A stretch of 64,000 bases of DNA from a virus, in the IMG/VR virus record IMGVR_UViG_3300035698_010610, positions 26,315 through 90,314 of that record, one strand, 5' to 3'. Under the pieces are notes generated by a model. It ran no database searches, was not told where the DNA came from, and saw only the letters and a list, made by a program, of their open reading frames with translations. Made by a program: the position numbers and the translations under genes. Of this stretch, positions 1 to 64,000 are shown in pieces. Each line of letters starts with the position of its first letter. The first letter of the stretch is position 1.

Positions 1-68
1 CTCCGAGCATGGATGGCGATGCGATCCGCCGCGACCGATGCATTCCGATAGATCGTGTCGAGAGACAT
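1..68 (-). CDS. N-terminal fragment of unknown gene
   Basis: The protein begins MSLDTIYRNASVAADR and runs off the left edge after about 22 residues. The start is supported by an AGGAG ribosome site 7 nt upstream, which overlaps the stop of the preceding minus-strand gene (TAG inside AGTAGGAG), so the two are probably translationally coupled. Too short to assign a function. Confidence 0.6.
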   Translation of the reverse strand, partial: MSLDTIYRNASVAADRIAIHAR

Positions 69-78
69 GCGGCAACTC

Positions 79-345
79 CTACTGTCTGCCGGTGCGGCGG
101 GTACTCTCAGCAATGTCGGCTAGCCCGCGGTGCCTGATCCGCTCCAACTCCCCGGCGATCAATTCCGCTTCGTGGTTGGCGACACGGGCATCCGCCTCCA
201 GCATTTTGATCCTGGCCCGAAGGTCCGTGATCTCGTCTTGCTGGACCGCCACAGCTCTCGCAAGGCGAACCTCCTCGGCCGATCTCCGCGCTGCGTTCAT
301 CCAACGGCAAATCGCCGCCGTCATCCTCAACTGTAGTTGCCACAT
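79..345 (-). CDS. Small coiled-coil protein
   Basis: This 88-residue protein has a charged heptad-like middle (EITDLRARIKMLEADARVA) that predicts a coiled coil from about residue 30 to 75. There is no signal peptide or membrane segment. Its stop codon is embedded in the ribosome site of the next gene, which supports the strand call. The ATG has no clear Shine-Dalgarno; an internal ATG eight codons in (MTAAICRW) is an alternative. A tail or head accessory role would be a guess. Confidence 0.55.
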   Translation of the reverse strand: MWQLQLRMTAAICRWMNAARRSAEEVRLARAVAVQQDEITDLRARIKMLEADARVANHEAELIAGELERIRHRGLADIAESTRRTGRQ

Positions 346-404
346 GGGGGCGTTGTAGCATGCAGGCCCGGCCGATACAAGATGAAGCATGGAGCGGGGG
401 CGAA

Positions 405-431
405 TTGCTTCCATCCAACCCGTGGTATAAT
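405..431 (+). promoter_or_regulatory. Promoter of the left plus-strand operon
   Basis: A perfect -10 box TATAAT (426-431) is preceded by TTGCTT (405-410) with a 15-nt spacer, shorter than the usual 17. It lies in the gap between the divergent minus operon and the plus operon, just before the palindrome at 455-481. Transcription would start near 438. Confidence 0.6.
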
Positions 432-454
432 TGCTTTCCAGATTGCGGCTCGAC

Positions 455-492
455 CACATCGACTACCTGGTTGTCGATGTGCCCCCTTTTTT
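455..492 (+). promoter_or_regulatory. 27-bp near-palindrome plus T-tract (operator or attenuator)
   Basis: Arms CACATCGAC and GTCGATGTG enclose TACCTGGTT; apart from one mismatch the whole 27 bp is palindromic. It is followed by five C and six T (487-492), so as RNA it could act as an intrinsic terminator in the leader. A perfect version of the same palindrome lies at 33911-33937 without a T-tract, which argues that the DNA palindrome is itself a protein-binding site. Confidence 0.55.
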
Positions 493-520
493 GTCGCAAA
501 CGCCTCCACGGACTGGACTT

Positions 521-1054
521 ATGCCGCCTCGCGATGTCAAGCGAATCTTCTACCGCGCACTGGTCACGGAGCCCGAGCCGGCGAACGTCGACCTTGAATT
601 GACCGTGCTGGGCAAGGTCGCAGCAGAACCGGCCGTCGCCGCGTGGGCGGTCCCGTTCTTGAGCGTCGGGGACTTCACAGATCGGGAATGCCGCCGCCGG
701 TTTGCTGCCGTCAAACGGGAATGGAAGATGGAACCCACGAGAACCGCATCGGCCGACTCGTATGATGTTGTGATGCGGTTGCGGAGACTGACGGCCGAAC
801 GGACGGCACGTCAACTCGCATGGCGGTTCGTTCGGTCAGCACACAACATGTCGCCCGAGAAGTTCGCCGACTACGTTATCGAACGGCTCGGGCAATTCCG
901 CGAACGCCTTGGGGAATCGGGGCTGGGAGGATCGAATGGCCTACAGGTTGAACACGGGCAATCAGGCAAAGCTGCCGGAAGCACCACCGAACGCAAGGGG
1001 ACATCGGGCCCGCCACGAGCCGGGAAAGATGAACAGCCTGGAAAAGCGGTATAG
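521..1054 (+). CDS. DnaB N-terminal-domain-like replication protein
   Basis: This 177-residue protein reads like the all-helical N-terminal domain of DnaB helicases: VLGKVAAEPAV, then FLSVGDFTDRECRRRF, where the DF and the Arg-rich helix match the usual pattern. No helicase motor domain follows, so it could be a loader, an inhibitor or a free-standing docking domain. The start at 521 is the first ATG after the leader palindrome; its ribosome site is weak. The last 40 residues overlap the next gene by about 120 nt, which is unusually long, so the C-terminal tail is the least certain part. Confidence 0.5.
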   Translation: MPPRDVKRIFYRALVTEPEPANVDLELTVLGKVAAEPAVAAWAVPFLSVGDFTDRECRRRFAAVKREWKMEPTRTASADSYDVVMRLRRLTAERTARQLAWRFVRSAHNMSPEKFADYVIERLGQFRERLGESGLGGSNGLQVEHGQSGKAAGSTTERKGTSGPPRAGKDEQPGKAV

Positions 1055-1322
1055 CGAAGAACTTGACTTGCGGTTGCTGGCTGGCGAGGTGTTATGGTGG
1101 CGGTTTGAACCGCTCAAGCTACGGCTCGCGAATGGTACGTTCTACACCGCCGACTTCCTGGTCATGCTGGCGGACCGAACGCTTGAGGTTGTTGAGGTCA
1201 AGGGCGGCCACTGGGAAGATGATGCACGGGTCAAATTCAAAGTCGCCGCAGAACAGTTCCCGATCTTCCGCTTCCGCGCCGTGCAATGGAAGGGGAAGGA
1301 ACGCACAGAGGAAGTCCGATGA
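936..1322 (+). CDS. DUF1064-type PD-(D/E)XK nuclease
   Basis: A 128-residue protein. MNSLEKRYSEELD is followed by WWRFEPLKLRLANGTFYTADF and then VVEVKG, the pattern of the DUF1064 phage endonuclease fold: the acidic residue of TADF and the E-x-K of VEVKG are the likely catalytic residues. Such proteins act on branched DNA or in restriction-like roles in phages. A GGGAGG ribosome site lies 5 nt before the ATG at 936. The stop overlaps the ATG of the next gene (ATGA). Confidence 0.75.
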   Translation: MAYRLNTGNQAKLPEAPPNARGHRARHEPGKMNSLEKRYSEELDLRLLAGEVLWWRFEPLKLRLANGTFYTADFLVMLADRTLEVVEVKGGHWEDDARVKFKVAAEQFPIFRFRAVQWKGKERTEEVR

Positions 1323-1531
1323 GCTACACAGTCATTCCGGAGATGGCGTGTTTGCGGTGCAAAGGCCCCATCGTCGTGACTAAAAGCGGGCTCTGCTGCA
1401 CGCAATGCGACGCCCCGATAGAACTGCTTAGCCGTCGCGAATTGCAACGGCTCAAGAGGACGCACCCGGGCCGCGTTATGCGATACGGCGGTTGGCAACC
1501 ACAACCCAAACCGGAGGAACCAGAATGCTGA
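1319..1531 (+). CDS. Small zinc-ribbon protein
   Basis: This 70-residue protein has two CxxC knuckles (CLRCKG near residue 11 and CCTQCD near residue 27) that would bind one zinc ion. The C-terminal half is basic. It starts at an ATG overlapping the previous TGA, so it is translationally coupled to the nuclease gene. A DNA- or RNA-binding accessory role is likely but not shown. Confidence 0.7.
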   Translation: MSYTVIPEMACLRCKGPIVVTKSGLCCTQCDAPIELLSRRELQRLKRTHPGRVMRYGGWQPQPKPEEPEC

Positions 1532-1839
1532 AAGACTCTATCGACACGTTGATCGCCCAACTGCAACGACTGCGGGCTGAATTGGGCGATGCATTGCAGG
1601 CGCCGCCAGTCGTTGAGATAGAATGCGGGGCGATGCAGCAGGACGCTCCGGCGGCCGTGCAAGTCTCCCGTGCAGTGGACTTCGCCTACGCCGTCAAGCA
1701 CACGGGCAACCTGAATGTGCTTTTCAAGCAAGCCAAGGGTGCGTGCCGCGTTCTCGCGAGGGCGTATCAATCGGAAACGAAGACGACGGTGATTTGCAGG
1801 CACGCCGATCGCGTGCTACTTCAACGCCAGGGGGGATGA
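1525..1839 (+). CDS. Hypothetical protein
   Basis: A 104-residue protein starting MLKDSIDTLIAQLQRLRAEL, an amphipathic helix, followed by a mixed region. A GGAGG site lies just upstream of the ATG inside the end of the preceding gene. The stop overlaps the start of the YiiX-like gene. No family recognised. Confidence 0.65.
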   Translation: MLKDSIDTLIAQLQRLRAELGDALQAPPVVEIECGAMQQDAPAAVQVSRAVDFAYAVKHTGNLNVLFKQAKGACRVLARAYQSETKTTVICRHADRVLLQRQGG

Positions 1840-2477
1840 TTGTGCTGACAAAACTCCGTGACCGCATCATGCGTGCGGGAATGCGATGGCGACTATACCG
1901 CTGGATCACGCACCGCGTCGTTCCGAAGATCCGGCTTTCGTGGGGATACACCGGAATGAGCGAGGCCGCATTCTGGGACGGCGAATGGCATTGGCAACCC
2001 GGCGACATTATCCTGACGAGCGACCGGGCCAAACTGTCGACCAAGCTGATCCCCGGCACGTTCCCACATGCGATGCTTGCGGTCGGGAAAAAGCTCCCAG
2101 AACTCGGCGTCGGGCACGGCGGCTTCATCGCACAGATGACGAGCAAAGGCTATTCGGAAATCGGCTGGTACGAGACCTGCAAGGAGTCGGACCGCGTGCT
2201 GATCTGCCGGTGCCGCGACTGGGATTACAGGTACGTCACACGGGTCGTGGTGCCGACGTGCCGCAGCTTCGCCAACAAACAGTACGACCTGGCTTTCGAG
2301 TTGACCCGGCAATCGCTGTACTGTTCGGAGTTGATTTATCAAGCGGACCCGGAGCGGCGGCTGCAACTGAACATGACCGACGTCCTCGGGATGCCGATGG
2401 TCCTGGCTGACGATCTGCTGGCGGCCGAGAATGTCGATGTTGTTTGGGATTCGCAATGGGTAGACAAAACACCGTGA
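1836..2477 (+). CDS. YiiX/YebB-like papain-fold (NlpC/P60 superfamily) protein
   Basis: The 213-residue protein shows the permuted papain-like signature of the YiiX family: GDIILTSD, then a conserved His in FPHAMLAVG, and a Cys in YCSELIYQ near residue 165. In such proteins the Cys-His pair hydrolyses amide or ester bonds of peptidoglycan or lipids. No signal peptide is seen. The start sits on a GGGGGG run and overlaps the previous stop. The exact substrate cannot be read from the sequence. Confidence 0.7.
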   Translation: MIVLTKLRDRIMRAGMRWRLYRWITHRVVPKIRLSWGYTGMSEAAFWDGEWHWQPGDIILTSDRAKLSTKLIPGTFPHAMLAVGKKLPELGVGHGGFIAQMTSKGYSEIGWYETCKESDRVLICRCRDWDYRYVTRVVVPTCRSFANKQYDLAFELTRQSLYCSELIYQADPERRLQLNMTDVLGMPMVLADDLLAAENVDVVWDSQWVDKTP

Positions 2478-2569
2478 TGACCCGCGCCTTTACGTTGCTC
2501 GCCACCGTGCTGCTCATCGCGGTAATCTTGCTGGTGGCGTTTGCATGGAATGACGACGTGTGGTGGTAA
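2477..2569 (+). CDS. Single-span membrane peptide
   Basis: Thirty residues: MTRAFTLLATVLLIAVI and a further hydrophobic stretch form one transmembrane helix, ending in NDDVWW. Its ATG overlaps the stop of the YiiX-like gene (GTGATGA), so it is probably translated by coupling. An in-frame ATG at 2456 would add seven residues. It could anchor or regulate its neighbour, or be a small holin-like peptide; neither is proven. Confidence 0.55.
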   Translation: MTRAFTLLATVLLIAVILLVAFAWNDDVWW

Positions 2570-2595
2570 TAACCCATACAGACAGGAAGGCCGCA

Positions 2596-2982
2596 ATGGC
2601 ATACCACGGATTCAGTTCAGACGAGATTCACGGCAAGGTAATTGCAGACCTGCGAGAGTACCTCGAATGCAATGGTGTCAGTTGCGCCTGCCTCGACAGC
2701 GAGAAGACACGCCCACTGTGGGAAACGATCCGCATAGCCTGCGAGGCGGCAGCGTTTCAGACAAACTGCAAGCTGGCGGAATATTGGCGAACGTCGATCA
2801 AGGCGAACGCCGACCTCGGCATCTTGACGCTCTCGCAGGGCGACAAGATCAACAGCCTCCAGGGGGAAATCGAAACCCTGCGGCAGGCCAACGAGAAATT
2901 GACCTCCGATCTCGACAAAGCGGGCAAAGCCCGCGACGACGCCTACCGGCTGCTTGAACAGGGGAGATGCCGTGGCGACTGA
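2596..2982 (+). CDS. Hypothetical protein with C-terminal coiled coil
   Basis: In this 128-residue protein the C-terminal 50 residues (INSLQGEIETLRQANEKLTS and on) form a clear coiled coil. An AGGAAGG ribosome site lies 8 nt before the ATG. The 3' end overlaps the next gene's GTG start by 11 nt. Confidence 0.7.
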   Translation: MAYHGFSSDEIHGKVIADLREYLECNGVSCACLDSEKTRPLWETIRIACEAAAFQTNCKLAEYWRTSIKANADLGILTLSQGDKINSLQGEIETLRQANEKLTSDLDKAGKARDDAYRLLEQGRCRGD

Positions 2983-3199
2983 CCGGCGATGGGATTACTT
3001 GCGGACCTGCAATCGCTGCAATGCAACGTACGGGGCCTTGGAGCGGCGGTGCCCGAGTTGCAACGCCCAGGAATTCCGCCTGCCTGCTACAACTCCCATT
3101 CCGGACCGCGCGGTGACGGACGGGGCTTGTCGCCACCTTGCTCCCCGAAAATCCGTTTCACCAACGGTGACACTTCCTTCCCCTGACCCTCCTGACTGA
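2972..3199 (+). CDS. Zinc-ribbon protein, 3' end antisense to the terminase gene
   Basis: A 75-residue protein starting at GTG with GGGGAG upstream. CNRCNATYGALERRCPSCNA is a rubredoxin-like knuckle pair. The last 35 or so residues lie opposite the terminase 3' end and are of low-complexity Pro/Ser/Thr type, so this tail may have arisen by read-through into the convergent gene. Confidence 0.6.
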   Translation: MATDRRWDYLRTCNRCNATYGALERRCPSCNAQEFRLPATTPIPDRAVTDGACRHLAPRKSVSPTVTLPSPDPPD

Positions 3200-4760
3200 C
3201 AGCTATCGGCGAATCCCCCATCACGATAGGCCGGTCGATCCGTGGCGGCGGCGGCTTGACCGGGGCGACCATCGCCCAGTTGGCCAGCACCACGGCGTCG
3301 GCCCGGTCCGGAGAACGGCCGATCATCTCTTCGAGCGTTTGCGCCTTGCTGTTCTTCGTCTTCTTTTTCGGCGGCAACCACAGCTTGCCCCGTTCGTCGT
3401 ACGCCAGCGGCAGCACGGTCAACTCGCCACGCAATTCGTACGAGTCCGGTGGAATGGCAAAGCATCGCGACCACGTTTCGTTGCCTTGCTCGTCGACCAC
3501 TTTCGTCCACCGTTGCGGGTTCATTGTCTCCCGCATGCGGCCGTACATCTCGCACCGGCGGTTCAGGTAAACCTTCGGCTCGCGGGCACCTTCACCGAAC
3601 CCGATTGCCCGGACGCGAAGCCCCTGGCGTTTCATCAGGTCGCTGTACTGCTTGCCCCCGGCCCCTCGGTCGAAGCAGACGTGTTTCGCTGGGATCTTGT
3701 ACCGCCGCATCTTGTCGCGGGTGATGTCCGGAATGACGGACGTGTCCCGCGTTGACATCGCCTCCACGTCCACGATGCCGAATCGGTCAATAACCGCCCA
3801 GCAGGTCAAGTCCCGCCCACCCTCCGCAACGTCAACGCCCATGAAGTACGGTCCGCGATCCAACCCGATCACGGTTTGCCACAACTCCTCGGCCGCGTCG
3901 AGCCAAGCAGGAGGGAACATCAGATACTCCCGCCCTTCGTAGAACTGGCCGTGCAGACGCATCGCCTTTTTGATCGGGTCGAGCGTCAGCTCGTAGTGCT
4001 TGTATCGCTCCCATGTCATCACCCCAGGAATCTCGCGCGGGGGTGAACCTGTGCGGCCTTGCTCTGCCCACCAGCGGCCAATCTTGACGTTCGGGCTATC
4101 ATCACCGCTGATATGCAAAACCTTGCGGGAGAACTGGCCCACGTTGTACGGATGCGGGACATCGCCAGCTTTGCAGTGCCGGTAATACCATCCGCTTGCC
4201 GACAACGGGTTGCTGACCGCAAGCAGCCTCTGCGCCTGTGACACGGCGGCGTCATAGTATTCATCAGGGACCGCTGACGCTTCGTCGAAAATAAACAGAA
4301 CACGGGGAAGGGCCTCAGTCGCCGGAAGGTGATGCCCCTGGAAATTCTCCACGGTGTTCGTGACCAGCCCGACGACGTAGTGTTCTTCGTACGGCCGGTT
4401 TCGCTCCGGGTCCATGACCTGCATCTTGAGCGTTTGCAGATGGACGCCGAGGTCGTACTTGGCGGACCGGACAAGCTGGCCGATCTCTGCCCAGAGAATG
4501 CCCGCCAGTTGCGTGTTGCTGGACGACGATGTGACGACCCGGGCTGGGAAGCGAGTGCAAAAGAACCATAGCACGATCAGGGCCGCCGCCCGGGTCTTGC
4601 CCGTTTCATGTGCAGCGTGGCAATATGTCTCCACGTTGTCGTGAACGGACTCAATGATCTCGGCCTGTTTGTCGTAGACCCGCATCGCCGGCCAGAAGTG
4701 CGAAATGAACGCGAGCGGGTCATCTACCCACCCTGCCAGCAGTTGGGCCTCATCCGGCAT
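3087..4760 (-). CDS. terL: Terminase large subunit
   Basis: A 557-residue DNA-packaging motor and nuclease. The P-loop region is AAHETGKTRAA (about residues 49-59), a degenerate Walker A typical of many phage terminases; Walker B is VLFIFDEASAVP (D159, E160). The C-terminal RNase H-like nuclease starts with MGVDVAEGGRDLT (D310) and ends with DRADAVVLANWA. GGAAGG lies 7 nt upstream of the chosen ATG. It follows a small helix-turn-helix/zinc protein that overlaps its start by 11 nt. Length is in the normal range for TerL. Confidence 0.9.
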   Translation of the reverse strand: MPDEAQLLAGWVDDPLAFISHFWPAMRVYDKQAEIIESVHDNVETYCHAAHETGKTRAAALIVLWFFCTRFPARVVTSSSSNTQLAGILWAEIGQLVRSAKYDLGVHLQTLKMQVMDPERNRPYEEHYVVGLVTNTVENFQGHHLPATEALPRVLFIFDEASAVPDEYYDAAVSQAQRLLAVSNPLSASGWYYRHCKAGDVPHPYNVGQFSRKVLHISGDDSPNVKIGRWWAEQGRTGSPPREIPGVMTWERYKHYELTLDPIKKAMRLHGQFYEGREYLMFPPAWLDAAEELWQTVIGLDRGPYFMGVDVAEGGRDLTCWAVIDRFGIVDVEAMSTRDTSVIPDITRDKMRRYKIPAKHVCFDRGAGGKQYSDLMKRQGLRVRAIGFGEGAREPKVYLNRRCEMYGRMRETMNPQRWTKVVDEQGNETWSRCFAIPPDSYELRGELTVLPLAYDERGKLWLPPKKKTKNSKAQTLEEMIGRSPDRADAVVLANWAMVAPVKPPPPRIDRPIVMGDSPIAVSQEGQGKEVSPLVKRIFGEQGGDKPRPSPRGPEWEL

Positions 4761-5046
4761 GCTCGGCCTTCCATATTCCCGCCCGGCATCCCCAACACGG
4801 CCAGCCGGTCGGCGGCATCGTATTGCACAGGACGCCGCAGCGTGGGCACTTCTCGGTTTTCTCCAACTCAACGGACAGATCCCTGATCGGCGGCGCGTAC
4901 AGGGTAACAATTGTGTACTGCCCGTCGAGAACGGCTGCGATCATTTTCCGGGGCACGCCCAACGACGTCGCGATCTTCGCCCAGGGCATTCGGGTTGCTA
5001 CCTTGGACTTGATCGCCGCGACGATTTCAGGTGACAATTCCAGCAT
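4750..5046 (-). CDS. Helix-turn-helix plus zinc-ribbon protein, possible small terminase
   Basis: 98 residues. The N-terminal half (AAIKSKVATRMPWAKIATSL, then GVPRKMIAAVLDG) looks like a helix-turn-helix; the C-terminal half carries CPRCGVLC and CWGC knuckles. Its place directly upstream of, and overlapping, the large terminase gene fits a small terminase subunit that recognises the packaging site, but the zinc ribbon is unusual for TerS. A transcription regulator is the alternative. Confidence 0.65.
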   Translation of the reverse strand: MLELSPEIVAAIKSKVATRMPWAKIATSLGVPRKMIAAVLDGQYTIVTLYAPPIRDLSVELEKTEKCPRCGVLCNTMPPTGWPCWGCRAGIWKAEHAG

Positions 5047-5064
5047 AGCGGCTTACTGCGATTA

Positions 5065-6036
5065 CTAGGGGTCTGTTGTAGGAGTGGCGTCTTCAAGTAT
5101 CTTCCGCATCACATCGGACTTCACTTCCGCTACTTGCCGAACCGTTACCTTCGTGCTGAATTTCCCTCGCCCATTCTCTATGGCCTTCCAGTCAATATCT
5201 TCGCGGCGCTTGAGCGGCGTGTCGAATTGCCGCCACTGGTTTTTCACGCAGTGCGCTGGGCGACCGTACCGCCGCTCTGTCGTGACAATCCCAGGCCACA
5301 TCCGCTCTAACGCCCTCGACATTTTCGCGCGGCCGTCGCCTTGATACAAGTCGTCCGTGTTCCCGCCTTTCAGCGACATCGTTTTGGCTTTCGTTGCCAT
5401 GAACGCATTCAGCAATACCGTACACCACCCGTCCGACAACACCTGCAAGCAAATGTCCGTGTCGTCGTTGTACGCCAACCGCCAGCGGTGCGGGATTTCG
5501 TTCAAGATCAGCGAGCAAGAATACACATGGACATTCAGGTAGAAGGGCGGGACGTTTATCCCTGGAACGCAGAACATCTCGTAGTTGAGGCCAGCGATTG
5601 CAACATTCTCATACCTGTCGACGAATTCTTCGCACGCCCGCAAAGCCAAAGACGGCTCGCATGGGATGCGGTTCTTCTTGTACCACATTCGGAACATGCG
5701 AATGTTGTCGTCCAATTGCCAGTGCCGCTTTTCGCCGCGGGCAAGCGACCGCTCTTTGATCCAGTTGCGGACAGCGATCAACCCGCCGTTTTCGATCTCG
5801 CGCTCTTCGCAAAACGCTTTGCGGGTTGCGTCGTTGCCAACCCACGGCAGCACAAGTAGCTCCCCGTAGTCAATATCGTCGACCCATTTCCGATAGAGTT
5901 CAACCTCCGGTTCTTCGACGACAATCACAAACGGCGTGCGGTATTTGCGCATCGTCTTGATCGTCAACGCACTCTTCGCCCGCCCCTTCGTTGGAACGTA
6001 GACCGGGTATCTTGTTGCGGGGGTGCTGCTAGCCAT
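5065..6036 (-). CDS. TET-associated-type glycosyltransferase
   Basis: 323 residues. YPVYVPTKGRA, then FVIVVEEPEVELY, ERHWQLDDNI-type motif (KRHWQLDDNI) and YNDDTDICLQ match the TAGT family of phage and fungal glycosyltransferases predicted to transfer sugars onto modified pyrimidines in DNA. Such genes often sit beside ParB-like domains, as here. The start at 6036 has GAGGAGGGG upstream. No TET/JBP hydroxylase is visible in the window, so the acceptor base is unknown. Confidence 0.75.
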   Translation of the reverse strand: MASSTPATRYPVYVPTKGRAKSALTIKTMRKYRTPFVIVVEEPEVELYRKWVDDIDYGELLVLPWVGNDATRKAFCEEREIENGGLIAVRNWIKERSLARGEKRHWQLDDNIRMFRMWYKKNRIPCEPSLALRACEEFVDRYENVAIAGLNYEMFCVPGINVPPFYLNVHVYSCSLILNEIPHRWRLAYNDDTDICLQVLSDGWCTVLLNAFMATKAKTMSLKGGNTDDLYQGDGRAKMSRALERMWPGIVTTERRYGRPAHCVKNQWRQFDTPLKRREDIDWKAIENGRGKFSTKVTVRQVAEVKSDVMRKILEDATPTTDP

Positions 6037-6038
6037 TA

Positions 6039-6719
6039 CTACCCCTCCTCGATTACAAGCGAAGCGGGGTCGCGGCGATCCCTCGGCGGCCACCAGCACG
6101 ACATGATTTTCCCGAAGTTCTTCTGGACCTTGAGGCCCTTGGCCTTCGCGTAAGCATCACGGGCCTCCCTGGAGTCGAAGCTGATGAGAATTTGCGATTT
6201 CGATTTCTCCGCTGGATCGTAGTCGGGCATTCCCACCCATTCCGCTGCTTCATCGAAGCCCCCCACTTCGCTCGACGGGCGAGTGTTCATCACAAGGCCC
6301 GCAAGCATCTGCTCGTCAAACCCTGTGCCGAGCAACCCTATGTCGTCGACGTTCATAATTTCCTTCAGCAGGTCCGTCAATGCGCGGTCGTCAACCTCTG
6401 CCAACCGCCCGACCTCATTGTCGCCAGCAAGCAGCTTTAACGCCTTCGGGTCTTCTGGCCCAATTGCTAGCCGAACGGCATAGACTCCCTTCCATTCCAA
6501 CTTGGTAGCCGCCGCCACAACGCCGTGGCCCGCGAGGATTGTCCCGTCGTTCGCAATTGCCACGTTGCGGTACTGCCCGTGCTCTTGCAGGCTTGCCACT
6601 AGATGCTCAAGCTGGTCTTCAGGATGGCCCCTGTAGTTCTTGGGGTGGGGCTTTAGCTCTGTCAGCAAAACGAATTCCGGTTCAAACGGCCCGGCTGTTT
6701 CGGTGCCCATGCAACTCAT
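6039..6719 (-). CDS. ParB/sulfiredoxin-fold nuclease-domain protein
   Basis: A 226-residue protein. The ParB core is clear: LKPHPKNYRGHPEDQLEHLV, then NDGTILAGHGVVAAA. The rest is charged and ends basic. In phages such proteins are linked to DNA modification, packaging or nuclease functions. ATG 6719 overlaps the stop of the basic peptide (ATGA), suggesting coupling; ATG 6710, spaced 9 nt from AAAGG, is a good alternative. Its stop lies in the leader of the glycosyltransferase gene. Confidence 0.8.
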   Translation of the reverse strand: MSCMGTETAGPFEPEFVLLTELKPHPKNYRGHPEDQLEHLVASLQEHGQYRNVAIANDGTILAGHGVVAAATKLEWKGVYAVRLAIGPEDPKALKLLAGDNEVGRLAEVDDRALTDLLKEIMNVDDIGLLGTGFDEQMLAGLVMNTRPSSEVGGFDEAAEWVGMPDYDPAEKSKSQILISFDSREARDAYAKAKGLKVQKNFGKIMSCWWPPRDRRDPASLVIEEG

Positions 6720-6817
6720 CCTTTGTAATTGCGTCGCTCGCAGGCCATCCGCTTTCGCGACTTATTCCTTTTGCGCCCGGCCTTGCGATGACCTTCCCGC
6801 TTCCGGCGACGCTTCAT
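6716..6817 (-). CDS. Very basic 33-residue peptide
   Basis: Sequence begins MKRRRKREGHRKAGRKRNKS and contains 19 Lys or Arg in 33 residues. AAGGG lies about 9 nt before its ATG. It starts at TGATG shared with a 10-codon ORF and ends at ATGA shared with the ParB-like gene, so it lies in a chain of coupled starts. A nucleic-acid-binding or DNA-condensing peptide is the simple guess. Confidence 0.5.
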   Translation of the reverse strand: MKRRRKREGHRKAGRKRNKSRKRMACERRNYKG

Positions 6818-6849
6818 CAGCACGGCCCTTCAGGTGGGGTACATTCCAT
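6817..6849 (-). CDS. Ten-codon leader peptide
   Basis: MECTPPEGPC, preceded by the strong ribosome site GAGGAGGAG, which is also the last codons of the upstream 74-residue gene. It ends at TGATG, starting the basic peptide. Two prolines in a row (CTPPEG) could slow ribosomes. It may only serve to carry ribosomes to the next start. Confidence 0.3.
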   Translation of the reverse strand: MECTPPEGPC

Positions 6850-6850
6850 C

Positions 6851-7075
6851 TCACTCCTCCTCGGGGACCGGTCCGAACAAGCTGACAAGTCGGCCGAGAT
6901 ATTCGGCTCTCTCTATGTCCGCCGCCCCTTTGATTGCGCTGCCTTTCGGTCGCCGACTTGCCCACTGATTCACGAACGGAAGCAGGGCAGCCAAGGCGTC
7001 GCTCGGCGTGAGAAAGAACCGCTCGACGTGCGACCCATTGAACATCACGGACCACAGGTGCCGTTCTCTGTCCAT
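6851..7075 (-). CDS. Hypothetical protein, paralog of the neighbour
   Basis: 74 residues starting MDRERHLWSVMFNGSHVERF, with GGGAG 5 nt upstream. It resembles the gene at 7077-7310: W-S/A-V-M/I-F-x-G-S-x8-P-x-D near the N-terminus and a shared WASRRPKG / WAKTLHAV position. It ends in EEE, whose codons form the next ribosome site. Function unknown. Confidence 0.7.
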   Translation of the reverse strand: MDRERHLWSVMFNGSHVERFFLTPSDALAALLPFVNQWASRRPKGSAIKGAADIERAEYLGRLVSLFGPVPEEE

Positions 7076-7076
7076 C

Positions 7077-7310
7077 TTACTCCCCCTCGACCGCTTCGAC
7101 GAACTCGCGCAGATTGACCGCTTCGCCGAGGTGCTTGGTTTCGACCACATCGGCCCAGCCGCCGGACCCGGTCGTCACTGCGTGCAAGGTCTTCGCCCAT
7201 TCAGCGATGGCGAGTTGCAATACGCCGATACCATCGCCGGGGACGACGAAAATGTTGGCGTGCGGCGACCCCTTGAAGATCACCGCCCATGCGTGGCTCT
7301 TGCCCATCAT
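7077..7310 (-). CDS. Hypothetical protein, paralog of the neighbour
   Basis: A 77-residue protein starting MMGKSHAWAVIFKGSPHANI. A tandem, diverged copy of the next gene downstream, which follows after 1 nt. Its start overlaps the end of the gene at 7307. No catalytic motif seen. Confidence 0.7.
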   Translation of the reverse strand: MMGKSHAWAVIFKGSPHANIFVVPGDGIGVLQLAIAEWAKTLHAVTTGSGGWADVVETKHLGEAVNLREFVEAVEGE

Positions 7311-7642
7311 TCAACTCCTAATGCCTTAAAAGCCCTAGTTGCCATCCAGCGGTAAACCGCCCGACGCAACCGCCACCTTGAACGCAACGGCACCCACGCA
7401 TCGATGGCACTGACGCGGAGGCGGACGCCAGGACGGAACGACCACCACCGCGTGTCGAGGCAAACAGTAATCTCGGCCTCGCCGATGTTGTCCTTCCGTT
7501 CCCGAAAAAGCGCGTTGTCGCCGCCGCCGCCAGTGTAGCCGCAGTCGCCGATCACCCGCCACTCCTCGCCTTTGGTTTCAAGCGAGTCGGCAACGTACTC
7601 CGCCAGCCACCACTGTTGATGCCGTGTCTTCAGAATTCCCAC
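7307..7642 (-). CDS. Hypothetical protein
   Basis: A 111-residue protein with a GTG start and GAGG upstream. The C-terminal third is rich in Arg and Trp (RSRWRLRRAVYRWMATRAF), a basic amphipathic helix that could bind nucleic acid or membrane. No family recognised. Confidence 0.6.
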   Translation of the reverse strand: MGILKTRHQQWWLAEYVADSLETKGEEWRVIGDCGYTGGGGDNALFRERKDNIGEAEITVCLDTRWWSFRPGVRLRVSAIDAWVPLRSRWRLRRAVYRWMATRAFKALGVE

Positions 7643-7658
7643 ACCAGCACCTCGCTTT

Positions 7659-7940
7659 TCACTGAGGGTCGGGGTTGCGGGCCGGCGGATCGTGCGGGCC
7701 GCCCGTAGGCTTCGGCGTTGTCTCGCGGCGGGTGTCCTGCGACACCAGCACTAACTGCTCGGAGTCGAAGGTCTGTGAATTGACCGGCTTGCCATCATGC
7801 ATAGCCGTCGGGGCCAACGTCAACCGGAAGCAGCCGTTGAGCCATTCCGTCACCGCGACCACCGTGCCCTCGAACCCGCTGATTCGATCCTTGCAAACGT
7901 CGCCGAGCGTCGCGTCACACCGTTTCCACTTAGTCGCCAT
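7659..7940 (-). CDS. Hypothetical phage protein
   Basis: 93 residues. The start is well supported by GAGGAG 6 nt before the ATG. GFEGTVVAVTEWLNGCFRL has the look of a small beta-barrel found in phage proteins of unknown function; the tail is Pro-rich. It sits between the GNAT gene and the GTG-started gene in the terminase operon. Confidence 0.7.
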   Translation of the reverse strand: MATKWKRCDATLGDVCKDRISGFEGTVVAVTEWLNGCFRLTLAPTAMHDGKPVNSQTFDSEQLVLVSQDTRRETTPKPTGGPHDPPARNPDPQ

Positions 7941-7942
7941 CG

Positions 7943-8458
7943 TTACTCCTCATCGTTCGAGTTCTTGCCTTGCGACGACTCCCAGCCGACGCCACGGACG
8001 AAACGATACCAATATTCCCCAGCACTATCAATCACCGGACGCCCGACGGCTTGAAACCCGCACGCCCGGAAGAACAGTTGCGCACCGAGCCACTGCTCGC
8101 AGACCAGAGCTGACAGGGGCTTCAGGGTATAATCCTGCATGGCGTTGAGGACCGTGCTGCCAATTCCGCGACCGTGACAGCCGGGGGCAACGCCGATCCG
8201 CCGAACCCGGGCGATCCGTTTGTACCGCCTGATAAATGCGTACGACGTGACGTGGTGCGTAAGCTCCGACCACCCGATGAAGACGAACACTCCCTTCATG
8301 CACGACAGGGCCTTGATCTGTTTCGCAGTCAACCGGTATTCGCCAAACAGCGTTTCGTCCATGTGGGCGATCTCAGGCAGCGCCCGCTGGAGTTCCTCAC
8401 CGCTGCCGATCTCGCCCGATACGTCAACGTCAGCCTTGCGTCGTCGTGCTGCTGCCAT
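7943..8458 (-). CDS. GNAT-family N-acetyltransferase
   Basis: 171 residues. The acetyl-CoA-binding motif A is RRIGVAPGCHGRGIGSTVL, followed by a typical C-terminal ACGFQAVGRPV. The substrate could be a protein, an antibiotic or a modified base. In phages GNAT enzymes sometimes complete DNA hypermodification, which would fit the glycosyltransferase in the same operon, but this is inference. No clear ribosome site precedes ATG 8458. Confidence 0.8.
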   Translation of the reverse strand: MAAARRRKADVDVSGEIGSGEELQRALPEIAHMDETLFGEYRLTAKQIKALSCMKGVFVFIGWSELTHHVTSYAFIRRYKRIARVRRIGVAPGCHGRGIGSTVLNAMQDYTLKPLSALVCEQWLGAQLFFRACGFQAVGRPVIDSAGEYWYRFVRGVGWESSQGKNSNDEE

Positions 8459-8471
8459 GCGGGAACGGCGC

Positions 8472-8513
8472 GGGCGAGCCCCCTCTCGGTTGCATCAAGC
8501 CGAGGGCTCGCCG
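8472..8513. other. Strong intergenic hairpin
   Basis: Arms GGCGAGCC and GGCTCGCC, with an inner CTCGG/CCGAG pair, form a long GC-rich stem between the end of the 216-residue gene and the GNAT gene. No T-tract follows on either strand, so it is not a standard terminator; an RNA processing or translation-control element is possible. Confidence 0.5.
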
Positions 8514-9145
8514 TTGCCGCCTTCCTTTCCGTTGGAGCCGTTGGAACTGTTGGAGCCGCCGGAGCCGTTGGAGTCGGACTTCTCCCCGTTGCCTTCTCCG
8601 CTGCTTTCTCCGTTACTTTCGATGCCGTACTTCCCGGCGAGGTAGTCGTCGTCCACAACCGTCGTGCGGCGGCCTTCCTCAACCTGCCGGACGATCTGAG
8701 CGAGACCGACCGGCTGGCGACCACCCACCGCCACGTTGTTGCCGATCCCCACGTTGATCTGCGTGCCGCAATTGATCCCCGACAAGTGCTCGAACATCCG
8801 CATCAGGGCTCGACTAGCACCGTTGCGGGACCTGGCGTCGTAGCAGAAATCAATGATCGGCTTGTTCTCTGAATCGAATAGCAGGTCGCCGTGTTTGTCC
8901 CTGGCCTGCTGGCGGCGGCCGACAATTTCCATCAGGAACGTCGGCAGCTTGGTCATCACGTCCGGCGGTAGTTCCCACCCCTCAGAAACCGCTTTGGCGA
9001 TCATCTGGAGGTGCTGACGGCGGTGATGCTCGTCGATGCCGATGGGGTCGGGTGGTGCGGGGCCTTCCTCCGGGACGACACCCTGACCCTCTGAGCCAGG
9101 GAGCGAGTCGGACGGTTGTTTAGCCTCGTCGTCGGGAGATGGCAC
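8495..9145 (-). CDS. Hypothetical protein with Gly/Ser/Asn-rich tail
   Basis: 216 residues. GTG start with GGAGG 7 nt upstream; first gene of the terminase operon. The N-terminal 30 residues are acidic and Pro-rich; the middle (DVMTKLPTFLMEIVGRRQQA) is helical; the last 40 residues are a Gly/Ser/Asn/Glu repeat-like tail. It could be a packaging or scaffold-type protein by position only. Confidence 0.65.
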   Translation of the reverse strand: MPSPDDEAKQPSDSLPGSEGQGVVPEEGPAPPDPIGIDEHHRRQHLQMIAKAVSEGWELPPDVMTKLPTFLMEIVGRRQQARDKHGDLLFDSENKPIIDFCYDARSRNGASRALMRMFEHLSGINCGTQINVGIGNNVAVGGRQPVGLAQIVRQVEEGRRTTVVDDDYLAGKYGIESNGESSGEGNGEKSDSNGSGGSNSSNGSNGKEGGNGEPSA

Positions 9146-9299
9146 GGCGATGCCTCCGGGCCGGTGGAACGCAGGCGATGCTGACCGCCTACTGCGGGCA
9201 CGGTATCACGGGGCCGGCGATGCGTCAAGCGAGGTCATCCCGCTACGGGGTGGCGTCGGTCCCGGTGTCGCGGTATCGTGTCCGAAAGGAGGGGCGGTA

Positions 9300-9599
9300 A
9301 TGGCGGGACGGAAATGTCGCAAGACGATGGCAGAAAAACACTCGCAAGGGCTAGCCGGGCACCCGCTGTTAGTGTTAGCGCGGGCGGTGCGTCGGGCCGG
9401 TGACGCGGACCGCGAAGCTAGCCTGCATGTGGAGTCTGAACCGACCGCAATGTCGATCCTGCGTGGGAGCATCGAAGAGGCTGCTTGTGCGTTGGACGAA
9501 CTGACAGCATTGCTCAATGCCGGAGTATACGATACGGTCCACAGTCACGGGCGAATGCCAGGCGATGATTACGCGGCGGCACGCCCACATAAATACTAG
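9300..9599 (+). CDS. Hypothetical protein
   Basis: 99 residues. Very good ribosome site AAAGGAGG 7 nt before the ATG at 9300. It is divergent from the terminase operon. The C-terminal half (EEAACALDELTALLNAGVYD) is helical. The 154 nt before it hold the start signals for both directions, but I see no convincing -35/-10 pair there. Confidence 0.65.
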   Translation: MAGRKCRKTMAEKHSQGLAGHPLLVLARAVRRAGDADREASLHVESEPTAMSILRGSIEEAACALDELTALLNAGVYDTVHSHGRMPGDDYAAARPHKY

Positions 9600-9612
9600 C
9601 CGAGGAGAAGCG

Positions 9613-10239
9613 ATGACGGCCGGGAAATTGACCATCAAGACGGCGAAACTTGGATCGCTCGTGCCAGCCCCCTACAATACGAGGCTGCACAACGAAGCAA
9701 ACCTCTCAGCGACCCGCGCCAGCCTTGAGCGGTTCGGGCAAGTGGAACCGCTCGTCACGAGGGAATTGGAGAACGGCACGTACGAAGTCGTCGGGGGTAA
9801 CGGGCGGCTTGAGGCCATGCAGTCGCTGGAGTGGGACGTGGCGAAAATCGTGGTGGTCGAGTTGACCGACCCCGAAGCCAAAGCGTTGTCGATCGCGCTG
9901 AACCGCACCGCCGAACTGGCGACGTGGGATGAATCGGCCCTTTTTCTCCAGATCACGGAAATGATTGGGGAGGGGGTGCCGTCCGAAGACCTCGGCTGGA
10001 GCGACGGCGACGTTGAGGCCCTCGCGGCGTCCGTAGACAACCCGCCCGACACGAGCGAGAACGTGGACCCGGACCCGGACACCCCGAAGGCGAAGCAGGG
10101 GAGGCCGATCAACATGACCGTCGAGCAGCGGCAAATCTTCGATCAGGCCGTGCTCAAATTGCGTCAAGTTGAGAATGAAGAATGGACTGAGGGCAAGTGC
10201 GTCGAGATGGTTTGCGCCGACTGGCTCTCGGGCCACTAG
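9613..10239 (+). CDS. ParB-like nuclease-domain protein
   Basis: 208 residues. LVPAPYNTRLHNEANLSATR, then GQVEPLVT, and EVVGGNGRLEAM are the ParB/Srx core; ALSIALNRTAELATWDE continues the family pattern seen in phage ParB-like proteins linked to methyltransferases. GAGGAG precedes the ATG. It converges with the repressor gene, overlapping its end by 4 nt. Confidence 0.85.
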   Translation: MTAGKLTIKTAKLGSLVPAPYNTRLHNEANLSATRASLERFGQVEPLVTRELENGTYEVVGGNGRLEAMQSLEWDVAKIVVVELTDPEAKALSIALNRTAELATWDESALFLQITEMIGEGVPSEDLGWSDGDVEALAASVDNPPDTSENVDPDPDTPKAKQGRPINMTVEQRQIFDQAVLKLRQVENEEWTEGKCVEMVCADWLSGH

Positions 10240-10517
10240 CTCGCTTTTGCGGCAGCCCACAGCCGCAACAATTTCACTGCACTGAGTCCAACCGCGCACC
10301 CCATTGCTGACAGCGTGGGGAACCGGGGGACCTTCCCCGCTTCTACATCGCTCCACAGCCCCTGACTCACCCCCGCCTTTTTGGCGGCTGCCGACTGAGT
10401 CAACCCAATGCGGTTGCGGGCGCTGCGGATCGATGCACCGATTGCCGAGATCGTCGGGCGGGTCAACGGCGCACCGCGTCGCCTCTGCTTCACTGGCCTT
10501 CGCTGCTTGGTCGTCAT
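10236..10517 (-). CDS. XRE-family transcriptional repressor
   Basis: A 93-residue Cro/CI-type helix-turn-helix protein: IGLTQSAAAKKAGVSQGLWS is the helix-turn-helix, followed by VEAGKVPRFPTLSAM. The N-terminus is very basic. AAGGA lies 10 nt upstream. Its own minus-strand promoter is at 10647-10674, and an inverted repeat at 10915-10933 upstream of the plus operon is a plausible binding site. Confidence 0.8.
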   Translation of the reverse strand: MTTKQRRPVKQRRRGAPLTRPTISAIGASIRSARNRIGLTQSAAAKKAGVSQGLWSDVEAGKVPRFPTLSAMGCAVGLSAVKLLRLWAAAKAS

Positions 10518-10646
10518 CGGTGCTGTCCTTGTGGTGCCGGGTAGCTCAGACCAATTGTATCCGGGCAGCCGCTGCTCAGGCTACCCCCATTCAACAGAAG
10601 CCCCGGACCTCCTGGCTTTCCGGGCCGTAGTGAAATTCCGTAATCC

Positions 10647-10674
10647 ATTATACCCTCCACACCTCCCGCTCCAA
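10647..10674 (-). promoter_or_regulatory. Promoter of the repressor gene
   Basis: On the minus strand TTGGAG (10674-10669), 16-nt spacer and a perfect TATAAT (10652-10647). It would give a leader of about 120 nt before the repressor ATG at 10517. Confidence 0.6.
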
Positions 10675-10914
10675 CTGCCAATTTTCAGTGTGGGGTTTTC
10701 GGCCCCGATTTTCTGCATCATTCCATGCGGCTAGGAGTGCTGGCTTTCGCGTGGAACCCCGCAGGGAGCCCTGGAGGCGGGCCAACAAGCACCGGCGGTC
10801 TTGTCAGTTTTCTTTTCTATGCCCCGTGCTTTTCCCCCTTCAGGGGTACGATTTCCCGGCTTTCTCGGATATTTTCCGGGAAATTCAACTTTTGACGGGT
10901 TTACATATTCCATT

Positions 10915-10933
10915 TTATCTCAAAACGAGATAA
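10915..10933. promoter_or_regulatory. Operator-like inverted repeat
   Basis: TTATCTC-AAAAC-GAGATAA is a perfect 7-5-7 inverted repeat in an AT-rich spot. TTGACG (10892-10897) lies upstream and GATAAT (10928-10933, inside the right arm) resembles a -10 box, so a bound repressor would block a plus-strand promoter here. A second, shorter inverted repeat AGTCA-ATG-TGACT follows at 10943-10955. Confidence 0.55.
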
Positions 10934-11143
10934 TCTAGTCATAGTCAATGTGACTGACAACCTGCTCTTTGACAACTCGAACGGCACCGGCCAAGACAGC
11001 CTTCTGCAATCTGGCCCCTGACCAAACATCTCGGCTTGCCCTGACGGGCGTGAGAATAGTAGTCGGGCGGAAGATTAGCAACAACCCAGGCCCAGTCGGT
11101 CCCCCACTTCAAGGATGAATTGGGAAAGCAACCTCTTCGCAAA

Positions 11144-11342
11144 ATCTCGCGAGCCCTCAAGAACGATCCCAGCAGTGGGAGTAACCGTCGGGCAAGCTCG
11201 CGGATGAGATACGCGAGACCTACTACCGCTCAACGGGAATTGAGCGGGATGGGGTATTCACCAACGAGCGGCCACAGCGCACAAATGACTCGTCGGTGAT
11301 TGCCCCATCAGGGTCGCACGGGACTGGCACCCGTGCCTGATG
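11144..11342 (+). ncRNA. Candidate structured leader RNA with four hairpins
   Basis: Four consecutive stems lie before the first gene of the long plus operon. (1) ATCTC-GCGAGC (11144-11154) pairs with GCTCGC/GAGAT (11196-11210), enclosing TCCCA/TGGGA. (2) CCGCTCAA/TTGAGCGG (11226-11247). (3) 18-nt arms 11251-11268 and 11289-11306 pair at 16 of 18 positions. (4) CATCAGG plus GCACGGG (11306-11324) pair with CCCGTGCCTGATG (11330-11342). No open frame with a ribosome site competes. It may be a leader that controls the operon or a processed RNA; no known riboswitch class was recognised. Confidence 0.5.
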
Positions 11343-11375
11343 AGCTGCCTCGAAACCCTAACCCGGAGAGTAACA

Positions 11376-11627
11376 ATGACACGCCGAACCTTCATGGCCC
11401 GCCTGGAATCTGCCACCAACCTGATCCCGGACAGGATCACGCGGAAAAAGGATGGGACGGTCGAATGCAAGAAGTCGTACTTCTACCGCAACCGTGGACA
11501 AGACGCTCGGGACGGTGAGCGGCTGGCGGCTGCATTCCCCGAAGCCACCATCACCACCCGGGACGACTATCGGAACCACCCAGCAATATCGTACTTCGTT
11601 CACGTTCTCACCTTCCCCGTTGCCTGA
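11376..11627 (+). CDS. Hypothetical protein, first gene of the early array
   Basis: 83 residues, starting MTRRTFMARLESATNLIPDR. CCCGGAGAG lies 5 nt before the ATG. Basic N-terminal half. It directly follows the structured leader. No family recognised. Confidence 0.65.
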   Translation: MTRRTFMARLESATNLIPDRITRKKDGTVECKKSYFYRNRGQDARDGERLAAAFPEATITTRDDYRNHPAISYFVHVLTFPVA

Positions 11628-11664
11628 CAATCACCTGCCCTGCCCCCTAGCCTGGAGAGAAACG

Positions 11665-12105
11665 ATGAAGACCAAACGAGCCGCCATCAGCCGCAAAGAG
11701 TTGTTCGCTGTCGCCGCCACCGAGAGCCGTCGGGCTGCCACGACGACCAAGACCGCGAAGAACATTTTCCCCAAGATCAAGACCAAGGGGGGCGGCTATA
11801 CCGTCGGCATCCGATTCATGGACGAAGCCCGCGGCGAGCGGTACTTCGACACAGAATGGAGCGTCACCGCTTGGCACGAAGCTGGTTCGTTCTCTATTCC
11901 CTGTCCTGTCTCCTATAACGGACGGATGATCTGGCAGGACCCCGCTGGCAACAGTATCGGCCGCGATATCCGCGTGGGCGACACACTGAGCTTGACAATC
12001 ACCCGCTGGTCAATGCGGGGCCGCAGCGAAACGCTTGGTCGCAGCATCACGGTCAAAGCCGTGGCGGTGGGCGACGCTGGCGACTATGTCACCATCACGT
12101 ACTAG
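11665..12105 (+). CDS. Hypothetical protein
   Basis: 146 residues. Basic N-terminus (MKTKRAAISRKELFAVAA) and a beta-rich C-terminal half (DTLSLTITRWSMRGRSETLG). CTGGAGAG precedes the ATG at 7 nt. Not recognised. Confidence 0.65.
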   Translation: MKTKRAAISRKELFAVAATESRRAATTTKTAKNIFPKIKTKGGGYTVGIRFMDEARGERYFDTEWSVTAWHEAGSFSIPCPVSYNGRMIWQDPAGNSIGRDIRVGDTLSLTITRWSMRGRSETLGRSITVKAVAVGDAGDYVTITY

Positions 12106-12142
12106 CTTTTACACCACGCAACCGTCTACATTGGAGAGAGCC

Positions 12143-12463
12143 GTGTCATACCCTACCGGATGCACCATTGCTGATTTCTGCCCGGTCGACAGTTGCGAAG
12201 TCCGCCTGCACCGTCACGTCCGACCTGACGGTTGGGCATACGGCTCCAGCCTGACCCCGAGCAATTGGGACCGTGCAGCTTTCTACCTGCCAACGCACAG
12301 CATTGGACCTGTCAAAGAGCTTGCTGTCAACATCATCGTAACCGGCCGCACCATCCAGCGCGACAACGGTTGCAACGTGGTCCGAGTGATGATCGAGTTC
12401 GTCGGTGACGGCGAGCCGTCCACAATCGTGCGCGGTTGGATGGACGTTGCTGACACCGTTTGA
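12143..12463 (+). CDS. Hypothetical protein
   Basis: 106 residues, GTG start after TTGGAGAG. Contains DFCPVDSCEVRLHRHVRPDG, a possible metal-binding Cys/His cluster, and a beta-rich end. Not recognised. Confidence 0.6.
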   Translation: MSYPTGCTIADFCPVDSCEVRLHRHVRPDGWAYGSSLTPSNWDRAAFYLPTHSIGPVKELAVNIIVTGRTIQRDNGCNVVRVMIEFVGDGEPSTIVRGWMDVADTV

Positions 12464-12473
12464 CTCCCTCCCT

Positions 12474-12512
12474 GGCCTGCCTGCGTAACCGGGCATCGCA
12501 ACCCGGCAGGCC
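12474..12512 (+). other. Intergenic hairpin
   Basis: GGCCTGCC (12474-12481) and GGCAGGCC (12505-12512) form a perfect 8-bp stem with an inner GGG/CCC. No U-tract follows, so pausing or RNA processing is more likely than termination. Confidence 0.45.
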
Positions 12513-12550
12513 ACTTCTGCTTTACCCCCTCACCTTTCAGGGAGGAAACG

Positions 12551-12652
12551 ATGGGCGCAATCGTCAACAGGACCGCAGAGGCCGTGCTGAAGGCCGAGTA
12601 CGATGAAGGATTGCGGGTCGCGAGGGTGATTACCCGCTGCGGTATGTTTTAA
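12551..12652 (+). CDS. Small peptide
   Basis: 33 residues: MGAIVNRTAEAVLKAEYDEG and a short basic/Cys tail ending RCGMF. GGGAGG lies 6 nt before the ATG, as good as its neighbours. Likely a real small gene; function unknown. Confidence 0.5.
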   Translation: MGAIVNRTAEAVLKAEYDEGLRVARVITRCGMF

Positions 12653-12699
12653 CCGCAGACCTATTGCCTCCAACCTTTACCCCACGCGGGAGAACAGTC

Positions 12700-12936
12700 A
12701 TGGCACCGTACCGACAAGCAACCGTTCTGACACCGAAAACTTTTGCTCGCTTTTTGTCAACAGCCGCCCACGAGTCGCTCACGGACGAACACGCATCCAA
12801 GTTCCTCCAAAACGTCCACGAAATCTTGACCGACTACTCGATGTCGGTGCAGCTTCACGGGGACGTGCCCCCGAAAGCTCGACGCTTCGAGGACTTCGCG
12901 GACGCAGCTACTGAACACCTGGAAGATTTGATCTAG
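12700..12936 (+). CDS. Hypothetical helical protein
   Basis: 78 residues. GGGAG precedes the ATG by 9 nt. FLSTAAHESLTDEHASKFLQ and the C-terminal DAATEHLEDLI suggest an all-helical fold. Not recognised. Confidence 0.6.
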   Translation: MAPYRQATVLTPKTFARFLSTAAHESLTDEHASKFLQNVHEILTDYSMSVQLHGDVPPKARRFEDFADAATEHLEDLI

Positions 12937-13010
12937 CGACCGTTCGTTTTTCTGCCCGTTCATGCAAGCTGGTGCATCGCCAGCCTGCCACCACAACAAG
13001 GGAGAGTACA

Positions 13011-13718
13011 ATGGCAAACGCAACCACCACCGACCTGCATTCTGGTGACCTCGTTGACCTCCGCCCCTCCGCCTTGGCTGCCCTGGCCCTCGACCCCAAA
13101 GCCGAGAACAACCTCAAAGCCTACGTCTCGCGGGTAGTGAAAAACGGCCGCGTAGCTGTCCGCACCGCCAACGGGGACAACATCAAACTTGACCGCAAAG
13201 ACATGCGGCCCCACGAGACGAGCATGCAGCGGGAAACCCGCCGCGTAAATGACCTGGAAGCTGCTGCCAGTGCGTGCCGCGAAGAATTGTCGGCCTGGAC
13301 GGCTACCATCGAGAAAGCCGTAGCGGATCGCCGCGAGCGGTTGGAGCAAGTCGCCGAAGGGGTGGAGTCCATCACGGAGTGGGTGAGGTGGCACGCTGAG
13401 GACGCAGTCCGAGATGAGGCTATATTGGCTCACGCCGACCGCTTCGGGCTGCTCACCGTCGTTGAGAGGGCCTTGAGGGGCGACCTGGCGTTGGTTGACG
13501 CAGGACGCAAATTCGAGGAGATCGAAACCCTGATGACCAAGCAGTTGATCGAGTCGCCGTACCGTCATTCATCGTCGTCCCACGCCTCCACTTTGACCGA
13601 AGCAATCGGCGTTGAGGCCCTGGCCAAACTCCTCCAATCGTACGGGGTCCGAGCCACCCCGCGCAGCATCATGCAATGGCACTTCTCTACTGCTGACACG
13701 ATCGCAAAAGCGTGGTAG
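13011..13718 (+). CDS. Hypothetical protein with central coiled coil
   Basis: 235 residues. The middle (RRVNDLEAAASACREELSAW and on to VAEGVESI) is a coiled coil of about 60 residues. The N-terminal part includes VVKNGRVAVRTANGDNIKL, a small beta-barrel-like stretch. GGGAGAG ribosome site. Followed by a terminator-like hairpin at 13734. Confidence 0.65.
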   Translation: MANATTTDLHSGDLVDLRPSALAALALDPKAENNLKAYVSRVVKNGRVAVRTANGDNIKLDRKDMRPHETSMQRETRRVNDLEAAASACREELSAWTATIEKAVADRRERLEQVAEGVESITEWVRWHAEDAVRDEAILAHADRFGLLTVVERALRGDLALVDAGRKFEEIETLMTKQLIESPYRHSSSSHASTLTEAIGVEALAKLLQSYGVRATPRSIMQWHFSTADTIAKAW

Positions 13719-13733
13719 CACTTGCAGCAGCCG

Positions 13734-13760
13734 GGGTCGCCTACACGAGGGCGGCCCTTT
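13734..13760 (+). terminator. Terminator-like hairpin
   Basis: GGGTCGCC pairs with GGCGGCCC over 8 bp with one G-U and is followed by only three T. The same arm pair is reused at 43658-43682 with a longer T run, so this is probably a weak or partial terminator. Confidence 0.45.
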
Positions 13761-13797
13761 CACCTACGCCTGCTGACCCCCGAACCCGGAGAGTATG

Positions 13798-14037
13798 ATG
13801 AACGATAAACTCACCTTTCAGCCGAAAGATACGACCAAGTGGGGTCACGACACCGTAGCCCTGTACCGACGCTACAATAATTTCTTCGAGGCGGTGGAGG
13901 ACCGGGACTCACTCCGCAGGCATGGATGGTTCGTTGATTCGGCTTACCCCCACGCTTACCTCACCGGCTGGGAAACCCACGCCGTCATCGCCGTCACCCA
14001 CCAAACCCCGACCCGGCGTAGTTGCGCGTCCACCTAA
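13798..14037 (+). CDS. Hypothetical protein
   Basis: 79 residues. CCCGGAGAG then ATGATG: either ATG (13795 or 13798) can serve. Aromatic-rich (YRRYNNFFEAVEDRDSL). Not recognised. Confidence 0.6.
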   Translation: MNDKLTFQPKDTTKWGHDTVALYRRYNNFFEAVEDRDSLRRHGWFVDSAYPHAYLTGWETHAVIAVTHQTPTRRSCAST

Positions 14038-14068
14038 CAACACGGCTGCACAACCAAGGAGAGAAGCG

Positions 14069-14359
14069 ATGACATCCACAAGCGATGTGCGGATCGAATG
14101 CAATCGCCTAGGCCTCTCGCTGGAGGACGACAAAGACAGTCAGTGCTATCGCGCGACCGCACCGGAAGGCCGCCGATTCGAGCCTGACCTGCACGAGCTA
14201 ATCGCGGTGTATGGTGGTGGTTTCGTTGGAAACGGTGCTGCCAAGGTGGAGGCGCGGATTGACCTCCTCGGCCGCTTGCGGGACTACCGCAGCTTGGAGC
14301 CCTGCGACAATCCAGATTGCGACTGGTGCCACCCTGTTCCTGACCCGGCCGACACTTGA
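14069..14359 (+). CDS. Hypothetical protein with C-terminal Cys cluster
   Basis: 96 residues. AAGGAGAG precedes the ATG at 14069. It ends CDNPDCDWCHPV, a possible metal-binding knuckle. Not recognised. Confidence 0.6.
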   Translation: MTSTSDVRIECNRLGLSLEDDKDSQCYRATAPEGRRFEPDLHELIAVYGGGFVGNGAAKVEARIDLLGRLRDYRSLEPCDNPDCDWCHPVPDPADT

Positions 14360-14379
14360 CCCCAAAAAGGAAAGAAGCG

Positions 14380-14688
14380 ATGCACGTCCAGACGCGATTC
14401 AAGGAAGTGCTGACAAGTCGTCGATGGCACGTCGAAATCACCTGGAAAGTCTCGGCTGAAGTGACACTACCAATGGGGCAAATCGACCTCCAGACCCTTT
14501 CGCCCATCCGTGTTGTTTGCCGAGACGTTCACGACCGCGTCCGCTGGATCGAGCCAATCGGCCCCCGTATGTCTACCGCGATGTCTCAGGGTTGTATGCG
14601 ACGGTCGCGCAATCAAGAGAAGACGTGGCTTTGCCTTTGCAAAGCCTTGTACCAGGAAGCCCGCAATCAAGAGGAGAGAAGTCGATGA
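14380..14688 (+). CDS. Hypothetical protein
   Basis: 102 residues starting MHVQTRFKEVLTSRRWHVEI. AAAGGAAAG site. Its stop overlaps the ATG of the next gene. The second half is basic and less ordered in composition. Not recognised. Confidence 0.55.
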   Translation: MHVQTRFKEVLTSRRWHVEITWKVSAEVTLPMGQIDLQTLSPIRVVCRDVHDRVRWIEPIGPRMSTAMSQGCMRRSRNQEKTWLCLCKALYQEARNQEERSR

Positions 14689-14891
14689 CCACGTTCACGC
14701 CGCAGGCCGCGCACCGCCAGGGATTCCGCGACGGCGCCGCAGGCCGCCAAACCAACTGCTCGCTGGCTGGGCATCGCGACCAATGCATCGGCGACGCCTA
14801 CCTGGATGGATGGGAACTCGGATGCTCGCGACACGCTGACACGCCAGACAACCGCGAGGCCGTCGCCCGACGGATCGCCGTCACCAACTGA
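14685..14891 (+). CDS. Hypothetical phage protein
   Basis: 68 residues. HRQGFRDGAAGRQTNCSLAG has the look of small phage proteins with a G-F-x-D-G-x-x-G motif. GAGGAGAG ribosome site; ATG overlaps the previous TGA. Function unknown. Confidence 0.6.
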   Translation: MTTFTPQAAHRQGFRDGAAGRQTNCSLAGHRDQCIGDAYLDGWELGCSRHADTPDNREAVARRIAVTN

Positions 14892-14911
14892 CCCCGACCC
14901 GGAGAGAAGCA

Positions 14912-15316
14912 ATGAACGCAACCGACCCGATGACACCAGCAACCCATAACGGCATTTTCACCGTCACGTCTGCCGCCTCCGGCAGCCATCGGACATTCCG
15001 CATCAAAACGCAGAGGGACGACTCCACCTTCGCACCCGGAGAGCGGGTCGTCGCCCTACTGACCGGGGCGGACAACAGCCACGACTGTAAGGGGTTCGGG
15101 TTCATCAAACCCGACGGCCGCATCATCGTCTGGAAGAAACATCGCGGGACGGACATGGAACGGTTCGCCCGAATGCTCGAACGACTCGACGCCCACGAGG
15201 CCGCCGGGCACGTCCAGGTACAGGTTGAGGGGCGTTGCCGCCGATGTAACCGCCGCCTGACTACCCCCGAATCCGTTGCCGCCGGAATCGGCCCGGTCTG
15301 CGACGGCCGCGACTGA
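14912..15316 (+). CDS. DUF6011-like zinc-ribbon protein
   Basis: 134 residues. The C-terminus CRRCNRRLTTPESVAAGIGP followed by VC is the common phage/actinobacterial knuckle in which the last Cys completes the site. The N-terminal domain (TFRIKTQRDDSTFAPGERVV) is beta-rich. GACCCGGAGAG precedes the ATG. Probably a nucleic-acid-associated accessory protein. Confidence 0.65.
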   Translation: MNATDPMTPATHNGIFTVTSAASGSHRTFRIKTQRDDSTFAPGERVVALLTGADNSHDCKGFGFIKPDGRIIVWKKHRGTDMERFARMLERLDAHEAAGHVQVQVEGRCRRCNRRLTTPESVAAGIGPVCDGRD

Positions 15317-15343
15317 ACCAACCGCCAACCCGGAGACTGAACA

Positions 15344-15643
15344 ATGCCACGCACATCGCTCGCTGATAACGTCGATCAACTCGGATGGATCAAGGCTAAG
15401 ATCGCCAACCTCAAACAGCGAGAGGACCAACTGAAGGCCGTCATCGTTGCGAGCGGGAAAACTGCCGCCGAGGGCAACCTATTTCGCGTCACCGTGTCGC
15501 GGTCCGAGGTCGCCGCCATCGACTGGAAGGCCATCGCAGCAAAAATGCACCCATCCGTGCAACTGATAACGGCGCACACATCGCACGCCGACCGGGACAC
15601 GGTCCGCTGCGTTGCCAAGACCGGCCGACCCGCGACCGCTTGA
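15344..15643 (+). CDS. Hypothetical protein with N-terminal coiled coil
   Basis: 99 residues. DQLGWIKAKIANLKQREDQL is a short coiled coil, followed by GNLFRVTVSRSEVAAIDWKA. The layout (coiled coil plus small beta/alpha domain) occurs in several phage early proteins. CCCGGAGA lies upstream. Function unknown. Confidence 0.6.
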   Translation: MPRTSLADNVDQLGWIKAKIANLKQREDQLKAVIVASGKTAAEGNLFRVTVSRSEVAAIDWKAIAAKMHPSVQLITAHTSHADRDTVRCVAKTGRPATA

Positions 15644-15719
15644 CCTACTCGGCTGGGTGACGGCGACCGTCCACCGTTGGGCGGTCGCCACTTTTCAACC
15701 GCAAGCCCAAGGGAGAATA

Positions 15720-16013
15720 ATGCCCATCACGTTCGACTGGACCGAGGAAATTGACACCCCCGACTTGTTCCTCAGAATCGAATACGAGATCACGGCGCAC
15801 GAGGTCGGACCGGCCGACGGCTGGGCCATCGACGAAGCGTTCGCCGTCGGCGTTGCGTCCCAACCGGCAGGCACCGACCCGGCCCCCATTCCTATCAATG
15901 ACGGCCTGAGCGGCGAACTCGGTGTTGCCCTGCTGCGGCGGGCGCGGAGGAATTGGGAGCTAGAAACCGAACTGCGGGACGCCGCCGAGCGTCATCACAA
16001 CAGCACCCTCTGA
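15720..16013 (+). CDS. Hypothetical acidic protein
   Basis: 97 residues, starting MPITFDWTEEIDTPDLFLRI. AGGGAGA precedes the ATG. Not recognised. The 76 nt before it contain GGCGACCGTCCACCGTTGG-type short inverted repeats but no clear terminator. Confidence 0.6.
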   Translation: MPITFDWTEEIDTPDLFLRIEYEITAHEVGPADGWAIDEAFAVGVASQPAGTDPAPIPINDGLSGELGVALLRRARRNWELETELRDAAERHHNSTL

Positions 16014-16026
16014 CCCGGAGAGATTG

Positions 16027-16281
16027 ATGATCGCCTCAACGTACGTCTACCGGTACAACGGCCACTGGCGAAACCCACTGAGCCCGGCCCGGCAATACTG
16101 CTCGCGTATCGCCGCAACTATGGCTATGCTCAATACCGCCACTGACCTGCTGGCTAGTGCCAACGAGCAACTGAACAAAGCCAACGCCAACCCTGACCCG
16201 GACGTTTTTACTGCACGGCGATTGGACGCTCGCGAATACGTTGAAGGCTCGTTTCCCGTTGACCCCGACCAAGGAGAGTGA
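16027..16281 (+). CDS. Hypothetical protein
   Basis: 84 residues. CCCGGAGAG precedes ATG 16027; a TTG at 16024 is in frame. The middle (MLNTATDLLASANEQLNKAN) is helical. Its stop is followed after 3 nt by the Ycf46-like ATPase, so it may belong with that module. Confidence 0.6.
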   Translation: MIASTYVYRYNGHWRNPLSPARQYCSRIAATMAMLNTATDLLASANEQLNKANANPDPDVFTARRLDAREYVEGSFPVDPDQGE

Positions 16282-16284
16282 GTA

Positions 16285-17856
16285 ATGAAACTGATCGACA
16301 AAGTAAAACACGCCCGCCGCGTTTCCGTGCCGCTGGTCGGGATTACAACCGCCGATCCGATGGCGACGATGCGGTCCCTGGCTAATGGCCTGCAAAACGG
16401 CCCTATCGTCGCGTGGGACTGTGTCCGTGGGTTGTGGGGCGTCAATACCGGCGGGGACGAATTGGCTGACGTCCTCAACGAAGGGGCTGCCCCCGAAGAT
16501 CGCGGCGGCTCCCCGATGGAGGTGCTGGAGTTGGGACTGCGGACGAACTCGGACGGAACACCCCGCATTCCGGCCGAGTCCATCATCGTGATTCTGCAAG
16601 CCGGTGCCTACATCGAACGGCCGGAGGTTCAGCAAGGCGTCTGGAATCTGCGAGACCTGTTCAAACAGGACCGCCGAATGCTCATCTTGATGGACGCTGG
16701 TTTGCAACTGCCCGCGTTCATCAAGGACGACATTGTCCTGATGGAAGACCCGTTGCCAGGCCCGGATGAACTGAAAGCGATCATCACGGACATTGACGCC
16801 GCTGCCAACAAATGCCCTGTTTGCGTCGGGACCAAAAAGGTCGGCGGCCTCACCTGCGAGGAGTGCAAAGGCAGGGGCGTCACGAAACGGAAACCGTTGA
16901 CCGGTCCGCAGATCAGCCACGCCATTGAGGCCGTGCGTGGGCTGCCCGCATTCTCAGCAGAACAAGCGACCGCTATGGCGCTGCGGAAGAACGGCGTCGA
17001 CATCGACCACCTGTGGGAGATAAAACGCAAACAGGTCGAGCAAACGCGAGGCTTGAGCGTCTACCGGGGCGGTGAGAAATTCGCGGCCCTCGGCGGGCTG
17101 GGTGCGATCAAAGCGCACCTGTCAGCCATTATGACGGGCCGCAAACCGCCGACATGCATCGTCTGGCTCGACGAAGTTGAGAAGACCGGCATCGCCCACA
17201 CCGGAGACACGAGTGGGGTAAACGCCGATCAGAACGGTGTCCTGTTGACTGAGATGGAAGATCACGACATCTACGGCGTCATGCTCCTCGGCGTGCCCGG
17301 GGCTGGGAAATCGGCGATCTGCAAAGCGGCCGGGGCTGAATTCGGTTGCCCGGTCATTCGCCTTGACCTGGGCGGGATGCAGGGACCGCACGTCGGCGAG
17401 TCGCAGCAATTCATCAGGCACGCCCTCAAGGTTGTCTGGGCCATCGGCGGCGACTCAACGCTATGGCTGGCCACGAGCAACTCCATCGACGGGCTCGACG
17501 CCGCGATGCGTAGCCGGTTTTGCGATACGTTCTTTTTCGACCTGCCGAGCAAAGCGGAGCGGTCTGCGATCTGGAAAGTCTGGTTGGATCTTTACCCGGA
17601 CGTTGATGGATCAGAGAAGCCGAGCGATGATGGATGGGTCGGCCGAAACATCCGGCGATGCGTCGAGAAGGCGTGGCGGATGAACGTGTCGCTAACGGAC
17701 GCGGCGAAGGCTGTCCTGCCGGTCGGACGTTTGGAAGCGGAAACCATTGACCGGCTCCGCTCCGGTGCCCATAAGCGATACCTCGACGCGACCCGCGAAG
17801 GCGTCTACGAGAAACCCCGCACTGCGACTCGGTCGCGAGCGGTTGACATAGCGTAG
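16285..17856 (+). CDS. Ycf46-like AAA+ ATPase with Walker B ahead of Walker A
   Basis: 523 residues. The N-terminal half (IVAWDCVRGLWGVNT, SIIVILQAGAYIERPEVQQG, DDIVLMEDPLPGPDE) follows the Ycf46 pattern of an inactive domain; a CPVCVGTKKVGGLTCEECKG zinc knuckle is inserted. Then FAALGGLGAIKAHL leads to the ATPase core. Walker B CIVWLDEVEK (D296, E297) comes about 40 residues before Walker A GVPGAGKS (336-343), followed by VGESQQFIRHAL, sensor 1 LWLATSN and MRSRF with the Arg finger. This order is the reverse of ordinary AAA+ cores. DUF1257 and DUF2997 genes follow, the usual partners of Ycf46. Confidence 0.75.
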   Translation: MKLIDKVKHARRVSVPLVGITTADPMATMRSLANGLQNGPIVAWDCVRGLWGVNTGGDELADVLNEGAAPEDRGGSPMEVLELGLRTNSDGTPRIPAESIIVILQAGAYIERPEVQQGVWNLRDLFKQDRRMLILMDAGLQLPAFIKDDIVLMEDPLPGPDELKAIITDIDAAANKCPVCVGTKKVGGLTCEECKGRGVTKRKPLTGPQISHAIEAVRGLPAFSAEQATAMALRKNGVDIDHLWEIKRKQVEQTRGLSVYRGGEKFAALGGLGAIKAHLSAIMTGRKPPTCIVWLDEVEKTGIAHTGDTSGVNADQNGVLLTEMEDHDIYGVMLLGVPGAGKSAICKAAGAEFGCPVIRLDLGGMQGPHVGESQQFIRHALKVVWAIGGDSTLWLATSNSIDGLDAAMRSRFCDTFFFDLPSKAERSAIWKVWLDLYPDVDGSEKPSDDGWVGRNIRRCVEKAWRMNVSLTDAAKAVLPVGRLEAETIDRLRSGAHKRYLDATREGVYEKPRTATRSRAVDIA

Positions 17857-17879
17857 CCCGGGCAGGGAAGGGGCTTTTT
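17855..17879 (+). terminator. Weak terminator after the ATPase gene
   Basis: AGCCC (17855-17859) pairs with GGGCT (17871-17875), running into TTTTT. Only five base pairs, so partial termination at best. Confidence 0.35.
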
Positions 17880-17915
17880 CCTGCATCCCGCCAACAACCA
17901 ACTGGAGAAAAACCG

Positions 17916-18809
17916 ATGAGCGTTCTGAATGAAAACACCGTCGTCCTTGATGTCTGCTTCCGTCGTCCGGGGATCAGCCGCAAAGGAGCCCTCGATCGGG
18001 TAGTAACCGAGGCTGACAAAGGCATGTTGCGGCTCGGCAAACAGATCGTCGTGTCTGAGGAATATGTCGCCGTGAACGGCGTCGTTTCCAAGTTCAAGCG
18101 GTGGGTGGAGACGCGAGCCGTCCCTACAGGCGGGCTCAGGGAGGGTGCATACCGCATCCCAGTTGACTTACTCCCCAACGTCTACGCCCGGCTGGAAGAA
18201 ACGAAAGCGGCGTACGCAGTTGCTGCCGACAAATTCTGTGCAGCTTTCCCTGAGTTGAAAGCCAAAGCGAAACTGGCCCTCGCTGACCAGTACGACGAAA
18301 GCAACTACGCCAGCCCGGAACGACTCCGTGCCGCATTCCGGGTCGAGCATCGCCTGATCGACTACGGGGTGCCTGACGCTGCGAAATTGGGCGAAGCGAT
18401 CCACAACATTGAGGCCACTGCGGCCGACAAGGAGTTGCATGAAGCAGCCGAAGTCTGCAAGCTCGCCCTCCGCACTTCGATGCTTGACATTATGAAGCGG
18501 TTGCAAAGCGCTTTGACAATTCGTGCTGACGGGAAAAAGGGCACGCTGCGTGACGCAACGTACGACCAGATTACCGAATTCCTTGACTTGTTCCACAAGC
18601 GGGACATCTTCAGCGACGCCGCCACGAAAGACCTTGTTGCGAAAGCAAAGGGAGTCCTGTCCGGGACTGACGGCTTTGTTTCGGCTGATGAATTGCGGAC
18701 CAACGAGGGCTTTCGGTTGCAAGCCGCAACCACAACAAGCGAAATCGTTGCAACACTCAGTATGCTGGTTGAAACGTCAACCGCCCGTGCCATCCAATTG
18801 CCCGATTAA
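17916..18809 (+). CDS. DUF3150-like protein
   Basis: 297 residues, largely helical. VDVCFRRPGISRK-like opening (VVLDVCFRRPGISRKGAL), LRLGKQIVV, and GLREGAYRIPVDLLPNVYAR resemble the DUF3150 pattern, a family found beside AAA ATPases; the assignment is by feel and unverified. Lies between the Ycf46-like ATPase and DUF1257, so it is probably part of that complex. ACTGGAG lies upstream of the ATG. Confidence 0.5.
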   Translation: MSVLNENTVVLDVCFRRPGISRKGALDRVVTEADKGMLRLGKQIVVSEEYVAVNGVVSKFKRWVETRAVPTGGLREGAYRIPVDLLPNVYARLEETKAAYAVAADKFCAAFPELKAKAKLALADQYDESNYASPERLRAAFRVEHRLIDYGVPDAAKLGEAIHNIEATAADKELHEAAEVCKLALRTSMLDIMKRLQSALTIRADGKKGTLRDATYDQITEFLDLFHKRDIFSDAATKDLVAKAKGVLSGTDGFVSADELRTNEGFRLQAATTTSEIVATLSMLVETSTARAIQLPD

Positions 18810-18838
18810 CACCAAACCCCAGGAAAGCGAGGTGCGTC

Positions 18839-19297
18839 ATTTCACACGTTGCCAAAATCGACATGGCGATAAAAGACCTCGCCGCCTTTGCTAAGGCGGT
18901 GGAACTACTCGGCGGAACTTACCACCCCGCCAAGACAAAGTGGCGATGGTTCGGGACGTGGGTGCAGGACTACAACGAGGGCGACGCCGCCTACAAACAC
19001 GGTATCGACCCGAAGCGGTACGGAACCGCTGACGCTGGCGTTGTCACGATGCCCGGTTGCAATTGGGATGTCGGCATTTACAAGCACCCGACCAAGCCGG
19101 GCGTCTACGTTCCCGTGTTTGATTTCTTCACTGGCGGACACGGGCTGGTCAAGGCCCTCGGCGGGCAGGAATTGCAGGGGCTCAAAATCCGATACGCTGC
19201 GGAGGTAACAAAGAAGAAACTCCGCAAAAATGGATACAAGGTCAGGGAGTCGCAGGACAAATGCGGCCGCCCGAAACTGGTCGCCACCAAACTCTAA
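18839..19297 (+). CDS. DUF1257 (Ycf35-like) protein, probable AUU start
   Basis: 152 residues if read from ATT 18839; 144 from ATG 18863. Residues from the ATT give (M)SHVAKIDMAIKDLAAFAKAV, which matches the usual DUF1257 N-terminus SHFxxIKTxIKDLxAL, so the first eight residues are likely translated. GAGG lies 7 nt before the ATT and no ATG, GTG or TTG exists in frame upstream. Later GCNWDVGIYKHPTKPGVYVP and DFFTGG also fit the family. Known next to Ycf46 and DUF2997; biochemical role unknown. Confidence 0.7.
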   Translation: MSHVAKIDMAIKDLAAFAKAVELLGGTYHPAKTKWRWFGTWVQDYNEGDAAYKHGIDPKRYGTADAGVVTMPGCNWDVGIYKHPTKPGVYVPVFDFFTGGHGLVKALGGQELQGLKIRYAAEVTKKKLRKNGYKVRESQDKCGRPKLVATKL

Positions 19298-19313
19298 CGC
19301 GAGGACAATCAAC

Positions 19314-19499
19314 ATGGCGAAGGTCACAGTTGAATTCGACGAGAACGGCAACCCGACTATCGACGTGTCGGGGATGGACGGCAGCGGGTGCGAAGCGGAG
19401 ACCCGCGAACTTGAAGAAGCCCTCGGCACCCGAGCGGGCAATACCCGGAAGCCCGAATACCACCGGGCACCGAAGCAGCAACAACGTCGCAGTCTGTAA
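19314..19499 (+). CDS. DUF2997 protein
   Basis: 61 residues. VTVEFDENGNPTIDVSGMDG then GCEAETRELEEALG is the compact DUF2997 pattern (beta hairpin, Gly-rich turn, Cys, helix). The tail is basic. GCGAGGA precedes the ATG. Third member of the Ycf46/Ycf35/DUF2997 set. Confidence 0.75.
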   Translation: MAKVTVEFDENGNPTIDVSGMDGSGCEAETRELEEALGTRAGNTRKPEYHRAPKQQQRRSL

Positions 19500-19525
19500 T
19501 ATCACCACCCACACGGGAGAGTAAG

Positions 19526-19777
19526 ATGGCGAAGGAAACCGTTCTGCACGTTACGGCCAACGGGCTCGTTCAGTTTATCTGGAACGATGAATTGTCCGTA
19601 CTGCTCGAAGAAGGGCCAGCCGAAGTTCGTCGGGTGTCGCACGTCGAATTCGATGCCAGCACCCAAGGATGGACGGCTGACCTCTCCCCGGTGAACGGCC
19701 CGACGCTCGGACCGTTCCCAACCCGCCAGGACGCCCTGGCGGCCGAAGTCGAATGGCTGCGCGCCAACGACTTTTGA
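19526..19777 (+). CDS. Hypothetical protein
   Basis: 83 residues. VLLEEGPAEVRRVSHVEFDA then FPTRQDALAAEVEWL looks like a small beta-sheet with a C-terminal helix, a layout common in phage early proteins. GGGAGAG site. Not recognised further. Confidence 0.65.
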   Translation: MAKETVLHVTANGLVQFIWNDELSVLLEEGPAEVRRVSHVEFDASTQGWTADLSPVNGPTLGPFPTRQDALAAEVEWLRANDF

Positions 19778-19793
19778 TCGTCCCCCGAGCAAT

Positions 19794-19822
19794 GCCCGCC
19801 GCGTCCGTTGGGCGCGGCGGGC
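19794..19822 (+). other. Perfect 10-bp GC hairpin before a TTG-started gene
   Basis: GCCCGCCGCG (19794-19803) and CGCGGCGGGC (19813-19822) form a perfect stem, loop 9 nt. The next ribosome site AAAGGA follows within 7 nt and there is no U-tract, so it may affect translation or mRNA stability rather than termination. Confidence 0.5.
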
Positions 19823-19835
19823 CGAAAGGACTCTA

Positions 19836-20165
19836 TTGCGACACCGCCGCCAACTCTGCAATCGTCAACTGGAGGAATTGGGCATTCGCCCTACCGCCAC
19901 ATGGCAGGTCGGTGGTCTGCAACCGGGCGATGTTGTCCGGCTGTTGATCGTCGCCGAAGAAGCAGTGCCGCGTGCGATAACCGTCACCGTGACGCACGTT
20001 ATGCACCACGGCCACTACATCGTGGCCCACGCCGTTTGCAAAACGGACGGGCAAGCCGTTGAGTTCCGTTTGCCCGTTGAACGCCCTGACGAATGGGGCG
20101 TTGTCTCTTGCCGACTCGTCACCCGATCAAATACCCAATTGCACCCGTCCCGATGGAGGAGATGA
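19836..20165 (+). CDS. Hypothetical protein, TTG start
   Basis: 109 residues. AAAGGA lies 7 nt before TTG 19836. QPGDVVRLLIVAEEAVPRAI and ITVTVTHVMHHGHYIVAHAV are a beta-barrel-like pair of segments. Its stop overlaps the ATGATG of the next gene. Not recognised. Confidence 0.55.
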   Translation: MRHRRQLCNRQLEELGIRPTATWQVGGLQPGDVVRLLIVAEEAVPRAITVTVTHVMHHGHYIVAHAVCKTDGQAVEFRLPVERPDEWGVVSCRLVTRSNTQLHPSRWRR

Positions 20166-20446
20166 TGGTCACAAAAGAACAATTCGCCGAGGAAGAACGC
20201 CGAGCGTCCATCGCATTTATCAACCAGCCCGAAAAGTGGCCGTTGAAATCCGGGCTGCCCATGAAGCGCCGCACCGGGGTGCCGGGAGAATTGCCCGATC
20301 ATTGCGTCATCCTGCACCCGCCGTTCGTTGCGGGCGGCCCCGCTGAACTCCATTCGTGGGCTGATGACACTTCCATTTCAAAAGAACCGGTCCACACGTA
20401 CGGCTCGGCCGCCGAATGCGTTGCCGACGGCTGGGTCGTTGACTGA
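20165..20446 (+). CDS. Hypothetical protein
   Basis: 93 residues. GGAGGAG then ATGATG: 20162 or 20165 may be used. HCVILHPPFVAGGPAELHSW is the most distinctive stretch. Not recognised. Confidence 0.6.
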   Translation: MVTKEQFAEEERRASIAFINQPEKWPLKSGLPMKRRTGVPGELPDHCVILHPPFVAGGPAELHSWADDTSISKEPVHTYGSAAECVADGWVVD

Positions 20447-20475
20447 ACCGCAACGCCATCACGAGAGGATGGGAC

Positions 20476-20772
20476 ATGCCGCGAACACTGAAATTCAAAC
20501 GGAAATACCGCCGCTGGCTGGATGCCGACAAACAGGTGCAAGTCGAACAGATGGCCATGTTCGGCTTTTCGTACCGGGCTATGGGCGAGGTTATCCTCGG
20601 CATCCCGGCGAAGTCCGACACCAACGAGGCGAGGGCTGCGAGGCACGCCTGCATGCAGTACATTCACACCACGAGCATTCGGCTGCGGCAGTGGCGGAAC
20701 TGTGAAAGCGTCGTGGCGAAAAACACGGCGTATCGGGCCGCGAAGACTGGCCGCCGCAAGCGGCGTGCCTAA
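20476..20772 (+). CDS. Hypothetical basic protein, possible helix-turn-helix
   Basis: 98 residues, strongly basic at both ends (MPRTLKFKRKYRRWLDADKQ, GRRKRRA). VEQMAMFGFSYRAMGEVILG could be a helix-turn-helix. DNA binding is likely from charge alone. GAGAGGA precedes the ATG by 10 nt. Confidence 0.55.
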   Translation: MPRTLKFKRKYRRWLDADKQVQVEQMAMFGFSYRAMGEVILGIPAKSDTNEARAARHACMQYIHTTSIRLRQWRNCESVVAKNTAYRAAKTGRRKRRA

Positions 20773-20783
20773 CGAATCTGGGT

Positions 20784-20830
20784 CGCCCGCTGTCGGGTTT
20801 ACGCTTGGTTGCCCGGCGGCGGGTGTTTTT
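20784..20830 (+). terminator. Intrinsic terminator
   Basis: CGCCCGCTG (20784-20792) pairs with CGGCGGGTG (20817-20825) at all nine positions (two wobbles), followed at once by TTTTT (20826-20830). The loop contains a further GGG/CCC pair. Confidence 0.65.
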
Positions 20831-20847
20831 ACGAAGGGAGAATTGTA

Positions 20848-21051
20848 GTGGACAACTGCCTTTCTATCAGTACGTCGCGACCGGACTACATCGACATTTC
20901 TATTTCCGAAGAGTCCGCCGATTGCATCGTTATTTGCATTTCCGACGCAGACGCCGACATTGCCGAGGCCGCTATAAGTTCTGCCGACGCACGCACGCTG
21001 GCCGAGGGGCTTATCAAGCTTGCCGACGACGTCACAAAGGGAGAATCGTAA
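20848..21051 (+). CDS. Hypothetical acidic protein
   Basis: 67 residues, GTG start with GGGAG upstream. Acidic (SEESADCIVICISDADADIA), ending in a helix ARTLAEGLIKLADDV. Stop overlaps the next ATG. Not recognised. Confidence 0.55.
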   Translation: MDNCLSISTSRPDYIDISISEESADCIVICISDADADIAEAAISSADARTLAEGLIKLADDVTKGES

Positions 21052-21236
21052 TGGGATACCACGAAAACTTTCACACGAACGCGGGTGGGTTCGCCGCTGT
21101 TGACGTTCGCGAGGACGGCGTTTTCCTCGACTGTGAAGACTGCGAGGGCGACACGTCAACGCTGTACCTTGACGCGAACGAGGCCGTCAAGTTGGCAGGC
21201 ATACCGACCCGTGCCGCTGACTCGTTGAAACCGTAA
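21051..21236 (+). CDS. Hypothetical acidic protein
   Basis: 61 residues, starting MGYHENFHTNAGGFAAVDVR. TAATG overlap with the previous gene and GGGAG upstream. Its C-terminal DANEAVKLAGIPTRAADSL echoes the helix of its neighbour, so the two may be distant paralogs. Confidence 0.6.
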   Translation: MGYHENFHTNAGGFAAVDVREDGVFLDCEDCEGDTSTLYLDANEAVKLAGIPTRAADSLKP

Positions 21237-21258
21237 CACCAACTGAACGGAGGCGACG

Positions 21259-21798
21259 ATGGGCAAGAGACAATGCGGAGAATGTGCAGCGTGCTGTGCG
21301 TGGACGCGGCTTGAATTCCTGCCCGACAAGCCACGCGGCGAACTGTGCCCGCACGCCCACACGGACACCGCAACGCAGGGGCGGTGTTCCATCTACGAGA
21401 CAAGGCCGTCGGTCTGCAAAGGGTTCTCCTGTTCATGGCTCGACGGCTACCTCGACAACGACGCCCGACCTGACCGGTCCGGCATGTTATTTGAGACTAT
21501 GCAATTCAGCAACGAGATCGGCCCCGTTGAACCGACAATCTTGCTCGGAATCGTAAACGACATCGACAAGGCTCGCGAATACACCGAGGAGCGGATCGGC
21601 GAGTTCGTTCGCCATGATACCGCGATCCTGCTTGCGTCTCGCGACCCGGACGGCAAAACTTTTATAGCCGGTGACAAGCGGGGAGTCGCCGTCATTGAAG
21701 CTTTTCTTCGCAACACCGCTGCCAACGGCCTGGAGGTGCGATACGCCGACGGCAATATCGAGCGCATTTCTGCCGAAGAACTCAACCGGAGAACATAA
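21259..21798 (+). CDS. YkgJ-type Cys-cluster protein
   Basis: 179 residues. CGECAACCAWTRL, then CPHAHT, CSIYETRPSVCKGFSCSW is the Fe/Zn-binding cysteine cluster of the YkgJ (UPF0153) family, whose reaction is unknown. The C-terminal half is extra and unassigned. CGGAGG precedes the ATG by 9 nt. Confidence 0.75.
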   Translation: MGKRQCGECAACCAWTRLEFLPDKPRGELCPHAHTDTATQGRCSIYETRPSVCKGFSCSWLDGYLDNDARPDRSGMLFETMQFSNEIGPVEPTILLGIVNDIDKAREYTEERIGEFVRHDTAILLASRDPDGKTFIAGDKRGVAVIEAFLRNTAANGLEVRYADGNIERISAEELNRRT

Positions 21799-21824
21799 CG
21801 TCCACCATCAACAGGAGAGTAAAA

Positions 21825-22769
21825 ATGAAAGCACCATGTACCGAGGATCAGCTTACCCGCGCTCTGCGATACGCCCCCACCATTCCGGACGGCATGCATC
21901 GCGGTGCTAAGGTCACCAGTGACATCGTGCAGGCTGGCACGGCCATGACAATCGTAAGCCATCGCAACTGGCTGATGAAACAGCAAGACCCGTGGAAAGT
22001 GCGGCTCGACTCCGACTTCCGCGTTGCGTCCTTGCACGCCGACGGAACCAACTGGATGAACGGCACGCCGCAGGAAATCTCGCAAATGGTCGAGCCGATG
22101 GAGATGGTGCGAAACCGAAGACTCCCCGGCAGCCGGGTTCTCGTCGGCGGGCTCGGGCTTGGCATCCTGACGCACCTAATGCACCGCTACGCAAAAGCGA
22201 CCCGCGTTGATACCGTGGAGAACGATGGCCGCGTGATTCACCTCGTCAAGGATCACGTCCTGCACGACGAGATTATTCAGGCCGACATTCACCGATTTTG
22301 CGAGACGCTGGCCGCGAACCAGTATGATTTTGCGGCGATCGACTCCTGGGCACCAACCGGCGAATCCGCATGGTACGACCGCGTTCTGCCGCTGCGAAGG
22401 GCGCTGCGAGGCAAAGTGCCGGTCGTGTGGTGCTGGGCCGAGGATGAAATGCAAGGGCAGCTTCGCTCGGCACTTGTCAAAGCGATGCTGTTTGATTTCG
22501 GCAACTACGGCGGATGGTATCGCCGGGTCCGTCCGATAGCCTCCGTGGCTGACGCTCGCGGAATCGCGCCAGCCGCCAACCGGATCGCAACCGACGATCA
22601 CGACGCAATGCTCGGAGTGCTCGGTGAAGTAAACCCGCTCACAGGGGAGCACTCAAACCCGGCGATCAACGGCCTCGTGAGCGAATTCCTCGACGTGTCG
22701 TCCGAGTCCTGGGAAGCGGTCTTCGGGGGCCTCTGGGACGCCGCAACAATGGAGGGTATGGAAACGTGA
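21825..22769 (+). CDS. Class I SAM-binding fold protein (spermidine synthase-like)
   Basis: 314 residues. VLVGGLGLGILTHLMHRYAK followed by VDTVENDGRVI is the Rossmann glycine loop and the acidic end of strand 2, in the style of polyamine aminopropyltransferases and related methyltransferases. YDFAAIDSWAPTGESAWY fits strand 4 with the catalytic-side Asp. The substrate is unknown. CAGGAGAG ribosome site; its end overlaps the next gene. Confidence 0.65.
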   Translation: MKAPCTEDQLTRALRYAPTIPDGMHRGAKVTSDIVQAGTAMTIVSHRNWLMKQQDPWKVRLDSDFRVASLHADGTNWMNGTPQEISQMVEPMEMVRNRRLPGSRVLVGGLGLGILTHLMHRYAKATRVDTVENDGRVIHLVKDHVLHDEIIQADIHRFCETLAANQYDFAAIDSWAPTGESAWYDRVLPLRRALRGKVPVVWCWAEDEMQGQLRSALVKAMLFDFGNYGGWYRRVRPIASVADARGIAPAANRIATDDHDAMLGVLGEVNPLTGEHSNPAINGLVSEFLDVSSESWEAVFGGLWDAATMEGMET

Positions 22770-23194
22770 AACAACAACTGACCGACGCCTACCGCCGCAG
22801 TAGGAACCTCCAAAAGTACGCCGCGGCCATTTTCGCCCGGGTCGGTATCCACAGGGCGGACATCGTTCTGAAATGGCACGGCGGAGACGTGTTTGCCGTC
22901 CGAGTCTCCCCGGATTCGTTCACCCGGCCGCTCGGCGACTACGCGGAAATGCTGGGAGCCCTGCGAATCCGCTTTCGGCGACTACTCACCGGCACGATCC
23001 AATATGGGTCGATTTCCATTGCCGTTGCCGATGGCCGCATCAAGCGGTTGGAATGGACGCACCTATACCGACCCGGCGACCGGCTCGACGCCCTCGCCAA
23101 TCACCTTTTTTTGGCCGGAAAGCTTCGCGCTGACAGTGAACGCGGATCGGACGCGGAGCAACTCAATGCACTCTTTCGCCCGACAGGAGAATAA
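22766..23194 (+). CDS. Hypothetical protein
   Basis: 142 residues, GTG start coupled to the previous stop (GTGA), with GGAGGG upstream. LKWHGGDVFAVRVSPDSFTR is typical of a small beta-rich phage protein. Not recognised. A terminator follows at 23212. Confidence 0.6.
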   Translation: MKQQLTDAYRRSRNLQKYAAAIFARVGIHRADIVLKWHGGDVFAVRVSPDSFTRPLGDYAEMLGALRIRFRRLLTGTIQYGSISIAVADGRIKRLEWTHLYRPGDRLDALANHLFLAGKLRADSERGSDAEQLNALFRPTGE

Positions 23195-23211
23195 CCAGCC
23201 TAGTTTTTAGG

Positions 23212-23237
23212 CCGCGCTCCTGCCGGTGCGGATTTTT
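23212..23237 (+). terminator. Intrinsic terminator
   Basis: CCGCGC (23212-23217) pairs with GTGCGG (23226-23231), then ATTTTT. A second small stem GCCTA/TAGGC lies just before it. Moderate strength. Confidence 0.5.
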
Positions 23238-23256
23238 ACACCAACGAAAGAACGGT

Positions 23257-23874
23257 ATGCAAAACCCATACCTCGACTACGCCGCAGACTTCGTGCGGCA
23301 TCCCACCCCCGACGGAACCGTGCTTCGCGGAAGTGAACTGGGGGACCTTGGCGACATAATGCAAGCGCAGAGACACCGCCACCTGGCCGTCCAGAATTGG
23401 GCGTGGGCAATCCCGACGGAGCCCATTGTCCGGGCGATCGCCGAACTGTCCCCGATTATTGAGATGGGCGCGGGGACGGGCTACTGGGCATGGTGCCTGA
23501 ACCAGTGCGGAGCCGACGTGCTGGCGTTCGACCACGCGCCGCCTGGGCTCAACAGCCACAACACCCACCACCACACAACCACGCAATGGCATCCGGTGCA
23601 AGTTGGTCGCCCGTCGATCCTGCGGTGTTATTCTGACCGCACACTCATGCTGTGCTGGCCCGACTACGACAACGACTTTGCAGCCGAGTGCCTGCGCAGT
23701 CACCGGGGAACCGATCTGGTGTTTATCGGCGAGGGGCAGGGCGGCTGCACGGGAAACGATCTGTTTTTCGACCTTCTCAGTTGCAACTACAGGAACCCGG
23801 CCACGCTGTATATCCCGCAATGGGATGGCATTCACGACGCCGTTCACCTTTACAAGAGGAACCGAAACCGATGA
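23257..23874 (+). CDS. SAM-dependent methyltransferase-like protein
   Basis: 205 residues. IIEMGAGTGYWAWCLNQCGA then VLAFDHAPPG are motif I and the strand-2 end of a class I methyltransferase. LMLCWPDYDNDFAAECL and VFIGEGQGGCTGNDLFFDLL recall a family of phage and eukaryotic methyltransferase-like proteins of unknown target. Second Rossmann protein of this stretch; the small membrane protein that follows overlaps its stop. Confidence 0.7.
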   Translation: MQNPYLDYAADFVRHPTPDGTVLRGSELGDLGDIMQAQRHRHLAVQNWAWAIPTEPIVRAIAELSPIIEMGAGTGYWAWCLNQCGADVLAFDHAPPGLNSHNTHHHTTTQWHPVQVGRPSILRCYSDRTLMLCWPDYDNDFAAECLRSHRGTDLVFIGEGQGGCTGNDLFFDLLSCNYRNPATLYIPQWDGIHDAVHLYKRNRNR

Positions 23875-24146
23875 AATCGTTCGGAATATTTTGCACTAGG
23901 ATCGTGGGGGCCGCGTCGCTACTTGTGGGGGCCGTCATCCCGCTAGGTGTTCAGTGGCTCTACTGCCACGGGCCGGACTGGACGCAACTCAAGTCGGGGC
24001 ATAGCGAGAACGAACCCGCCGCCGGGCTCTGCCTGACGGCAGCCTTGACAGTTTTCCTGTTTATCGTATTCGGCTGCTGGATGTTCGTGATCGCCAGCAA
24101 CGCATCGCCGGAGGACGACAAACAACCTCCACCGGCTGGCCGGTGA
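23871..24146 (+). CDS. Small two-span membrane protein
   Basis: 91 residues. Two hydrophobic segments: IVGAASLLVGAVIPLGVQWL and LTAALTVFLFIVFGCWMFVI, separated by a polar loop, with a charged Pro-rich tail. ATGA overlap with the methyltransferase gene. Holin-like topology, but no lysin is nearby. Confidence 0.6.
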   Translation: MKSFGIFCTRIVGAASLLVGAVIPLGVQWLYCHGPDWTQLKSGHSENEPAAGLCLTAALTVFLFIVFGCWMFVIASNASPEDDKQPPPAGR

Positions 24147-24177
24147 TGGACCAGGTACGGCTCAAACCAAACAGCGT

Positions 24178-24183
24178 TATAAT
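24178..24183 (+). promoter_or_regulatory. -10 box of a short transcript
   Basis: TATAAT in the gap after 24146. No good -35 at 16-18 nt upstream, so it may depend on an activator or a phage sigma factor. It sits just before the structured RNA. Confidence 0.4.
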
Positions 24184-24189
24184 GGACGC

Positions 24190-24366
24190 TTAGGAAAATG
24201 ATGACTTGGCAGGGCATCGCGGGCTTGGACCGTCCGAAGCGATGCATTGCCCCCGGCTTCGGGCCGGGACTCTCCCGTGGCGTGCGACCACGCGCCACGC
24301 CTGCGCCGAGCGAACGGTCCGGGCGGCTGGGCATCCACTCGCTGCTTCCCGGCGCAGGACCTTTTT
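24190..24366 (+). ncRNA. Candidate structured RNA or attenuator leader
   Basis: Four stems in 150 nt: GCATCGC/GCGATGC (24214-24245), CCCGGC/GCCGGG (24252-24268), GTGGC-GTG/CAC-GCCAC (24277-24298), and TGCGCCG/CGGCGCA (24302-24356). GGACC and TTTTT follow (24357-24366). GGACCGT (24226-24232) can instead pair with ACGGTCC (24314-24320), and the GGTCC within that arm (24316-24320) can pair with the GGACC before the T run, giving two exclusive folds, one terminator-like. No ORF with a ribosome site fits. The next gene starts at 24389. Confidence 0.5.
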
Positions 24367-24388
24367 CTCAAGCACAAAGGACCCCCCA

Positions 24389-24793
24389 ATGCGAAAGAAA
24401 CCTTACCCACCGGCAGCCCGGATTATCAACGGCATTCCGCTGTCCATGCGAACGACCGACGCCGACGGGATGAATGGGGCTTTTTGGGTTGGCAACCTGC
24501 GGTGCATCGTATCTGACGGCGGCGGCTGGGATCATGTTAGCGTGTCCCTGCCGGACCGTTGCCCGACGTGGCAGGAAATGCAACGAGCCCGAGCGTGTTT
24601 CTGGCGCGACGATGAATGGGTGGTGCAATACTCGCCCGCCGTCACGTCGCATATCAACTACCATCAGTCTTGTCTCCACTGGTGGAAACCGCAGAACGAA
24701 ACGATGCCGACGCCCCCGCCGGAATTCGTGGGGGTGCCGGAGACTGCGGCTGACCGCGACAAGCTCTATCAACGAAAGGGGCGACACCGTTGA
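24389..24793 (+). CDS. DUF7694-like phage protein
   Basis: 134 residues. WDHVSVSLPDRCPTWQEMQR, then FWRDDEWVVQYSP and CLHWWKP fit a phage family with a conserved W-D-H-V-S and C-L-H-L/W-W-x-P; function unknown. AAAGGA lies upstream. Expression may be controlled by the structured leader ahead of it. Confidence 0.65.
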   Translation: MRKKPYPPAARIINGIPLSMRTTDADGMNGAFWVGNLRCIVSDGGGWDHVSVSLPDRCPTWQEMQRARACFWRDDEWVVQYSPAVTSHINYHQSCLHWWKPQNETMPTPPPEFVGVPETAADRDKLYQRKGRHR

Positions 24794-24835
24794 AGTGCAA
24801 TTTGAAACTGACCCGCAACCAACTGGAGGACGATC

Positions 24836-25105
24836 ATGTCCCCGCTTGAATTACAGGAAGTCATCGACCAGATCCACGCCGTCGGGCCGACTCGGGTGAT
24901 CGTTGACGATCAAGGCACGGCGATGTCGCCAACCTACGCCGCACATTGCGGCCACGACATCGCCATCGCGGTGGTCTTCATCCGTGCTGACGGGTGGTCG
25001 CTCGGCGCGGCTGCTGAACTGGAAGACGCTGCAAGATCGATATGGCCTGAGAGTTGGGTTGCGGTCTTGCGTGGTTTCCTTTTGGAATTGGAGAACCCGC
25101 GATGA
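24836..25105 (+). CDS. Hypothetical protein
   Basis: 89 residues. CTGGAGGA precedes the ATG. SPLELQEVIDQIHAVGPTRV is a helix and strand at the start. Stop overlaps the next ATG. Not recognised. Confidence 0.6.
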   Translation: MSPLELQEVIDQIHAVGPTRVIVDDQGTAMSPTYAAHCGHDIAIAVVFIRADGWSLGAAAELEDAARSIWPESWVAVLRGFLLELENPR

Positions 25106-25515
25106 CCGACAAAGTGACAAAAATGCAAGCCGCCGACCGTATGGCGTTCACCCTGTGGCCGCACAACTGGGCCAACCTGTTCGAGTGCTTGCACTCCGGG
25201 CTGTCTCGGATCGAGTCTTCCGGTGCGTTCTGGGCATCTGTCCAGGCGCTGGAAAGTCAGTACGACGCGGCGACCGGGGAGTCGCATGGCTGGATCGGGC
25301 GGCCGACGCCGCACGCCCTTGTCAATGACGATCTCGTCGGGGCTATCGCCGCCCTGGAATCAATCCTGGACGACATCAATGAAGGAACGCAAGTGGATGT
25401 TGAAGCAGTTCGTCTGGCGATAGAAGATCGCATTCTCAAACGATTACAGCGGGCCGCTGGCACGCTCAACCCGGCCGGGCATTACCGTGACTTTGACCGG
25501 AATAAACAGGAATAA
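25102..25515 (+). CDS. Hypothetical helical protein
   Basis: 137 residues, ATGA-coupled. Mostly helical with LVNDDLVGAIAALESILDDI. Not recognised. Confidence 0.6.
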   Translation: MTDKVTKMQAADRMAFTLWPHNWANLFECLHSGLSRIESSGAFWASVQALESQYDAATGESHGWIGRPTPHALVNDDLVGAIAALESILDDINEGTQVDVEAVRLAIEDRILKRLQRAAGTLNPAGHYRDFDRNKQE

Positions 25516-25527
25516 GGAGGCAGCTAG

Positions 25528-25833
25528 ATGGACCGGGCCTTTATGATCGACTTTTTCCTCTTCATCACGTTCGGGTCTACATTGTGCGTTGGCATCGGCC
25601 TGCGGATGGGGGCGGACGTGGCGTGGAGTCAATCGGAAATTCTCACCTCCCGCATGGCGGAAATTCTCGCCTCCAGCATAGACGGCACGCAGGATGCGGA
25701 GCGGAAGAAAGTCGCGCACTACATCGGGGCCACCCTTACACTTTACGGAGTGCTTCAAGGGGCGTCGCGTATCTGGTTCGGCGCGGCCGTTGTCACGGCC
25801 GTCGCGGGGGCCATCTATCACTTCATTTTCTAA
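25528..25833 (+). CDS. Membrane protein with two spans
   Basis: 101 residues. N-terminal FFLFITFGSTLCVGIGLRMG and C-terminal IWFGAAVVTAVAGAIYHFIF are hydrophobic; the middle is helical and polar. AAGGAGG precedes the ATG. No family recognised. Confidence 0.65.
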   Translation: MDRAFMIDFFLFITFGSTLCVGIGLRMGADVAWSQSEILTSRMAEILASSIDGTQDAERKKVAHYIGATLTLYGVLQGASRIWFGAAVVTAVAGAIYHFIF

Positions 25834-25849
25834 GGGGGGAGTTCTGGTG

Positions 25850-26341
25850 CATTTTGACACAACGCCTTCGCCTGTCCATTGCCGGGAAACACGGGGCGTC
25901 CTGGAGAGCATCCTTGCCCAAGTGACCCGCCTCATGGGCCTGTACGGGGTGCCGTCCTCGGCGGTGTTCCTTGCTGCTGTGGACCCCGAGACCGACAAAA
26001 CGCATCTCGTAGCGCTGCCGACAAAGAAGTTGCTCAGCCCGGACGAACCCGGCGATCCGAGCAACCCGCCGATTGATGCACTCCGGGCCGTAGCGCTTCA
26101 CGCGGCAATGGTCTCCGCAGCCCCTCACGCCAACCCGGCAGGGTGGTGGTCCGGCATCCTGGTGGCGGAAGGCAGCCCAGATCAAGGGCGGGCTATTGCC
26201 CATGTTATCACGCCGGGATGTGCGTGGATGGCCGACGTCACTGCAAAATGGGACACACCCGAAGAATGCCCGAACCTCGACCGTCCCAATGCCTGGGACC
26301 GCGGCATCGTACGCTTCACTGCACCGCACAACGCGAACTAA
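25850..26341 (+). CDS. Hypothetical protein
   Basis: 163 residues, GTG start after GGGGGGAG. HAAMVSAAPHANPAGWWSGI and the C-terminal CAWMADVTAKWDTPEECPNL are distinctive but not assignable. Confidence 0.6.
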   Translation, partial: HFDTTPSPVHCRETRGVLESILAQVTRLMGLYGVPSSAVFLAAVDPETDKTHLVALPTKKLLSPDEPGDPSNPPIDALRAVALHAAMVSAAPHANPAGWWSGILVAEGSPDQGRAIAHVITPGCAWMADVTAKWDTPEECPNLDRPNAWDRGIVRFTAPHNAN

Positions 26342-26362
26342 GCCCACGGAAAGGTCAACTAG

Positions 26363-26824
26363 ATGGACGGGGCACAACAGCGGGCCAACGCATTCACGGA
26401 CCGCCACGACATCGCGTTCGGAGACTATCGCAAACACCTTCCAGCAAAAGCGAGGGATTTCCCGCCGCCAGAGCGGATCAAGTCCCACGCCGTGATGCGG
26501 CAATTTCACTTCCTCTGGGACCATTGCCAAGTCTGCGGCCGAGGAAGCCGCAGGCTTGGCGTCAAACTGGAGGCCCACCACATCATCGGCGGGCAGCAAG
26601 GGCGCAGCGACGAACTGTGCAACCTGCTGATGCTTTGCGACGACCATCACCGCGACGTGAAAACCCGCAAGCTGCCGCAGGGGTTGTTGATCTGGTGCAA
26701 GTGGCGAACGGACCGGTTCAACACGGACTGGGTGCGCCTTGCAATTCTGTCGCGGCGATTCCTGCCCGACCTGATTATCGACCGCGAATTAGCTGCGTCA
26801 TATTTCCGAGAACTGACACGCTAA
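26363..26824 (+). CDS. HNH-type nuclease
   Basis: 153 residues. CQVCGRGSRRLGVKLEAHHI, then NLLMLCDDHHRDVK: two CxxC/CxxH-type zinc knuckles around the His-His of the HNH core. Homing or DNA-processing nuclease; it has no obvious intron around it. GGAAAG lies about 8 nt upstream of the ATG. Confidence 0.75.
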   Translation: MDGAQQRANAFTDRHDIAFGDYRKHLPAKARDFPPPERIKSHAVMRQFHFLWDHCQVCGRGSRRLGVKLEAHHIIGGQQGRSDELCNLLMLCDDHHRDVKTRKLPQGLLIWCKWRTDRFNTDWVRLAILSRRFLPDLIIDRELAASYFRELTR

Positions 26825-26839
26825 TCGAAAGGGAAAGCC

Positions 26840-27127
26840 GTGAAACACAAAACCAACATCACCCGATTCACGTCAGCGGTTGCGGACGCCGACGGCAACA
26901 CCGATAAAATGCGAGTGGAAACCACCGGGAAGGTCTTGATCTACCCCCGGAAGCACAAAGCCGCCGCCCGTCAAATCGGCCGACTGCAAACCGAACTGAT
27001 CGAAGAGGTGAAGGAACACAACAGAACCCGGAATCGGGCCAAACACTGCACCAACTGCGCCGCCTGGAAGGATGGTGTTTGCGGAATGCTTTCCGGCAAG
27101 CAGGATCGTCACGTTACGTCCGGGTAG
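26840..27127 (+). CDS. Hypothetical basic protein with Cys motif
   Basis: 95 residues, GTG start with GGGAAAG upstream. Basic helix IYPRKHKAAARQIGRLQTEL, then CTNCAAWKDGVCGM, a three-Cys metal-site-like motif. Not recognised. Confidence 0.6.
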   Translation: MKHKTNITRFTSAVADADGNTDKMRVETTGKVLIYPRKHKAAARQIGRLQTELIEEVKEHNRTRNRAKHCTNCAAWKDGVCGMLSGKQDRHVTSG

Positions 27128-27136
27128 ACGGGCGGG

Positions 27137-27232
27137 GTGCTCATTCTCAATACCACCCAGGTGCTAACGTGCGGCGATTTCGGCTGCGTGATGTTCCGCC
27201 CCCGACTTACGAAAAAGGGAGCCAAGCCGTGA
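27137..27232 (+). CDS. Small peptide coupled to the next gene
   Basis: 31 residues from GTG: (M)LILNTTQVLTCGDFGCVMFR and a basic end. Its TGA overlaps the next GTG (GTGA). The ribosome site is weak. Kept because of the exact coupling and because otherwise 100 nt would be empty. Confidence 0.4.
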   Translation: MLILNTTQVLTCGDFGCVMFRPRLTKKGAKP

Positions 27233-27438
27233 AGCTGCAATACACGTTTACCTGCCACGCAATCGACTCCGCCAACGGAAAGTCCGCCGAACTCGATGCG
27301 GAGCAACTTGAAGACCTTGATGCATTGTTCGAGGACTACATTAGCAGGTTCATCCCGTCGGGGCTGGAAACGGCCGACGGGGGCCAGGTGATCGTGTTCG
27401 GTGTTGAACTGACCAATGACACACAAGAGACCCAATGA
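27229..27438 (+). CDS. Hypothetical acidic protein
   Basis: 69 residues, GTG start after GGGAG. ELDAEQLEDLDALFEDYISR is an acidic helix. Stop overlaps the next ATG. Not recognised. Confidence 0.55.
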   Translation: MKLQYTFTCHAIDSANGKSAELDAEQLEDLDALFEDYISRFIPSGLETADGGQVIVFGVELTNDTQETQ

Positions 27439-28286
27439 TGGAAACCACGAAATCGGAACTACGCAACCGCGTTATCGCCCTCGCCCGTGACCTCGAAGAA
27501 CAGATCAACACGGCTGCGTTTCAAACCGAACGAGCCGACGGGCTGGCACAGGAGGTCGCTGGACTCACCACCGACCTCCGCACGCTGACGAACACCCTGT
27601 TTGAGTTGCGCCGAGCCGCCGCACAAGCAGAAGCCCAGACGAACGCTGACGCTGACCGCGACCGTGCTCGCGAACAACCGAAAGCACCGGCGCCAGAAAC
27701 CACCGGCCACGTCTCTGATGACTCCGGGGACGGCAGGCACGTCACCATCACGACCGGCCCATTCCGTTGCGTGGCGAGATACAAGCGGAAAGTCCTCGCC
27801 GAAAAGATCGGAAACATGCAGCAAGACCAGTTCCAAATCCAGGCGGCATACATCGCTTGCCAACGCCACCTGGAGATGGCCAAGCGGACCCGCGACCGAT
27901 GCAAGGCATTATACGAAGGCACGAAGGCGGCAAGATACGAAGACACCCTGAGAGCTTTTGTCACGCACGCCTACGAAGTGCCGCTGCTTGAATGGGTTCG
28001 CCAGCACCACAAGGCATACCTGGCGTGCGATCCCGGCGGCTGTGGAGTTGACTTCCGGAAAGCCATGCAATGCGTCCTCGCACTGGCAGGGGGCGCCGAC
28101 GCACGCTCGCCGCAACCCCCTGCCGAAGGCGCTTTGGATGCGCTCACTGCCACGCTGAAAGCAGCCGACGAACACCGAGACATTGCCAGCGACGTGCCGA
28201 CGCAAACGGAGGCGAAAGAAGGCGGATCGCCACACAGCGGCATCCCGTCAGCGCCGAACCCCGAAGGCCGGGAACTGGAGCGATGA
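27435..28286 (+). CDS. Coiled-coil protein
   Basis: 283 residues. A coiled coil covers about residues 5-85 (IALARDLEEQINTAAFQTER and on), then a central domain with RHVTITTGPFRCVARYKRKV, and a tail with ALDALTATLKAADEHRD. The A-L-T-A-T-L-x-x-A-x4-R-D motif recurs in the next, larger coiled-coil protein, so the two may share a partner-binding element. Confidence 0.65.
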   Translation: MMETTKSELRNRVIALARDLEEQINTAAFQTERADGLAQEVAGLTTDLRTLTNTLFELRRAAAQAEAQTNADADRDRAREQPKAPAPETTGHVSDDSGDGRHVTITTGPFRCVARYKRKVLAEKIGNMQQDQFQIQAAYIACQRHLEMAKRTRDRCKALYEGTKAARYEDTLRAFVTHAYEVPLLEWVRQHHKAYLACDPGGCGVDFRKAMQCVLALAGGADARSPQPPAEGALDALTATLKAADEHRDIASDVPTQTEAKEGGSPHSGIPSAPNPEGRELER

Positions 28287-28353
28287 ATGGCCGACCGGGC
28301 CGCAACAACCGCTTACGTTCGAGACATTAAACACAAAAAGGATTTACACCAAC

Positions 28354-29667
28354 ATGCCCCTACCCGATTCGCTCGACTCCTCGGTGGTCCTCGACATAAC
28401 GCAGAACCGCGTCACCGTCACCACCGGCACACACCAGTCCACATTCCTCGACACGATCGAGGAGGCGGCGAACGCCGTCGCGCTGTGCCACGCAAAGGCA
28501 ATCCAACTGGAAGACACCATCCGCACGCTGACGGGACGGCGGGAGGAATTGCGGGGGCTCAACCGGCAACTCCAAGATGAAATCCGGCACCGCAAGGACA
28601 AGGCCGAGGAACTTCGCGCTGCCGTAGGGAAATCGCAGATCGCACACGGCAAAGCAACGACAATGGTTGGCCAACACAAAGAGACGATCCGCGCACTAGA
28701 AAAGCAACTGCACCCCCTCCGGGAGGCCAGGGCGCACGGCGATCCGCAGCGGTTCACCGTTGCGGTTAATCAGGACGAAAACAAAGTCAGCAATCAATAC
28801 GTGATCGATTGCGACTCGGAATTTGATGCCATGCAGATCGCCTTCGCATTAGACGGCGGCTGGGGAGCGGACGGAAACGCAACCGGGCTGCTTGAACTGG
28901 CGAGGCGGTATTGCATGACGACTCCAAACGCACAACCGGCAGCGACGATAGACTTGCTGCCCATCGACACGGTGGCTGGAGCGCTGGCGTTCGTGGACAA
29001 AGCACACAAGGGACCGCTGCGGCGATTGCACCGCCAGGCGATGGAGGTGGCTAAAACCTTGGCCGCTGCGTGTCGGCGAGGCATGGACTACCGCAAAGAA
29101 ACGGAAGCGTCGTTACAGAAGGGCGAAGCGGAAGCCAAGCGGTTGCAAGAAGTAGCCAAAATCCTGGTCGACGAAGTCAACTGGCGGAAAAACCACCACA
29201 ACGAATTCCTCAAAGAGGCCGCTGCCGACAACCAGTCGCGTGACACGGAGATCGCACGGCTGACCCGCCTTCTGGGTTTGCCGGGGCCGCGGTCCGCGAT
29301 AACAAGAGAGCTTGGCGAATGCCAACGCAACGCTGCTGAGTATTCGACGCAGCTTGCCCACGCCAAGAACGAGATCGCGACTTTGCGACACCGACTCCAG
29401 GTCGCGAACGAATTCGGGATGCAAGTCCAGCAACTACTCCAGGACTCCACTGCTTCCGTCCTGCCGCAGAAATGGGACGCGACACCGGATAACGTCATCG
29501 GTGCCTTGACCGCGACCTTATGGACTGCGGAAACCAACCGCGACCAACTGCTGGCGGCAGGGGACGCTCGCGACAAGGCAATTGACGCCGCTGACGACAT
29601 CGAGAATGACCGGGACGCCATTGCAGCCCAGCTCGCTGACGTGCAGCAAAAAGCCCGAAAGCCTTAA
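28354..29667 (+). CDS. Large coiled-coil protein
   Basis: 437 residues. Coiled coil from about 45 to 130 (QLEDTIRTLTGRREELRGLN and on) and again from 225 to 350. The tail carries VIGALTATLWTAETNRDQLL, echoing the previous gene. AAAGGA lies 10 nt before the ATG. No ATPase or nuclease motif. Structural or scaffolding role likely. Confidence 0.65.
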   Translation: MPLPDSLDSSVVLDITQNRVTVTTGTHQSTFLDTIEEAANAVALCHAKAIQLEDTIRTLTGRREELRGLNRQLQDEIRHRKDKAEELRAAVGKSQIAHGKATTMVGQHKETIRALEKQLHPLREARAHGDPQRFTVAVNQDENKVSNQYVIDCDSEFDAMQIAFALDGGWGADGNATGLLELARRYCMTTPNAQPAATIDLLPIDTVAGALAFVDKAHKGPLRRLHRQAMEVAKTLAAACRRGMDYRKETEASLQKGEAEAKRLQEVAKILVDEVNWRKNHHNEFLKEAAADNQSRDTEIARLTRLLGLPGPRSAITRELGECQRNAAEYSTQLAHAKNEIATLRHRLQVANEFGMQVQQLLQDSTASVLPQKWDATPDNVIGALTATLWTAETNRDQLLAAGDARDKAIDAADDIENDRDAIAAQLADVQQKARKP

Positions 29668-29703
29668 ACCCGATCCCAAGCCCCCTGCCGCAGGAGACCC
29701 GCC

Positions 29704-29931
29704 GTGCCGCTATACATTTTGACCGTCCAAGCAAACGCCACGAATATGGCCGAGGCCATCACCGAAGCCTTCCACGTTGCCAAGGAGTATCCCGACGGTT
29801 GCGAAGTGCGAGCCGGCCACAAAGTCCACGCCACGGTCTACCCTAGCGGGGACGTGGCGTTCCCAGCAATAGCAAGGAAAACAAGTAGTCAGCAGCAACC
29901 GCCGCAAGAGGGGAGAAGAGGGAATGAGTAA
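29704..29931 (+). CDS. Hypothetical protein
   Basis: 75 residues, GTG start after CAGGAGA. ILTVQANATNMAEAITEAFH with a C-terminal Gln-rich end SSQQQPPQEG encoded by the first copy of the repeated gene-end cassette. Not recognised. Confidence 0.55.
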   Translation: MPLYILTVQANATNMAEAITEAFHVAKEYPDGCEVRAGHKVHATVYPSGDVAFPAIARKTSSQQQPPQEGRRGNE

Positions 29932-30175
29932 GGCACTATCACCGGCAGTGGTCGCTGCCCTGCGGGAATTCGCGAGCAGTCAGCAGGGTGCGTTCCCCGG
30001 GGCTATCGGCAGGAGCGGCACAGTCCTGGTGCGAGCGGGCCTGGCACGGAGGCTTGGCCTCCGCACTTACGGAGGCACCTACCGGAACGGCGAACGGCCA
30101 GACCGCTGGGTGGAATTCGAGTTGACACCCAGCGGTCAGAGGCTAACAGCGGCAACCGCCGCAGGAGGGAAGTGA
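29924..30175 (+). CDS. Hypothetical protein, possibly winged-helix
   Basis: 83 residues. VVAALREFASSQQGAFPGAI and ELTPSGQRLTAAT resemble a small winged-helix layout, with the terminal L-T-P-x-G-x-x-L motif. Starts inside the end of the previous gene. Confidence 0.5.
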   Translation: MSKALSPAVVAALREFASSQQGAFPGAIGRSGTVLVRAGLARRLGLRTYGGTYRNGERPDRWVEFELTPSGQRLTAATAAGGK

Positions 30176-30176
30176 G

Positions 30177-30368
30177 ATGCCGTTCCGTGCGTATCCAGAT
30201 CCGATCTGCATGGAATGCGCACAGGAGTGTGCTATTTGGGAGATCGTCGAAACGCTTCCCAGTGGTGGAGGATGCGAACTCTGGTGCTACTGCACAAAGT
30301 GCAATGTCGAGACCTTTCACCCAGCAATAGCAGCGGCAACCGCCGCAGAAAGCGAGGCGAGCCAATGA
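30177..30368 (+). CDS. Small zinc-knuckle protein
   Basis: 63 residues. CMECAQEC and CYCTKCNVETFHP give four or more Cys for a zinc site. GGAGGGA precedes the ATG. Ends in the repeated AAATAAES tail. Confidence 0.6.
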   Translation: MPFRAYPDPICMECAQECAIWEIVETLPSGGGCELWCYCTKCNVETFHPAIAAATAAESEASQ

Positions 30369-30583
30369 AAATCGACGCGACCAAAATCGTTGTCGTGACC
30401 GTCGGATACGAGACCGTGAAGGAGTTCCGCCGGCAGTGGCCGGGATTCACGATCACGGCAATCGACGATCGCAAGGTGCTCGGATTCTGTGAGGGATGCG
30501 GCAGGGTGCTGTACGAGGTCTGCGGGTTGTGCTTTTGTAAGGAGCGGGATTCAGCAGCGGCGAAGGCCGCAGGAGGAGAGTGA
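30365..30583 (+). CDS. Small zinc-knuckle protein
   Basis: 72 residues. FCEGCGRVLYEVCGLCFC is a compact four-Cys or five-Cys metal site. ATGA-coupled to the previous gene, ends in AAAKAAGGE from the repeated cassette. Confidence 0.6.
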   Translation: MKIDATKIVVVTVGYETVKEFRRQWPGFTITAIDDRKVLGFCEGCGRVLYEVCGLCFCKERDSAAAKAAGGE

Positions 30584-30801
30584 TGAACATACGATTGACC
30601 GAGAAACTCGAAACCAAACTCGACGCCTACCGGGCGATGCGGCTGGAGGAAACCGGCAAGCGACCGATGCGTGAGTCTGCCGTACGTGAGCTGCTCGAAA
30701 CGGCGTTGACTGACATTGAACCCACTCGCCCGGTAGCGGACAGACTGCGAGCTATCGAGGCGCGACTCGATAGGCTGGAAGGGGGGCACTACGATGAGTA
30801 G
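30583..30801 (+). CDS. Ribbon-helix-helix-like DNA-binding protein
   Basis: 72 residues. MNIRLTEKLETKLDAYRAMR then RESAVRELLETALTDI fits the beta strand plus two helices of Arc/CopG-type repressors. A short coiled coil follows (RLRAIEARLDRLEG). GGAGGAG precedes the ATG. May regulate this or another operon. Confidence 0.65.
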   Translation: MNIRLTEKLETKLDAYRAMRLEETGKRPMRESAVRELLETALTDIEPTRPVADRLRAIEARLDRLEGGHYDE

Positions 30802-31639
30802 CGATAAGCCAATCACCCCCGAGGAGATCACCGAGGGGCTGTTCACCGCCGAGGCGGTGCGGAGGGAGTTGCTGAATATTGAGTCGGGAATTCCCTACAT
30901 GCCGGAGCCGTGTGACACGATCCGGGGGTGGCTCGTGAGCGTGAGTACCCTCCTACCCCGAGCCCTCCGCAACCTCCAGGCCGAGCGGCAGCGGGTGGCG
31001 GAACTGGAGGCCATCGTCGAGGGGATGAAAGCCGGTGTGGCCATACGCATCCTAGAGGCTGAGGTGGTGAAACTGGAGAAACGACAGAAGCAGTGGAACG
31101 ATGGGGAGCTTGACGGAATCGTAGAAGACTACGACCGCCTGCGGCAGCGGGTGGCGGAGTTGGAGGGCAAAAACGACCAACTGAAAATGCGGTGGGATCT
31201 ATTCGCCGAAACTCACCTGGAGACTGAGGCGGAAAGCATCGCGTGGGGTACGCAACTCCGCATGGCCTCGGCGCTGTACCGGCTGACATACTTGCAGAGC
31301 AGGATGGATCGCCGGATTTGCCGGTATCGGGGGCGTATAGTACGGGCAAAGGCGATTGTTCGCGAGTATGCGGAACGAGCGGAGCAGCTCCAGCAGCGGG
31401 TGGCGGACCTGGAGGCCGATGCCGCCGTTTTCAGGTTCATGCGTGCCGTGTCGTCGTCGGTTGGATCAGGGCTGGTGACCTTCCATTTCGATCGCGATCG
31501 ACTCGCCGTCCGATGGCGATTGAAAAACTGGGCGTGGGAGCGATGCGTACCGTTGAAGGAAATCGCGACCGCGCCGTGTCCTACGGGATTCGGGCAAGTG
31601 ATCGGGGAGCGGATACGCCACGAAGTCGCAAGCCGCTGA
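30794..31639 (+). CDS. Coiled-coil protein
   Basis: 281 residues. Repeated RQRVAELE / LRQRVAELEG / LQQRVADLEA segments form long coiled coils; the last 60 residues (FRFMRAVSSSVGSGLVTFHF) look globular. Overlaps the previous gene by 8 nt. Not recognised. Confidence 0.6.
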   Translation: MSSDKPITPEEITEGLFTAEAVRRELLNIESGIPYMPEPCDTIRGWLVSVSTLLPRALRNLQAERQRVAELEAIVEGMKAGVAIRILEAEVVKLEKRQKQWNDGELDGIVEDYDRLRQRVAELEGKNDQLKMRWDLFAETHLETEAESIAWGTQLRMASALYRLTYLQSRMDRRICRYRGRIVRAKAIVREYAERAEQLQQRVADLEADAAVFRFMRAVSSSVGSGLVTFHFDRDRLAVRWRLKNWAWERCVPLKEIATAPCPTGFGQVIGERIRHEVASR

Positions 31640-31656
31640 AGCGGCAGGAGAAACCG

Positions 31657-31917
31657 ATGAACACAAGTAGCATCAGACTCTCGCCAGTCGTTGCAGATTC
31701 GCGAATGATTATGCGCGACCGCGACGACGGCGCGGCTGAGTGGCTGACTCCAGATCGCGAATGGTCGCGGAGCATTTTCGAGGCCGCCCGGTTTGAACTG
31801 AACGAACTATGGAAGTCGCGGTACTGGCTATCGCGAGAGATCAGAGCCGTAGACGCGGCGGGAGGTGGGAATGAGCGGCAACCGAAACCGACTATCATAG
31901 AGAACCCGCACGACTAA
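31657..31917 (+). CDS. Hypothetical protein
   Basis: 86 residues. GCAGGAG lies 6 nt before the ATG. RSIFEAARFELNELWKSRYW is an amphipathic helix. Not recognised. Confidence 0.5.
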   Translation: MNTSSIRLSPVVADSRMIMRDRDDGAAEWLTPDREWSRSIFEAARFELNELWKSRYWLSREIRAVDAAGGGNERQPKPTIIENPHD

Positions 31918-31941
31918 CCCTTCTGAATTGGAGAACCTGCT

Positions 31942-32760
31942 ATGCTTCAGACAATCATTTGCTCTCTGGCCGTGATGGCCGCCGCACAGCATGGGGCGTC
32001 GCCGATCCCTTACGTGGGCGATGAAACGAGCCTCGTTCGGCTCAAGGCAACGACCGAGAAGTATGCCAGAAAACACTTCGTGATCTGCGGCGTGATAAAG
32101 TTGTCCGATGACTATGTCGGGAGTCGTGCAACTGAGCAACGCGCTTACGATGCAATTTCACTGCACGAGTACGGGAAGGACTTAGACTCGCCTGGAAAAT
32201 ATCGCGCGATCCTGTACTGGCAGAAAGACATTGACAAGCCAGCAATGGCGGCTCTCGCGGATGCATTCGCAGCCGACACGAACGACGACGGGCTCCTAGC
32301 CCGCGTATCGGCGACACTTGGCGGAGATTGGGCAATGGAGGGGCGGCAGTACACTGGAGCATATGAACCCTGGAACATCCTTCGCGTGACGGACGTGCAG
32401 TTGATCGACGCCAGCGGCAAGAAGTGGGGACCGTGGATCATGGAAAATAGGCTGAAAAAGCTCGGGCTCAAGTACCGCGTCGAGTGGACCCCTCGCGAGT
32501 ACCTTGAGGCGGTTGCCGCAGCGAAAAGGAAACAACAAAACAAAGGTCTGGGACAACCAGCGCGGAAAGTGCGGCCAGTGGAGAAAAGGGAATTCCGCGA
32601 ATGGGTGGATGTGACCGGCAAGCACCGCGTCAAAGCCAAACTGAAAAGCATGGCGTTCGGCGTTATCAAGTTGGAACTCGAAAGCGGCGAGGTCATTTCG
32701 CTGCCGCTGGACAGGCTGAGCGCAGCCGACCAGCAGTACATTCGGAATCGGTCGCGATGA
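31942..32760 (+). CDS. Secreted protein with C-terminal SHD1-like domain
   Basis: 272 residues. N-terminal MLQTIICSLAVMAAAQHGAS is a probable signal peptide. The last 55 residues, REWVDVTGKHRVKAKLKSMA followed by FGVIKLELESGEVISLPLDR and LSAADQQYI, match the SLA1-homology SHD1 pattern (W-x-D/V...G...V-x-L...G-x-x-I-x-L-P-x-x-x-L-S-x-x-D-Q-x-Y). This domain is characteristic of planctomycete secreted proteins, so the gene was probably taken from the host. The central part is unassigned. Confidence 0.65.
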   Translation: MLQTIICSLAVMAAAQHGASPIPYVGDETSLVRLKATTEKYARKHFVICGVIKLSDDYVGSRATEQRAYDAISLHEYGKDLDSPGKYRAILYWQKDIDKPAMAALADAFAADTNDDGLLARVSATLGGDWAMEGRQYTGAYEPWNILRVTDVQLIDASGKKWGPWIMENRLKKLGLKYRVEWTPREYLEAVAAAKRKQQNKGLGQPARKVRPVEKREFREWVDVTGKHRVKAKLKSMAFGVIKLELESGEVISLPLDRLSAADQQYIRNRSR

Positions 32761-33022
32761 CTCCCGGAACCTGCGGCCGATGCAGCACCTAGCACCCCGC
32801 GAGTGTGGGTAGATGCCCGCGATGCGGGTGCCAGGAGTTCTGGATTCCAGCCGATCCCCCTGAAAACCGCCAGGAGCCCCGGGAATCAGCCGCTGCCGTG
32901 AGCAAACGGCCCTCAATGGATGGGAACACCCAGACCGGGACAGGCCGTTAGGCGGCGAATCTGGGGGCTGGGGATTGCTGAGCCCTGGATTGGCGGTATA
33001 TTGGGGGCTCAACAGAAAAAAA

Positions 33023-33051
33023 GCCGCACCGATGTTGAAGCATCGTGCGGC
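33023..33051 (-). terminator. Hairpin with U-tract on the minus strand
   Basis: GCCGCAC-CGATG pairs with CATCG-TGCGGC (one bulge). On the minus strand it is followed by seven T, a good intrinsic terminator for leftward transcription; on the plus strand it is just a hairpin. Confidence 0.5.
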
Positions 33052-33112
33052 GTGGACTGAACGGAACACCACCGCTCATGCCGTCTGAATTCTACACAAA
33101 ATCGACTCATCC

Positions 33113-33154
33113 AAAAGCCTTTTTCTGGCATTTCCAGCCGGAAGGGGCTTTTTT
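33113..33154 (+). terminator. Strong intrinsic terminator
   Basis: AAAAGCC (33113-33119) pairs with GGCTTTT, with an inner TTCTGGC/GCCGGAA stem, and runs into TTTTTT (33149-33154). It closes the 11-33 kb array and insulates the recombination module. Confidence 0.75.
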
Positions 33155-33189
33155 CATGCGCTTGCACCGCCCGGATGGAGGGTATCGGC

Positions 33190-33492
33190 ATGCCGCGAGA
33201 TGAGTGGAAGCGTGCCAATGACCGGACTGCCTACGGACCGGCGACCCCGAGGTCAACAAAACTGCGGAAGACCAAACGCAAGCGGCGGAAGGGGAAACGG
33301 AAACCGCGAACCGGACCCGGTGCGTGGTCTGGTTCGACCGTCCTTTGGTTCGGCAAACACAAGGGCACCCCTATCCGAGACGCGCCACCGGATTACTTGC
33401 GATGGCTGGCGGAACAAGAAGCTAGCACCCCGAACGTCGCTGCGCTGGTTGCCTGGCTGCGATCGGGCTACAACTTAAACCGGGGGCATTGA
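33190..33492 (+). CDS. DUF3820-like protein
   Basis: 100 residues. VLWFGKHKGTPIRDAPPDYL then RWLAEQE is the FGKxKG...P..YL.WL motif of DUF3820, found alone or at the end of exonucleases. The N-terminal half is very basic (KLRKTKRKRRKGKRKPRT). GGAGGG lies 8 nt before the ATG. Probably binds nucleic acid. Confidence 0.7.
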   Translation: MPRDEWKRANDRTAYGPATPRSTKLRKTKRKRRKGKRKPRTGPGAWSGSTVLWFGKHKGTPIRDAPPDYLRWLAEQEASTPNVAALVAWLRSGYNLNRGH

Positions 33493-34053
33493 CCCCGACG
33501 TGATGCCCGCCGCGTGGCCCTGTGGGGCGCGGGTAGAATTGCCAGCGACTCGGGCCGCTTACGCCTCACCTTTGACAGAGGGAGGGTTCGCCCGAGAAGG
33601 TGATCGGTGGAATGATCGGAACCGGCGGGTACGTCCCGTCGCCATCGTTACCGTACCGGCAACAGGTGAGGACTCTGGCGTCGTGCGTCGGAGCGAGTGG
33701 CGGCCTGGCGCAGCAATTGGGCTGCGAGCAAAACGCGGAGCGCCGGGGGTTGTTGCGCACTGAGGCCAACCGTGGACGTTCATCGCGGCCGTGCTGCAAA
33801 CCGCCGGAACCCCATCCAAGAAAAGCAAACGGGTGCGAGCCCAGCATTACCTGTTTTCAATGCCTCCAACTTGCACAGCGCAGCATGCGTTGGTTATCAC
33901 TGAATCTGGCACATCGACAACCTGGTTGTCGATGTGGCTAACATGCGTGCTGACAAAGGTTTACGGTCATCGGGTTTGCCTCAAAACCAAACCGGGTAAA
34001 ATTTGCACTTTGGGAAATGGAAACCACGGGTGCTACACACCGGAGGCTAGCCG
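33493..34053 (+). other. Intergenic region upstream of the recombination operon
   Basis: 560 nt with no gene I can support. It starts with a CCCGC..GCGGG hairpin (about 33505-33533), which resembles the one at 19794, and ends with the perfect palindrome at 33911-33937. Modest promoter-like elements TTGCAC (33871-33876) and TATCAC (33895-33900) precede the palindrome. Confidence 0.4.
33911..33937. promoter_or_regulatory. 27-bp perfect palindrome (operator candidate)
   Basis: Arms CACATCGACAACC and GGTTGTCGATGTG around a single central base. Same element as at 455-481. It lies about 115 nt before the ParB-like gene that opens the recombination operon, just after promoter-like elements. Confidence 0.6.
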
Positions 34054-34986
34054 ATGACCGTATTGAAGATCACGCAAATCAAAGTCGATCAGAGCATTTT
34101 GGGACGGGCAACACTTGATGAAGGGTTGCTTGTTGAATACGAGGAATTGCGACGGACTGAGGAAGCCGTTTTCCCGCCCATCGTCGTATTCAAGGACACC
34201 GCCGAGAATTACTGGCTCGGCGACGGCAACCACCGCTTGCACGTTGAAAAGAAAATCGGCAACAACACGATAGACGTTGACCTCCGCGAAGGGTCGAAAT
34301 CAGACGCCCGATGGTTTGCTGCGGGCGCAAACCTCAACCACGGGCAGCGGCCGTCACGGGGCGACCGGTTGCACGCTATCCAGAATTTGCTGCTTGATCC
34401 TGCACACCAGAAGCGCCCGTTCGTTGCCATCGGCAAACAGTGCGGAGTATCCAAGCAGTATGTCGCCAAAGTTGCCAACGCACTCATTAAGGCTGGCAAA
34501 TTGAAGCCAGCAGCCGTCGGGAGAAAGACGGTTAAAATCACCACAGGCCAACATGCGGGAAAAACTTACGAGAAAGCATCGCCAGGGACCGGCGCGAAGG
34601 CCAAAAAAACAACAAGCCCGGCAACCGCAGCACCCAAGCCCAACGCAGCAAAGAAGAAGGACCAGCGGGGGCACGTTATTCCTGAATACCTCCTTGGCGT
34701 CTGGGCTGGCCGGTCCGTGGTGATGGACATGGTGACGGAACTGTCTGCGATCCCGGCCAAGGTGCAAAAGCTGACGGTGCATGCATCGGGTGCCGGGTCG
34801 ATGATCGAGGTCGGGACGGTGAAGGACTTGCTCGGCGAAGCCCGCACCCGCATCAAGAAGTCTGCCCCGTATGTAATTTGCTCCGACTGCCGCCCGAGCA
34901 ATCATGTGTGCAAGGGCTGCAAGCAATGCGACGGGAAGGGATGGTTGTCCGAAGACGAATATTTTGAATGGAAGCAGGAACACTAA
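34054..34986 (+). CDS. ParB-like protein with C-terminal zinc-ribbon-like motif
   Basis: 310 residues. ILGRATLDEGLLVEYEELRR, then ENYWLGDGNHRLHVEKK is the ParB/Srx core; VAIGKQCGVSKQYVAKVANA is a helix-turn-helix as in ParB. A Lys/Ala/Pro linker follows, then CSDCRPSNHVCKGCKQCDGK, a DnaJ-like zinc motif. GGAGG precedes the ATG. Ends TAATG, coupled to the helicase. Confidence 0.8.
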   Translation: MTVLKITQIKVDQSILGRATLDEGLLVEYEELRRTEEAVFPPIVVFKDTAENYWLGDGNHRLHVEKKIGNNTIDVDLREGSKSDARWFAAGANLNHGQRPSRGDRLHAIQNLLLDPAHQKRPFVAIGKQCGVSKQYVAKVANALIKAGKLKPAAVGRKTVKITTGQHAGKTYEKASPGTGAKAKKTTSPATAAPKPNAAKKKDQRGHVIPEYLLGVWAGRSVVMDMVTELSAIPAKVQKLTVHASGAGSMIEVGTVKDLLGEARTRIKKSAPYVICSDCRPSNHVCKGCKQCDGKGWLSEDEYFEWKQEH

Positions 34987-37900
34987 TGGCGACTCCGCAA
35001 GTTGAACTGCGGCCGTACCAGAGCGAAGCGGTCGTCAAATTATTCGAGGCGTTCCCGGACAACAACCGCATTCTTGTGTCCATGCCAACCGGTGTGGGCA
35101 AGACGGTTGTTGGGATGTACGCCGCGACGGTCTGGCCCGACGCTTGCGAGGCATTAGGGCTTCCGCCGAAAGTCTTGTGGTTGGCGCACCGCGAGGAGTT
35201 GGTTTTCCAGGCCGTCACCCAATTCCGCAACATGAGCGGCGAAGAGGCGGGCGTCGAAAAAGCGTACGACACGGTGACCAGCAGGCCGCTACTGGAACGC
35301 CCCCGCGTTGTTGCCGCGAGCATCCAGACGCTATTCTCCGAGGAGCGGCGGCTCCTGTTTGCCCCCGATGAATTCGGGTTGATCGTGATGGATGAATGCG
35401 TTGACGGCCTCGCGGCAGTAGAAACAGAACTTGGGACTATTCCACTCAGCGAAGCGGTGCGGCGTAAGGCCAAACGAGTGTTGACGCATGATGGAACATC
35501 TGCTAAGTTCGGTCGCATTGAGGCGTGGGCCAGTAAAGGCCGCCGGGCGGTGTTGCGGGTAGCGACATACGGTGGCACCATTCGCGTCACGGGGGAACAT
35601 CCAATATGGACACTGCGGGGATGGGTGGAAGCCCGGCACCTAAAGCCCGGCGACGCCGTTGTGCGTGCGGTTGCGGCGTATGGATACCGGCAGTCGACAC
35701 CAGGGGGCGACCGCGAAAGTGCGCCCCTGGTCATTCGACACCCAGAAGTCGCGAAGAATGGTCGGTTGAGTACGAAAAATTTAAGGCGTCACTGCCGCTT
35801 TGTGAGTGTGGCTGCGGCACTAGCGTTACGCCAAACGCGAGTACGCTATCACGGTTTATTAAATGGCGTGGCACGCGAAGCATTCCAAGGTATCGCAAAG
35901 GCCACGATAAGCGGCCGTCCGGGTGGGAGATCACGCTTACGCCTAACGAGCGGTCGGCGATTCTCGGGACGCTACTCGGCGACTTTAGCATCGGCTTACC
36001 GAACCCACGCAGTAAGAACCCCAGGCTATCCGGGAACCATTCAAGCAAGCAGACGGAGTGGGTTCGCCACAAGGCCGCTATCCTCCGGCGGCTGTCGCCA
36101 TCGGTTTCGTTTGCGGCCAATCCTGGGTACGGCGACCAGTTGTGTACGTTTCGGTCAAGTTGCCTCCCGTGTCTGTTGCCGATCTATGATCTCACCCGAC
36201 CGGACGGCGGCCCCAAAGTCATATCGCGGGCATGGCTTGACTCGCTGGGGCCACTGGGGCTCGCGTGGTGGATCTGCGATGACGGCAGTAGTTCCGCCGG
36301 ATGGCAGATTGCACTTCACACTGAGGGCTTTGACGACACCAGTATCAGGGCTGTGGCAATGTGGTTTCGAGCTAAATACGGCGAGGTACGGGTCGCCCAG
36401 TCACGCCGAGGCAATAAAACGGTTCACCTTCGCAAAGCGGTCGCCAGCAAGGTCGCGGCTGCCATCCGGCCGCACGTGCCGCCCTGCATGGCATATAAGC
36501 TGCGATACTGTCCTGTCGGTTGACCCTGACGGATCGCGTGAAGTCTACGACCTTGCTGTTGCCGACACGCACTGCTTTTTCGCCAATGGCATTCTCGTGC
36601 ATAATTGTCACCACGGCGTTGCCCCGGCGTGGCAAGAAGTCGCCGACTATTTCGACAAGGGGAGGCTGGTCGGGTTGACGGCTACCACGGATCGGGCCGA
36701 CGAAGTGTCGCTCGGCCAGATGTTCGGTTCAGTGCCGTTCCATTACTCCCTGCCCGATGCGATCAAAGACGGCTACCTGTCGAAGATCAAACAGGAGTAC
36801 ATCCGGGTCGAAAGCCTTGACTTTTCCGGCATCAAATTGGAAGACGGCGACCTGTCTGTGAAGGCGGTAGAGGATCGGATCAACCGCGAACAGACGATCC
36901 ATGAACTCTGTGCCCCGGTCGCCAAATTGGCGGGGGACCGGCAAACGATCATATTCACACCATCGGTCGGCTCGGCTGAGTCGGTTGCGGCGCTGATGTC
37001 GGCACGGTATAGCAAACGCGGTGCGGTCGCTGTCAGCGGTTCGACGAATCCAGACGACCGGAAAGCAGCGGTGGAAGCGTACCTCCGGGGCGACATTCAG
37101 TTTCTCGTGAATTGTGGTGTATTTCTGGAGGGCTTTGACGCCCCGAATACATCCTGCATCGTCATCGCTCGGCCGACTGCATCGCGGGCGCTGTACGCTC
37201 AGATGATCGGTCGCGGGTTGCGCGGCGGCTGGGCGTGCCCTATTGAAGGAAAAGAGGACTGCCTTGTCCTCGACTTGACTGGCAAGGCTGCGGACCACCG
37301 GTTGGTCGGCTCACCCGATTTGCTCGCTGGGAATTACGACAAAGCCGTAACGGATGAGATCAGACGGCGGATGGAGGAGAAGGGGGAGGACGGCGAACCG
37401 AACGACGTGGATGAGATCATTGCGGAGTGCGTCGCTTCGTCCGACGAGCTACGGAAAATGGCGTTCGTGAAAGTTGTTGCTGACGCCAAGCTGTCCCGGA
37501 AGACCATCGACCCGTTTTCGTTGCTGGATGTCGCCGAGGAGGCGTTGCCGGGCTGGTGGGACGCGAAACAACCACTGCCAGAACAGATCGACAAACTGGA
37601 GGCAGCGGGGATCAGACACGAGGGCGACTTCGACTACGCATCCGCCCAGAAGCTGTGCCACGAACTCGACGAACGGCGGGCAGCCGGGCTTTGCACCTAC
37701 AAACAGGCGAAGCAATTGGCGATCCGGGGTTTCGATCCGCACATGAGTTTCGACGCGGCGGGCGTTGTCCTTGACTACCTGGCAACCAGGCCGGGCGGGT
37801 TTGGAATGCAAGGCGAAGACTACAAGCGCAAGGGGTACGCGAAAAAACGCGGGCGGCTGGTGTCGTACGCCGAGGTGAAACACCTTCCCAGGTATTGCGT

Positions 37901-38078
37901 GCCGCCGGGCGTCAAGGTGGACGTGCGGGCGGGCGGCAGCGGCTGGAAGGAATTTCTTACCAAAAAGCGGACGGCATTTCACAAGCCGGACGAAACGCAG
38001 GGCGACCAGTGGTTGATCGAGCAAGGTGATTTTACACTGCGGGTCAGCAAGGATTACGTCACGGATCTGAAATCATAA
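34986..38078 (+). CDS. SF2 DEAD/DEAH-type helicase, intein-containing precursor
   Basis: 1030-residue precursor; 627 residues after removal of the 403-residue intein. N-extein: RPYQSEAVVKL (Q-type motif) and Walker A MPTGVGKT (33-40), VLWLAHREELV (Ia). Motif II is DECHH, split between E and C by the intein. C-extein: VGLTATTDRADEV (III), TIIFTPSVGSAESVAAL (IV), NCGVFLEGFDAPNTSCIV (V), QMIGRGLRGG (VI). A C-terminal region of about 200 residues has Lys-rich segments. Starts TAATG on the ParB-like gene. Probably acts in phage DNA replication or recombination, next to RecB/RecT. Confidence 0.9.
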   Translation: MATPQVELRPYQSEAVVKLFEAFPDNNRILVSMPTGVGKTVVGMYAATVWPDACEALGLPPKVLWLAHREELVFQAVTQFRNMSGEEAGVEKAYDTVTSRPLLERPRVVAASIQTLFSEERRLLFAPDEFGLIVMDECVDGLAAVETELGTIPLSEAVRRKAKRVLTHDGTSAKFGRIEAWASKGRRAVLRVATYGGTIRVTGEHPIWTLRGWVEARHLKPGDAVVRAVAAYGYRQSTPGGDRESAPLVIRHPEVAKNGRLSTKNLRRHCRFVSVAAALALRQTRVRYHGLLNGVAREAFQGIAKATISGRPGGRSRLRLTSGRRFSGRYSATLASAYRTHAVRTPGYPGTIQASRRSGFATRPLSSGGCRHRFRLRPILGTATSCVRFGQVASRVCCRSMISPDRTAAPKSYRGHGLTRWGHWGSRGGSAMTAVVPPDGRLHFTLRALTTPVSGLWQCGFELNTARYGSPSHAEAIKRFTFAKRSPARSRLPSGRTCRPAWHISCDTVLSVDPDGSREVYDLAVADTHCFFANGILVHNCHHGVAPAWQEVADYFDKGRLVGLTATTDRADEVSLGQMFGSVPFHYSLPDAIKDGYLSKIKQEYIRVESLDFSGIKLEDGDLSVKAVEDRINREQTIHELCAPVAKLAGDRQTIIFTPSVGSAESVAALMSARYSKRGAVAVSGSTNPDDRKAAVEAYLRGDIQFLVNCGVFLEGFDAPNTSCIVIARPTASRALYAQMIGRGLRGGWACPIEGKEDCLVLDLTGKAADHRLVGSPDLLAGNYDKAVTDEIRRRMEEKGEDGEPNDVDEIIAECVASSDELRKMAFVKVVADAKLSRKTIDPFSLLDVAEEALPGWWDAKQPLPEQIDKLEAAGIRHEGDFDYASAQKLCHELDERRAAGLCTYKQAKQLAIRGFDPHMSFDAAGVVLDYLATRPGGFGMQGEDYKRKGYAKKRGRLVSYAEVKHLPRYCVPPGVKVDVRAGGSGWKEFLTKKRTAFHKPDETQGDQWLIEQGDFTLRVSKDYVTDLKS
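35397..36605 (+). other. Intein in the helicase
   Basis: Cys1 is at 35397-35399 (MDE/CVDGLAAVETELG, block A). Block B is IRVTGEHPIWTLRGW with the T-x-x-H histidine, then HLKPGDAVV. Blocks F and G are REVYDLAVADTHCFFANGIL then VHN, ending at 36605 before Cys+1 of the extein (CHHG). All class 1 splicing residues are present. The frame between blocks B and F (about 35680-36500) stays open for some 275 codons but reads as meaningless Arg/Ser-rich sequence because a homing endonuclease occupies another frame there. Confidence 0.88.
35606..36523 (+). CDS. LAGLIDADG homing endonuclease, nested out of frame in the intein
   Basis: 305 residues in the -1 frame relative to the helicase. Two knuckles CACGCGVWIPAVDTRGRPRK..APGH and CECGCGTSV..YRKGH precede the endonuclease. 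LAGLIDADG motif 1 is AILGTLLGDFSIG, motif 2 LGLAWWICDDGSSS, with the acidic residues in place. ATG 35606 lies in block B with GGGGG upstream; ATG 35621 is an alternative. It has its own stop at 36521-36523, just before block F. In usual inteins the endonuclease is in frame and part of the same polypeptide; here it appears to be a separate gene. Confidence 0.85.
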   Translation: MDTAGMGGSPAPKARRRRCACGCGVWIPAVDTRGRPRKCAPGHSTPRSREEWSVEYEKFKASLPLCECGCGTSVTPNASTLSRFIKWRGTRSIPRYRKGHDKRPSGWEITLTPNERSAILGTLLGDFSIGLPNPRSKNPRLSGNHSSKQTEWVRHKAAILRRLSPSVSFAANPGYGDQLCTFRSSCLPCLLPIYDLTRPDGGPKVISRAWLDSLGPLGLAWWICDDGSSSAGWQIALHTEGFDDTSIRAVAMWFRAKYGEVRVAQSRRGNKTVHLRKAVASKVAAAIRPHVPPCMAYKLRYCPVG

Positions 38079-38096
38079 CCAAAGGCAGGCACTGCA

Positions 38097-38345
38097 ATGA
38101 CAAAGGCTACGCAACAGCGGGTTCCGGTAAGCGAAAAGGCCGTGTATCAGCGAATGACCCGGGCTTTGGCTCGACGCGGCCAGCAACTCTTCAGGCACCG
38201 GCGGGTGAAGGACGCCGAGCATACCGGCAGATTCTACACCGTCGACCTACGGCGGAACTGCATCGCCGATGTTGACGTTGATTTAGACAAACACGCCCGC
38301 GACCTTGGGGTGCTGAAACCCTGGGAGGAAATCCGGGTACGATGA
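38097..38345 (+). CDS. Hypothetical phage protein
   Basis: 82 residues. VSEKAVYQRMTRALARRGQQ could be a helix-turn-helix; RFYTVDLRRNCIADVDVDLD then KHARDLGVLKPWEEI recurs in small phage proteins near recombination genes. Its stop lies at the first unit of the repeat array. Confidence 0.65.
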   Translation: MTKATQQRVPVSEKAVYQRMTRALARRGQQLFRHRRVKDAEHTGRFYTVDLRRNCIADVDVDLDKHARDLGVLKPWEEIRVR

Positions 38346-38925
38346 ACGGCTGTAACGGATTGGAGCGGGACGGACTGGACTGGAAAGGCAGGGAGCGGAA
38401 AGGGCAGGAAAGGAGCGGCTGTAACGGACCGGCGCGGCGTGAATTGGATTGGAAGGGGTCGGAAGGGACGGGACCGGCTGTAACGGAAGGGATCGGACAG
38501 GAACGGAAGAGACCGGAGCGGAGGGGCAAGGAAAGGATCGGACAGGCCGTAAAGGAGCGGAGTGGAAAGGATCGGATTGGATTGGAGTGGAATGGACCGG
38601 CTGGACCGGACTGGAGCGGACGGGATTAGAGCGGACCGGATCGGAATGGATCGGCTGTAACGGATCGGAGTGGAAAGGACCGGACCGGATGGGAGTGGCT
38701 CGGATTGGAGCGGCCGGACCGGCTTGAACCACCGTGCGTAACGGACTGGAACGGCTGGCCGTGGAGCGGAAAGGGCAGGAACGGCACGGCTGTAATGGAT
38801 CGGACGGGCATGGAAGGGAGCGGCTCGGAAGGGAATGGCCGTAGCGGCGTGGAAGGGAGTGGCTTGGAGCGGATTGGAATGGAGCGGAACGGAGCGGAGA
38901 GGCAGGAGGGGCAATCGCACCCGTC
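38346..38925 (+). repeat. Degenerate pentanucleotide (NNGGA) array, block 1
   Basis: About 580 nt in which GG recurs every 5 nt (units such as GCGGA, TTGGA, GTGGA, ACCGG). The run is punctuated by GGCTGTAACGG-like phrases; their GTAA starts lie at 38352, 38421, 38480, 38549, 38657, 38738, 38792 and 38841. Most spacings are 5n-1. Open frames exist on both strands but five is not a multiple of three, so the translations are scrambled and unlikely to be real. It fills the space between 38345 and the gene at 38974. Confidence 0.9.
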
Positions 38926-38973
38926 AATGTTTGGCGGGGCACGGCAACTGCGTTTTACGAAAGGTTTGATACG

Positions 38974-39756
38974 ATGGCAAAGAAACCTGTGGCAAGTGGT
39001 AGCGGCAAGGGAGGCAACGGAAAAGGGCGGGTGGAAATCCAACCGCTCGACATGGACTACGTGGTCATCCGCATCGCGGGCGACTCACCACTGATGATGA
39101 ACAACAAAGCGGCCTGCGTCGAGGAGGTCAACGCCCGCTACTCATCGGTTGGCGGCGGGAAGGCGAAGGTGCCGAAGAAGGAAAAGACCATTGACTCAGT
39201 CTACCAAGGGGCTTTCTATACGCTCCCGAGCAGTCCGGGGCAACCGCCCGCGCCGAATGGACTGTACGGTATCCCCGCGAGCGGAATGAAGAAGTGCATC
39301 TGCTCCGCGATCCGTCCGGCCGGGTTCAGCGACAACACCACCATCGGCCTGATCGGCAAGAGTTTTCGCGTGCTGCCGGACGAAGGCGGGTTGATTCTCC
39401 TGCGTCACAACGGGTTCGCGATGGACACCCGCGCCGTGGCGGTCGGCACCACCGGCAAGATGCCGGAACTGCGCTATCGCCCAATTTTTCCCGAGTGGGA
39501 GTGCCACCTGCGGATTACGTTCAACCGCGCCGTGCTGTCGATTGAATCGTTGGGCAATCTCTTGCAGCATGCCGGGCAGTATATCGGCTGGGGAGAACTC
39601 CGCGCCGAGAAAAAGCAGGGCGAGTGCGGCGGGTTCGTCGTGACCGATGCCAAGCTGCCGAAGTGGGCGTCGGATGCGTACTGGAACGTCTCTGTCGACA
39701 AGATCGGTTTCCGTGTCAACGCGAAGAATCGCACGACGCGGCGGGCTAGTCGGTAA
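38974..39756 (+). CDS. Hypothetical phage recombination-module protein
   Basis: 260 residues. RIAGDSPLMMNN, then YGIPASGMKKCICSAI, FPEWECHLRITFNRAVLSIE and LLQHAGQYIGWGELR, GGFVVTD. This set recurs in phage proteins of unknown role encoded near RecT-type recombinases, with a Gly-rich turn before the last strands. Poly-Gly/Lys N-terminus. GAAAGG precedes the ATG. It lies between the two repeat arrays. Confidence 0.7.
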   Translation: MAKKPVASGSGKGGNGKGRVEIQPLDMDYVVIRIAGDSPLMMNNKAACVEEVNARYSSVGGGKAKVPKKEKTIDSVYQGAFYTLPSSPGQPPAPNGLYGIPASGMKKCICSAIRPAGFSDNTTIGLIGKSFRVLPDEGGLILLRHNGFAMDTRAVAVGTTGKMPELRYRPIFPEWECHLRITFNRAVLSIESLGNLLQHAGQYIGWGELRAEKKQGECGGFVVTDAKLPKWASDAYWNVSVDKIGFRVNAKNRTTRRASR

Positions 39757-39783
39757 TCACCCCACCACGGAGGACTCGCCACA

Positions 39784-40335
39784 ATGGCGAAGGCAAAGAA
39801 GAAAACGGAACTGGTCATCGGTTCGGGGTTTCACATTTCCCGCACTGAAGGCACGTCACTGATCGCGTTCATCAAGTCGCACTTCAAGGGCCGAGTGCCG
39901 AGGGGCAGTCCGGAAAAGCTGGTTGCGGCAGCCCGGCCTGCGACAAGCCCGATCCACTCGCTATTCGAGTGGAACGACAAGAAGGCGGCATTGCTGGAAC
40001 GCAAGCGGCGGGCAGAATACCTGCTGCGGGCCATTCAGCGCCGCGAGGTGGAGGTGACAGTTGGTTCCATACCGGGAAAAATCGTCACCGTCAGCCAGTC
40101 GATTGCCGTGAAACACAAGGGGCACCATGCTGTCATTTACGCGCAAGCTGGCGAACTGACGGCAACGGACATCAACTACGTTCTCGACCGCGCTCTGGTC
40201 GAGTTTCGGAGTTGGCTGAATCGTTACCGCAACTATGCCGAGTTTCGCAACCTGTTCGATCCGGTGATTGCCGAATTTGAAAAGGTGGAGGTGAAGATCG
40301 GTACATTCAGCGGGCGGCACAAAAAAACCGCCTAG
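39784..40335 (+). CDS. Hypothetical protein
   Basis: 183 residues. ATSPIHSLFEWNDKKAALLE followed by RKRRAEYLLRAIQRREV is a pattern seen in phage proteins near RecT genes. The C-terminal part is helical. Basic ends. CGGAGG lies upstream. Followed by a 14-bp hairpin and the second repeat array. Confidence 0.65.
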   Translation: MAKAKKKTELVIGSGFHISRTEGTSLIAFIKSHFKGRVPRGSPEKLVAAARPATSPIHSLFEWNDKKAALLERKRRAEYLLRAIQRREVEVTVGSIPGKIVTVSQSIAVKHKGHHAVIYAQAGELTATDINYVLDRALVEFRSWLNRYRNYAEFRNLFDPVIAEFEKVEVKIGTFSGRHKKTA

Positions 40336-40343
40336 TGCATTCC

Positions 40344-40382
40344 CCGCTGCCGCGCCGTGGCATTGCTGCGGCGTGGTGGCGG
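40344..40382 (+). terminator. Long hairpin after the gene at 40335
   Basis: CCGCTGCCGCGCCG (40344-40357) pairs with CGGCGTGGTGGCGG (40369-40382) over 14 positions with three wobbles, then CTTTG. A terminator with a poor U-tract or an RNA-stability stem at the 5' edge of array 2. Confidence 0.5.
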
Positions 40383-40680
40383 CTTTGTAATGGACCGGAG
40401 CGGAAGGGATCGGATAGGGGCGGCTCGGACCGGAATGGAGCGGAGCGGCTGTAACGGAGCGGCGTGGATCGGAGCGGCGTGGATTGGAGCGGATGGGACC
40501 GGACTGGAGCGGCTGTAAAGGAGCGGCGTGGATCGGACCGGAAGGGACAGGACTGGAGCGGCTGTAACGGAGCGGAGTGGATGGGACCGGAGAGGAGTGG
40601 ATTGGACCGGAGAGGACCGGCTGTAACGGAGCGGAATGGCCCGGAGTGGAGGGGCTCGGAGTGGAGTGGACCGGATTGGC
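40383..40680 (+). repeat. Degenerate pentanucleotide (NNGGA) array, block 2
   Basis: About 300 nt of the same kind as block 1, with GG every 5 nt. GTAA phrases start at 40387, 40451, 40515, 40564 and 40623, spaced 64, 64, 49 and 59 nt, all 5n-1. The recurrent phrase is GAGCGGCTGTAACGGAGCGG. It is bounded by the hairpin at 40344-40382 and the strong terminator at 40698-40754. Confidence 0.9.
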
Positions 40681-40697
40681 TGGACCGTCGCCTGGCA

Positions 40698-40754
40698 CCC
40701 GTCGTCGCTGCGGAAGGTTTGGAACACCACGACGCAGCGGCGGCGGGTTTTTTT
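40698..40754 (+). terminator. Very strong intrinsic terminator
   Basis: CCCGTCGTCGCTGCG (40698-40712) pairs over 15 bp (two wobbles) with CGCAGCGGCGGCGGG (40733-40747), followed by seven T (40748-40754). It ends array 2 just 20 nt before the nuclease gene. Confidence 0.8.
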
Positions 40755-40773
40755 CAAACGTGTTTTGGGGATA

Positions 40774-41586
40774 ATGAAGGGGATGCCAAAGCACATCAGT
40801 GTCAGCCAAATATCGATGCATTCCAAGTGCGGCGAGCAATTCAGACGCCGCTACGAAGAGGGTGAAATTTGCCCGCCGGGCTTCGCGGCCTTGACCGGGA
40901 GCGGAGTTCATGCGGGCGCTGCTCACGCAATGGAGTGGAAGCGGGAGCATGGAGGGAACGTCAGCCCGGACGACGTTCGGGACGTTGCCGTGGCGGGTTT
41001 GGATGAACGCTTCGGTGCGGATGGAGCCATGCTGACTTCGGAGGAAACGGACCAGGGCGTGGCGGCATCGCTCGGAGCGGCGAGGGACCGCACCGCCGCG
41101 CTCGCTCACTTTTGGGGCTGCGTGGTTCAGCCGGAATACAACGCCCCGCAGTGGGTAGAGGAGCGATGGGAATTCGGATTGCCGAACGGGCAGACGTTGC
41201 TTGGCATCACGGACCTTGCAACGCCAGGGCTTGTGACGGATTGGAAGACCGGGCGGCGGAAATTGTCGCAGCGAGAGGCCGACACCTCATTGCAATTGAC
41301 AGCGTACGCTATCGCATACCGCCGCCGATACGGCGTGATGCCAAACGTCCGGCTCGACTGCCTCACCAGCAGGAAGCAAACCACGCGGACCGTGCTGAAC
41401 GCTTCACGGGGCATGACCCATGTTGAACAGTTCGCGGCGAGGTTGCGGGCGTTCACGAAGTCGGTAGCTTCCGGCTCGTTCGTTCCGTGCCTGCCGACGG
41501 AATGGTTCTGCTCAGAGAAATGGTGCGGGTATGCGAAGACGTGCCCCTATTACATTCCAGACCTTGAGGAAAAGGATGACGACTGA
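40774..41586 (+). CDS. RecB-family PD-(D/E)XK exonuclease with Fe-S-type Cys motif
   Basis: 270 residues. ISVSQISMHSKCGEQFRRRY is the N-terminal motif of RecB/Cas4-like nucleases. GITDLATPGLVTDWKTGRRK holds catalytic D and D-x-K; QLTAYAIAYRR is the Q-x-x-x-Y motif. C-terminal CLPTEWFCSEKWCGYAKTCP gives Cys ligands for a 4Fe-4S cluster together with the N-terminal Cys. It would resect DNA ends for RecT. ATG 40774 has GGGG 3 nt upstream; ATG 40783 is an alternative. Confidence 0.85.
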   Translation: MKGMPKHISVSQISMHSKCGEQFRRRYEEGEICPPGFAALTGSGVHAGAAHAMEWKREHGGNVSPDDVRDVAVAGLDERFGADGAMLTSEETDQGVAASLGAARDRTAALAHFWGCVVQPEYNAPQWVEERWEFGLPNGQTLLGITDLATPGLVTDWKTGRRKLSQREADTSLQLTAYAIAYRRRYGVMPNVRLDCLTSRKQTTRTVLNASRGMTHVEQFAARLRAFTKSVASGSFVPCLPTEWFCSEKWCGYAKTCPYYIPDLEEKDDD

Positions 41587-42479
41587 TGGCGAAACAAGCG
41601 ACAGCGAAACCGGTAACGGCCATTGCGCTGATCGGGCGGGACCGAACGCAGGTCGGAGCGTTGTTCAACAAAGTGGCCCCGACGCTGGCCCGTATCCTAC
41701 CGGACGGCGTTGACGCCAAGCGGCTCGGCGAGATCGCCATTGTCACGCTCCGCAAAACGCCGAAACTCTCAGTCTGCACGCAGGCGAGTTTCTTCGGAGC
41801 CATCGTTGAGTGCGGCAAGCTGGGGCTTTACCCGGACGTACGGGGGCACGCTTTCCTGATCCCGCGACGGACCGGACCGATCAACCCAGCGACCAACGAG
41901 AAAACCCATGAGGCCCATTTCCAGCCCGGCTACCAGGGCCTTCTGGAATTGTGCCGCCGCAGCGGGATGCTGACGGTATTTGAATGCCGCCCCGTTTACG
42001 CAAAGGACGAGTTTTTCTACGAGTACGGAACGCAGCCGTTCATGAAACACACCCCGTTCCGCGACGGCCCGGCTGGCGAGTTGGTCGCAGCATACGCGAC
42101 GTGCATTCTGAAGGGCGCACCACGAGCGACATTCCATGTTGTCGAAGCGTGGGAGATCGAACAACTCAAACAGTCGATCAAGCCGAGGGGCGATTCCCCG
42201 TGGCTGCACCCGCTGCATCAGCAGGCGATGTGGATGAAGACGGCGGCCATCAGGTTGCTCAAATACCTGCCGTGGTCGACCGAACAGATGCAGCGTGCCG
42301 TTGCGCTCGACGAGATGGCCGACGCGAACATCGCGCAGCACCTCGGCGAGGACTACGCCGAAGCACTGGATGACTTTTCGCAAGGCGAGGCCGATGGAAT
42401 GGAGGTGACGGCGGACGACCTTGTCGATGCCGAATTCACCGCAACAAAGGACAGCAAGCCGGAGGAAGGGGCGAAATGA
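41586..42479 (+). CDS. recT: RecT-family single-strand annealing protein
   Basis: 297 residues. FFGAIVECGKLGLYPDVRGH, FLIPRRTG and FQPGYQGLLELCRRSGML, then HPLHQQAMWMKTAAIRLLKY are the RecT core. It anneals complementary single strands made by the upstream nuclease (TGATG-coupled). The last 50 residues are acidic, as in most RecT proteins. Confidence 0.9.
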   Translation: MAKQATAKPVTAIALIGRDRTQVGALFNKVAPTLARILPDGVDAKRLGEIAIVTLRKTPKLSVCTQASFFGAIVECGKLGLYPDVRGHAFLIPRRTGPINPATNEKTHEAHFQPGYQGLLELCRRSGMLTVFECRPVYAKDEFFYEYGTQPFMKHTPFRDGPAGELVAAYATCILKGAPRATFHVVEAWEIEQLKQSIKPRGDSPWLHPLHQQAMWMKTAAIRLLKYLPWSTEQMQRAVALDEMADANIAQHLGEDYAEALDDFSQGEADGMEVTADDLVDAEFTATKDSKPEEGAK

Positions 42480-42973
42480 ACGATGCAGACCCGCTGAACC
42501 TGTCAGCCGAAGAACTCCACGCATTGCAGGTCGTTGGACGCACGGCGAAACACAAACGCAACGACCTTGAGCCCGGCAAAGCATACCCGGTCGACCTCTG
42601 GGTTCGGATCAAAGGGTCGCTTGCCGTTGGCACCGACTCCACCTCCACCACGACGGCGAAGCCGAAACCCGAAGACTTGCTGGCCGCGATCCTGTCATCC
42701 CTGCCGGACCCCGCCCGAGCCAACCTGCTCGACGTGATGAACGGCTGGGAAGGCACCCTGCCGGAACCGGAAGAAGGCTGGCTGGCGGCGGCGAAAACGT
42801 ACGTCACCGCGTACGGGGAAACGAAGACCGGCAGCCGCAAAGGGTCAGTGCGCGGAGCGTTCGAGGTCGGCGTGATCTCGGCGGCAGAATTGACCCCACA
42901 AACCAAGGCTAAAGTGGAGAACGCGACCCGGCTAATTACGTTCGACGACGATGAGAAGAAGGCAACTGCGTGA
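42476..42973 (+). CDS. Hypothetical protein
   Basis: 165 residues, overlapping recT by 4 nt. KPEDLLAAILSSLPDPARAN and ARANLLDVMNGWEGTLPEPE are helical; ELTPQTKAKVENATRLITFD closes it. By position it may assist recombination. Not recognised. Confidence 0.6.
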   Translation: MNDADPLNLSAEELHALQVVGRTAKHKRNDLEPGKAYPVDLWVRIKGSLAVGTDSTSTTTAKPKPEDLLAAILSSLPDPARANLLDVMNGWEGTLPEPEEGWLAAAKTYVTAYGETKTGSRKGSVRGAFEVGVISAAELTPQTKAKVENATRLITFDDDEKKATA

Positions 42974-43022
42974 CCGCCGCGTGAGCGGTCTGAGGAAACT
43001 GGCATTTGTGAAGGAGACTGCG

Positions 43023-43253
43023 ATGGCTGCAAAGATGACACTGGTTGGAGTCACGGGCGAAGGCGAGTTGGTTGTGCGAGCCCCGGCGATCAAGGCGATG
43101 GAGCAGACACTCGGCGTCGCAAGGGCGATGGCCGCGATGGGCAAGCCTGCGGAACTGAAAGCGACAGCCGACGCCGTGTCAACCAACCTCGCGAAGCTGC
43201 TTGATCTGCAAAGGCAAACCGCGAAGCCCAGCAAAGACGGCGAAGGCGAATAA
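43023..43253 (+). CDS. Hypothetical protein
   Basis: 76 residues. AAGGAGA lies before the ATG. Mostly helical, GVARAMAAMGKPAELKATAD. Last gene before a terminator. Confidence 0.55.
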   Translation: MAAKMTLVGVTGEGELVVRAPAIKAMEQTLGVARAMAAMGKPAELKATADAVSTNLAKLLDLQRQTAKPSKDGEGE

Positions 43254-43295
43254 TAGAGAACCGCTGGCGGATATTGCATTGCGTCTTTTCCTCAG

Positions 43296-43333
43296 CCGGG
43301 CCGTTGTCTTCTTGACGGCGGCCCGGTTTCTTT
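43296..43333 (+). terminator. Intrinsic terminator
   Basis: CCGGGCCG (43296-43303) and CGGCCCGG (43319-43326) form a perfect stem, followed by TTTCTTT. Ends the recombination operon. Confidence 0.75.
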
Positions 43334-43349
43334 ACCCCAGAGGTGCGAC

Positions 43350-43628
43350 ATGAACAAAGAGAAAGCCGCGGAAGTTTCCGCCGAAGTGTTTGGGTCGGAA
43401 CTGGCCGTGAACATGTCTGAATTCAAGCTACTCGCGTGGGCACGCACCACGGAAATCGAACTGGTCGGGTCGGGGTGGGTGCTGCCGCATTTTCCCGACG
43501 TGATCGAGCTTTCCGGCTGCACGTTCGCGTGGGACCAGCACGCATCGGAGGGTGAGTTCGTGCGGGGCAAGGGCTACCTGACTACGGCGCGATACTTTGC
43601 TTGCGAGCCCGGCGAGCCAGGCGGCTAA
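43350..43628 (+). CDS. Hypothetical protein
   Basis: 92 residues. ELVGSGWVLPHFPDVIELSG and CTFAWDQHASEGEFVRGKGY. Weak ribosome site (CAGAGGTGCGAC). Flanked by terminators on both sides, so it probably has its own promoter or is read through. Confidence 0.6.
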   Translation: MNKEKAAEVSAEVFGSELAVNMSEFKLLAWARTTEIELVGSGWVLPHFPDVIELSGCTFAWDQHASEGEFVRGKGYLTTARYFACEPGEPGG

Positions 43629-43657
43629 CCGGCTGGCGTTCTTTTCCTTTTGGCACC

Positions 43658-43687
43658 GGGTCGCCATACCCAACGGCGGCCCTTTTT
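43658..43687 (+). terminator. Intrinsic terminator
   Basis: GGGTCGCC (43658-43665) and GGCGGCCC (43675-43682), then TTTTT. Same arm pair as at 13734-13757. Confidence 0.7.
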
Positions 43688-43705
43688 CTACCTTCGGAGG
43701 TTGCT

Positions 43706-44101
43706 ATGCACTATCTGACGCAACGGCTGATCTACCGCGTTCCCTTCCACACCGGCGCTGTGTTCTTGTGCGGGGCGGTCGGGTTCCTGATGGCGATGAA
43801 CATGCGGACCTACTTCAACGGTGCTGAGTTAGGCGAAGCGCTCGTCAACCCGCTCATGTGGACACTGCTCCCGATGATGGTCTGCCTCGACCTAGTCCTT
43901 CTATTTGAGGCGGTTCTTCATCTGCACCTGATCGCCTGCAAACAATACCCGGTGCAGCCCGCCCAGGTATGGGAGCAACCGTCCCTGCCGGTCGGGGCGG
44001 TCAGGGCGGACACCGTACCGCCAGCCCCGGCACCCGCAAGGGTCGGACTCGCAAGGATCGGACCCACAGGGGTGGCACCCAGAAGGGCGGCGACGCGATG
44101 A
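43706..44101 (+). CDS. Two-span membrane protein with Pro-rich tail
   Basis: 131 residues. GAVFLCGAVGFLMAMNM and LMWTLLPMMVCLDLVLLFEA are hydrophobic spans; the last 55 residues are Pro/Ala/Arg-rich and probably disordered. CGGAGG lies 8 nt before the ATG. Stop overlaps the next ATG. Confidence 0.65.
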   Translation: MHYLTQRLIYRVPFHTGAVFLCGAVGFLMAMNMRTYFNGAELGEALVNPLMWTLLPMMVCLDLVLLFEAVLHLHLIACKQYPVQPAQVWEQPSLPVGAVRADTVPPAPAPARVGLARIGPTGVAPRRAATR

Positions 44102-44325
44102 ACGAGCAACAGTTGACAAACCATCTTTCGGGTTTAACGCTCGGCGGATGGTTTCGCGACGGGAAAATATGGCCGAACGGGGGCACCCCAGGCACTCCAG
44201 GCACCCCGCTCGATGAATGGCCCAGGGAGATCGGGTTTTGCGGCCTGGTCTTCACGCTGGAGGGAGTCGATACGGGGAAGAACATTCGGGGTCTCGGGAC
44301 GTGGCAGAGTGCCGAGTACGCTTGA
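44098..44325 (+). CDS. Hypothetical protein
   Basis: 75 residues. WPNGGTPGTPGTPLDEWP is a Gly/Thr/Pro stretch. ATGA-coupled. Last plus-strand gene before the convergent glycan cluster. Confidence 0.55.
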   Translation: MNEQQLTNHLSGLTLGGWFRDGKIWPNGGTPGTPGTPLDEWPREIGFCGLVFTLEGVDTGKNIRGLGTWQSAEYA

Positions 44326-44331
44326 CAGATA

Positions 44332-44368
44332 CCGGGGCGGGGGTGAAAACCCTCGCCCCGGTTTTTTT
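44332..44368 (+). terminator. Intrinsic terminator at the convergent junction
   Basis: CCGGGGCG (44332-44339) and CGCCCCGG (44354-44361), then seven T. It separates the plus operon from the end of the minus glycan cluster. Confidence 0.8.
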
Positions 44369-45365
44369 ATTGGCCGAGCATGTCGGCAACCGCCGCGTGG
44401 AACTTCCTTGCGTAGTCCTCTTGCGAGAACTGCCCCCTGGCGACTTTCTGCCCGAGTTCTGCTTTCGCTATCAAGTCGTCCGGTCGTGACAACCACGAAT
44501 TGACGGTATCGGCCAACTCGGCGGGCGAAGCGTTGCACGGAACGGTCGCGACCATGTCGGCGTACCCATCCGGCGCGGCGTCCGGCATGTCCCCGAGAAC
44601 AAGACACCCGGACATGGCTGCCTCGACGTATTTCGCCAACGGGTATTTGAATTTGCTACTACACACGAGGGCGATCTTCGCATCGCCGAGGAACATGGCG
44701 TATCGCGACACGGTCTTTTCGCAGTCCTGGACGCTTCGCTTTCGGTAGCCTGGGTGTTTCAACTGAACGGTGGCCTTCTGTCCGCAGGTGGCCGCGATGA
44801 CCCGTTCCCATTTCCCCCGAAGCGGATAGACGCTCGGACCGCAGTTGCCAGCCAAGAGTGCGTCGATAGATCGGCATGAATTTGCTGGCCGGTGGCCGAA
44901 CATTGTAACTTCAGCGCAATGCGGAATACACGCGATGCGAAGATCAGGCAGCAGGTCAATGGCGTGGTGAAACATCGGAACGTCCACCGCGTGATGGCAG
45001 ACGACGAGCGACGCGCTTGCCTGCACGGCTTCCTTCGCGGCCAGACTGCCCGGCCACCATGCCTCGTTGAACCGCAAGACACGAGGCACCGGGCATTCAG
45101 CGATCTTGTTCAGTCTGATTGCTTCGCGAGTCCCTAGCGGCTTGTAGCACAAGATCGCTTTCGCGCTCGGCATTACCCGTTCGATGTTGGACGCCAACGA
45201 GCCGTCGTTGCACCAGTTCGGCCACCCCGGTCCGGAGACAACAACGCGGAACAAACTGTCTGCCCGCATCATCGCCCAGATGGAATGTCGCCGCGCCGGT
45301 GACACTTTCGTGTCCCACAGTCGTTGCGGAAACGTGACCAGCAACGGTATCGGGTCAGCCTTCAT
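44367..45365 (-). CDS. Glycosyltransferase, GT-B fold
   Basis: 332 residues. The C-terminal half has KYPLAKYVEAAMSGCLVLGD, the donor-nucleotide loop pattern of glycosyltransferase group 1 (E-A-x-x-x-G), and VSGPGWPNW near the N-terminus. Resembles the gene at 46599, which has YLEAWAAGCVVIGSRP at the same place. Last gene of the cluster; overlaps the radical SAM gene by 11 nt. Confidence 0.7.
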   Translation of the reverse strand: MKADPIPLLVTFPQRLWDTKVSPARRHSIWAMMRADSLFRVVVSGPGWPNWCNDGSLASNIERVMPSAKAILCYKPLGTREAIRLNKIAECPVPRVLRFNEAWWPGSLAAKEAVQASASLVVCHHAVDVPMFHHAIDLLPDLRIACIPHCAEVTMFGHRPANSCRSIDALLAGNCGPSVYPLRGKWERVIAATCGQKATVQLKHPGYRKRSVQDCEKTVSRYAMFLGDAKIALVCSSKFKYPLAKYVEAAMSGCLVLGDMPDAAPDGYADMVATVPCNASPAELADTVNSWLSRPDDLIAKAELGQKVARGQFSQEDYARKFHAAVADMLGQ

Positions 45366-46602
45366 TCAGTTGGCCCCGCTCTTTCAAAAAGTCATGGAAC
45401 GCCCGCAGATTGTCCGTCAATTCTTCGCGGGCAAAACCACCGATGATGGAAATGTTCGCCTCCGCCTCGCTTTCGTCTGCCCGCGTCGTGTAGATGTTCG
45501 GGTTGCGTGACTCAGTCAACCTGACGTTGAACCTGCCGGGGTGTTCATGGATCGCCGTGCCGGGAAACGGGTAGAATACCGCGAGGCTGACAAGCGCCCA
45601 CGGGTGCGTTGCGGCAAACCGCTTGTTGAGCCCGAGCGTCCGTGAATTCTCCCCCGGCGTGCCCATCATCATCAGCGCACGCACGGACGGGATACCGGCG
45701 TTGTACGCGTTTGTGACGGCCTCTTCTGCCTGCCCGATGGTTGCCCCCTTCCGGAGAGTCCGCAAGACCACCGGATCAGCAGACTCGACACCGAACGACA
45801 ATTCGACGCACCCGCAGTCGCGGAGGAATTCATAGAGTTTCCGCGAGCCCGGTGCCACCCGGAGACTCGCCCGCCAGAGAATGCCCCGCCGTTTCAGCAT
45901 GCTCGCCACTGCCTCAAAACGGCCGGTCGTTGTCAAAATGTTGTCGTCGCTGATCCGAACGTCATGGATGCCCAAGGCGGCTATCTGGTCAATTTCGTCT
46001 TCGATCCGTTCCAACGGGTAGTCGTGATGGGAGAAGCATGCACCGGAGGAACAGAACGCACAGGAGAACCGGCAGCCCCGTGACGTGAGCAGCGTCGTTG
46101 ATCTGTCCGTTGCGTGCCCGGAGGCTGCCGAGTAGATGTTGCCGCCCGGGTTATCCAGCAGGCGGCGATCCGGCGGCGGGAATAAATCAAACCGCACGTC
46201 CGGCATCACGCAGATACACAGGCCGTGTTGCGGTCGATGCCCGGCGACCAGTTCCGGTATCAACTCCTCTCCGGGGCCGACACACACGGCGTCGTAGGAG
46301 TCCTCATGCAGATTATCCGAGCTGATACCGACCGGCCCGCCGACGACAACGCAGCACCCCTGTTCTCGCAGGCAACGACCCAACGTATTCAGCATCGGTG
46401 CGTCAACCAAACAGCCGCCCATCAAAACAAGTTCACCTGGCGGCACCAACTTGAGGGCGTCCCGCCACTTCATCGCCTGGGCGCTGATGACCTGCACGTC
46501 CGCGCCGAGTTGCTTCGCGTAGGTGGCCAGAGACAATAGGCCGAGGCCGGTCTGCGCGGTGGGGTCCATCAGGTAGGGGGTCGGAGGATAGAGGAAAATC
46601 AC
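45355..46602 (-). CDS. B12-binding radical SAM enzyme
   Basis: 415 residues. N-terminal cobalamin-binding-like Rossmann domain (LGLLSLATYAKQLGADVQVI, CCVVVGGPVG), then the radical SAM motif SRGCRFSCAFCSSG with C-x3-C-x2-C, and the core IHDVRISDDNILTT and ELSFGVESADPVVLRTLRKG. Family members do methylations or complex rearrangements. Within a sugar cluster it could modify the glycan. The typical His of the DxHxxG motif is not obvious, so B12 may be bound base-off without a lower ligand. Confidence 0.8.
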   Translation of the reverse strand: MIFLYPPTPYLMDPTAQTGLGLLSLATYAKQLGADVQVISAQAMKWRDALKLVPPGELVLMGGCLVDAPMLNTLGRCLREQGCCVVVGGPVGISSDNLHEDSYDAVCVGPGEELIPELVAGHRPQHGLCICVMPDVRFDLFPPPDRRLLDNPGGNIYSAASGHATDRSTTLLTSRGCRFSCAFCSSGACFSHHDYPLERIEDEIDQIAALGIHDVRISDDNILTTTGRFEAVASMLKRRGILWRASLRVAPGSRKLYEFLRDCGCVELSFGVESADPVVLRTLRKGATIGQAEEAVTNAYNAGIPSVRALMMMGTPGENSRTLGLNKRFAATHPWALVSLAVFYPFPGTAIHEHPGRFNVRLTESRNPNIYTTRADESEAEANISIIGGFAREELTDNLRAFHDFLKERGQLNEG

Positions 46603-47531
46603 AGGACATCCTTGATCGCGTTGTGCAGGCGGGTGGCGTAATGCTCCATCGTGTAGCTCCGGCGGATCGACGCCTGCGCCGCGTCGATCCGCTGTTGCAT
46701 TCCGACTGTGTCACGGAGCGTCCCTTCCACGGTGTCGATGATGGTTCGTTCGTCGGCGTCCACGCTGACTTCGACCAAACAGTCCCCGAAGTCACGGGCG
46801 AAGTCTGGGTCGTTCGGACGGCTGCCGATTACAACGCACCCGGCAGCCCACGCCTCCAAGTATTTCTGGTAGAAATAGCCGAACCGCCCGCAACAGGTCA
46901 AGAACAACCTCGCCCGGCTCAGTTCGTCGGCGTAGTCTTCAAGTTGCATCCAAGCAGCCGCCCGCGACCGTAGACGGTCCCCGGGATGGGGCCGAATTCC
47001 ACCAGCGATCTTTCGGTCGCGGATCAACGCGGCGAATTTCCCTCGCAGCATGTAAGTCGGGCTGCTGCACCGCCCAGCGACCAAACTGTGGATCGGCCGA
47101 TCCACGATGGGGCGGCGGTTGCCGTACAGATCCACCAACACACAATGGTGCAGCACGGCAATTCGCCCAGGCACGGCCCACCGGCCCACGTCTTGCGGAT
47201 GCGTGAACACTGTCAGGTCCGGCCGGATGTCGTCGAGCGTCTGCTGTGTCGCGGGATGATTCGCGTCGGTGAACATCAGCACCTTTGGAGCCCGGATGCC
47301 GCGAGGGTTGTGCTCCTGGTCGACGCCGTACAGGATGACGGCGTCCGGGTCGAACGGATAGCGGGTGATGTTGTCGTCGGCGCCCAGGCTCGTATCCCAG
47401 CCGTCCCAGCCCGGCCCCCAGATTTCCACAGCGTCGGCCGCATGATCGCCCAGGGCATACGCCCACATCTCGCGAACGCGGTGCGTCTTGTGGTCCCACA
47501 ACTCGCGGTCGAACAGGTAGAGAATGTTCAT
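46599..47531 (-). CDS. Glycosyltransferase, GT-B fold
   Basis: 310 residues. ILYLFDRELWDHKTHRVREM, then RLFLTCCGRFGYFYQKYLEA and WAAGCVVIGSRPNDPDF. Paralog of the gene at 44367. TGATG coupling with the upstream gene. Donor and acceptor unknown. Confidence 0.7.
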   Translation of the reverse strand: MNILYLFDRELWDHKTHRVREMWAYALGDHAADAVEIWGPGWDGWDTSLGADDNITRYPFDPDAVILYGVDQEHNPRGIRAPKVLMFTDANHPATQQTLDDIRPDLTVFTHPQDVGRWAVPGRIAVLHHCVLVDLYGNRRPIVDRPIHSLVAGRCSSPTYMLRGKFAALIRDRKIAGGIRPHPGDRLRSRAAAWMQLEDYADELSRARLFLTCCGRFGYFYQKYLEAWAAGCVVIGSRPNDPDFARDFGDCLVEVSVDADERTIIDTVEGTLRDTVGMQQRIDAAQASIRRSYTMEHYATRLHNAIKDVL

Positions 47532-48520
47532 CACAGATCCCCCAGGATAGCCTGGAAATATTGAGGTGCAATTACCCGGTAGCCGTAATGTGCTTTGATG
47601 CTCTGTCGTAATTCTCGGCCGTATACTGCGGCGTCTTCCCTGCGGTTGGCAAGCTCATCTAAGCGGGAGATCAGCAGGCTGGCTGCCCTGGCTGCCTCTG
47701 CCTTGTTGCTGTATGCCGCCGCGATCAAACCCAGATCGTGCGGCATTCTCCAGTCGGTCACCATCCCGACATCGGTTGATACGATGGGGACACCTGATGC
47801 AGCAGCCTCGAAGACCGGCGACGGCGTGCCTTCATTGACCGACGTGCAGACGAACGCATCGAGCGAGCGATACCACGCGCCCATAACCTCGCGGCTGACT
47901 GGGTTTTCGTGATTGCGGGTATTTACCGACCAGTCCCAGTCCGGCCTTGCCTCCATCATGGGCCGCAGCACTTCGTCGTGCCCTTTGACTGTGTGGATGC
48001 CTTTGATGTTCGCGCACCACCCAACGCGGAACCGATCATCGCGCGGCCCGCGATCTCCGTCCGGCCGGAAAACGGTGTCGTTGACGCCGCTCGGAATGAG
48101 GTGCGACTCGTTCGCCATCGGCTGAACCGCCTTGAATATTTTCCGATTGACACAGATGGCCGCGTCAAACCGTTTGAGCCGTTCCCTCGCCCGCTTCGCA
48201 TTTCTCGCTTTCGTCACGATCCAGGTATTCCAGTCGTCCGGATCAAGCCGTTCATAACACGGGCCGTTGCTCGTCACCAGCGTTACCAGCCGCTTGACCT
48301 TGGCTCGCCGGTAGAGTTCAACGGGGGCCGCCGCCCACGAGAAATCGAAGACCGCATCATACTGGGCAAGCAGGTGAGGCTGTTTGCGAAACAACTTCAC
48401 CGCGTCCATGAAGACGACGCCGACATCGATGCCATCCGGTGCAAACGCCTGAAGGTCTCGCGCACGGTATCCCCAGGTCCAGCCGGGGATGTCAGCTACG
48501 AGGAGTACGCTTCGGGTCAT
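47531..48520 (-). CDS. GT4-family glycosyltransferase
   Basis: 329 residues. VNRKIFKAVQPMANESHLIP followed by SGVNDTVFRP is the GT4 hinge; EGTPSPVFEAAASGVPIVST is the E-x7-E donor-binding motif. The N-terminal half starts SVLLVADIPGWTWGYRA. AAAGG lies 8 nt before the ATG; a longer form would begin at 48619. Paralog of the gene at 53738. Confidence 0.85.
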   Translation of the reverse strand: MTRSVLLVADIPGWTWGYRARDLQAFAPDGIDVGVVFMDAVKLFRKQPHLLAQYDAVFDFSWAAAPVELYRRAKVKRLVTLVTSNGPCYERLDPDDWNTWIVTKARNAKRARERLKRFDAAICVNRKIFKAVQPMANESHLIPSGVNDTVFRPDGDRGPRDDRFRVGWCANIKGIHTVKGHDEVLRPMMEARPDWDWSVNTRNHENPVSREVMGAWYRSLDAFVCTSVNEGTPSPVFEAAASGVPIVSTDVGMVTDWRMPHDLGLIAAAYSNKAEAARAASLLISRLDELANRREDAAVYGRELRQSIKAHYGYRVIAPQYFQAILGDL

Positions 48521-49562
48521 CGCGGTGCCTTTCGAGTTTGCGGATAATCTGCCGGAATTGACCTCGCAACGACCACCCTTCGGTATAGTCCCGTGTCGCC
48601 CGTTCAGCGATGGCAGCAAACCGGGGCACGGCCGCGTCTATTGCTTTCGGATCATCGAACCGGTCAACGAGTACGCAATTGTCAGCGGTCAACGGCGGGT
48701 TGATGTTGATGGTCCCTGCCTGCTGCACGCACGGAACGCCGAGAAGGACTGACTCCAGGAACCGGCTGCATTTCCATGTGTCCCCTGGCAACCCGAGCGA
48801 CACCCGGCATTCGCTCAACCATTTGAGATATTCGCGGGGCGACAACTGCGGCAGCCCGTGCCCCGCCCATTTGAATTCGTAATGCGTGCCGAGCGTCGCA
48901 GCCAAGTCCTGCCGGACCGCCCACGGCTTCCCAACGAACCCGCCGTAACGCCTTTTCTTGGCGGCGCAATACTGCCGCCGGATCGGTGCAAGGTTGTCGT
49001 CGATGAACGCTCGCCACAACCCGTCGCGGTGAATCAAGTCAAGCACCCGCTCGTGCGGCAGCCAGGGGGCGCTGATGATCTTCCGCCGCGTGATGGGCTC
49101 GCTTTGCAATACCGCTTCGCACCATGCTCGCGGGCGGTTGTCCGTGAAGTCCCGCTGCCGCTGAACGTAGCTGATGATGGCCGCGCCGTGTCTCGCAAGG
49201 TGTGCGTCGTCTGCACACCCAAGGGATTCCTTGAAGTAGACTCGCGGCGCGAGGGCGTGAGGGATCAAAACGCAGGGCTGATTGAGGGTCGTGGCGTGCG
49301 ACATAAAATATCCGTCGATCTGCCCGAACGCGAACAGGTCTTCCTCGCCGCCTTCCAGCACATCCATACGGCCGACGGTGTCGTTCACGAATGGGATCTT
49401 GAGCACGCGGTCGAATTCCGGGTTTCGGTTGGCCGGGTTGTGGATCGTGACCGCATGCCCTTCGCTTTCGGCGATGGCCGCCATGTAAGCGAGCCGCCGC
49501 GTTTTGCGGTTGATAGCCTCTTCGTTCTCCCGCCACACCGCCAAATTGAATACCAGTCGCAT
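48492..49562 (-). CDS. Glycosyltransferase-like protein, paralog pair A
   Basis: 356 residues. [20 protein letters not shown] at the start and [20 protein letters not shown] then GVPCVQQAG near the C-terminus are shared with the next gene (49562). The layout is GT-B-like, with the S-x-E/F-x-x-x-x-G loop in the donor site. Overlaps the GT4 gene by 29 nt. Confidence 0.65.
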   Translation of the reverse strand: MRLVFNLAVWRENEEAINRKTRRLAYMAAIAESEGHAVTIHNPANRNPEFDRVLKIPFVNDTVGRMDVLEGGEEDLFAFGQIDGYFMSHATTLNQPCVLIPHALAPRVYFKESLGCADDAHLARHGAAIISYVQRQRDFTDNRPRAWCEAVLQSEPITRRKIISAPWLPHERVLDLIHRDGLWRAFIDDNLAPIRRQYCAAKKRRYGGFVGKPWAVRQDLAATLGTHYEFKWAGHGLPQLSPREYLKWLSECRVSLGLPGDTWKCSRFLESVLLGVPCVQQAGTININPPLTADNCVLVDRFDDPKAIDAAVPRFAAIAERATRDYTEGWSLRGQFRQIIRKLERHRDDPKRTPRS

Positions 49563-50581
49563 CAGGTCAAGCCCAACCGTTGGAGGAAATGGGAGAACTG
49601 CCCTTTGAGTGACCAGCCCCGGAGATACGACACGTCGGCGGATGCGACAATTGCGTCGCCCCGCGTATCCAGGGCGTGCCGGATGAAATTCCCGTCGGCG
49701 AAGTCGTCAACCATGATACAGTTGTGGGTTGTCAGCGGTTCAGATAGTGGAATTTTACCACGCATGCAAACCAGCGGAACGCCCATCAAAACCGACTCGC
49801 TATGGCGGCTGCATTTCCAGGTGTCGCCAGGGAGGTTCAAGGATGCCCGGCACGAGTCCAGCCACCGCAAATAGTCGCCAGGGGATAGCTGCTTGCCGCG
49901 AAAATCCAACCGCTCCGGTGCGTCGATCTGCGGTGTAATTTCATCCTGCGGAAAATGCCCCGCCGCCCACTCGAAGATGTAGCCCGCCCCGCACCGCTTG
50001 GATATGTCCGCGCGGTGGTTCTGCTTCTGACCACGGAAACCGATCAACCGCGTTTTGCCATCCGGTGAACGGTGCAGGTTGCGGATCGTTTCGAGGTCGT
50101 CGTCAAGGTACGCCTCGGTCAGCCCGTGCGCGTCCAGGTATTCGAGCATGACTTCATGCGGCAACCACGGCACGCTAACGATTTGATTGTCCCAAGCCCT
50201 CGCCCCGGTTGGATTCGGATTCCGCCACCAGTCCTCTTCGCGGTAGGTGTAGGACACGATCAGCGCCGCCCGTTTTGCAAGGTGCCGATCATCCCGCAAT
50301 TGCAGCCGCGACTTGAACGCAACGACCGGGCACCGCTGCCGGGTCATCTCGTTTTGGCAATGGTCGCAGAGGTACAGGTCTGCACCGCAGTCCCCGGGAC
50401 CGGCACCCGGCAGGTCTGCAATGTGGCTAAGGAACGGGTACGACTTCACGCCGTTCGTGTCTTGAATAACGACGCTGTGCCCGGCCCGCTTGGCGACTAT
50501 GGCCATATAAGCCAGCCGCCGGGTCTTGCGAATTTGCGGGCGGCCCGTGCGGGCGACGTAGAGGTTGACGGCGACCTTCAT
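49562..50581 (-). CDS. Glycosyltransferase-like protein, paralog pair A
   Basis: 339 residues. [20 protein letters not shown] and [20 protein letters not shown] then GVPLVCMRG match its neighbour. Contains CDHCQNEM, a Cys-pair not found in the paralog. Its stop shares a base with the next gene's ATG. Confidence 0.65.
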
Positions 50582-51105
50582 GGATTGAACTCGCGGTGCT
50601 GGTTGATAAATGGCCAGGGGTCAGTCTCCCTGAGCCGTTCCTTGTTTGCCTCGACTTTTTCGTGCGGCCATTCCCACCACGCTATCTTGAGCAGTTCCAC
50701 GATGGCATCATCGCTAAAGCGGAACTTGATGATGGCCGCCGGGTTGCCGCCGACGATGGCATACGGCGGCACGTCCTTCGTCACAACGGCCATCGACGCT
50801 ACAACGGCACCGTCGCCAAGGGTGGTGCCGGACATGATCGTCGCACCCATCCCGATCCACACATCGGAACCGATCAGCACGTCGCCGTTGCCGTAGCTTC
50901 CCGGCTCATTGATCGGTGCGCAAGCGACACGTTGATAGAAATGATTGCCGCCCAGAAATACGTTCACGTCGGATGCGATGCAGGTGTAATTGCCGATGCG
51001 ACATTTCCCGCCGTCACGCTCAAACAGCGTACGGAACCGCTGGCACACATACCCGCCCCGGCCCCGCGTATATTCCGACTTCGGCTCGATGTTCTCAGGT
51101 AGCAT
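50578..51105 (-). CDS. Hexapeptide-repeat acetyltransferase (CatB/WbbJ-like)
   Basis: 175 residues. Left-handed beta-helix hexads ([60 protein letters not shown]), then [18 protein letters not shown], the standard xenobiotic/sugar acetyltransferase end. His of GGNHFYQRV is the likely catalytic base. Would acetylate a sugar amine or hydroxyl of the glycan. Confidence 0.85.
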
Positions 51106-51916
51106 TTAGTGCAGCCCTCACCTTCCGTTCCGTGGTGCCGTGCCATGTGTCCTCGTATCCGCCCCCCGCAACACTGCCATTCTGGTCGTGCAATTGTCCG
51201 ACGCGGGACGCACCCCGCATGAACGCAACGAGTTGTGAGAAGCTGCTTCGCGTGGAGCCGACTACCCAGTGCGTATCACGCAGCAAGTAGAGGTCCGCCG
51301 CCCATTTGATGATCCCCTCCTGGTCGTAGCGGTACGACTTCTGCTGCATGTGAACAGCGCCGCCGAAACACGCCTTGACGGCTCCTTCTGTTTCCTCGCA
51401 GTCGGCAGACACAACAAAATGCACGGCCGGTTGTAGCTTGCGGAGGTCCGACATTCGCCCGAGAAACCAGTCGAGCGGTTGCGTGTGTTTCTGCCGGTTG
51501 TGGTTGCGGATCACCACGCCGACAAGCGGGACGCCTTCAAGGATGTCTACCGCCGCGATGGCTTCCGCGAGAGCAGCGGTCGGCTGCAATTCGTTGAGGT
51601 AGTCGCCTATCGGACGCCTGAAATATTCCACCCATTCAGCAATGTGGCAGGTGCGATACCGGAGGTTGCCCGCACTACGCAAGTCGCTGTTCAAGGACGA
51701 TGTCCAATGTGACGTATCGCCGTGTATTTCCACATAGGGATGCTGCCAGATGTCGTCCATGTTGCACGGGAATTTGCCCGCGTCCTCCGACTCATCCAGA
51801 TGCGGCCAATGGATGATGAGTTGCCGGTCCGTTGCGCGACAAAACGCAATCGCCCCGATCACCGCACGCATCCGGCTTGCCAGCCTGCTGTTGACTTGCA
51901 GTCGTAATCTGCTCAC
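51095..51916 (-). CDS. NodZ/fucosyltransferase-like glycosyltransferase
   Basis: 273 residues. [20 protein letters not shown] then [15 protein letters not shown] is the N-terminal pattern of the GT11/GT23-type fold (xNRLRAVxGAxxxC...R.L.I.W). [17 protein letters not shown] corresponds to the V-H-I-R-x-x-D region with N in place of the usual [21 protein letters not shown] is the donor-site S-x-S-S-F-S. With GDP-mannose 4,6-dehydratase in the same operon, a GDP-6-deoxyhexose donor is plausible. Confidence 0.65.
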
Positions 51917-52593
51917 CTGTAATGCCCTCGCTTTCTGCTTTGCGGCGGTGTGTCGCCATAGAAACGCTCGACGTAAACCGCTTCCGTTTCAAGTACGGCT
52001 TCCTTCAGGTCGAGCGTCCATTCCGGTTCGTCCCACAGCGTTTTGTTCGGCCACCCGATGCCGACCAAGTCCTCCTTTGACACGTCCGCGCCGATAGTCT
52101 TCGCCACCGTCGCGAGGTCGTCGAGCAATGTTTCCTGCGTGCCGACAAGGTCCACGATTTGCCAACCCGGCGGGCCGATGTAGTGTTGCGCCAAGTGCGA
52201 CAGGAACCCCGGTGCCCTGCTGACCACATTGCGGATGAACAGATCGAATTCGCCATTGTTTGGTCTGCACGCATCGAGCGGCTGACACGGATGCCATCCG
52301 CCGTCGCCCCACGCCCGCCACCGCGTCCAGCCACGCCGCTTCATCAACGCCATGTTGTATTTCCACCACGAGGCGTACCATGCCAGCGGATGCCGGACGA
52401 CGGTGAACATGTAGTCGGGGGTCGTTCGCAACTGGACCGGCAGAAGGTGGCGTTGCTCGCACCCCTTCTCCCCGACCGGGTTGTGCGTGCCGCCGTCGAT
52501 CAACCGGGCCATGCCTTCAACGACGTGGCCGCCCGTCTTCGGGATGTGGATAAACGTCGCCGTTTGCTCTTTTCCGTTGAGCCGACACGTCAT
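51913..52593 (-). CDS. Sulfotransferase-like protein
   Basis: 226 residues. ATFIHIPKTGGHVVEGMARL is the 5'-phosphosulfate loop and VVRHPLAWYASWW the 3'-phosphate motif of PAPS-dependent sulfotransferases. It would put sulfate on a glycan. Overlaps its neighbour by 4 nt. A second enzyme of this type is at 61142. Confidence 0.8.
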   Translation of the reverse strand: MTCRLNGKEQTATFIHIPKTGGHVVEGMARLIDGGTHNPVGEKGCEQRHLLPVQLRTTPDYMFTVVRHPLAWYASWWKYNMALMKRRGWTRWRAWGDGGWHPCQPLDACRPNNGEFDLFIRNVVSRAPGFLSHLAQHYIGPPGWQIVDLVGTQETLLDDLATVAKTIGADVSKEDLVGIGWPNKTLWDEPEWTLDLKEAVLETEAVYVERFYGDTPPQSRKRGHYR

Positions 52594-52605
52594 GCTATCC
52601 TCCTG

Positions 52606-53211
52606 TCAGGCTGCGGGCCACGCCCATGCCCGCTCGTTTGTTTCTATTTGCACGTTGCGGGTTGTGGCGAGTTCGTTCACTGCCCGCTTGACGCCACTGA
52701 GCCGCCAGTCATCCCCGACGAGTTGCACGCCCGGGAATAACTCCAAGCACGCCGTCACGTCCGCCCGCACGTCCGGGTATTCGTGGCTCGCGTCAACGTA
52801 GATCAGGTCCGGGCGCAAGCCAGCGTCAGCACACGCCAAGAGCCCACTGACGGTCAGCATTTTAAGCGGCGCGATGCGGTCCCGATGCCCCCAGCAGATC
52901 GTGCGGAAGCGGTCGAACATCCGGTCGTGGTATTTCAGATGCTCACCCGTCCGCAATTCAGGCGAGCCTTCATCGCTTTCCATCCAGTGGTCAACGCAGA
53001 CGACACGCACTCGGGGGAACCGCGTCAGCAGCATATTCGCAGACCGCCCGAGCCACGTTCCGAGTTCGATAACAGTCATCCCGTCACGGCAGTGCCGCAG
53101 TAGCATATCCCGCGTGCCGTCGGATAACCACCCTCGGTGCTTCCCGCTGTCAATGTTCGGGCACGCAGCCGGCCACAGGAACTTCGCTCGCAATTCTTCC
53201 CATGCAGTCAT
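52606..53211 (-). CDS. SAM-dependent methyltransferase
   Basis: 201 residues. TVIELGTWLGRSANMLLTRF then VVCVDHWMESDEG is motif I and strand 2; PDLIYVDASHEYPDVRADVT is the D-x-S-H-x-Y metal-type motif of the MT_24/cephalosporin hydroxylase-like group. O-methylation of sugars is a common role. GGAGG lies 8 nt before ATG 53211. Confidence 0.8.
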   Translation of the reverse strand: MTAWEELRAKFLWPAACPNIDSGKHRGWLSDGTRDMLLRHCRDGMTVIELGTWLGRSANMLLTRFPRVRVVCVDHWMESDEGSPELRTGEHLKYHDRMFDRFRTICWGHRDRIAPLKMLTVSGLLACADAGLRPDLIYVDASHEYPDVRADVTACLELFPGVQLVGDDWRLSGVKRAVNELATTRNVQIETNERAWAWPAA

Positions 53212-53765
53212 CGTCTTGCCTCCAGGCAAAGGCTTATCAGTTGGCCGTCAATCGCCGCCTTGGATTGGTCGTCGAATTCGCAGAACGGTTTGTCTTGGAA
53301 ACCGTTGTCGTGGAATGCTATACCTGCCCTCGGGAAGCCCGCATCCTCAAACACACCCATCAGCATTGATCTGTTATACGCCATCCGGTGGTATATTGTC
53401 CCGCCGTTACACGGACGCCGACCGTACAGCGGACCGATGATGCGACGCAAAGCAACGCCGCCCTCAATATACAATTCCGCCAACTTCCCGAAGTTCGGCA
53501 CCGAGACTCGCACCGTGCCGCCGTCGCACAAATATGCCCGCCACCGCGAGAGCAAACCCACCACCTCGTCGCGGTTGAAGTATTCGAGGAAGTGCGAGGC
53601 GTAGATCATCGACGCGCTCGCCCATGCGGTCGGAAGCACCCATGCATCGTGACCGTCAAGGCCGGGAATGCTCTTGTCCGCGTCAACGTGCAGCCAATCG
53701 TTGCCGAAGAACCGCATCCCGCAGCCGACGTGGATCTTCACCGACCCATTGGGTGGTTTCGCCAT
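53208..53765 (-). CDS. SAM-dependent methyltransferase-like protein
   Basis: 185 residues. KIHVGCGMRFFGNDWLHVDA is a glycine motif and strand 2; MIYASHFLEYFNRDEVVGLL then GGTVRVSVPNFG are the usual YxxHxLEH-like and strand-5 motifs of methyltransferase 11-type proteins in polysaccharide clusters. Overlaps the previous gene by 4 nt. Confidence 0.8.
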   Translation of the reverse strand: MAKPPNGSVKIHVGCGMRFFGNDWLHVDADKSIPGLDGHDAWVLPTAWASASMIYASHFLEYFNRDEVVGLLSRWRAYLCDGGTVRVSVPNFGKLAELYIEGGVALRRIIGPLYGRRPCNGGTIYHRMAYNRSMLMGVFEDAGFPRAGIAFHDNGFQDKPFCEFDDQSKAAIDGQLISLCLEARR

Positions 53766-54682
53766 TTCTTTCTCCTCGCTATCGCTTGCTCAAACACCTC
53801 GAAGAACGCGGGTGCCGTGTTGTGATACCCGTATCGGGTTTCAATTTGCTCCCTGCCAGCCACCGACATCCGACGACCAGCCCGCTTGGCTCGGCGAACC
53901 CCGCCAAGCAGATCCTTCACCGAGTCCGGTTCGATAAACACGCAATTGTTGCAATCGTCCCCCCACTGCATGATGTTCCCGCCTCGCGTACTGACAGCCA
54001 CGCATCCGCACGCCACGCCTTCACTGATCGTGTTCGGGGTTGCTTCGTAGTCTGGCGGTGCAACGCTCAAAATGTAGCGGCCGGAATTGTACCACTCGAC
54101 CATCTGCTGCGCGTTGAGCCGCGGCGACGGCGACACGATCCGGCATTCCAACTCGAAGCCGTGTGCTGCCAACCGCTCCGACGCAAAATGCAGCGTCCGC
54201 CAACCCTTCGCGAGATGCTTTGACGCCGACGAACACCACAGCGCCCTGTTCGGCCTTTCAGACCACGGGACGGTCGGACGGAATACCTCCGTGTCGACGC
54301 CGTTCGGGATGAAGGTGCAGTTGTCGGCATTGCCTCGGGTCAGCCACCCTGTCAGGTTGTTGACGATCACCGCATCGACCTTCGCCGCGAGGGTCCGCAA
54401 CATCCCTTCCCGCCTCTGTGCTGTGCAGTTGAATGACGCCACGAGCGCCGACTGCTTTGCCTGCCGTGCCCGGATGTGGTTTACCAGCGTCCAGTCCAGA
54501 AGGAAGATCACGTCGGTCGCGAGGTCCGCCGTCCCGTTCTTTACGTCTTCCCACGAATACGCTCGGACGATGTACGGTGGCTGAACGTACTTGCACAACG
54601 CCATTGCTCGACGGTGGTAAGCCCAATCGGGAACGTCGTAAATGATCGACACGGTCACGTTGCGGCCAGCAATTCCCTGCAT
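53738..54682 (-). CDS. GT4-family glycosyltransferase
   Basis: 314 residues. NCTFIPNGVDTEVFRP, then CRIVSPSPRLNAQQMVEWYN and EATPNTISEGVACGCVAVST, the E-x7-E donor site. Paralog of the gene at 47531. GGAGG is 11 nt before ATG 54682. Confidence 0.85.
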   Translation of the reverse strand: MQGIAGRNVTVSIIYDVPDWAYHRRAMALCKYVQPPYIVRAYSWEDVKNGTADLATDVIFLLDWTLVNHIRARQAKQSALVASFNCTAQRREGMLRTLAAKVDAVIVNNLTGWLTRGNADNCTFIPNGVDTEVFRPTVPWSERPNRALWCSSASKHLAKGWRTLHFASERLAAHGFELECRIVSPSPRLNAQQMVEWYNSGRYILSVAPPDYEATPNTISEGVACGCVAVSTRGGNIMQWGDDCNNCVFIEPDSVKDLLGGVRRAKRAGRRMSVAGREQIETRYGYHNTAPAFFEVFEQAIARRKKWRNHPMGR

Positions 54683-55344
54683 CGTTTTCGCGCCTCCTGG
54701 GTCCATTGTTTATTGTGCGGCGTGTAGTGTAAAGCTGGTTCTTCGCCAGCACCGGGCAGGGCGTGGACGTTCGCCGTAAGTTCGACGTGATACCGCCCGA
54801 GCATGATCGAGAAAATGCGATCCGCCTTCCTGACGAACAGTGGGTCGGGTCCGTGTTTGGCGAGGTACGGCTTGAACGCGGGGCCGATCCATCGGCGGTC
54901 AAATACGCTGCCCCACCCGAGCATAATGTCGTTGCCGCGAGGGCCGCACGCGATCTGCGCTTGCGTTGCCACCTTGCCGTTCCGACGTTCGTAGAAAACG
55001 CCGGCCACCAACTCCTTGCCTTTGCGTTGATCGAACTCACTGAGCAGTTCCGCCCAATTGTTGACAACGTAGTCGTCGTCTTGCGTTGCGATAATGTCGC
55101 ACGCTGCCCGCTCGGCCGCCACGAACCGGCCGTATGGCCCGACGTTCCAAGGGGAGTCGTAGACGGAAACTTTTGGGCATTTCCAATTGTTGTCGTAGAC
55201 CTTGTGCGGAACTTCATGGTCGTTGTTCCAGAGAATGACCTGCGAGAACACGCCTTGCTTCCCGACCGCCTGCAATATCGGCTTGATGTTCTGGGGTCGC
55301 CGGTATGTCGGGATGACCAATGTTGCTTTAACCCCTCGTGGCAT
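54655..55344 (-). CDS. GT2-type glycosyltransferase, paralog pair B
   Basis: 229 residues. ATLVIPTYRRPQNIKPILQA, then CDIIATQDDDYVVNNWAELL (D-D-D metal site), DIMLGWGSVFDRRWIGPAFK. Shares LGWGxxFDRRWIxxAF and KADRxFSI with the gene at 59681. GGAGG 7 nt before ATG 55344. Confidence 0.8.
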   Translation of the reverse strand: MPRGVKATLVIPTYRRPQNIKPILQAVGKQGVFSQVILWNNDHEVPHKVYDNNWKCPKVSVYDSPWNVGPYGRFVAAERAACDIIATQDDDYVVNNWAELLSEFDQRKGKELVAGVFYERRNGKVATQAQIACGPRGNDIMLGWGSVFDRRWIGPAFKPYLAKHGPDPLFVRKADRIFSIMLGRYHVELTANVHALPGAGEEPALHYTPHNKQWTQEARKRCRELLAAT

Positions 55345-56401
55345 AGTACGCCTCCTTCGCCGCTTTGCAGACCTGCTTGATCTGCTCCGCGGCCAATCCA
55401 GGCCCGGACGGCATGAACACCGTGCATTCCGCAAATTTGCGGGTGGGCGAGTTGATGTCCTCGGCAATCGGTCCGCCGCAATATCGCGCCCACAGATTGT
55501 CGGTCAATACCGGATAAAGTTTTTCGCACACGATGTCGCGGCAACGCATCTCTGCAACGAACCGATCTGCATGCCCGCAACTCCAACACATCACCTGCGG
55601 CATCCATCCAACAGAAACGGGCAGTCCTTGGCCGCGGAGCGATGCGGTGTAGTTGGTGTAATACCGCGTCCATCGCTCATCGACTTGCGGTAGTTGCGAC
55701 CGGACCATTGCAGCCCGGATGTCGTCGAGCCGCAGGTTGTTTCCGACCTGTACAGACCTTCGGGTCTGTCGCCACCCGCAACCGCCGTGGTCGCAATAGT
55801 CACGGACAAGGCGGGCAAGCTCCGAGCTATCCGTCAGGATCGCCCCGCCTTGTCCGCACGTCACCCATTTCGTTGCTGCGAACGACAAGACGCCAGCGTG
55901 CCCCAGCAACGGTTCGCGCTTCGGTCCGAGCGAACACGCCATGTCCTCAAGCAGGAGCATCCCGTGGGGTAGCCGGTCCAAAACTTCCTCAAGCCCAGAC
56001 GTTGAACCGTTGTGGCGAATGAAGACAAGCGCGTCGTATATTGCCGGGTCAATTCCCGCGACTTCATCAGGGTCGACGTTCGCGCTTTCGTTCACCTCCA
56101 CCGTCCCGAGCCGCCACCCTTGGTCGACAGCCGCTTCGGCCGCAGCGAAGTATCCGTACCTCGGAACGCACACGGCGGGGGATTCGATGACCGGCGTGAG
56201 TGCCCGAAACAGAACGTGCAGCGCGGCGGAACCACTGACCGTACAAACGCAATGCCTGCATTCGTACCTGCTGGCAAGTGACGCCTCCAACTCGCGAACC
56301 AGAGGCCCCGGTCCGATGTGCCGGGTCGTTATCGCGCTCGTGACGGCAAGCAGCGATGCTTGTGGCAGATCAGGCGTCCACAGTGGGATCAGTTCGGGCA
56401 T
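55328..56401 (-). CDS. DegT/DnrJ/EryC1-family aminotransferase
   Basis: 357 residues, PLP-dependent. VSGSAALHVLFRAL (phosphate loop), LLLEDMACSLGPKREPLLGH (PLP-nitrogen Asp) and SFAATKWVTCGQGGAILTD (Schiff-base Lys) are the family landmarks. Such enzymes aminate 4-keto-6-deoxysugars. With the GDP-mannose dehydratase nearby, a perosamine-type reaction is a reasonable inference. Confidence 0.9.
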   Translation of the reverse strand: MPELIPLWTPDLPQASLLAVTSAITTRHIGPGPLVRELEASLASRYECRHCVCTVSGSAALHVLFRALTPVIESPAVCVPRYGYFAAAEAAVDQGWRLGTVEVNESANVDPDEVAGIDPAIYDALVFIRHNGSTSGLEEVLDRLPHGMLLLEDMACSLGPKREPLLGHAGVLSFAATKWVTCGQGGAILTDSSELARLVRDYCDHGGCGWRQTRRSVQVGNNLRLDDIRAAMVRSQLPQVDERWTRYYTNYTASLRGQGLPVSVGWMPQVMCWSCGHADRFVAEMRCRDIVCEKLYPVLTDNLWARYCGGPIAEDINSPTRKFAECTVFMPSGPGLAAEQIKQVCKAAKEAYYATRG

Positions 56402-56816
56402 CGTCGATCATCTCCTTGTCGCGTTCGCGTCCTGGGTACGGGCCAACCTTGAATTCGTAGACGCACGAATCTTCATTGAGCTTGTAGGCGTGGCCGCCGT
56501 CGAGCATTAGGACCATGTCGCCAGCCCCCAGTTCGCACGAGGCGATCCTCTTGCTGTTCGTGTCGTAGAACGTGACGCCGACCCGACCCTTGATGACAAC
56601 CCACACCTCGGCCGCTTTCTGCACGCCGCGATTATGCGGCAGGTGTTTGTGTGCGCCATAGCTGCGGCCTGCGCACTCGTTGATTGTCGCCGCCTGGAGG
56701 GCCGCCGCGTGGTCGGTCAAATTGACGCGGCCGGGGCAGCGTTCCATGTCCCAGCGGCGGTTGACGATTGCGAGTAGCTTGCCGGGAGTCGCCCGGCTTT
56801 TCACTTCCCATCCCAT
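56370..56816 (-). CDS. Cupin-fold protein (WxcM/FdtA-like)
   Basis: 148 residues. SYGAHKHLPHNRGVQKAAEV then WVVIKGRVGVTFYD and CELGAGDMVLMLDGGHAYKL are the two cupin motifs with H, H, E/K and H. Related proteins are sugar-nucleotide ketoisomerases or epimerases. GGAGG precedes ATG 56816. Lies between the aminotransferase and the dehydratase. Confidence 0.75.
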   Translation of the reverse strand: MGWEVKSRATPGKLLAIVNRRWDMERCPGRVNLTDHAAALQAATINECAGRSYGAHKHLPHNRGVQKAAEVWVVIKGRVGVTFYDTNSKRIASCELGAGDMVLMLDGGHAYKLNEDSCVYEFKVGPYPGRERDKEMIDDARTDPTVDA

Positions 56817-57832
56817 TTCAGTACCTCCTGCCAGTGGTTGACGATCTCTTCGATGATCTCCGCGAACTGCCGCGTCGGCGTCCACCCCAGCAGTTCCTGC
56901 GACTCGGTGCTATCGCCTCGCAGAAATTTGAGTTCGTCCGGCCGCATGAACTGCGGATCTTGCTGGACGTGCAGCCGCCAGTCAAGGCCGAGGGGCCGGA
57001 ATGCCAGCGCGAGAAGGTCGCGAATCGAATGCGACGTGCCCGTTGCGATCAACCAGTCCCTCGGTGTTTCATAGTCCAAGATCAAGTCCATCGCCTGGAC
57101 ATAGTCGGCCGCGTGCCCCCAGTCCCGCTCGCTGTCCAGGTTCCCCATCCACAGCGTTCCGTCGCCTTTGCCGTTGGCGATCTCGACGGCCCGCTTGCAG
57201 ACTTTCGCCGTCACGAAATTCGATCCGCGCCGAGGCGACTCGTGATTGAACAGGACGCCGTTGCAGGCGTGCATTCCGTATGCTTGCCGGTAATGCCGGA
57301 CCAGATGAAACGCCGCGAGTTTCGCGCACCCGTACGGACTGACCGGTTGCATCGGAGTCGTGAGCCGCTGGAACCCATCGTCGTCTACCGAGTTGCCGAA
57401 CATCTCCGAAGACGACGCTTGATAGAACGACGCCTGCGGGACAACGGCACGACAGGCTTCGAGCATGTTCAGCACGCCTACCGCATTCACGTCGAACGTA
57501 AAGCGTGGCACATCAAACGACACACGAACGTGCGACTGGCTCGCCAAATTGAATACGCGGTCGGGCTTGAATTCCCGCAACGCCCGAACCAACGACGGCG
57601 GGTCGGTCAGGTCGCCGTAGGTCGTGCGGATGAGTTCTTGCTCTTCAAGGAAAGCGATCCGCGTTGACTGATGTTCCGGTGTGCTGTTGCGGCGGACGAT
57701 GCCGCACACGGCCTCCCCTTTCCCGATCAGATGTTCCGCAAGATAGCTGCCGTCTTGGCCGGCGATGCCAGTGATGAAATTGACGCGCCGCCGGTTCGTC
57801 ATTTCCACAGGCGTCTCCATTTTCGTTCCCAT
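56801..57832 (-). CDS. gmd: GDP-mannose 4,6-dehydratase
   Basis: 343 residues. Converts GDP-mannose to GDP-4-keto-6-deoxymannose. FITGIAGQDGSYLAEHLIGK is the NADP-binding GxxGQDG; YGDLTDPPSLVRAL, FNLASQSHVRVSFD, YQASSSEMFGN, and SPYGCAKLAAFHLVRHYR (Y-x-x-x-K) are the short-chain-dehydrogenase core; NHESPRRGSNFVTAKV and ERDWGHAADYVQAMDLIL are specific to Gmd. ATG 57832 has AAGGAA upstream. Confidence 0.93.
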   Translation of the reverse strand: MGTKMETPVEMTNRRRVNFITGIAGQDGSYLAEHLIGKGEAVCGIVRRNSTPEHQSTRIAFLEEQELIRTTYGDLTDPPSLVRALREFKPDRVFNLASQSHVRVSFDVPRFTFDVNAVGVLNMLEACRAVVPQASFYQASSSEMFGNSVDDDGFQRLTTPMQPVSPYGCAKLAAFHLVRHYRQAYGMHACNGVLFNHESPRRGSNFVTAKVCKRAVEIANGKGDGTLWMGNLDSERDWGHAADYVQAMDLILDYETPRDWLIATGTSHSIRDLLALAFRPLGLDWRLHVQQDPQFMRPDELKFLRGDSTESQELLGWTPTRQFAEIIEEIVNHWQEVLKWDGK

Positions 57833-57990
57833 TTCCTTCTTCTCCTTTGGCTGCTTTCCTGCGACCCAAACAACGTTCGCATGGGCCATGAATATCTTAC
57901 CGCCAAGAACACAGCGAGTTGCAGCGACTCTACTGCCGCCCGCAATGTCCGCATTTGGCCCGTCAGGGTTTCCTGCTGGTCGCAAGGCAT
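57799..57990 (-). CDS. Small basic protein overlapping the gmd start
   Basis: 63 residues. GGAGGAA lies 7 nt before the ATG. N-terminal helix and a C-terminal arginine/tryptophan block SSQRRRRKWERKWRRLWK. It overlaps the gmd start by 34 nt in another frame, and its 3' part supplies the gmd ribosome site. A membrane- or nucleic-acid-binding peptide is possible. Confidence 0.5.
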   Translation of the reverse strand: MPCDQQETLTGQMRTLRAAVESLQLAVFLAVRYSWPMRTLFGSQESSQRRRRKWERKWRRLWK

Positions 57991-57992
57991 CG

Positions 57993-58367
57993 CTATTCCT
58001 CCAGGGTAATGCGCCGGGTCGAGTTGACCGGGCTCTGCGGTTTCGGTGACAACGGCCCGTCAGCCCCCGCGCTGCCCATGACAACCGGCGGCCTCCATGA
58101 CGGAAGGCTATGGCTTGCCGCCCAACTGTATTTGATCGCGTCGATGAGGTCATCATGCAATGGCGACGGCACGGCCGATTGAACGGGAGGTATCTTCCTG
58201 GCGGCCTCTGCGAAGTTCTGCATCGCCTTCGCGGCTTCAGCCGCAGTGGCGCTCGTTGACCGCACCGCCTTGCTCATCAGGTCCACTGCGGTCGTTACAT
58301 TGCTTGTTGAAAACGTGCCGCCCGGTTTCGCGGGATCAACTCCAGACACATGTACTTTCAGTGTCAT
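57993..58367 (-). CDS. Hypothetical protein with RRITLEE tail
   Basis: 124 residues. TLKVHVSGVDPAKPGGTFST and SKAVRSTSATAAEAAKAMQN. Its last codons (..RRITLEE, CTGGAGGAATAG) contain the ribosome site of the next gene; the gene upstream ends RRISLEE in the same way. Not recognised; by position it could be structural. Confidence 0.6.
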   Translation of the reverse strand: MTLKVHVSGVDPAKPGGTFSTSNVTTAVDLMSKAVRSTSATAAEAAKAMQNFAEAARKIPPVQSAVPSPLHDDLIDAIKYSWAASHSLPSWRPPVVMGSAGADGPLSPKPQSPVNSTRRITLEE

Positions 58368-58369
58368 TG

Positions 58370-58999
58370 CTATTCCTCAAGGCTGATTCTCCGCTGCGCC
58401 GACATCGGCGATGGAGGTTTGATTTTGACGGGCGGCTTGTAGACCCCGGTGCGGATGTCCTCAGTCAGGTTCCCGGTCGTCGTGTATTTTGCGGGTATCG
58501 TAAGGTGCTTCAACGGCTTCGGCTTCGGCTCTGGTGCTGGCGCTTCGACGCCGAACTGCGGAAGGAAATTCCCGATATCCATAAGGTGCCCCGGTGTCGG
58601 TGTCAGCCACCCGCAGGCAAGGGACCGAAGCCGCAGCGTGGCAGTGCAATACGCCGAATCAAACCCGGTGTTTATGCTGTACTCCGAAGCGACGAAATTG
58701 CCGGTCACGCCGTTCAGTTGGGTGGAGTCTTGGAAATCCACGGCCACGGCCTGCCCGAGCAGTCCCTCAAGCGCGACCTCCCATCCGACGTTGTGCCACG
58801 GCACGAGAATATCAAGGTCGATGGTGATCGTCGGTGCCAGCAAGAGAGGGCTGGCGATGCCGTTCGGTGAATACATCGACACGTCCGGTTGCTCGGTGTC
58901 CAAAGCGGCGCTTTCGATCTCGGCTGCGAACAACGTGGGGAGCGCACCCGAATTCAGACGGCATCGAAGCGTTTGCGATTGGACAATGTGCGATGCCAT
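58370..58999 (-). CDS. Hypothetical, possibly structural protein
   Basis: 209 residues from ATG 58999 (ATG 59002 also possible; GGAGG upstream). Beta-rich: ITIDLDILVPWHNVGWEVAL, TGNFVASEYSINTGFDSAYC. A Pro/Lys-rich linker (APAPEPKPKPLKH) precedes the tail RRISLEE. Could be a virion protein, placed between glycan genes and tail genes. Confidence 0.55.
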   Translation of the reverse strand: MASHIVQSQTLRCRLNSGALPTLFAAEIESAALDTEQPDVSMYSPNGIASPLLLAPTITIDLDILVPWHNVGWEVALEGLLGQAVAVDFQDSTQLNGVTGNFVASEYSINTGFDSAYCTATLRLRSLACGWLTPTPGHLMDIGNFLPQFGVEAPAPEPKPKPLKHLTIPAKYTTTGNLTEDIRTGVYKPPVKIKPPSPMSAQRRISLEE

Positions 59000-59706
59000 C
59001 ATTTCCTCCAGCACGCGAAGACCGGGGAGCGTCGCCAAATTTCAATCAATCCGGACGCTTGCGACGCCGCTTGCATTACCCGTTGATAAACGTATTGGTC
59101 GCGGTCCGTGCCGGTTGCGTTGTCGTAGATAATGATGCTGCCGCCATCGATCAACCGCGACCGCATCCAGATAAACGCCTCGGCCCACGCTTCGGCCAAC
59201 TCCTCGCAGAACCGCCACCGCTGGGCCTTCGCGTCATGGTTGACGTGATGCGGCTCGCCCGTCAGGAAATTCGAGTACGACTGCGCCCACGAGCCCTGCG
59301 AGTTGAACAGGGCGACGCTATTCTCGCCAGGGAAGTCGCCGCCAACCAGCGATTGCCAGCCGGTATAGGAAACCGGAAGCCGTTGCCGGTGGTGCATTAG
59401 CCGCGAGAGGTTCCAATAGTCATCGCCCATTCCATCCTCACCGCTCGGCGGTTCGACGCCCATCACCGGACACCCGGAGTGGAGACAGAGTTCAAGGAAT
59501 TCGCCGGGGCCGGGGCCGATGTCGAACACCACGCCCGGCGTCCCGTTCTTCACGAATGGGCACACGGCCTCGATGTAGTCCGCCTTGGCCTTCAGTCTCG
59601 CGGCGCGGTTGTATTTCTTCCGCATGTACGAGGTCGATGCCGCCTCCTCATAGTCACTGAGCCACTGCCGGGATGGAATTTCAAGCAGATCGAGTTCTGG
59701 GGTCAT
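58999..59706 (-). CDS. SAM-dependent methyltransferase-like protein
   Basis: 235 residues. VVFDIGPGPGEFLELCLHSG then PVMGVEPP is motif I and strand 2. AEAFIWMRSRLIDGGSIIIY fits strand 5. The target is unknown. Overlaps the GT2 gene upstream. Confidence 0.75.
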   Translation of the reverse strand: MTPELDLLEIPSRQWLSDYEEAASTSYMRKKYNRAARLKAKADYIEAVCPFVKNGTPGVVFDIGPGPGEFLELCLHSGCPVMGVEPPSGEDGMGDDYWNLSRLMHHRQRLPVSYTGWQSLVGGDFPGENSVALFNSQGSWAQSYSNFLTGEPHHVNHDAKAQRWRFCEELAEAWAEAFIWMRSRLIDGGSIIIYDNATGTDRDQYVYQRVMQAASQASGLIEIWRRSPVFACWRK

Positions 59707-60376
59707 AGCCGATCAATTCTAGCATGGCTTTCCGAGCTTCCGTGACCCGGGCACGGTGCCCTGGTTCGCGATAAATTGCCTCATCCCCCGTCGCGCCCGG
59801 CAGGAGTTCAAAGTCAGCGGGGATGATCTCGTGCCGCCGCCGGAGCCCTATTGAGAATACCCGATCTGCTTTTGACTCCAATAGGCCATCGACCCCATGC
59901 ACGGAAACCCACGGCCGAAACGCCTCGTCGATCCACCTCCGATCGAACGCCGCCCCCCACCCCAGCAGCACCTCCTGAGCGTCACCCCAAACCAGCGAGC
60001 GGTGCAGCTTGGCGTGTCCAGGCGGCATAGCGGCAACGATCCGCAATGGGTCGCGGCAGAAGGCGGCGAGGATCGCATCCCAGTTGCGTGGCTCGTTGTC
60101 GTCGTCGCAGGTCAGAATCAGATCGTTGCGAGCAATTCGGGCGGCCTCGAACCGCCCCCAAGTCCGGGCGTTTCGTGGCGACTGAATCACGCGGACCTCC
60201 TGACGCCCCCACGGGCCGACCGGCAGGACGCCGGAATTGTCCCAGATCAACACCTCGTCGACCGCCGGGATTGCCAGCAGCCCCCTGGCAATCTGGGCAA
60301 GATTTGCGGGCCGAGCCCAATTGAGGAGCACGCCCGTCACCCCGGAACCTGCTAGGGTCGAAGGAAACCCGTTCAT
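59681..60376 (-). CDS. GT2-type glycosyltransferase, paralog pair B
   Basis: 231 residues. VLIWDNSG, RIARNDLILTCDDDNEPRNW (D-D-D), EVLLGWGAAFDRRWIDEAFR and ESKADRVFSIGLRRRHEIIP line up with the gene at 54655. ATG 60376 chosen; an upstream GTG at 60421 would add 15 residues. Confidence 0.8.
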   Translation of the reverse strand: MNGFPSTLAGSGVTGVLLNWARPANLAQIARGLLAIPAVDEVLIWDNSGVLPVGPWGRQEVRVIQSPRNARTWGRFEAARIARNDLILTCDDDNEPRNWDAILAAFCRDPLRIVAAMPPGHAKLHRSLVWGDAQEVLLGWGAAFDRRWIDEAFRPWVSVHGVDGLLESKADRVFSIGLRRRHEIIPADFELLPGATGDEAIYREPGHRARVTEARKAMLELIGYDPRTRSA

Positions 60377-60450
60377 CTTGGCCGCCCTTGCGTTCAAATG
60401 GTCCGGTTGAATATCCAACACGGGAACCCGTTCGAGCTGTCAAACAGCGT

Positions 60451-61137
60451 TTACGGGCGTTCTGACGGGGGGAACGATAACCACTTCCCCGCCCGGCGGG
60501 CTGGCGTCTTGGCGTTCCAGTCTCGCCGCCGGGTGGAGGCGTCCCCGATGTGCTCCACGAAACCGGGGCAGTGCTGAACCCACGGGAGTTGTTTTTCCCG
60601 GCAGAACCGGCCGAGCCATATCTCCGTCATGGCCAACGCCCCTCGGCCTGGACGTGCCAGCAAGAGGCGGCGAGCAGATGCGGCTGGCAGGACAATTGCC
60701 AAGGCGCCGTAGCATCGTCGAGGCAGATCGTCGCCAACAATTTCAAACCAGCCTCTCGGCCGATCCCGCTGCGTAAATTCTGAGGTGTAAAGCGACAGGA
60801 CGCCCGGCTGTTTGCCAACCGTCGGCCATAGCTGCGGCTCCAGCCACGCCCGCAGGTCGCGGCAAACGTAGATGTCGTCCTGGAAGATCAGGTAAGCGTC
60901 TGCGGCTGGCCGCTTTGCAACCATCTCGCCTACTGCTCGGAAGAAGTTGGGCCATGGCCCCTTGGCGACCGTGCTTTCGCTCGCACGATGCGTTGCCGGG
61001 ACCGGGGAGCCCGGCTCACTGTAAACCGTTGGCGATTCCCAACCCGCCGCAGCGATAGACTGTAGAGTTGTAGGCAGGTAATTGGCACCATCGCGAAGCG
61101 ACGTTGTAACGCCAACTGACCAACGAAAGCGGCCCAT
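60451..61137 (-). CDS. Glycosyltransferase-like protein, GT-A fold
   Basis: 228 residues. WSVGVTTSLRDGANYLPTTL, then ADAYLIFQDDIYVCRDLRAW (the QDD is the metal site) and CYGALAIVLPAASARRLLL. Ends FVEHIGDASTRR, a typical acceptor-site His. Transfers an unknown sugar. Confidence 0.7.
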   Translation of the reverse strand: MGRFRWSVGVTTSLRDGANYLPTTLQSIAAAGWESPTVYSEPGSPVPATHRASESTVAKGPWPNFFRAVGEMVAKRPAADAYLIFQDDIYVCRDLRAWLEPQLWPTVGKQPGVLSLYTSEFTQRDRPRGWFEIVGDDLPRRCYGALAIVLPAASARRLLLARPGRGALAMTEIWLGRFCREKQLPWVQHCPGFVEHIGDASTRRRDWNAKTPARRAGKWLSFPPSERP

Positions 61138-61141
61138 CGGT

Positions 61142-61786
61142 TCACGGTTCTCCTCCAAAATGATACTGCCCTCGCTCAATTGTCGGCGCGTCGTGCTCGG
61201 CAACGAGCGACGCCGCATGGTCATCGTAGAGTTCCGCAGACGATCCGCCCTGCGTGCTGTTGAGGTGGCTCAAGTTCCGCAACCGCTCCAGGTCAACCGG
61301 CAGGTCATCCTCCATTCGCTCCAAGCGTATCACGTCACCGACCTCCGTACCATCCGCCCACTGCCACCACTCGTGCTGCGGGCGGGTGAAGTCGAACCGC
61401 AGCCGCTTCCGGTGAGCCTTTCCAGCAACCGCCAACGCCACCCACTCGCAGGACGGTGGCCAGTCGCATCGCTCTCGCAGGAACCGCCAGATGGAGGCGT
61501 ACCGATCCCACGGGTTGCGGATGATGATGAACGGCCGCGACCGCTCGAATAGAGATCGCGGCACGAAGTCTCGCTTGACCAACTCGCGGGGCTGGTAATG
61601 ATGGCAGGCCAAGATCGGTCCACCGTCGAGCGGATATTGCGTGATGACTGGCTTGGCGGCGCTGTACGGTTCACGGATCAGGATGTCCTGACCACGAGAA
61701 GCGAGGCGAGTATGCAGCGACGTTCCGCCAGTCCGTGGTATCCACACCCAAAGCCTACGACCACCGGCCATCAGGACAGCCCCCAT
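61142..61786 (-). CDS. Sulfotransferase-like protein
   Basis: 214 residues. LWVWIPRTGGTSLHTRLASR is the phosphosulfate loop (x-P-R/K-T-G-G-T) and FIIIRNPWDRYASIWRFLRE the 3'-phosphate motif. Second sulfotransferase-type enzyme of the cluster. ATG 61786 or 61771. Confidence 0.8.
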   Translation of the reverse strand: MGAVLMAGGRRLWVWIPRTGGTSLHTRLASRGQDILIREPYSAAKPVITQYPLDGGPILACHHYQPRELVKRDFVPRSLFERSRPFIIIRNPWDRYASIWRFLRERCDWPPSCEWVALAVAGKAHRKRLRFDFTRPQHEWWQWADGTEVGDVIRLERMEDDLPVDLERLRNLSHLNSTQGGSSAELYDDHAASLVAEHDAPTIERGQYHFGGEP

Positions 61787-62320
61787 CTATCTGCGGGTTT
61801 GGGGTTCGTGCTTCGCCCACCCGCCGTGAGCGACAGTAAAGCCCGCGTTGAGTACCTTCATGCTGAACGCAGAGCAAATGCAGCCTCGAATGTTGCACCC
61901 GTCGTCCGTGTAATCCCAAGCAAACCACGGAGGCTTGATACGCTCCAGAACGGAACGGTGGCACCGCCACAACGCACAGTGCATCGACGACGCCGGACCC
62001 CATGTCGTTTCATGTGAGAATTCACCTTCGTATTCGCAGCCGACAACGTCGGCGTCGATTTCCAGGAACGGCGCGGTCTGCCTCGGGTTCGGCCGAATGT
62101 CGTTGTCAGCAAAAATGAACTGCTCCGCGTTCGTCTTCAACGCGACGTGCTTGATCCCGTAGTTGTACGCGCAGCAGATGTCGCGAAACATGCCCGTGTG
62201 CGTTCGCACCCTTTCCCGGGGAATCCCGACAGCGTGCAACCACTCGATCAGGTCAAGTGTGACCAGATTGTTCGGGTACGCGAGAATGACGGCGATGGTT
62301 TTCTCGGGGTCAAACCGCAT
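61787..62320 (-). CDS. Glycosyltransferase-like protein, GT-A fold
   Basis: 177 residues. IAVILAYPNNLVTLDLIEWL, then AEQFIFADNDIRPNPRQTAP (D-N-D metal site) and SSMHCALWRCHRSVLERIKP. Short, lacking the usual C-terminal region. It ends 1 nt before the next gene starts. Confidence 0.7.
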   Translation of the reverse strand: MRFDPEKTIAVILAYPNNLVTLDLIEWLHAVGIPRERVRTHTGMFRDICCAYNYGIKHVALKTNAEQFIFADNDIRPNPRQTAPFLEIDADVVGCEYEGEFSHETTWGPASSMHCALWRCHRSVLERIKPPWFAWDYTDDGCNIRGCICSAFSMKVLNAGFTVAHGGWAKHEPQTRR

Positions 62321-63994
62321 TTACTCGAACCTCTCGATGATGAAAAGGGCATAGAAGTTTGGCCTGTTGTCCGTCAGGTCGTGCGTGTCGTGCGCCTTGA
62401 AGTCGGCATCCCCGCCAGCGGAGTCAATGCCGTCAGTCGTCGATCCAGTAACCCACATCCATACTTGCGTTCCGGCTTCCTCTACGACCGAAACCGCGCA
62501 CGACCCGTCGTGGTGGTGCGCAGTGTGGTCTACGTGGTCGGTGTGATTGTTGGTGGCACCCGTTCCGTCCTTCCCGTGATAATCGTATCCGCCCGTGGCG
62601 GCTAGGGCATATTCATTCTCCCTCGCCCCTTCCGTCCAGACGCCAGCGCCGACGGGGAATTTACCTTTGAGTGCCGCTAACACCCGCCACCCCTCGGGGA
62701 TGCTCGCCTCCGAGGCGTTCCACATTTTCACCGTGCCGATTTTGTCGTCCATGTAATCGGTCACGCAGACGCGGATCAGCACGTCGCTTTCGTCCTTCGA
62801 CCAGAGGTAGCCGATGACTGCGTCTGCAAAGATGCACGGGTCGCCCGACATCCCGTTGGCGTCGTGCGGAAGCTGAACGTAGAATGCGTCGCCCGTTACA
62901 CCGGTGCCGTCTGCGTCGCAGTTCTTGCAGGACACTTGACTCCCGGACCAGTCGGATTGCGCTTTCGCCCATCGTATCAGCGGTGTACTGTAGTCCGAGT
63001 CGCAAGTGTAAGCTCCGCATTCAGATTCCTCGTAGGCGATCACGTCGCCAGTGGCAACGGAATGCGTAAACCAGTCGCGCTCCGGCAACACCACGTCGAT
63101 GGTCGTTTCTGTGTCCGGGCTGGCCCCGAGGCAGTCGTCACATGGATTGATCTGAACCCACGGACAATCATGCGACACGTCTGCGTCGGCAGACGCCTGC
63201 GTGGCTTTACCCCATTGCACCGTGCCGCCGGGTGCCCCGCAGAGGAAGACGTACCTCCCCAGCCTGTCGTCCCACTGCGCTTTGAACTTGTCCCCGGCGG
63301 AACCGCTAAATTTGTAATTCGCGGCAGCCGCCTCGTTGTAAACCGTAATCGGCGACGAATAGGATGCAAGCGGATTGTAGCCGTCCCAGTAACGATCGAC
63401 GGTGCAAGACTGGCTTGCGTCTGTCGTCGCCATGTCGTAACTGAGCGTCACCTTGATGAACTGGGCAATCATGTCCATCTCGACGATTTCCCAGCGGCGG
63501 GAGTCAGGCATGTACTTGGCGAAACCGTCGGCCCCCGTTTGCCCGCCGAGCGTCGCTGGTTTGCTGAATTTGCCGAGCATGTCCCAAACGGTGAATTCGA
63601 CTTCCGGCTTCCCCGTCCCCGACGTTTCATAAACCGCGCCATCGCCGTAAAGCAGTTTCGCAGTCGCGGAACCATCTAGCGACAAGGCCGCTGTCAACTC
63701 GAATCGCCACAAGTCCATTGGCGGCGTTATCATCTCCCATCGACCGGTCTGCGGGTTCAGCCCGGCATAGACTCGCGAACCGATCCCGTGCGGGAAAATG
63801 CCCCCTCCGATCCCGGCCGTGTCGTGGATGTTCGTGGGATGATAGAGCGTTGCGGTGCGCGGGCCGGAGCTGCCGTCAAGTGTGTATTTCCAATCGCCGT
63901 GCAGCAGGAGTGCTTTTGCGTTCTCTGCCCGCATGCAGTCGGGGTTGTCCGCGTCAACAATTGCACCGACCCCAATCGTGCCCGGCCGCTTCAT
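62321..63994 (-). CDS. Tail-collar-type structural protein
   Basis: 557 residues from the first ATG, but the true start may lie beyond the right edge. The C-terminal part has SIPEGWRVLAALKGKFPVGA, the P-x-G-W...G-x-F-P-V-G motif of phage tail-collar domains, then a His/Asp-rich loop (NNHTDHVDHTAHHHDGS) and DNRPNFYALFIIERFE. The middle is beta-rich with several Cys pairs (CDDC, CKNC). Probably a tail fibre or adhesin; the glycan cluster follows directly. Confidence 0.75.
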   Translation of the reverse strand: MKRPGTIGVGAIVDADNPDCMRAENAKALLLHGDWKYTLDGSSGPRTATLYHPTNIHDTAGIGGGIFPHGIGSRVYAGLNPQTGRWEMITPPMDLWRFELTAALSLDGSATAKLLYGDGAVYETSGTGKPEVEFTVWDMLGKFSKPATLGGQTGADGFAKYMPDSRRWEIVEMDMIAQFIKVTLSYDMATTDASQSCTVDRYWDGYNPLASYSSPITVYNEAAAANYKFSGSAGDKFKAQWDDRLGRYVFLCGAPGGTVQWGKATQASADADVSHDCPWVQINPCDDCLGASPDTETTIDVVLPERDWFTHSVATGDVIAYEESECGAYTCDSDYSTPLIRWAKAQSDWSGSQVSCKNCDADGTGVTGDAFYVQLPHDANGMSGDPCIFADAVIGYLWSKDESDVLIRVCVTDYMDDKIGTVKMWNASEASIPEGWRVLAALKGKFPVGAGVWTEGARENEYALAATGGYDYHGKDGTGATNNHTDHVDHTAHHHDGSCAVSVVEEAGTQVWMWVTGSTTDGIDSAGGDADFKAHDTHDLTDNRPNFYALFIIERFE

Positions 63995-64000
63995 GGCCTC

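What the first reader, a model, noticed from the sequence alone, without database searches (positions are those of the whole stretch)
35397..36605. Homing endonuclease gene nested out of frame inside a helicase intein
The intein has all splicing motifs (Cys1, VTGEHP, VHN/C) in the helicase frame, but the LAGLIDADG endonuclease between blocks B and F is in the -1 frame, with its own ATG, zinc knuckles and stop. The helicase frame nevertheless stays open through the whole 0.8 kb, giving a long filler of shadow sequence. The parsimonious reading is a free-standing homing gene that invaded a mini-intein and kept the host frame open. The alternative is two frameshifts (-1 in, +1 out).
Basis: partly seen in the sequence, partly recalled or inferred. 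Interest (0 to 1): 0.88.

Follow-up and report, generated by a model that had tools for sequence, protein, structure and literature searches.

The report
Endonuclease hidden out-of-frame inside intein
A phage helicase gene carries a self-splicing protein insert whose DNA-cutting gene is written in a different reading frame, and at least 16 related inserts in other virus genomes show the same layout with the host frame kept free of stop codons by selection, so this is a real and recurring architecture rather than an error.

Summary
The window lies in a 90-kb phage contig. A RadD-like SF2 helicase (34986-38078) carries an intein at its DEC|HH motif (35397-36605). A complete LAGLIDADG endonuclease (HEN, 35606-36523) sits inside it in the -1 frame while the helicase frame stays open. 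It is not an error: isolate phage Xanthomonas FoX3 has the same layout (48% HEN identity), and its 98-99% identical relatives have the empty site. Among 86 related endonucleases, 17 lie out of frame inside a host ORF that has no stops. In 16 of them 168 stops were expected and 0 seen, while their other frame (294 vs 277) and 68 controls (840 vs 831; 1212 vs 1308) are normal. The host-frame amino acids across the HEN are not conserved beyond chance. Best explanation: a cis-splicing intein whose endonuclease domain is replaced by an overprinted gene with its own start; the shadow is translated as a spacer and selected only to lack stops. Enterobacterial phage relatives have stops and look split. 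I found no description in the papers I could read, but one relevant 2025 preprint could not be opened. Splicing and cleavage are untested.

The parts
34986..35396 (+). N-extein of RadD-like SF2 helicase (ResIII/DEAD motifs up to ...IVMDE)
   Evidence: Pfam ResIII E=1.1e-23 over the whole protein; NCBIfam RadD below cut-off
35397..35663 (+). N-terminal part of the intein splicing domain (Cys1 ... block B TGEHP ... KPGDAVV)
   Evidence: Pfam Intein_splicing; phmmer to solved inteins such as Spl DnaX mini-intein 1.5e-8; alignment with FoX3
35591..35596 (+). Shine-Dalgarno-like GGGGGA, about 10 nt before the endonuclease ATG
   Evidence: anti-SD duplex -8.6 kcal/mol; background 5% quantile -7.4
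35606..36523 (+). LAGLIDADG endonuclease ORF, -1 frame relative to the helicase, ATG to stop, 305 aa
   Evidence: PF03161 E=2.3e-21; AlphaFold model pLDDT>90 over most of the core, best PDB matches I-WcaI and I-SceI
35660..35734 (+). first CxCGCG zinc-knuckle-like element of the endonuclease
   Evidence: sequence; similar elements in L046 and L051 HENs
35801..35905 (+). second CxCGCG...GH zinc-knuckle-like element, shared in kind with the split relatives
   Evidence: alignment A2
35960..35983 (+). LAGLIDADG motif 1 (ILGTLLGD)
   Evidence: G and D invariant in alignments
36257..36286 (+). LAGLIDADG motif 2 (GLAWWICDDG)
   Evidence: invariant D-D-G in alignments
35664..36503 (+). helicase-frame 'shadow' of the endonuclease, about 280 codons, stop-free, no conserved protein sequence
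   Evidence: 0 stops vs 5.4 expected; host-frame identity to relatives equals that expected from the HEN alone
36504..36605 (+). C-terminal part of the splicing domain (DTVLSV...VYDLAVADTHCFFANGILVHN)
   Evidence: TIGR01443 intein_Cterm E=1.1e-7; identical block order in FoX3
36606..38078 (+). C-extein of the helicase (CHHGVAPAW..., Helicase_C)
   Evidence: Pfam Helicase_C E=4.2e-12

Best explanation
This is a class-1, cis-splicing intein in the Walker-B (DEC|HH) motif of a phage SF2 helicase, in which the homing endonuclease is not a domain of the intein but an overprinted gene in the -1 frame with its own start site. Ribosomes that start at the helicase ATG read straight through the endonuclease gene in the wrong frame and make a long spacer (about 280 residues) at the canonical endonuclease insertion point; the two halves of the splicing domain fold around it, excise themselves and join the helicase. 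Ribosomes that start inside the intein (ATG 35606) make free LAGLIDADG endonuclease, which cuts intein-free helicase genes at the DEC|HH site and lets the whole intein home. Selection acts on the endonuclease protein, on the splicing ends and on absence of stops in the host frame, but not on the spacer's amino-acid sequence. Shown by sequence analysis: the anatomy, recurrence, stop avoidance, absence of spacer conservation, and presence/absence of the same kind of element among near-identical phages (FoX3 group). Inferred: translation of the spacer, splicing, internal initiation, cleavage and homing.
For: Splicing motifs and Pfam/NCBIfam intein matches in the helicase frame. HEN family and I-SceI-like fold. 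Same architecture in isolate phage FoX3 and contigs L012, L046, L051 at -1 and in 12 loci at +1. Stop avoidance: 16 loci, 168.1 stops expected, 0 seen; the other alternative frame 294 vs 277.4; 68 control HENs 840/831 and 1212/1308; chance expectation of such loci 0.077 of 86, 17 seen (with 109). Spacer not conserved: host-frame identity 0.25/0.14/0.20 against 0.22/0.16/0.17 expected; HEN codon position 3 near saturation while the HEN protein keeps 41-49% identity. Mobility: FoX3 differs from Murka and FoX5 (98-99% nt in the flanks) by precise insertion at DEC|HH. SD at the HEN start. A HEN-less mini-intein occurs at the same site in Vibrio phage 13VV501A. No Rfam intron in the region.
Against: No expression, splicing or cleavage data. 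In the window alone the stop-free frame is significant but not extreme (P=3e-4), and in FoX3 weaker (0.025); the strength comes from the family. The FoX3 HEN start is uncertain: GTG 3004 is weak, and the upstream ATGs overlap the splicing domain. L012 has an out-of-frame C-junction, so at least one member looks broken or misassembled.
Confidence: 0.85

Rival explanations
1. Two single-base sequencing or assembly errors (-1 in, +1 out) displaced a conventional in-frame endonuclease.
For: In-frame endonuclease inteins exist at the same Walker-B site in other phages (L099, L101, L064).
Against: The same -1 layout is in isolate FoX3 and in independent contigs L012, L046 and L051, and a +1 layout in 12 others. 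Stop avoidance in the host frame is not produced by errors.
Confidence: 0.02
2. Degenerate intein: the endonuclease is out of frame because it is dying, and the host frame is open by luck of codon usage.
For: GC-rich genome; host-frame stops are rarer at high GC.
Against: HEN ORF intact with both catalytic motifs in the window and the other nested loci; aa identity retained while third positions saturate. Chance openness is rejected, including in loci of 34-42% GC (L052, L053, L062).
Confidence: 0.04
3. The endonuclease is made by programmed -1 frameshifting, as a fusion to the N-extein and N-intein, rather than from an internal start.
For: -1 relation in this clade and the split relatives; slippery-like heptamers in some members (window AAATTTA 35777, FoX3 GGGAAAG 2911).
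Against: No heptamer is conserved in position or sequence and several members have none; a +1 class exists; SD-like sites precede the HEN start in many members.
Confidence: 0.07
4. The two halves act as a split intein in trans, with C-half translation started separately, as in the Pectobacterium and Escherichia phage relatives.
For: Relatives Ymer, AN_ECEAS and L039 have host-frame stops at chance level and look split.
Against: In the window and the 16 other nested loci the host frame is kept stop-free, which trans-splicing would not need.
Confidence: 0.05

Closest known systems
[quoted passage not shown] PMC11855218)
   Same: Endonuclease in another frame of a phage gene whose own frame stays open; patchy distribution suggests homing.
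   Different: ShiLan has no splicing domain and is HNH; here there is a complete splicing domain around a LAGLIDADG enzyme. In the parts of that paper read here no test of stop avoidance was reported.
Fractured genes: split inteins with a free-standing HEG between the halves (Dassa et al. 2009, doi 10.1093/nar/gkp095; not readable here, known from citations and memory)
   Same: HEG as a gene of its own between splicing-domain halves. Ymer, AN_ECEAS and L039 resemble this.
   Different: In the window and its nested relatives the host gene is not fractured: one continuous ORF reads through the HEG.
Canonical bifunctional inteins with in-frame LAGLIDADG domain (e.g. PI-SceI)
   Same: Splicing blocks, insertion in an ATPase motif, LAGLIDADG enzyme at the usual insertion point. 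In-frame cases occur at the same DEC site (L099, L101).
   Different: The endonuclease is in another frame, so it is not part of the intein polypeptide.
Gosselin et al. 2025 bioRxiv 10.1101/2025.01.02.630785, 'Actinobacteriophage Inteins ... Non-Canonical Architecture'
   Same: Title and its citation in PMC11855218 for overlapping frames suggest it may describe comparable cases.

Membership tests
Class 1 intein | Cys/Ser1, block B TxxH, C-terminal His-Asn, +1 Cys/Ser/Thr | tested here: met
   Cys1, TGEH, HN|C in the helicase frame
Class 1 intein | HINT splicing-domain profile match | tested here: met
   PF14890 45 bits vs cut-off 35.8
Class 1 intein | precise excision and extein ligation | not testable with these tools
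   needs expression
Class 1 intein | intein-free homologues with a continuous site | tested here: met
   for sister FoX3: Murka and FoX5 empty DEC|HH site, 98-99% nt; not shown for the window's own nearest kin
LAGLIDADG homing endonuclease (PF03161) | family profile and two LAGLIDADG motifs with acidic residues | tested here: met
   E=2.3e-21; ILGTLLGD and GLAWWICDDG
LAGLIDADG homing endonuclease (PF03161) | fold | tested here: met
   I-WcaI and I-SceI TMt 0.72-0.74, E down to 7.7e-13
LAGLIDADG homing endonuclease (PF03161) | cleaves the intein-free allele | not testable with these tools
   inferred only from presence/absence in FoX-like phages
Canonical bifunctional intein | endonuclease in frame with the splicing domain | tested here: not met
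   HEN in -1 frame
Fractured gene / split intein | host ORF interrupted between the intein halves | tested here: not met
   helicase frame open 34968-38078; met by relatives Ymer, AN_ECEAS and L039
ShiLan-type element | no splicing domain; HNH enzyme | tested here: not met
   splicing domain present, LAGLIDADG enzyme; definition from PMC11855218

The most novel reading that the evidence does not exclude
Frame-nested inteins are a widespread third intein architecture in tailed phages, reached several times, in which a stop-free but otherwise meaningless shadow polypeptide serves as the splicing-domain linker; they are the evolutionary bridge to naturally split inteins, which arise when stops appear in the shadow frame.
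Probability: 0.4. Interest if true: 0.9.

Novelty: new variant of a known kind. Interest (0 to 1): 0.8.

Why it matters
It shows how an endonuclease gene can sit inside an important gene, stay independently expressed and leave the host gene translatable. It gives a measurable signature (stop avoidance without amino-acid conservation) for finding such elements, which annotators miss: the FoX3 helicase is labelled 'head morphogenesis' in RefSeq and its endonuclease is not annotated. It suggests a testable route from contiguous to split inteins, a long-standing question, and yields natural inteins that appear to tolerate roughly 280-residue arbitrary loops, useful for protein engineering.

Tried and rejected
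Frameshift or assembly error (rejected: FoX3 and independent contigs). Chance open frame (rejected by codon shuffles and controls). Programmed frameshifting (no conserved slippery site). Intron (no Rfam match even at E<=1 in 34000-39000). A single-sequence AlphaFold model of the HEN was useless (pLDDT 34); a 14-sequence alignment worked. The search for related loci with the single HEN or helicase protein found nothing; alignments were needed. The genome-contig scan gave one weak, partial hit. A shared origin of nested and split members is unresolved: one tree joins them (93/85), a larger one places the split members beside terminase +1 members (98/93). Dassa 2009 and Gosselin 2025 are not held.

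Full report
OBSERVATION. The window is bases 26315-90314 of a 90,314-bp IMG/VR virus record. The ORF 34968-38078 (likely start 34986) encodes an SF2 helicase: Pfam ResIII 1.1e-23 and Helicase_C 4.2e-12, with RadD as nearest NCBIfam model below cut-off. The splicing domain is recognised in the helicase frame although its two parts are separated by about 280 residues (PF14890 1.3e-11; intein_Cterm 1.1e-7; solved mini-inteins). Between them, in the -1 frame, ATG 35606 to stop 36523 encodes a LAGLIDADG_2 endonuclease (2.3e-21) with two CxCGCG knuckles. An AlphaFold model from 14 homologues is confident over the enzyme core and matches I-WcaI and I-SceI (TMt 0.72-0.74). Pfam finds no endonuclease in the helicase frame.

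NOT AN ERROR. tblastn against phage genomes found Xanthomonas phage FoX3, an isolate with a complete genome, whose helicase has the same intein site, the same -1 endonuclease (48% identity) and a continuous host ORF. Its relatives Murka and FoX5 are 98-99% identical in DNA on both sides and lack the intein, the junction being DE|C...HN|CHH. The element is therefore a recent, precise presence/absence polymorphism, as expected for homing.

A FAMILY. Alignment-guided scans of IMG/VR gave more. The -1 layout with the host frame open occurs in L012, L046 and L051; the host ORFs tested with Pfam are SF2 helicases cut at DEC. A +1 layout with the host frame open occurs in large terminases (L047, L049, L050/L059, L060, L061, L062 and probably L011, L018, L072) and Hel308-like helicases (L052, L053, L054). 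Terminase assignments rest partly on Pfam (L050 below cut-off, L060) and otherwise on motif inspection. All ten nested HENs scanned belong to PF03161. At Walker-B DEC sites there are also conventional in-frame inteins (L099, L101, L064) and a HEN-less mini-intein (Vibrio phage 13VV501A, DEC|HH). In Pectobacterium phages (Ymer, Amona, Abuela), Escherichia phages (AN_ECEAS, ES) and contig L039 the endonuclease is also at -1, but the host frame contains many stops, giving a split, fractured-gene-like layout; intein-free relatives exist at 81-93% nt identity.

SELECTION ON THE HOST FRAME. I shuffled synonymous codons within each endonuclease, keeping its protein and codon usage. Window: 0 stops in the host frame, 5.4 expected, P=3e-4; FoX3 0 vs 2.6 (0.025); L012 0 vs 5.4 (3e-4 or less). 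The split members sit at expectation: 13/13.3, 10/12.2, 17/19-20. Over 16 nested loci 168.1 stops were expected and none seen; their other alternative frame has 294 against 277.4, and 68 other endonucleases have 840 against 830.6 and 1212 against 1308.2. By chance 0.077 of 86 loci should have a stop-free alternative frame; 17 do. The shadow polypeptide itself is not conserved: host-frame identities between window, FoX3 and L012 equal those expected from the endonuclease protein and codon usage alone, and endonuclease third positions, which are host second positions, are near saturation (0.64-0.74 different) while the enzyme keeps 41-49% identity. So the spacer is kept open, not kept the same. 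Openness is what translation through the region requires; an intron or a bypass would not require it, and no Rfam intron is found.

EXPRESSION OF THE ENDONUCLEASE. The window's ATG 35606 has an SD-like GGGGGA (-8.6 kcal/mol, beyond the 5% background quantile of -7.4). Many relatives have comparable sites (L047 -10.5, L011 -10.7, L072 -10.5, L054 -8.5, L051 -7.3), while L060, L061 and L062 do not. No slippery heptamer is conserved. Internal initiation is the most likely route; this is inference.

ORIGIN. In the larger tree the -1 class is one group (94/92), the +1 loci need several changes, and in-frame, free and nested endonucleases are interspersed. This fits repeated shifts between states. 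Whether a free-standing gene invaded a mini-intein or an in-frame domain slipped out of frame is not resolved. The N and C halves of the split members are still in the same phase, which fits, but does not prove, descent from a continuous ancestor.

KNOWN OR NEW. The nearest published case in the readable library is the ShiLan element (PMC11855218): an out-of-frame HNH enzyme in an open methylase frame but without any splicing domain. The fractured-gene paper (2009) and a 2025 preprint on non-canonical actinophage inteins could not be read; the latter may hold related cases. [quoted passage not shown]

VERDICT. The architecture and the selection signal are well supported. Splicing, spacer translation and homing activity are inferences awaiting experiment.

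Noticed in passing
L012 4600-4680: The C-terminal splice junction is out of frame (VYDISVGRTHWF... in one frame, SLVHNCHH in another) around an ACTCACTGGTTC-like stretch: a possible small deletion or assembly slip in an otherwise nested intein.
   Followed up: partly
L042 1017-3518 (Vibrio phage 13VV501A): One helicase carries two HEN-less mini-inteins, one at the P-loop (GAGK|C) and one at DEC|HH.
   Followed up: no
L041: Split-type intein locus in which the endonuclease core is deleted, leaving both ends of the HEN gene and the two intein halves in different frames.
   Followed up: no
L003 2261-5395, L031 (Escherichia phages AN_ECEAS, ES); L004, L006 (Pectobacterium phages): Apparently uncharacterised split inteins in a phage helicase; the gene pieces carry annotations such as hypothetical, minor tail or ssDNA-binding protein, and the C-half ORF can start at an ATG inside the 3' end of the HEN gene.
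   Followed up: partly
window 38342-38730 and 40391-40680: Runs of imperfect short repeats rich in GGAGCGG/GGACCGG (periods 15, 20, 24, 49) between or overlapping genes of the recombination cluster.
   Followed up: no
window 34054-42476: The helicase sits in a cluster with a ParB-like protein (34054-34986), an exonuclease (40636-41586) and a RecT-like annealing protein (41586-42479), resembling the FoX3 neighbourhood.
   Followed up: no
L002 / RefSeq NC_055837.1: The intein-containing helicase of FoX3 is annotated 'head morphogenesis' in RefSeq and its nested endonuclease is not annotated.
   Followed up: yes
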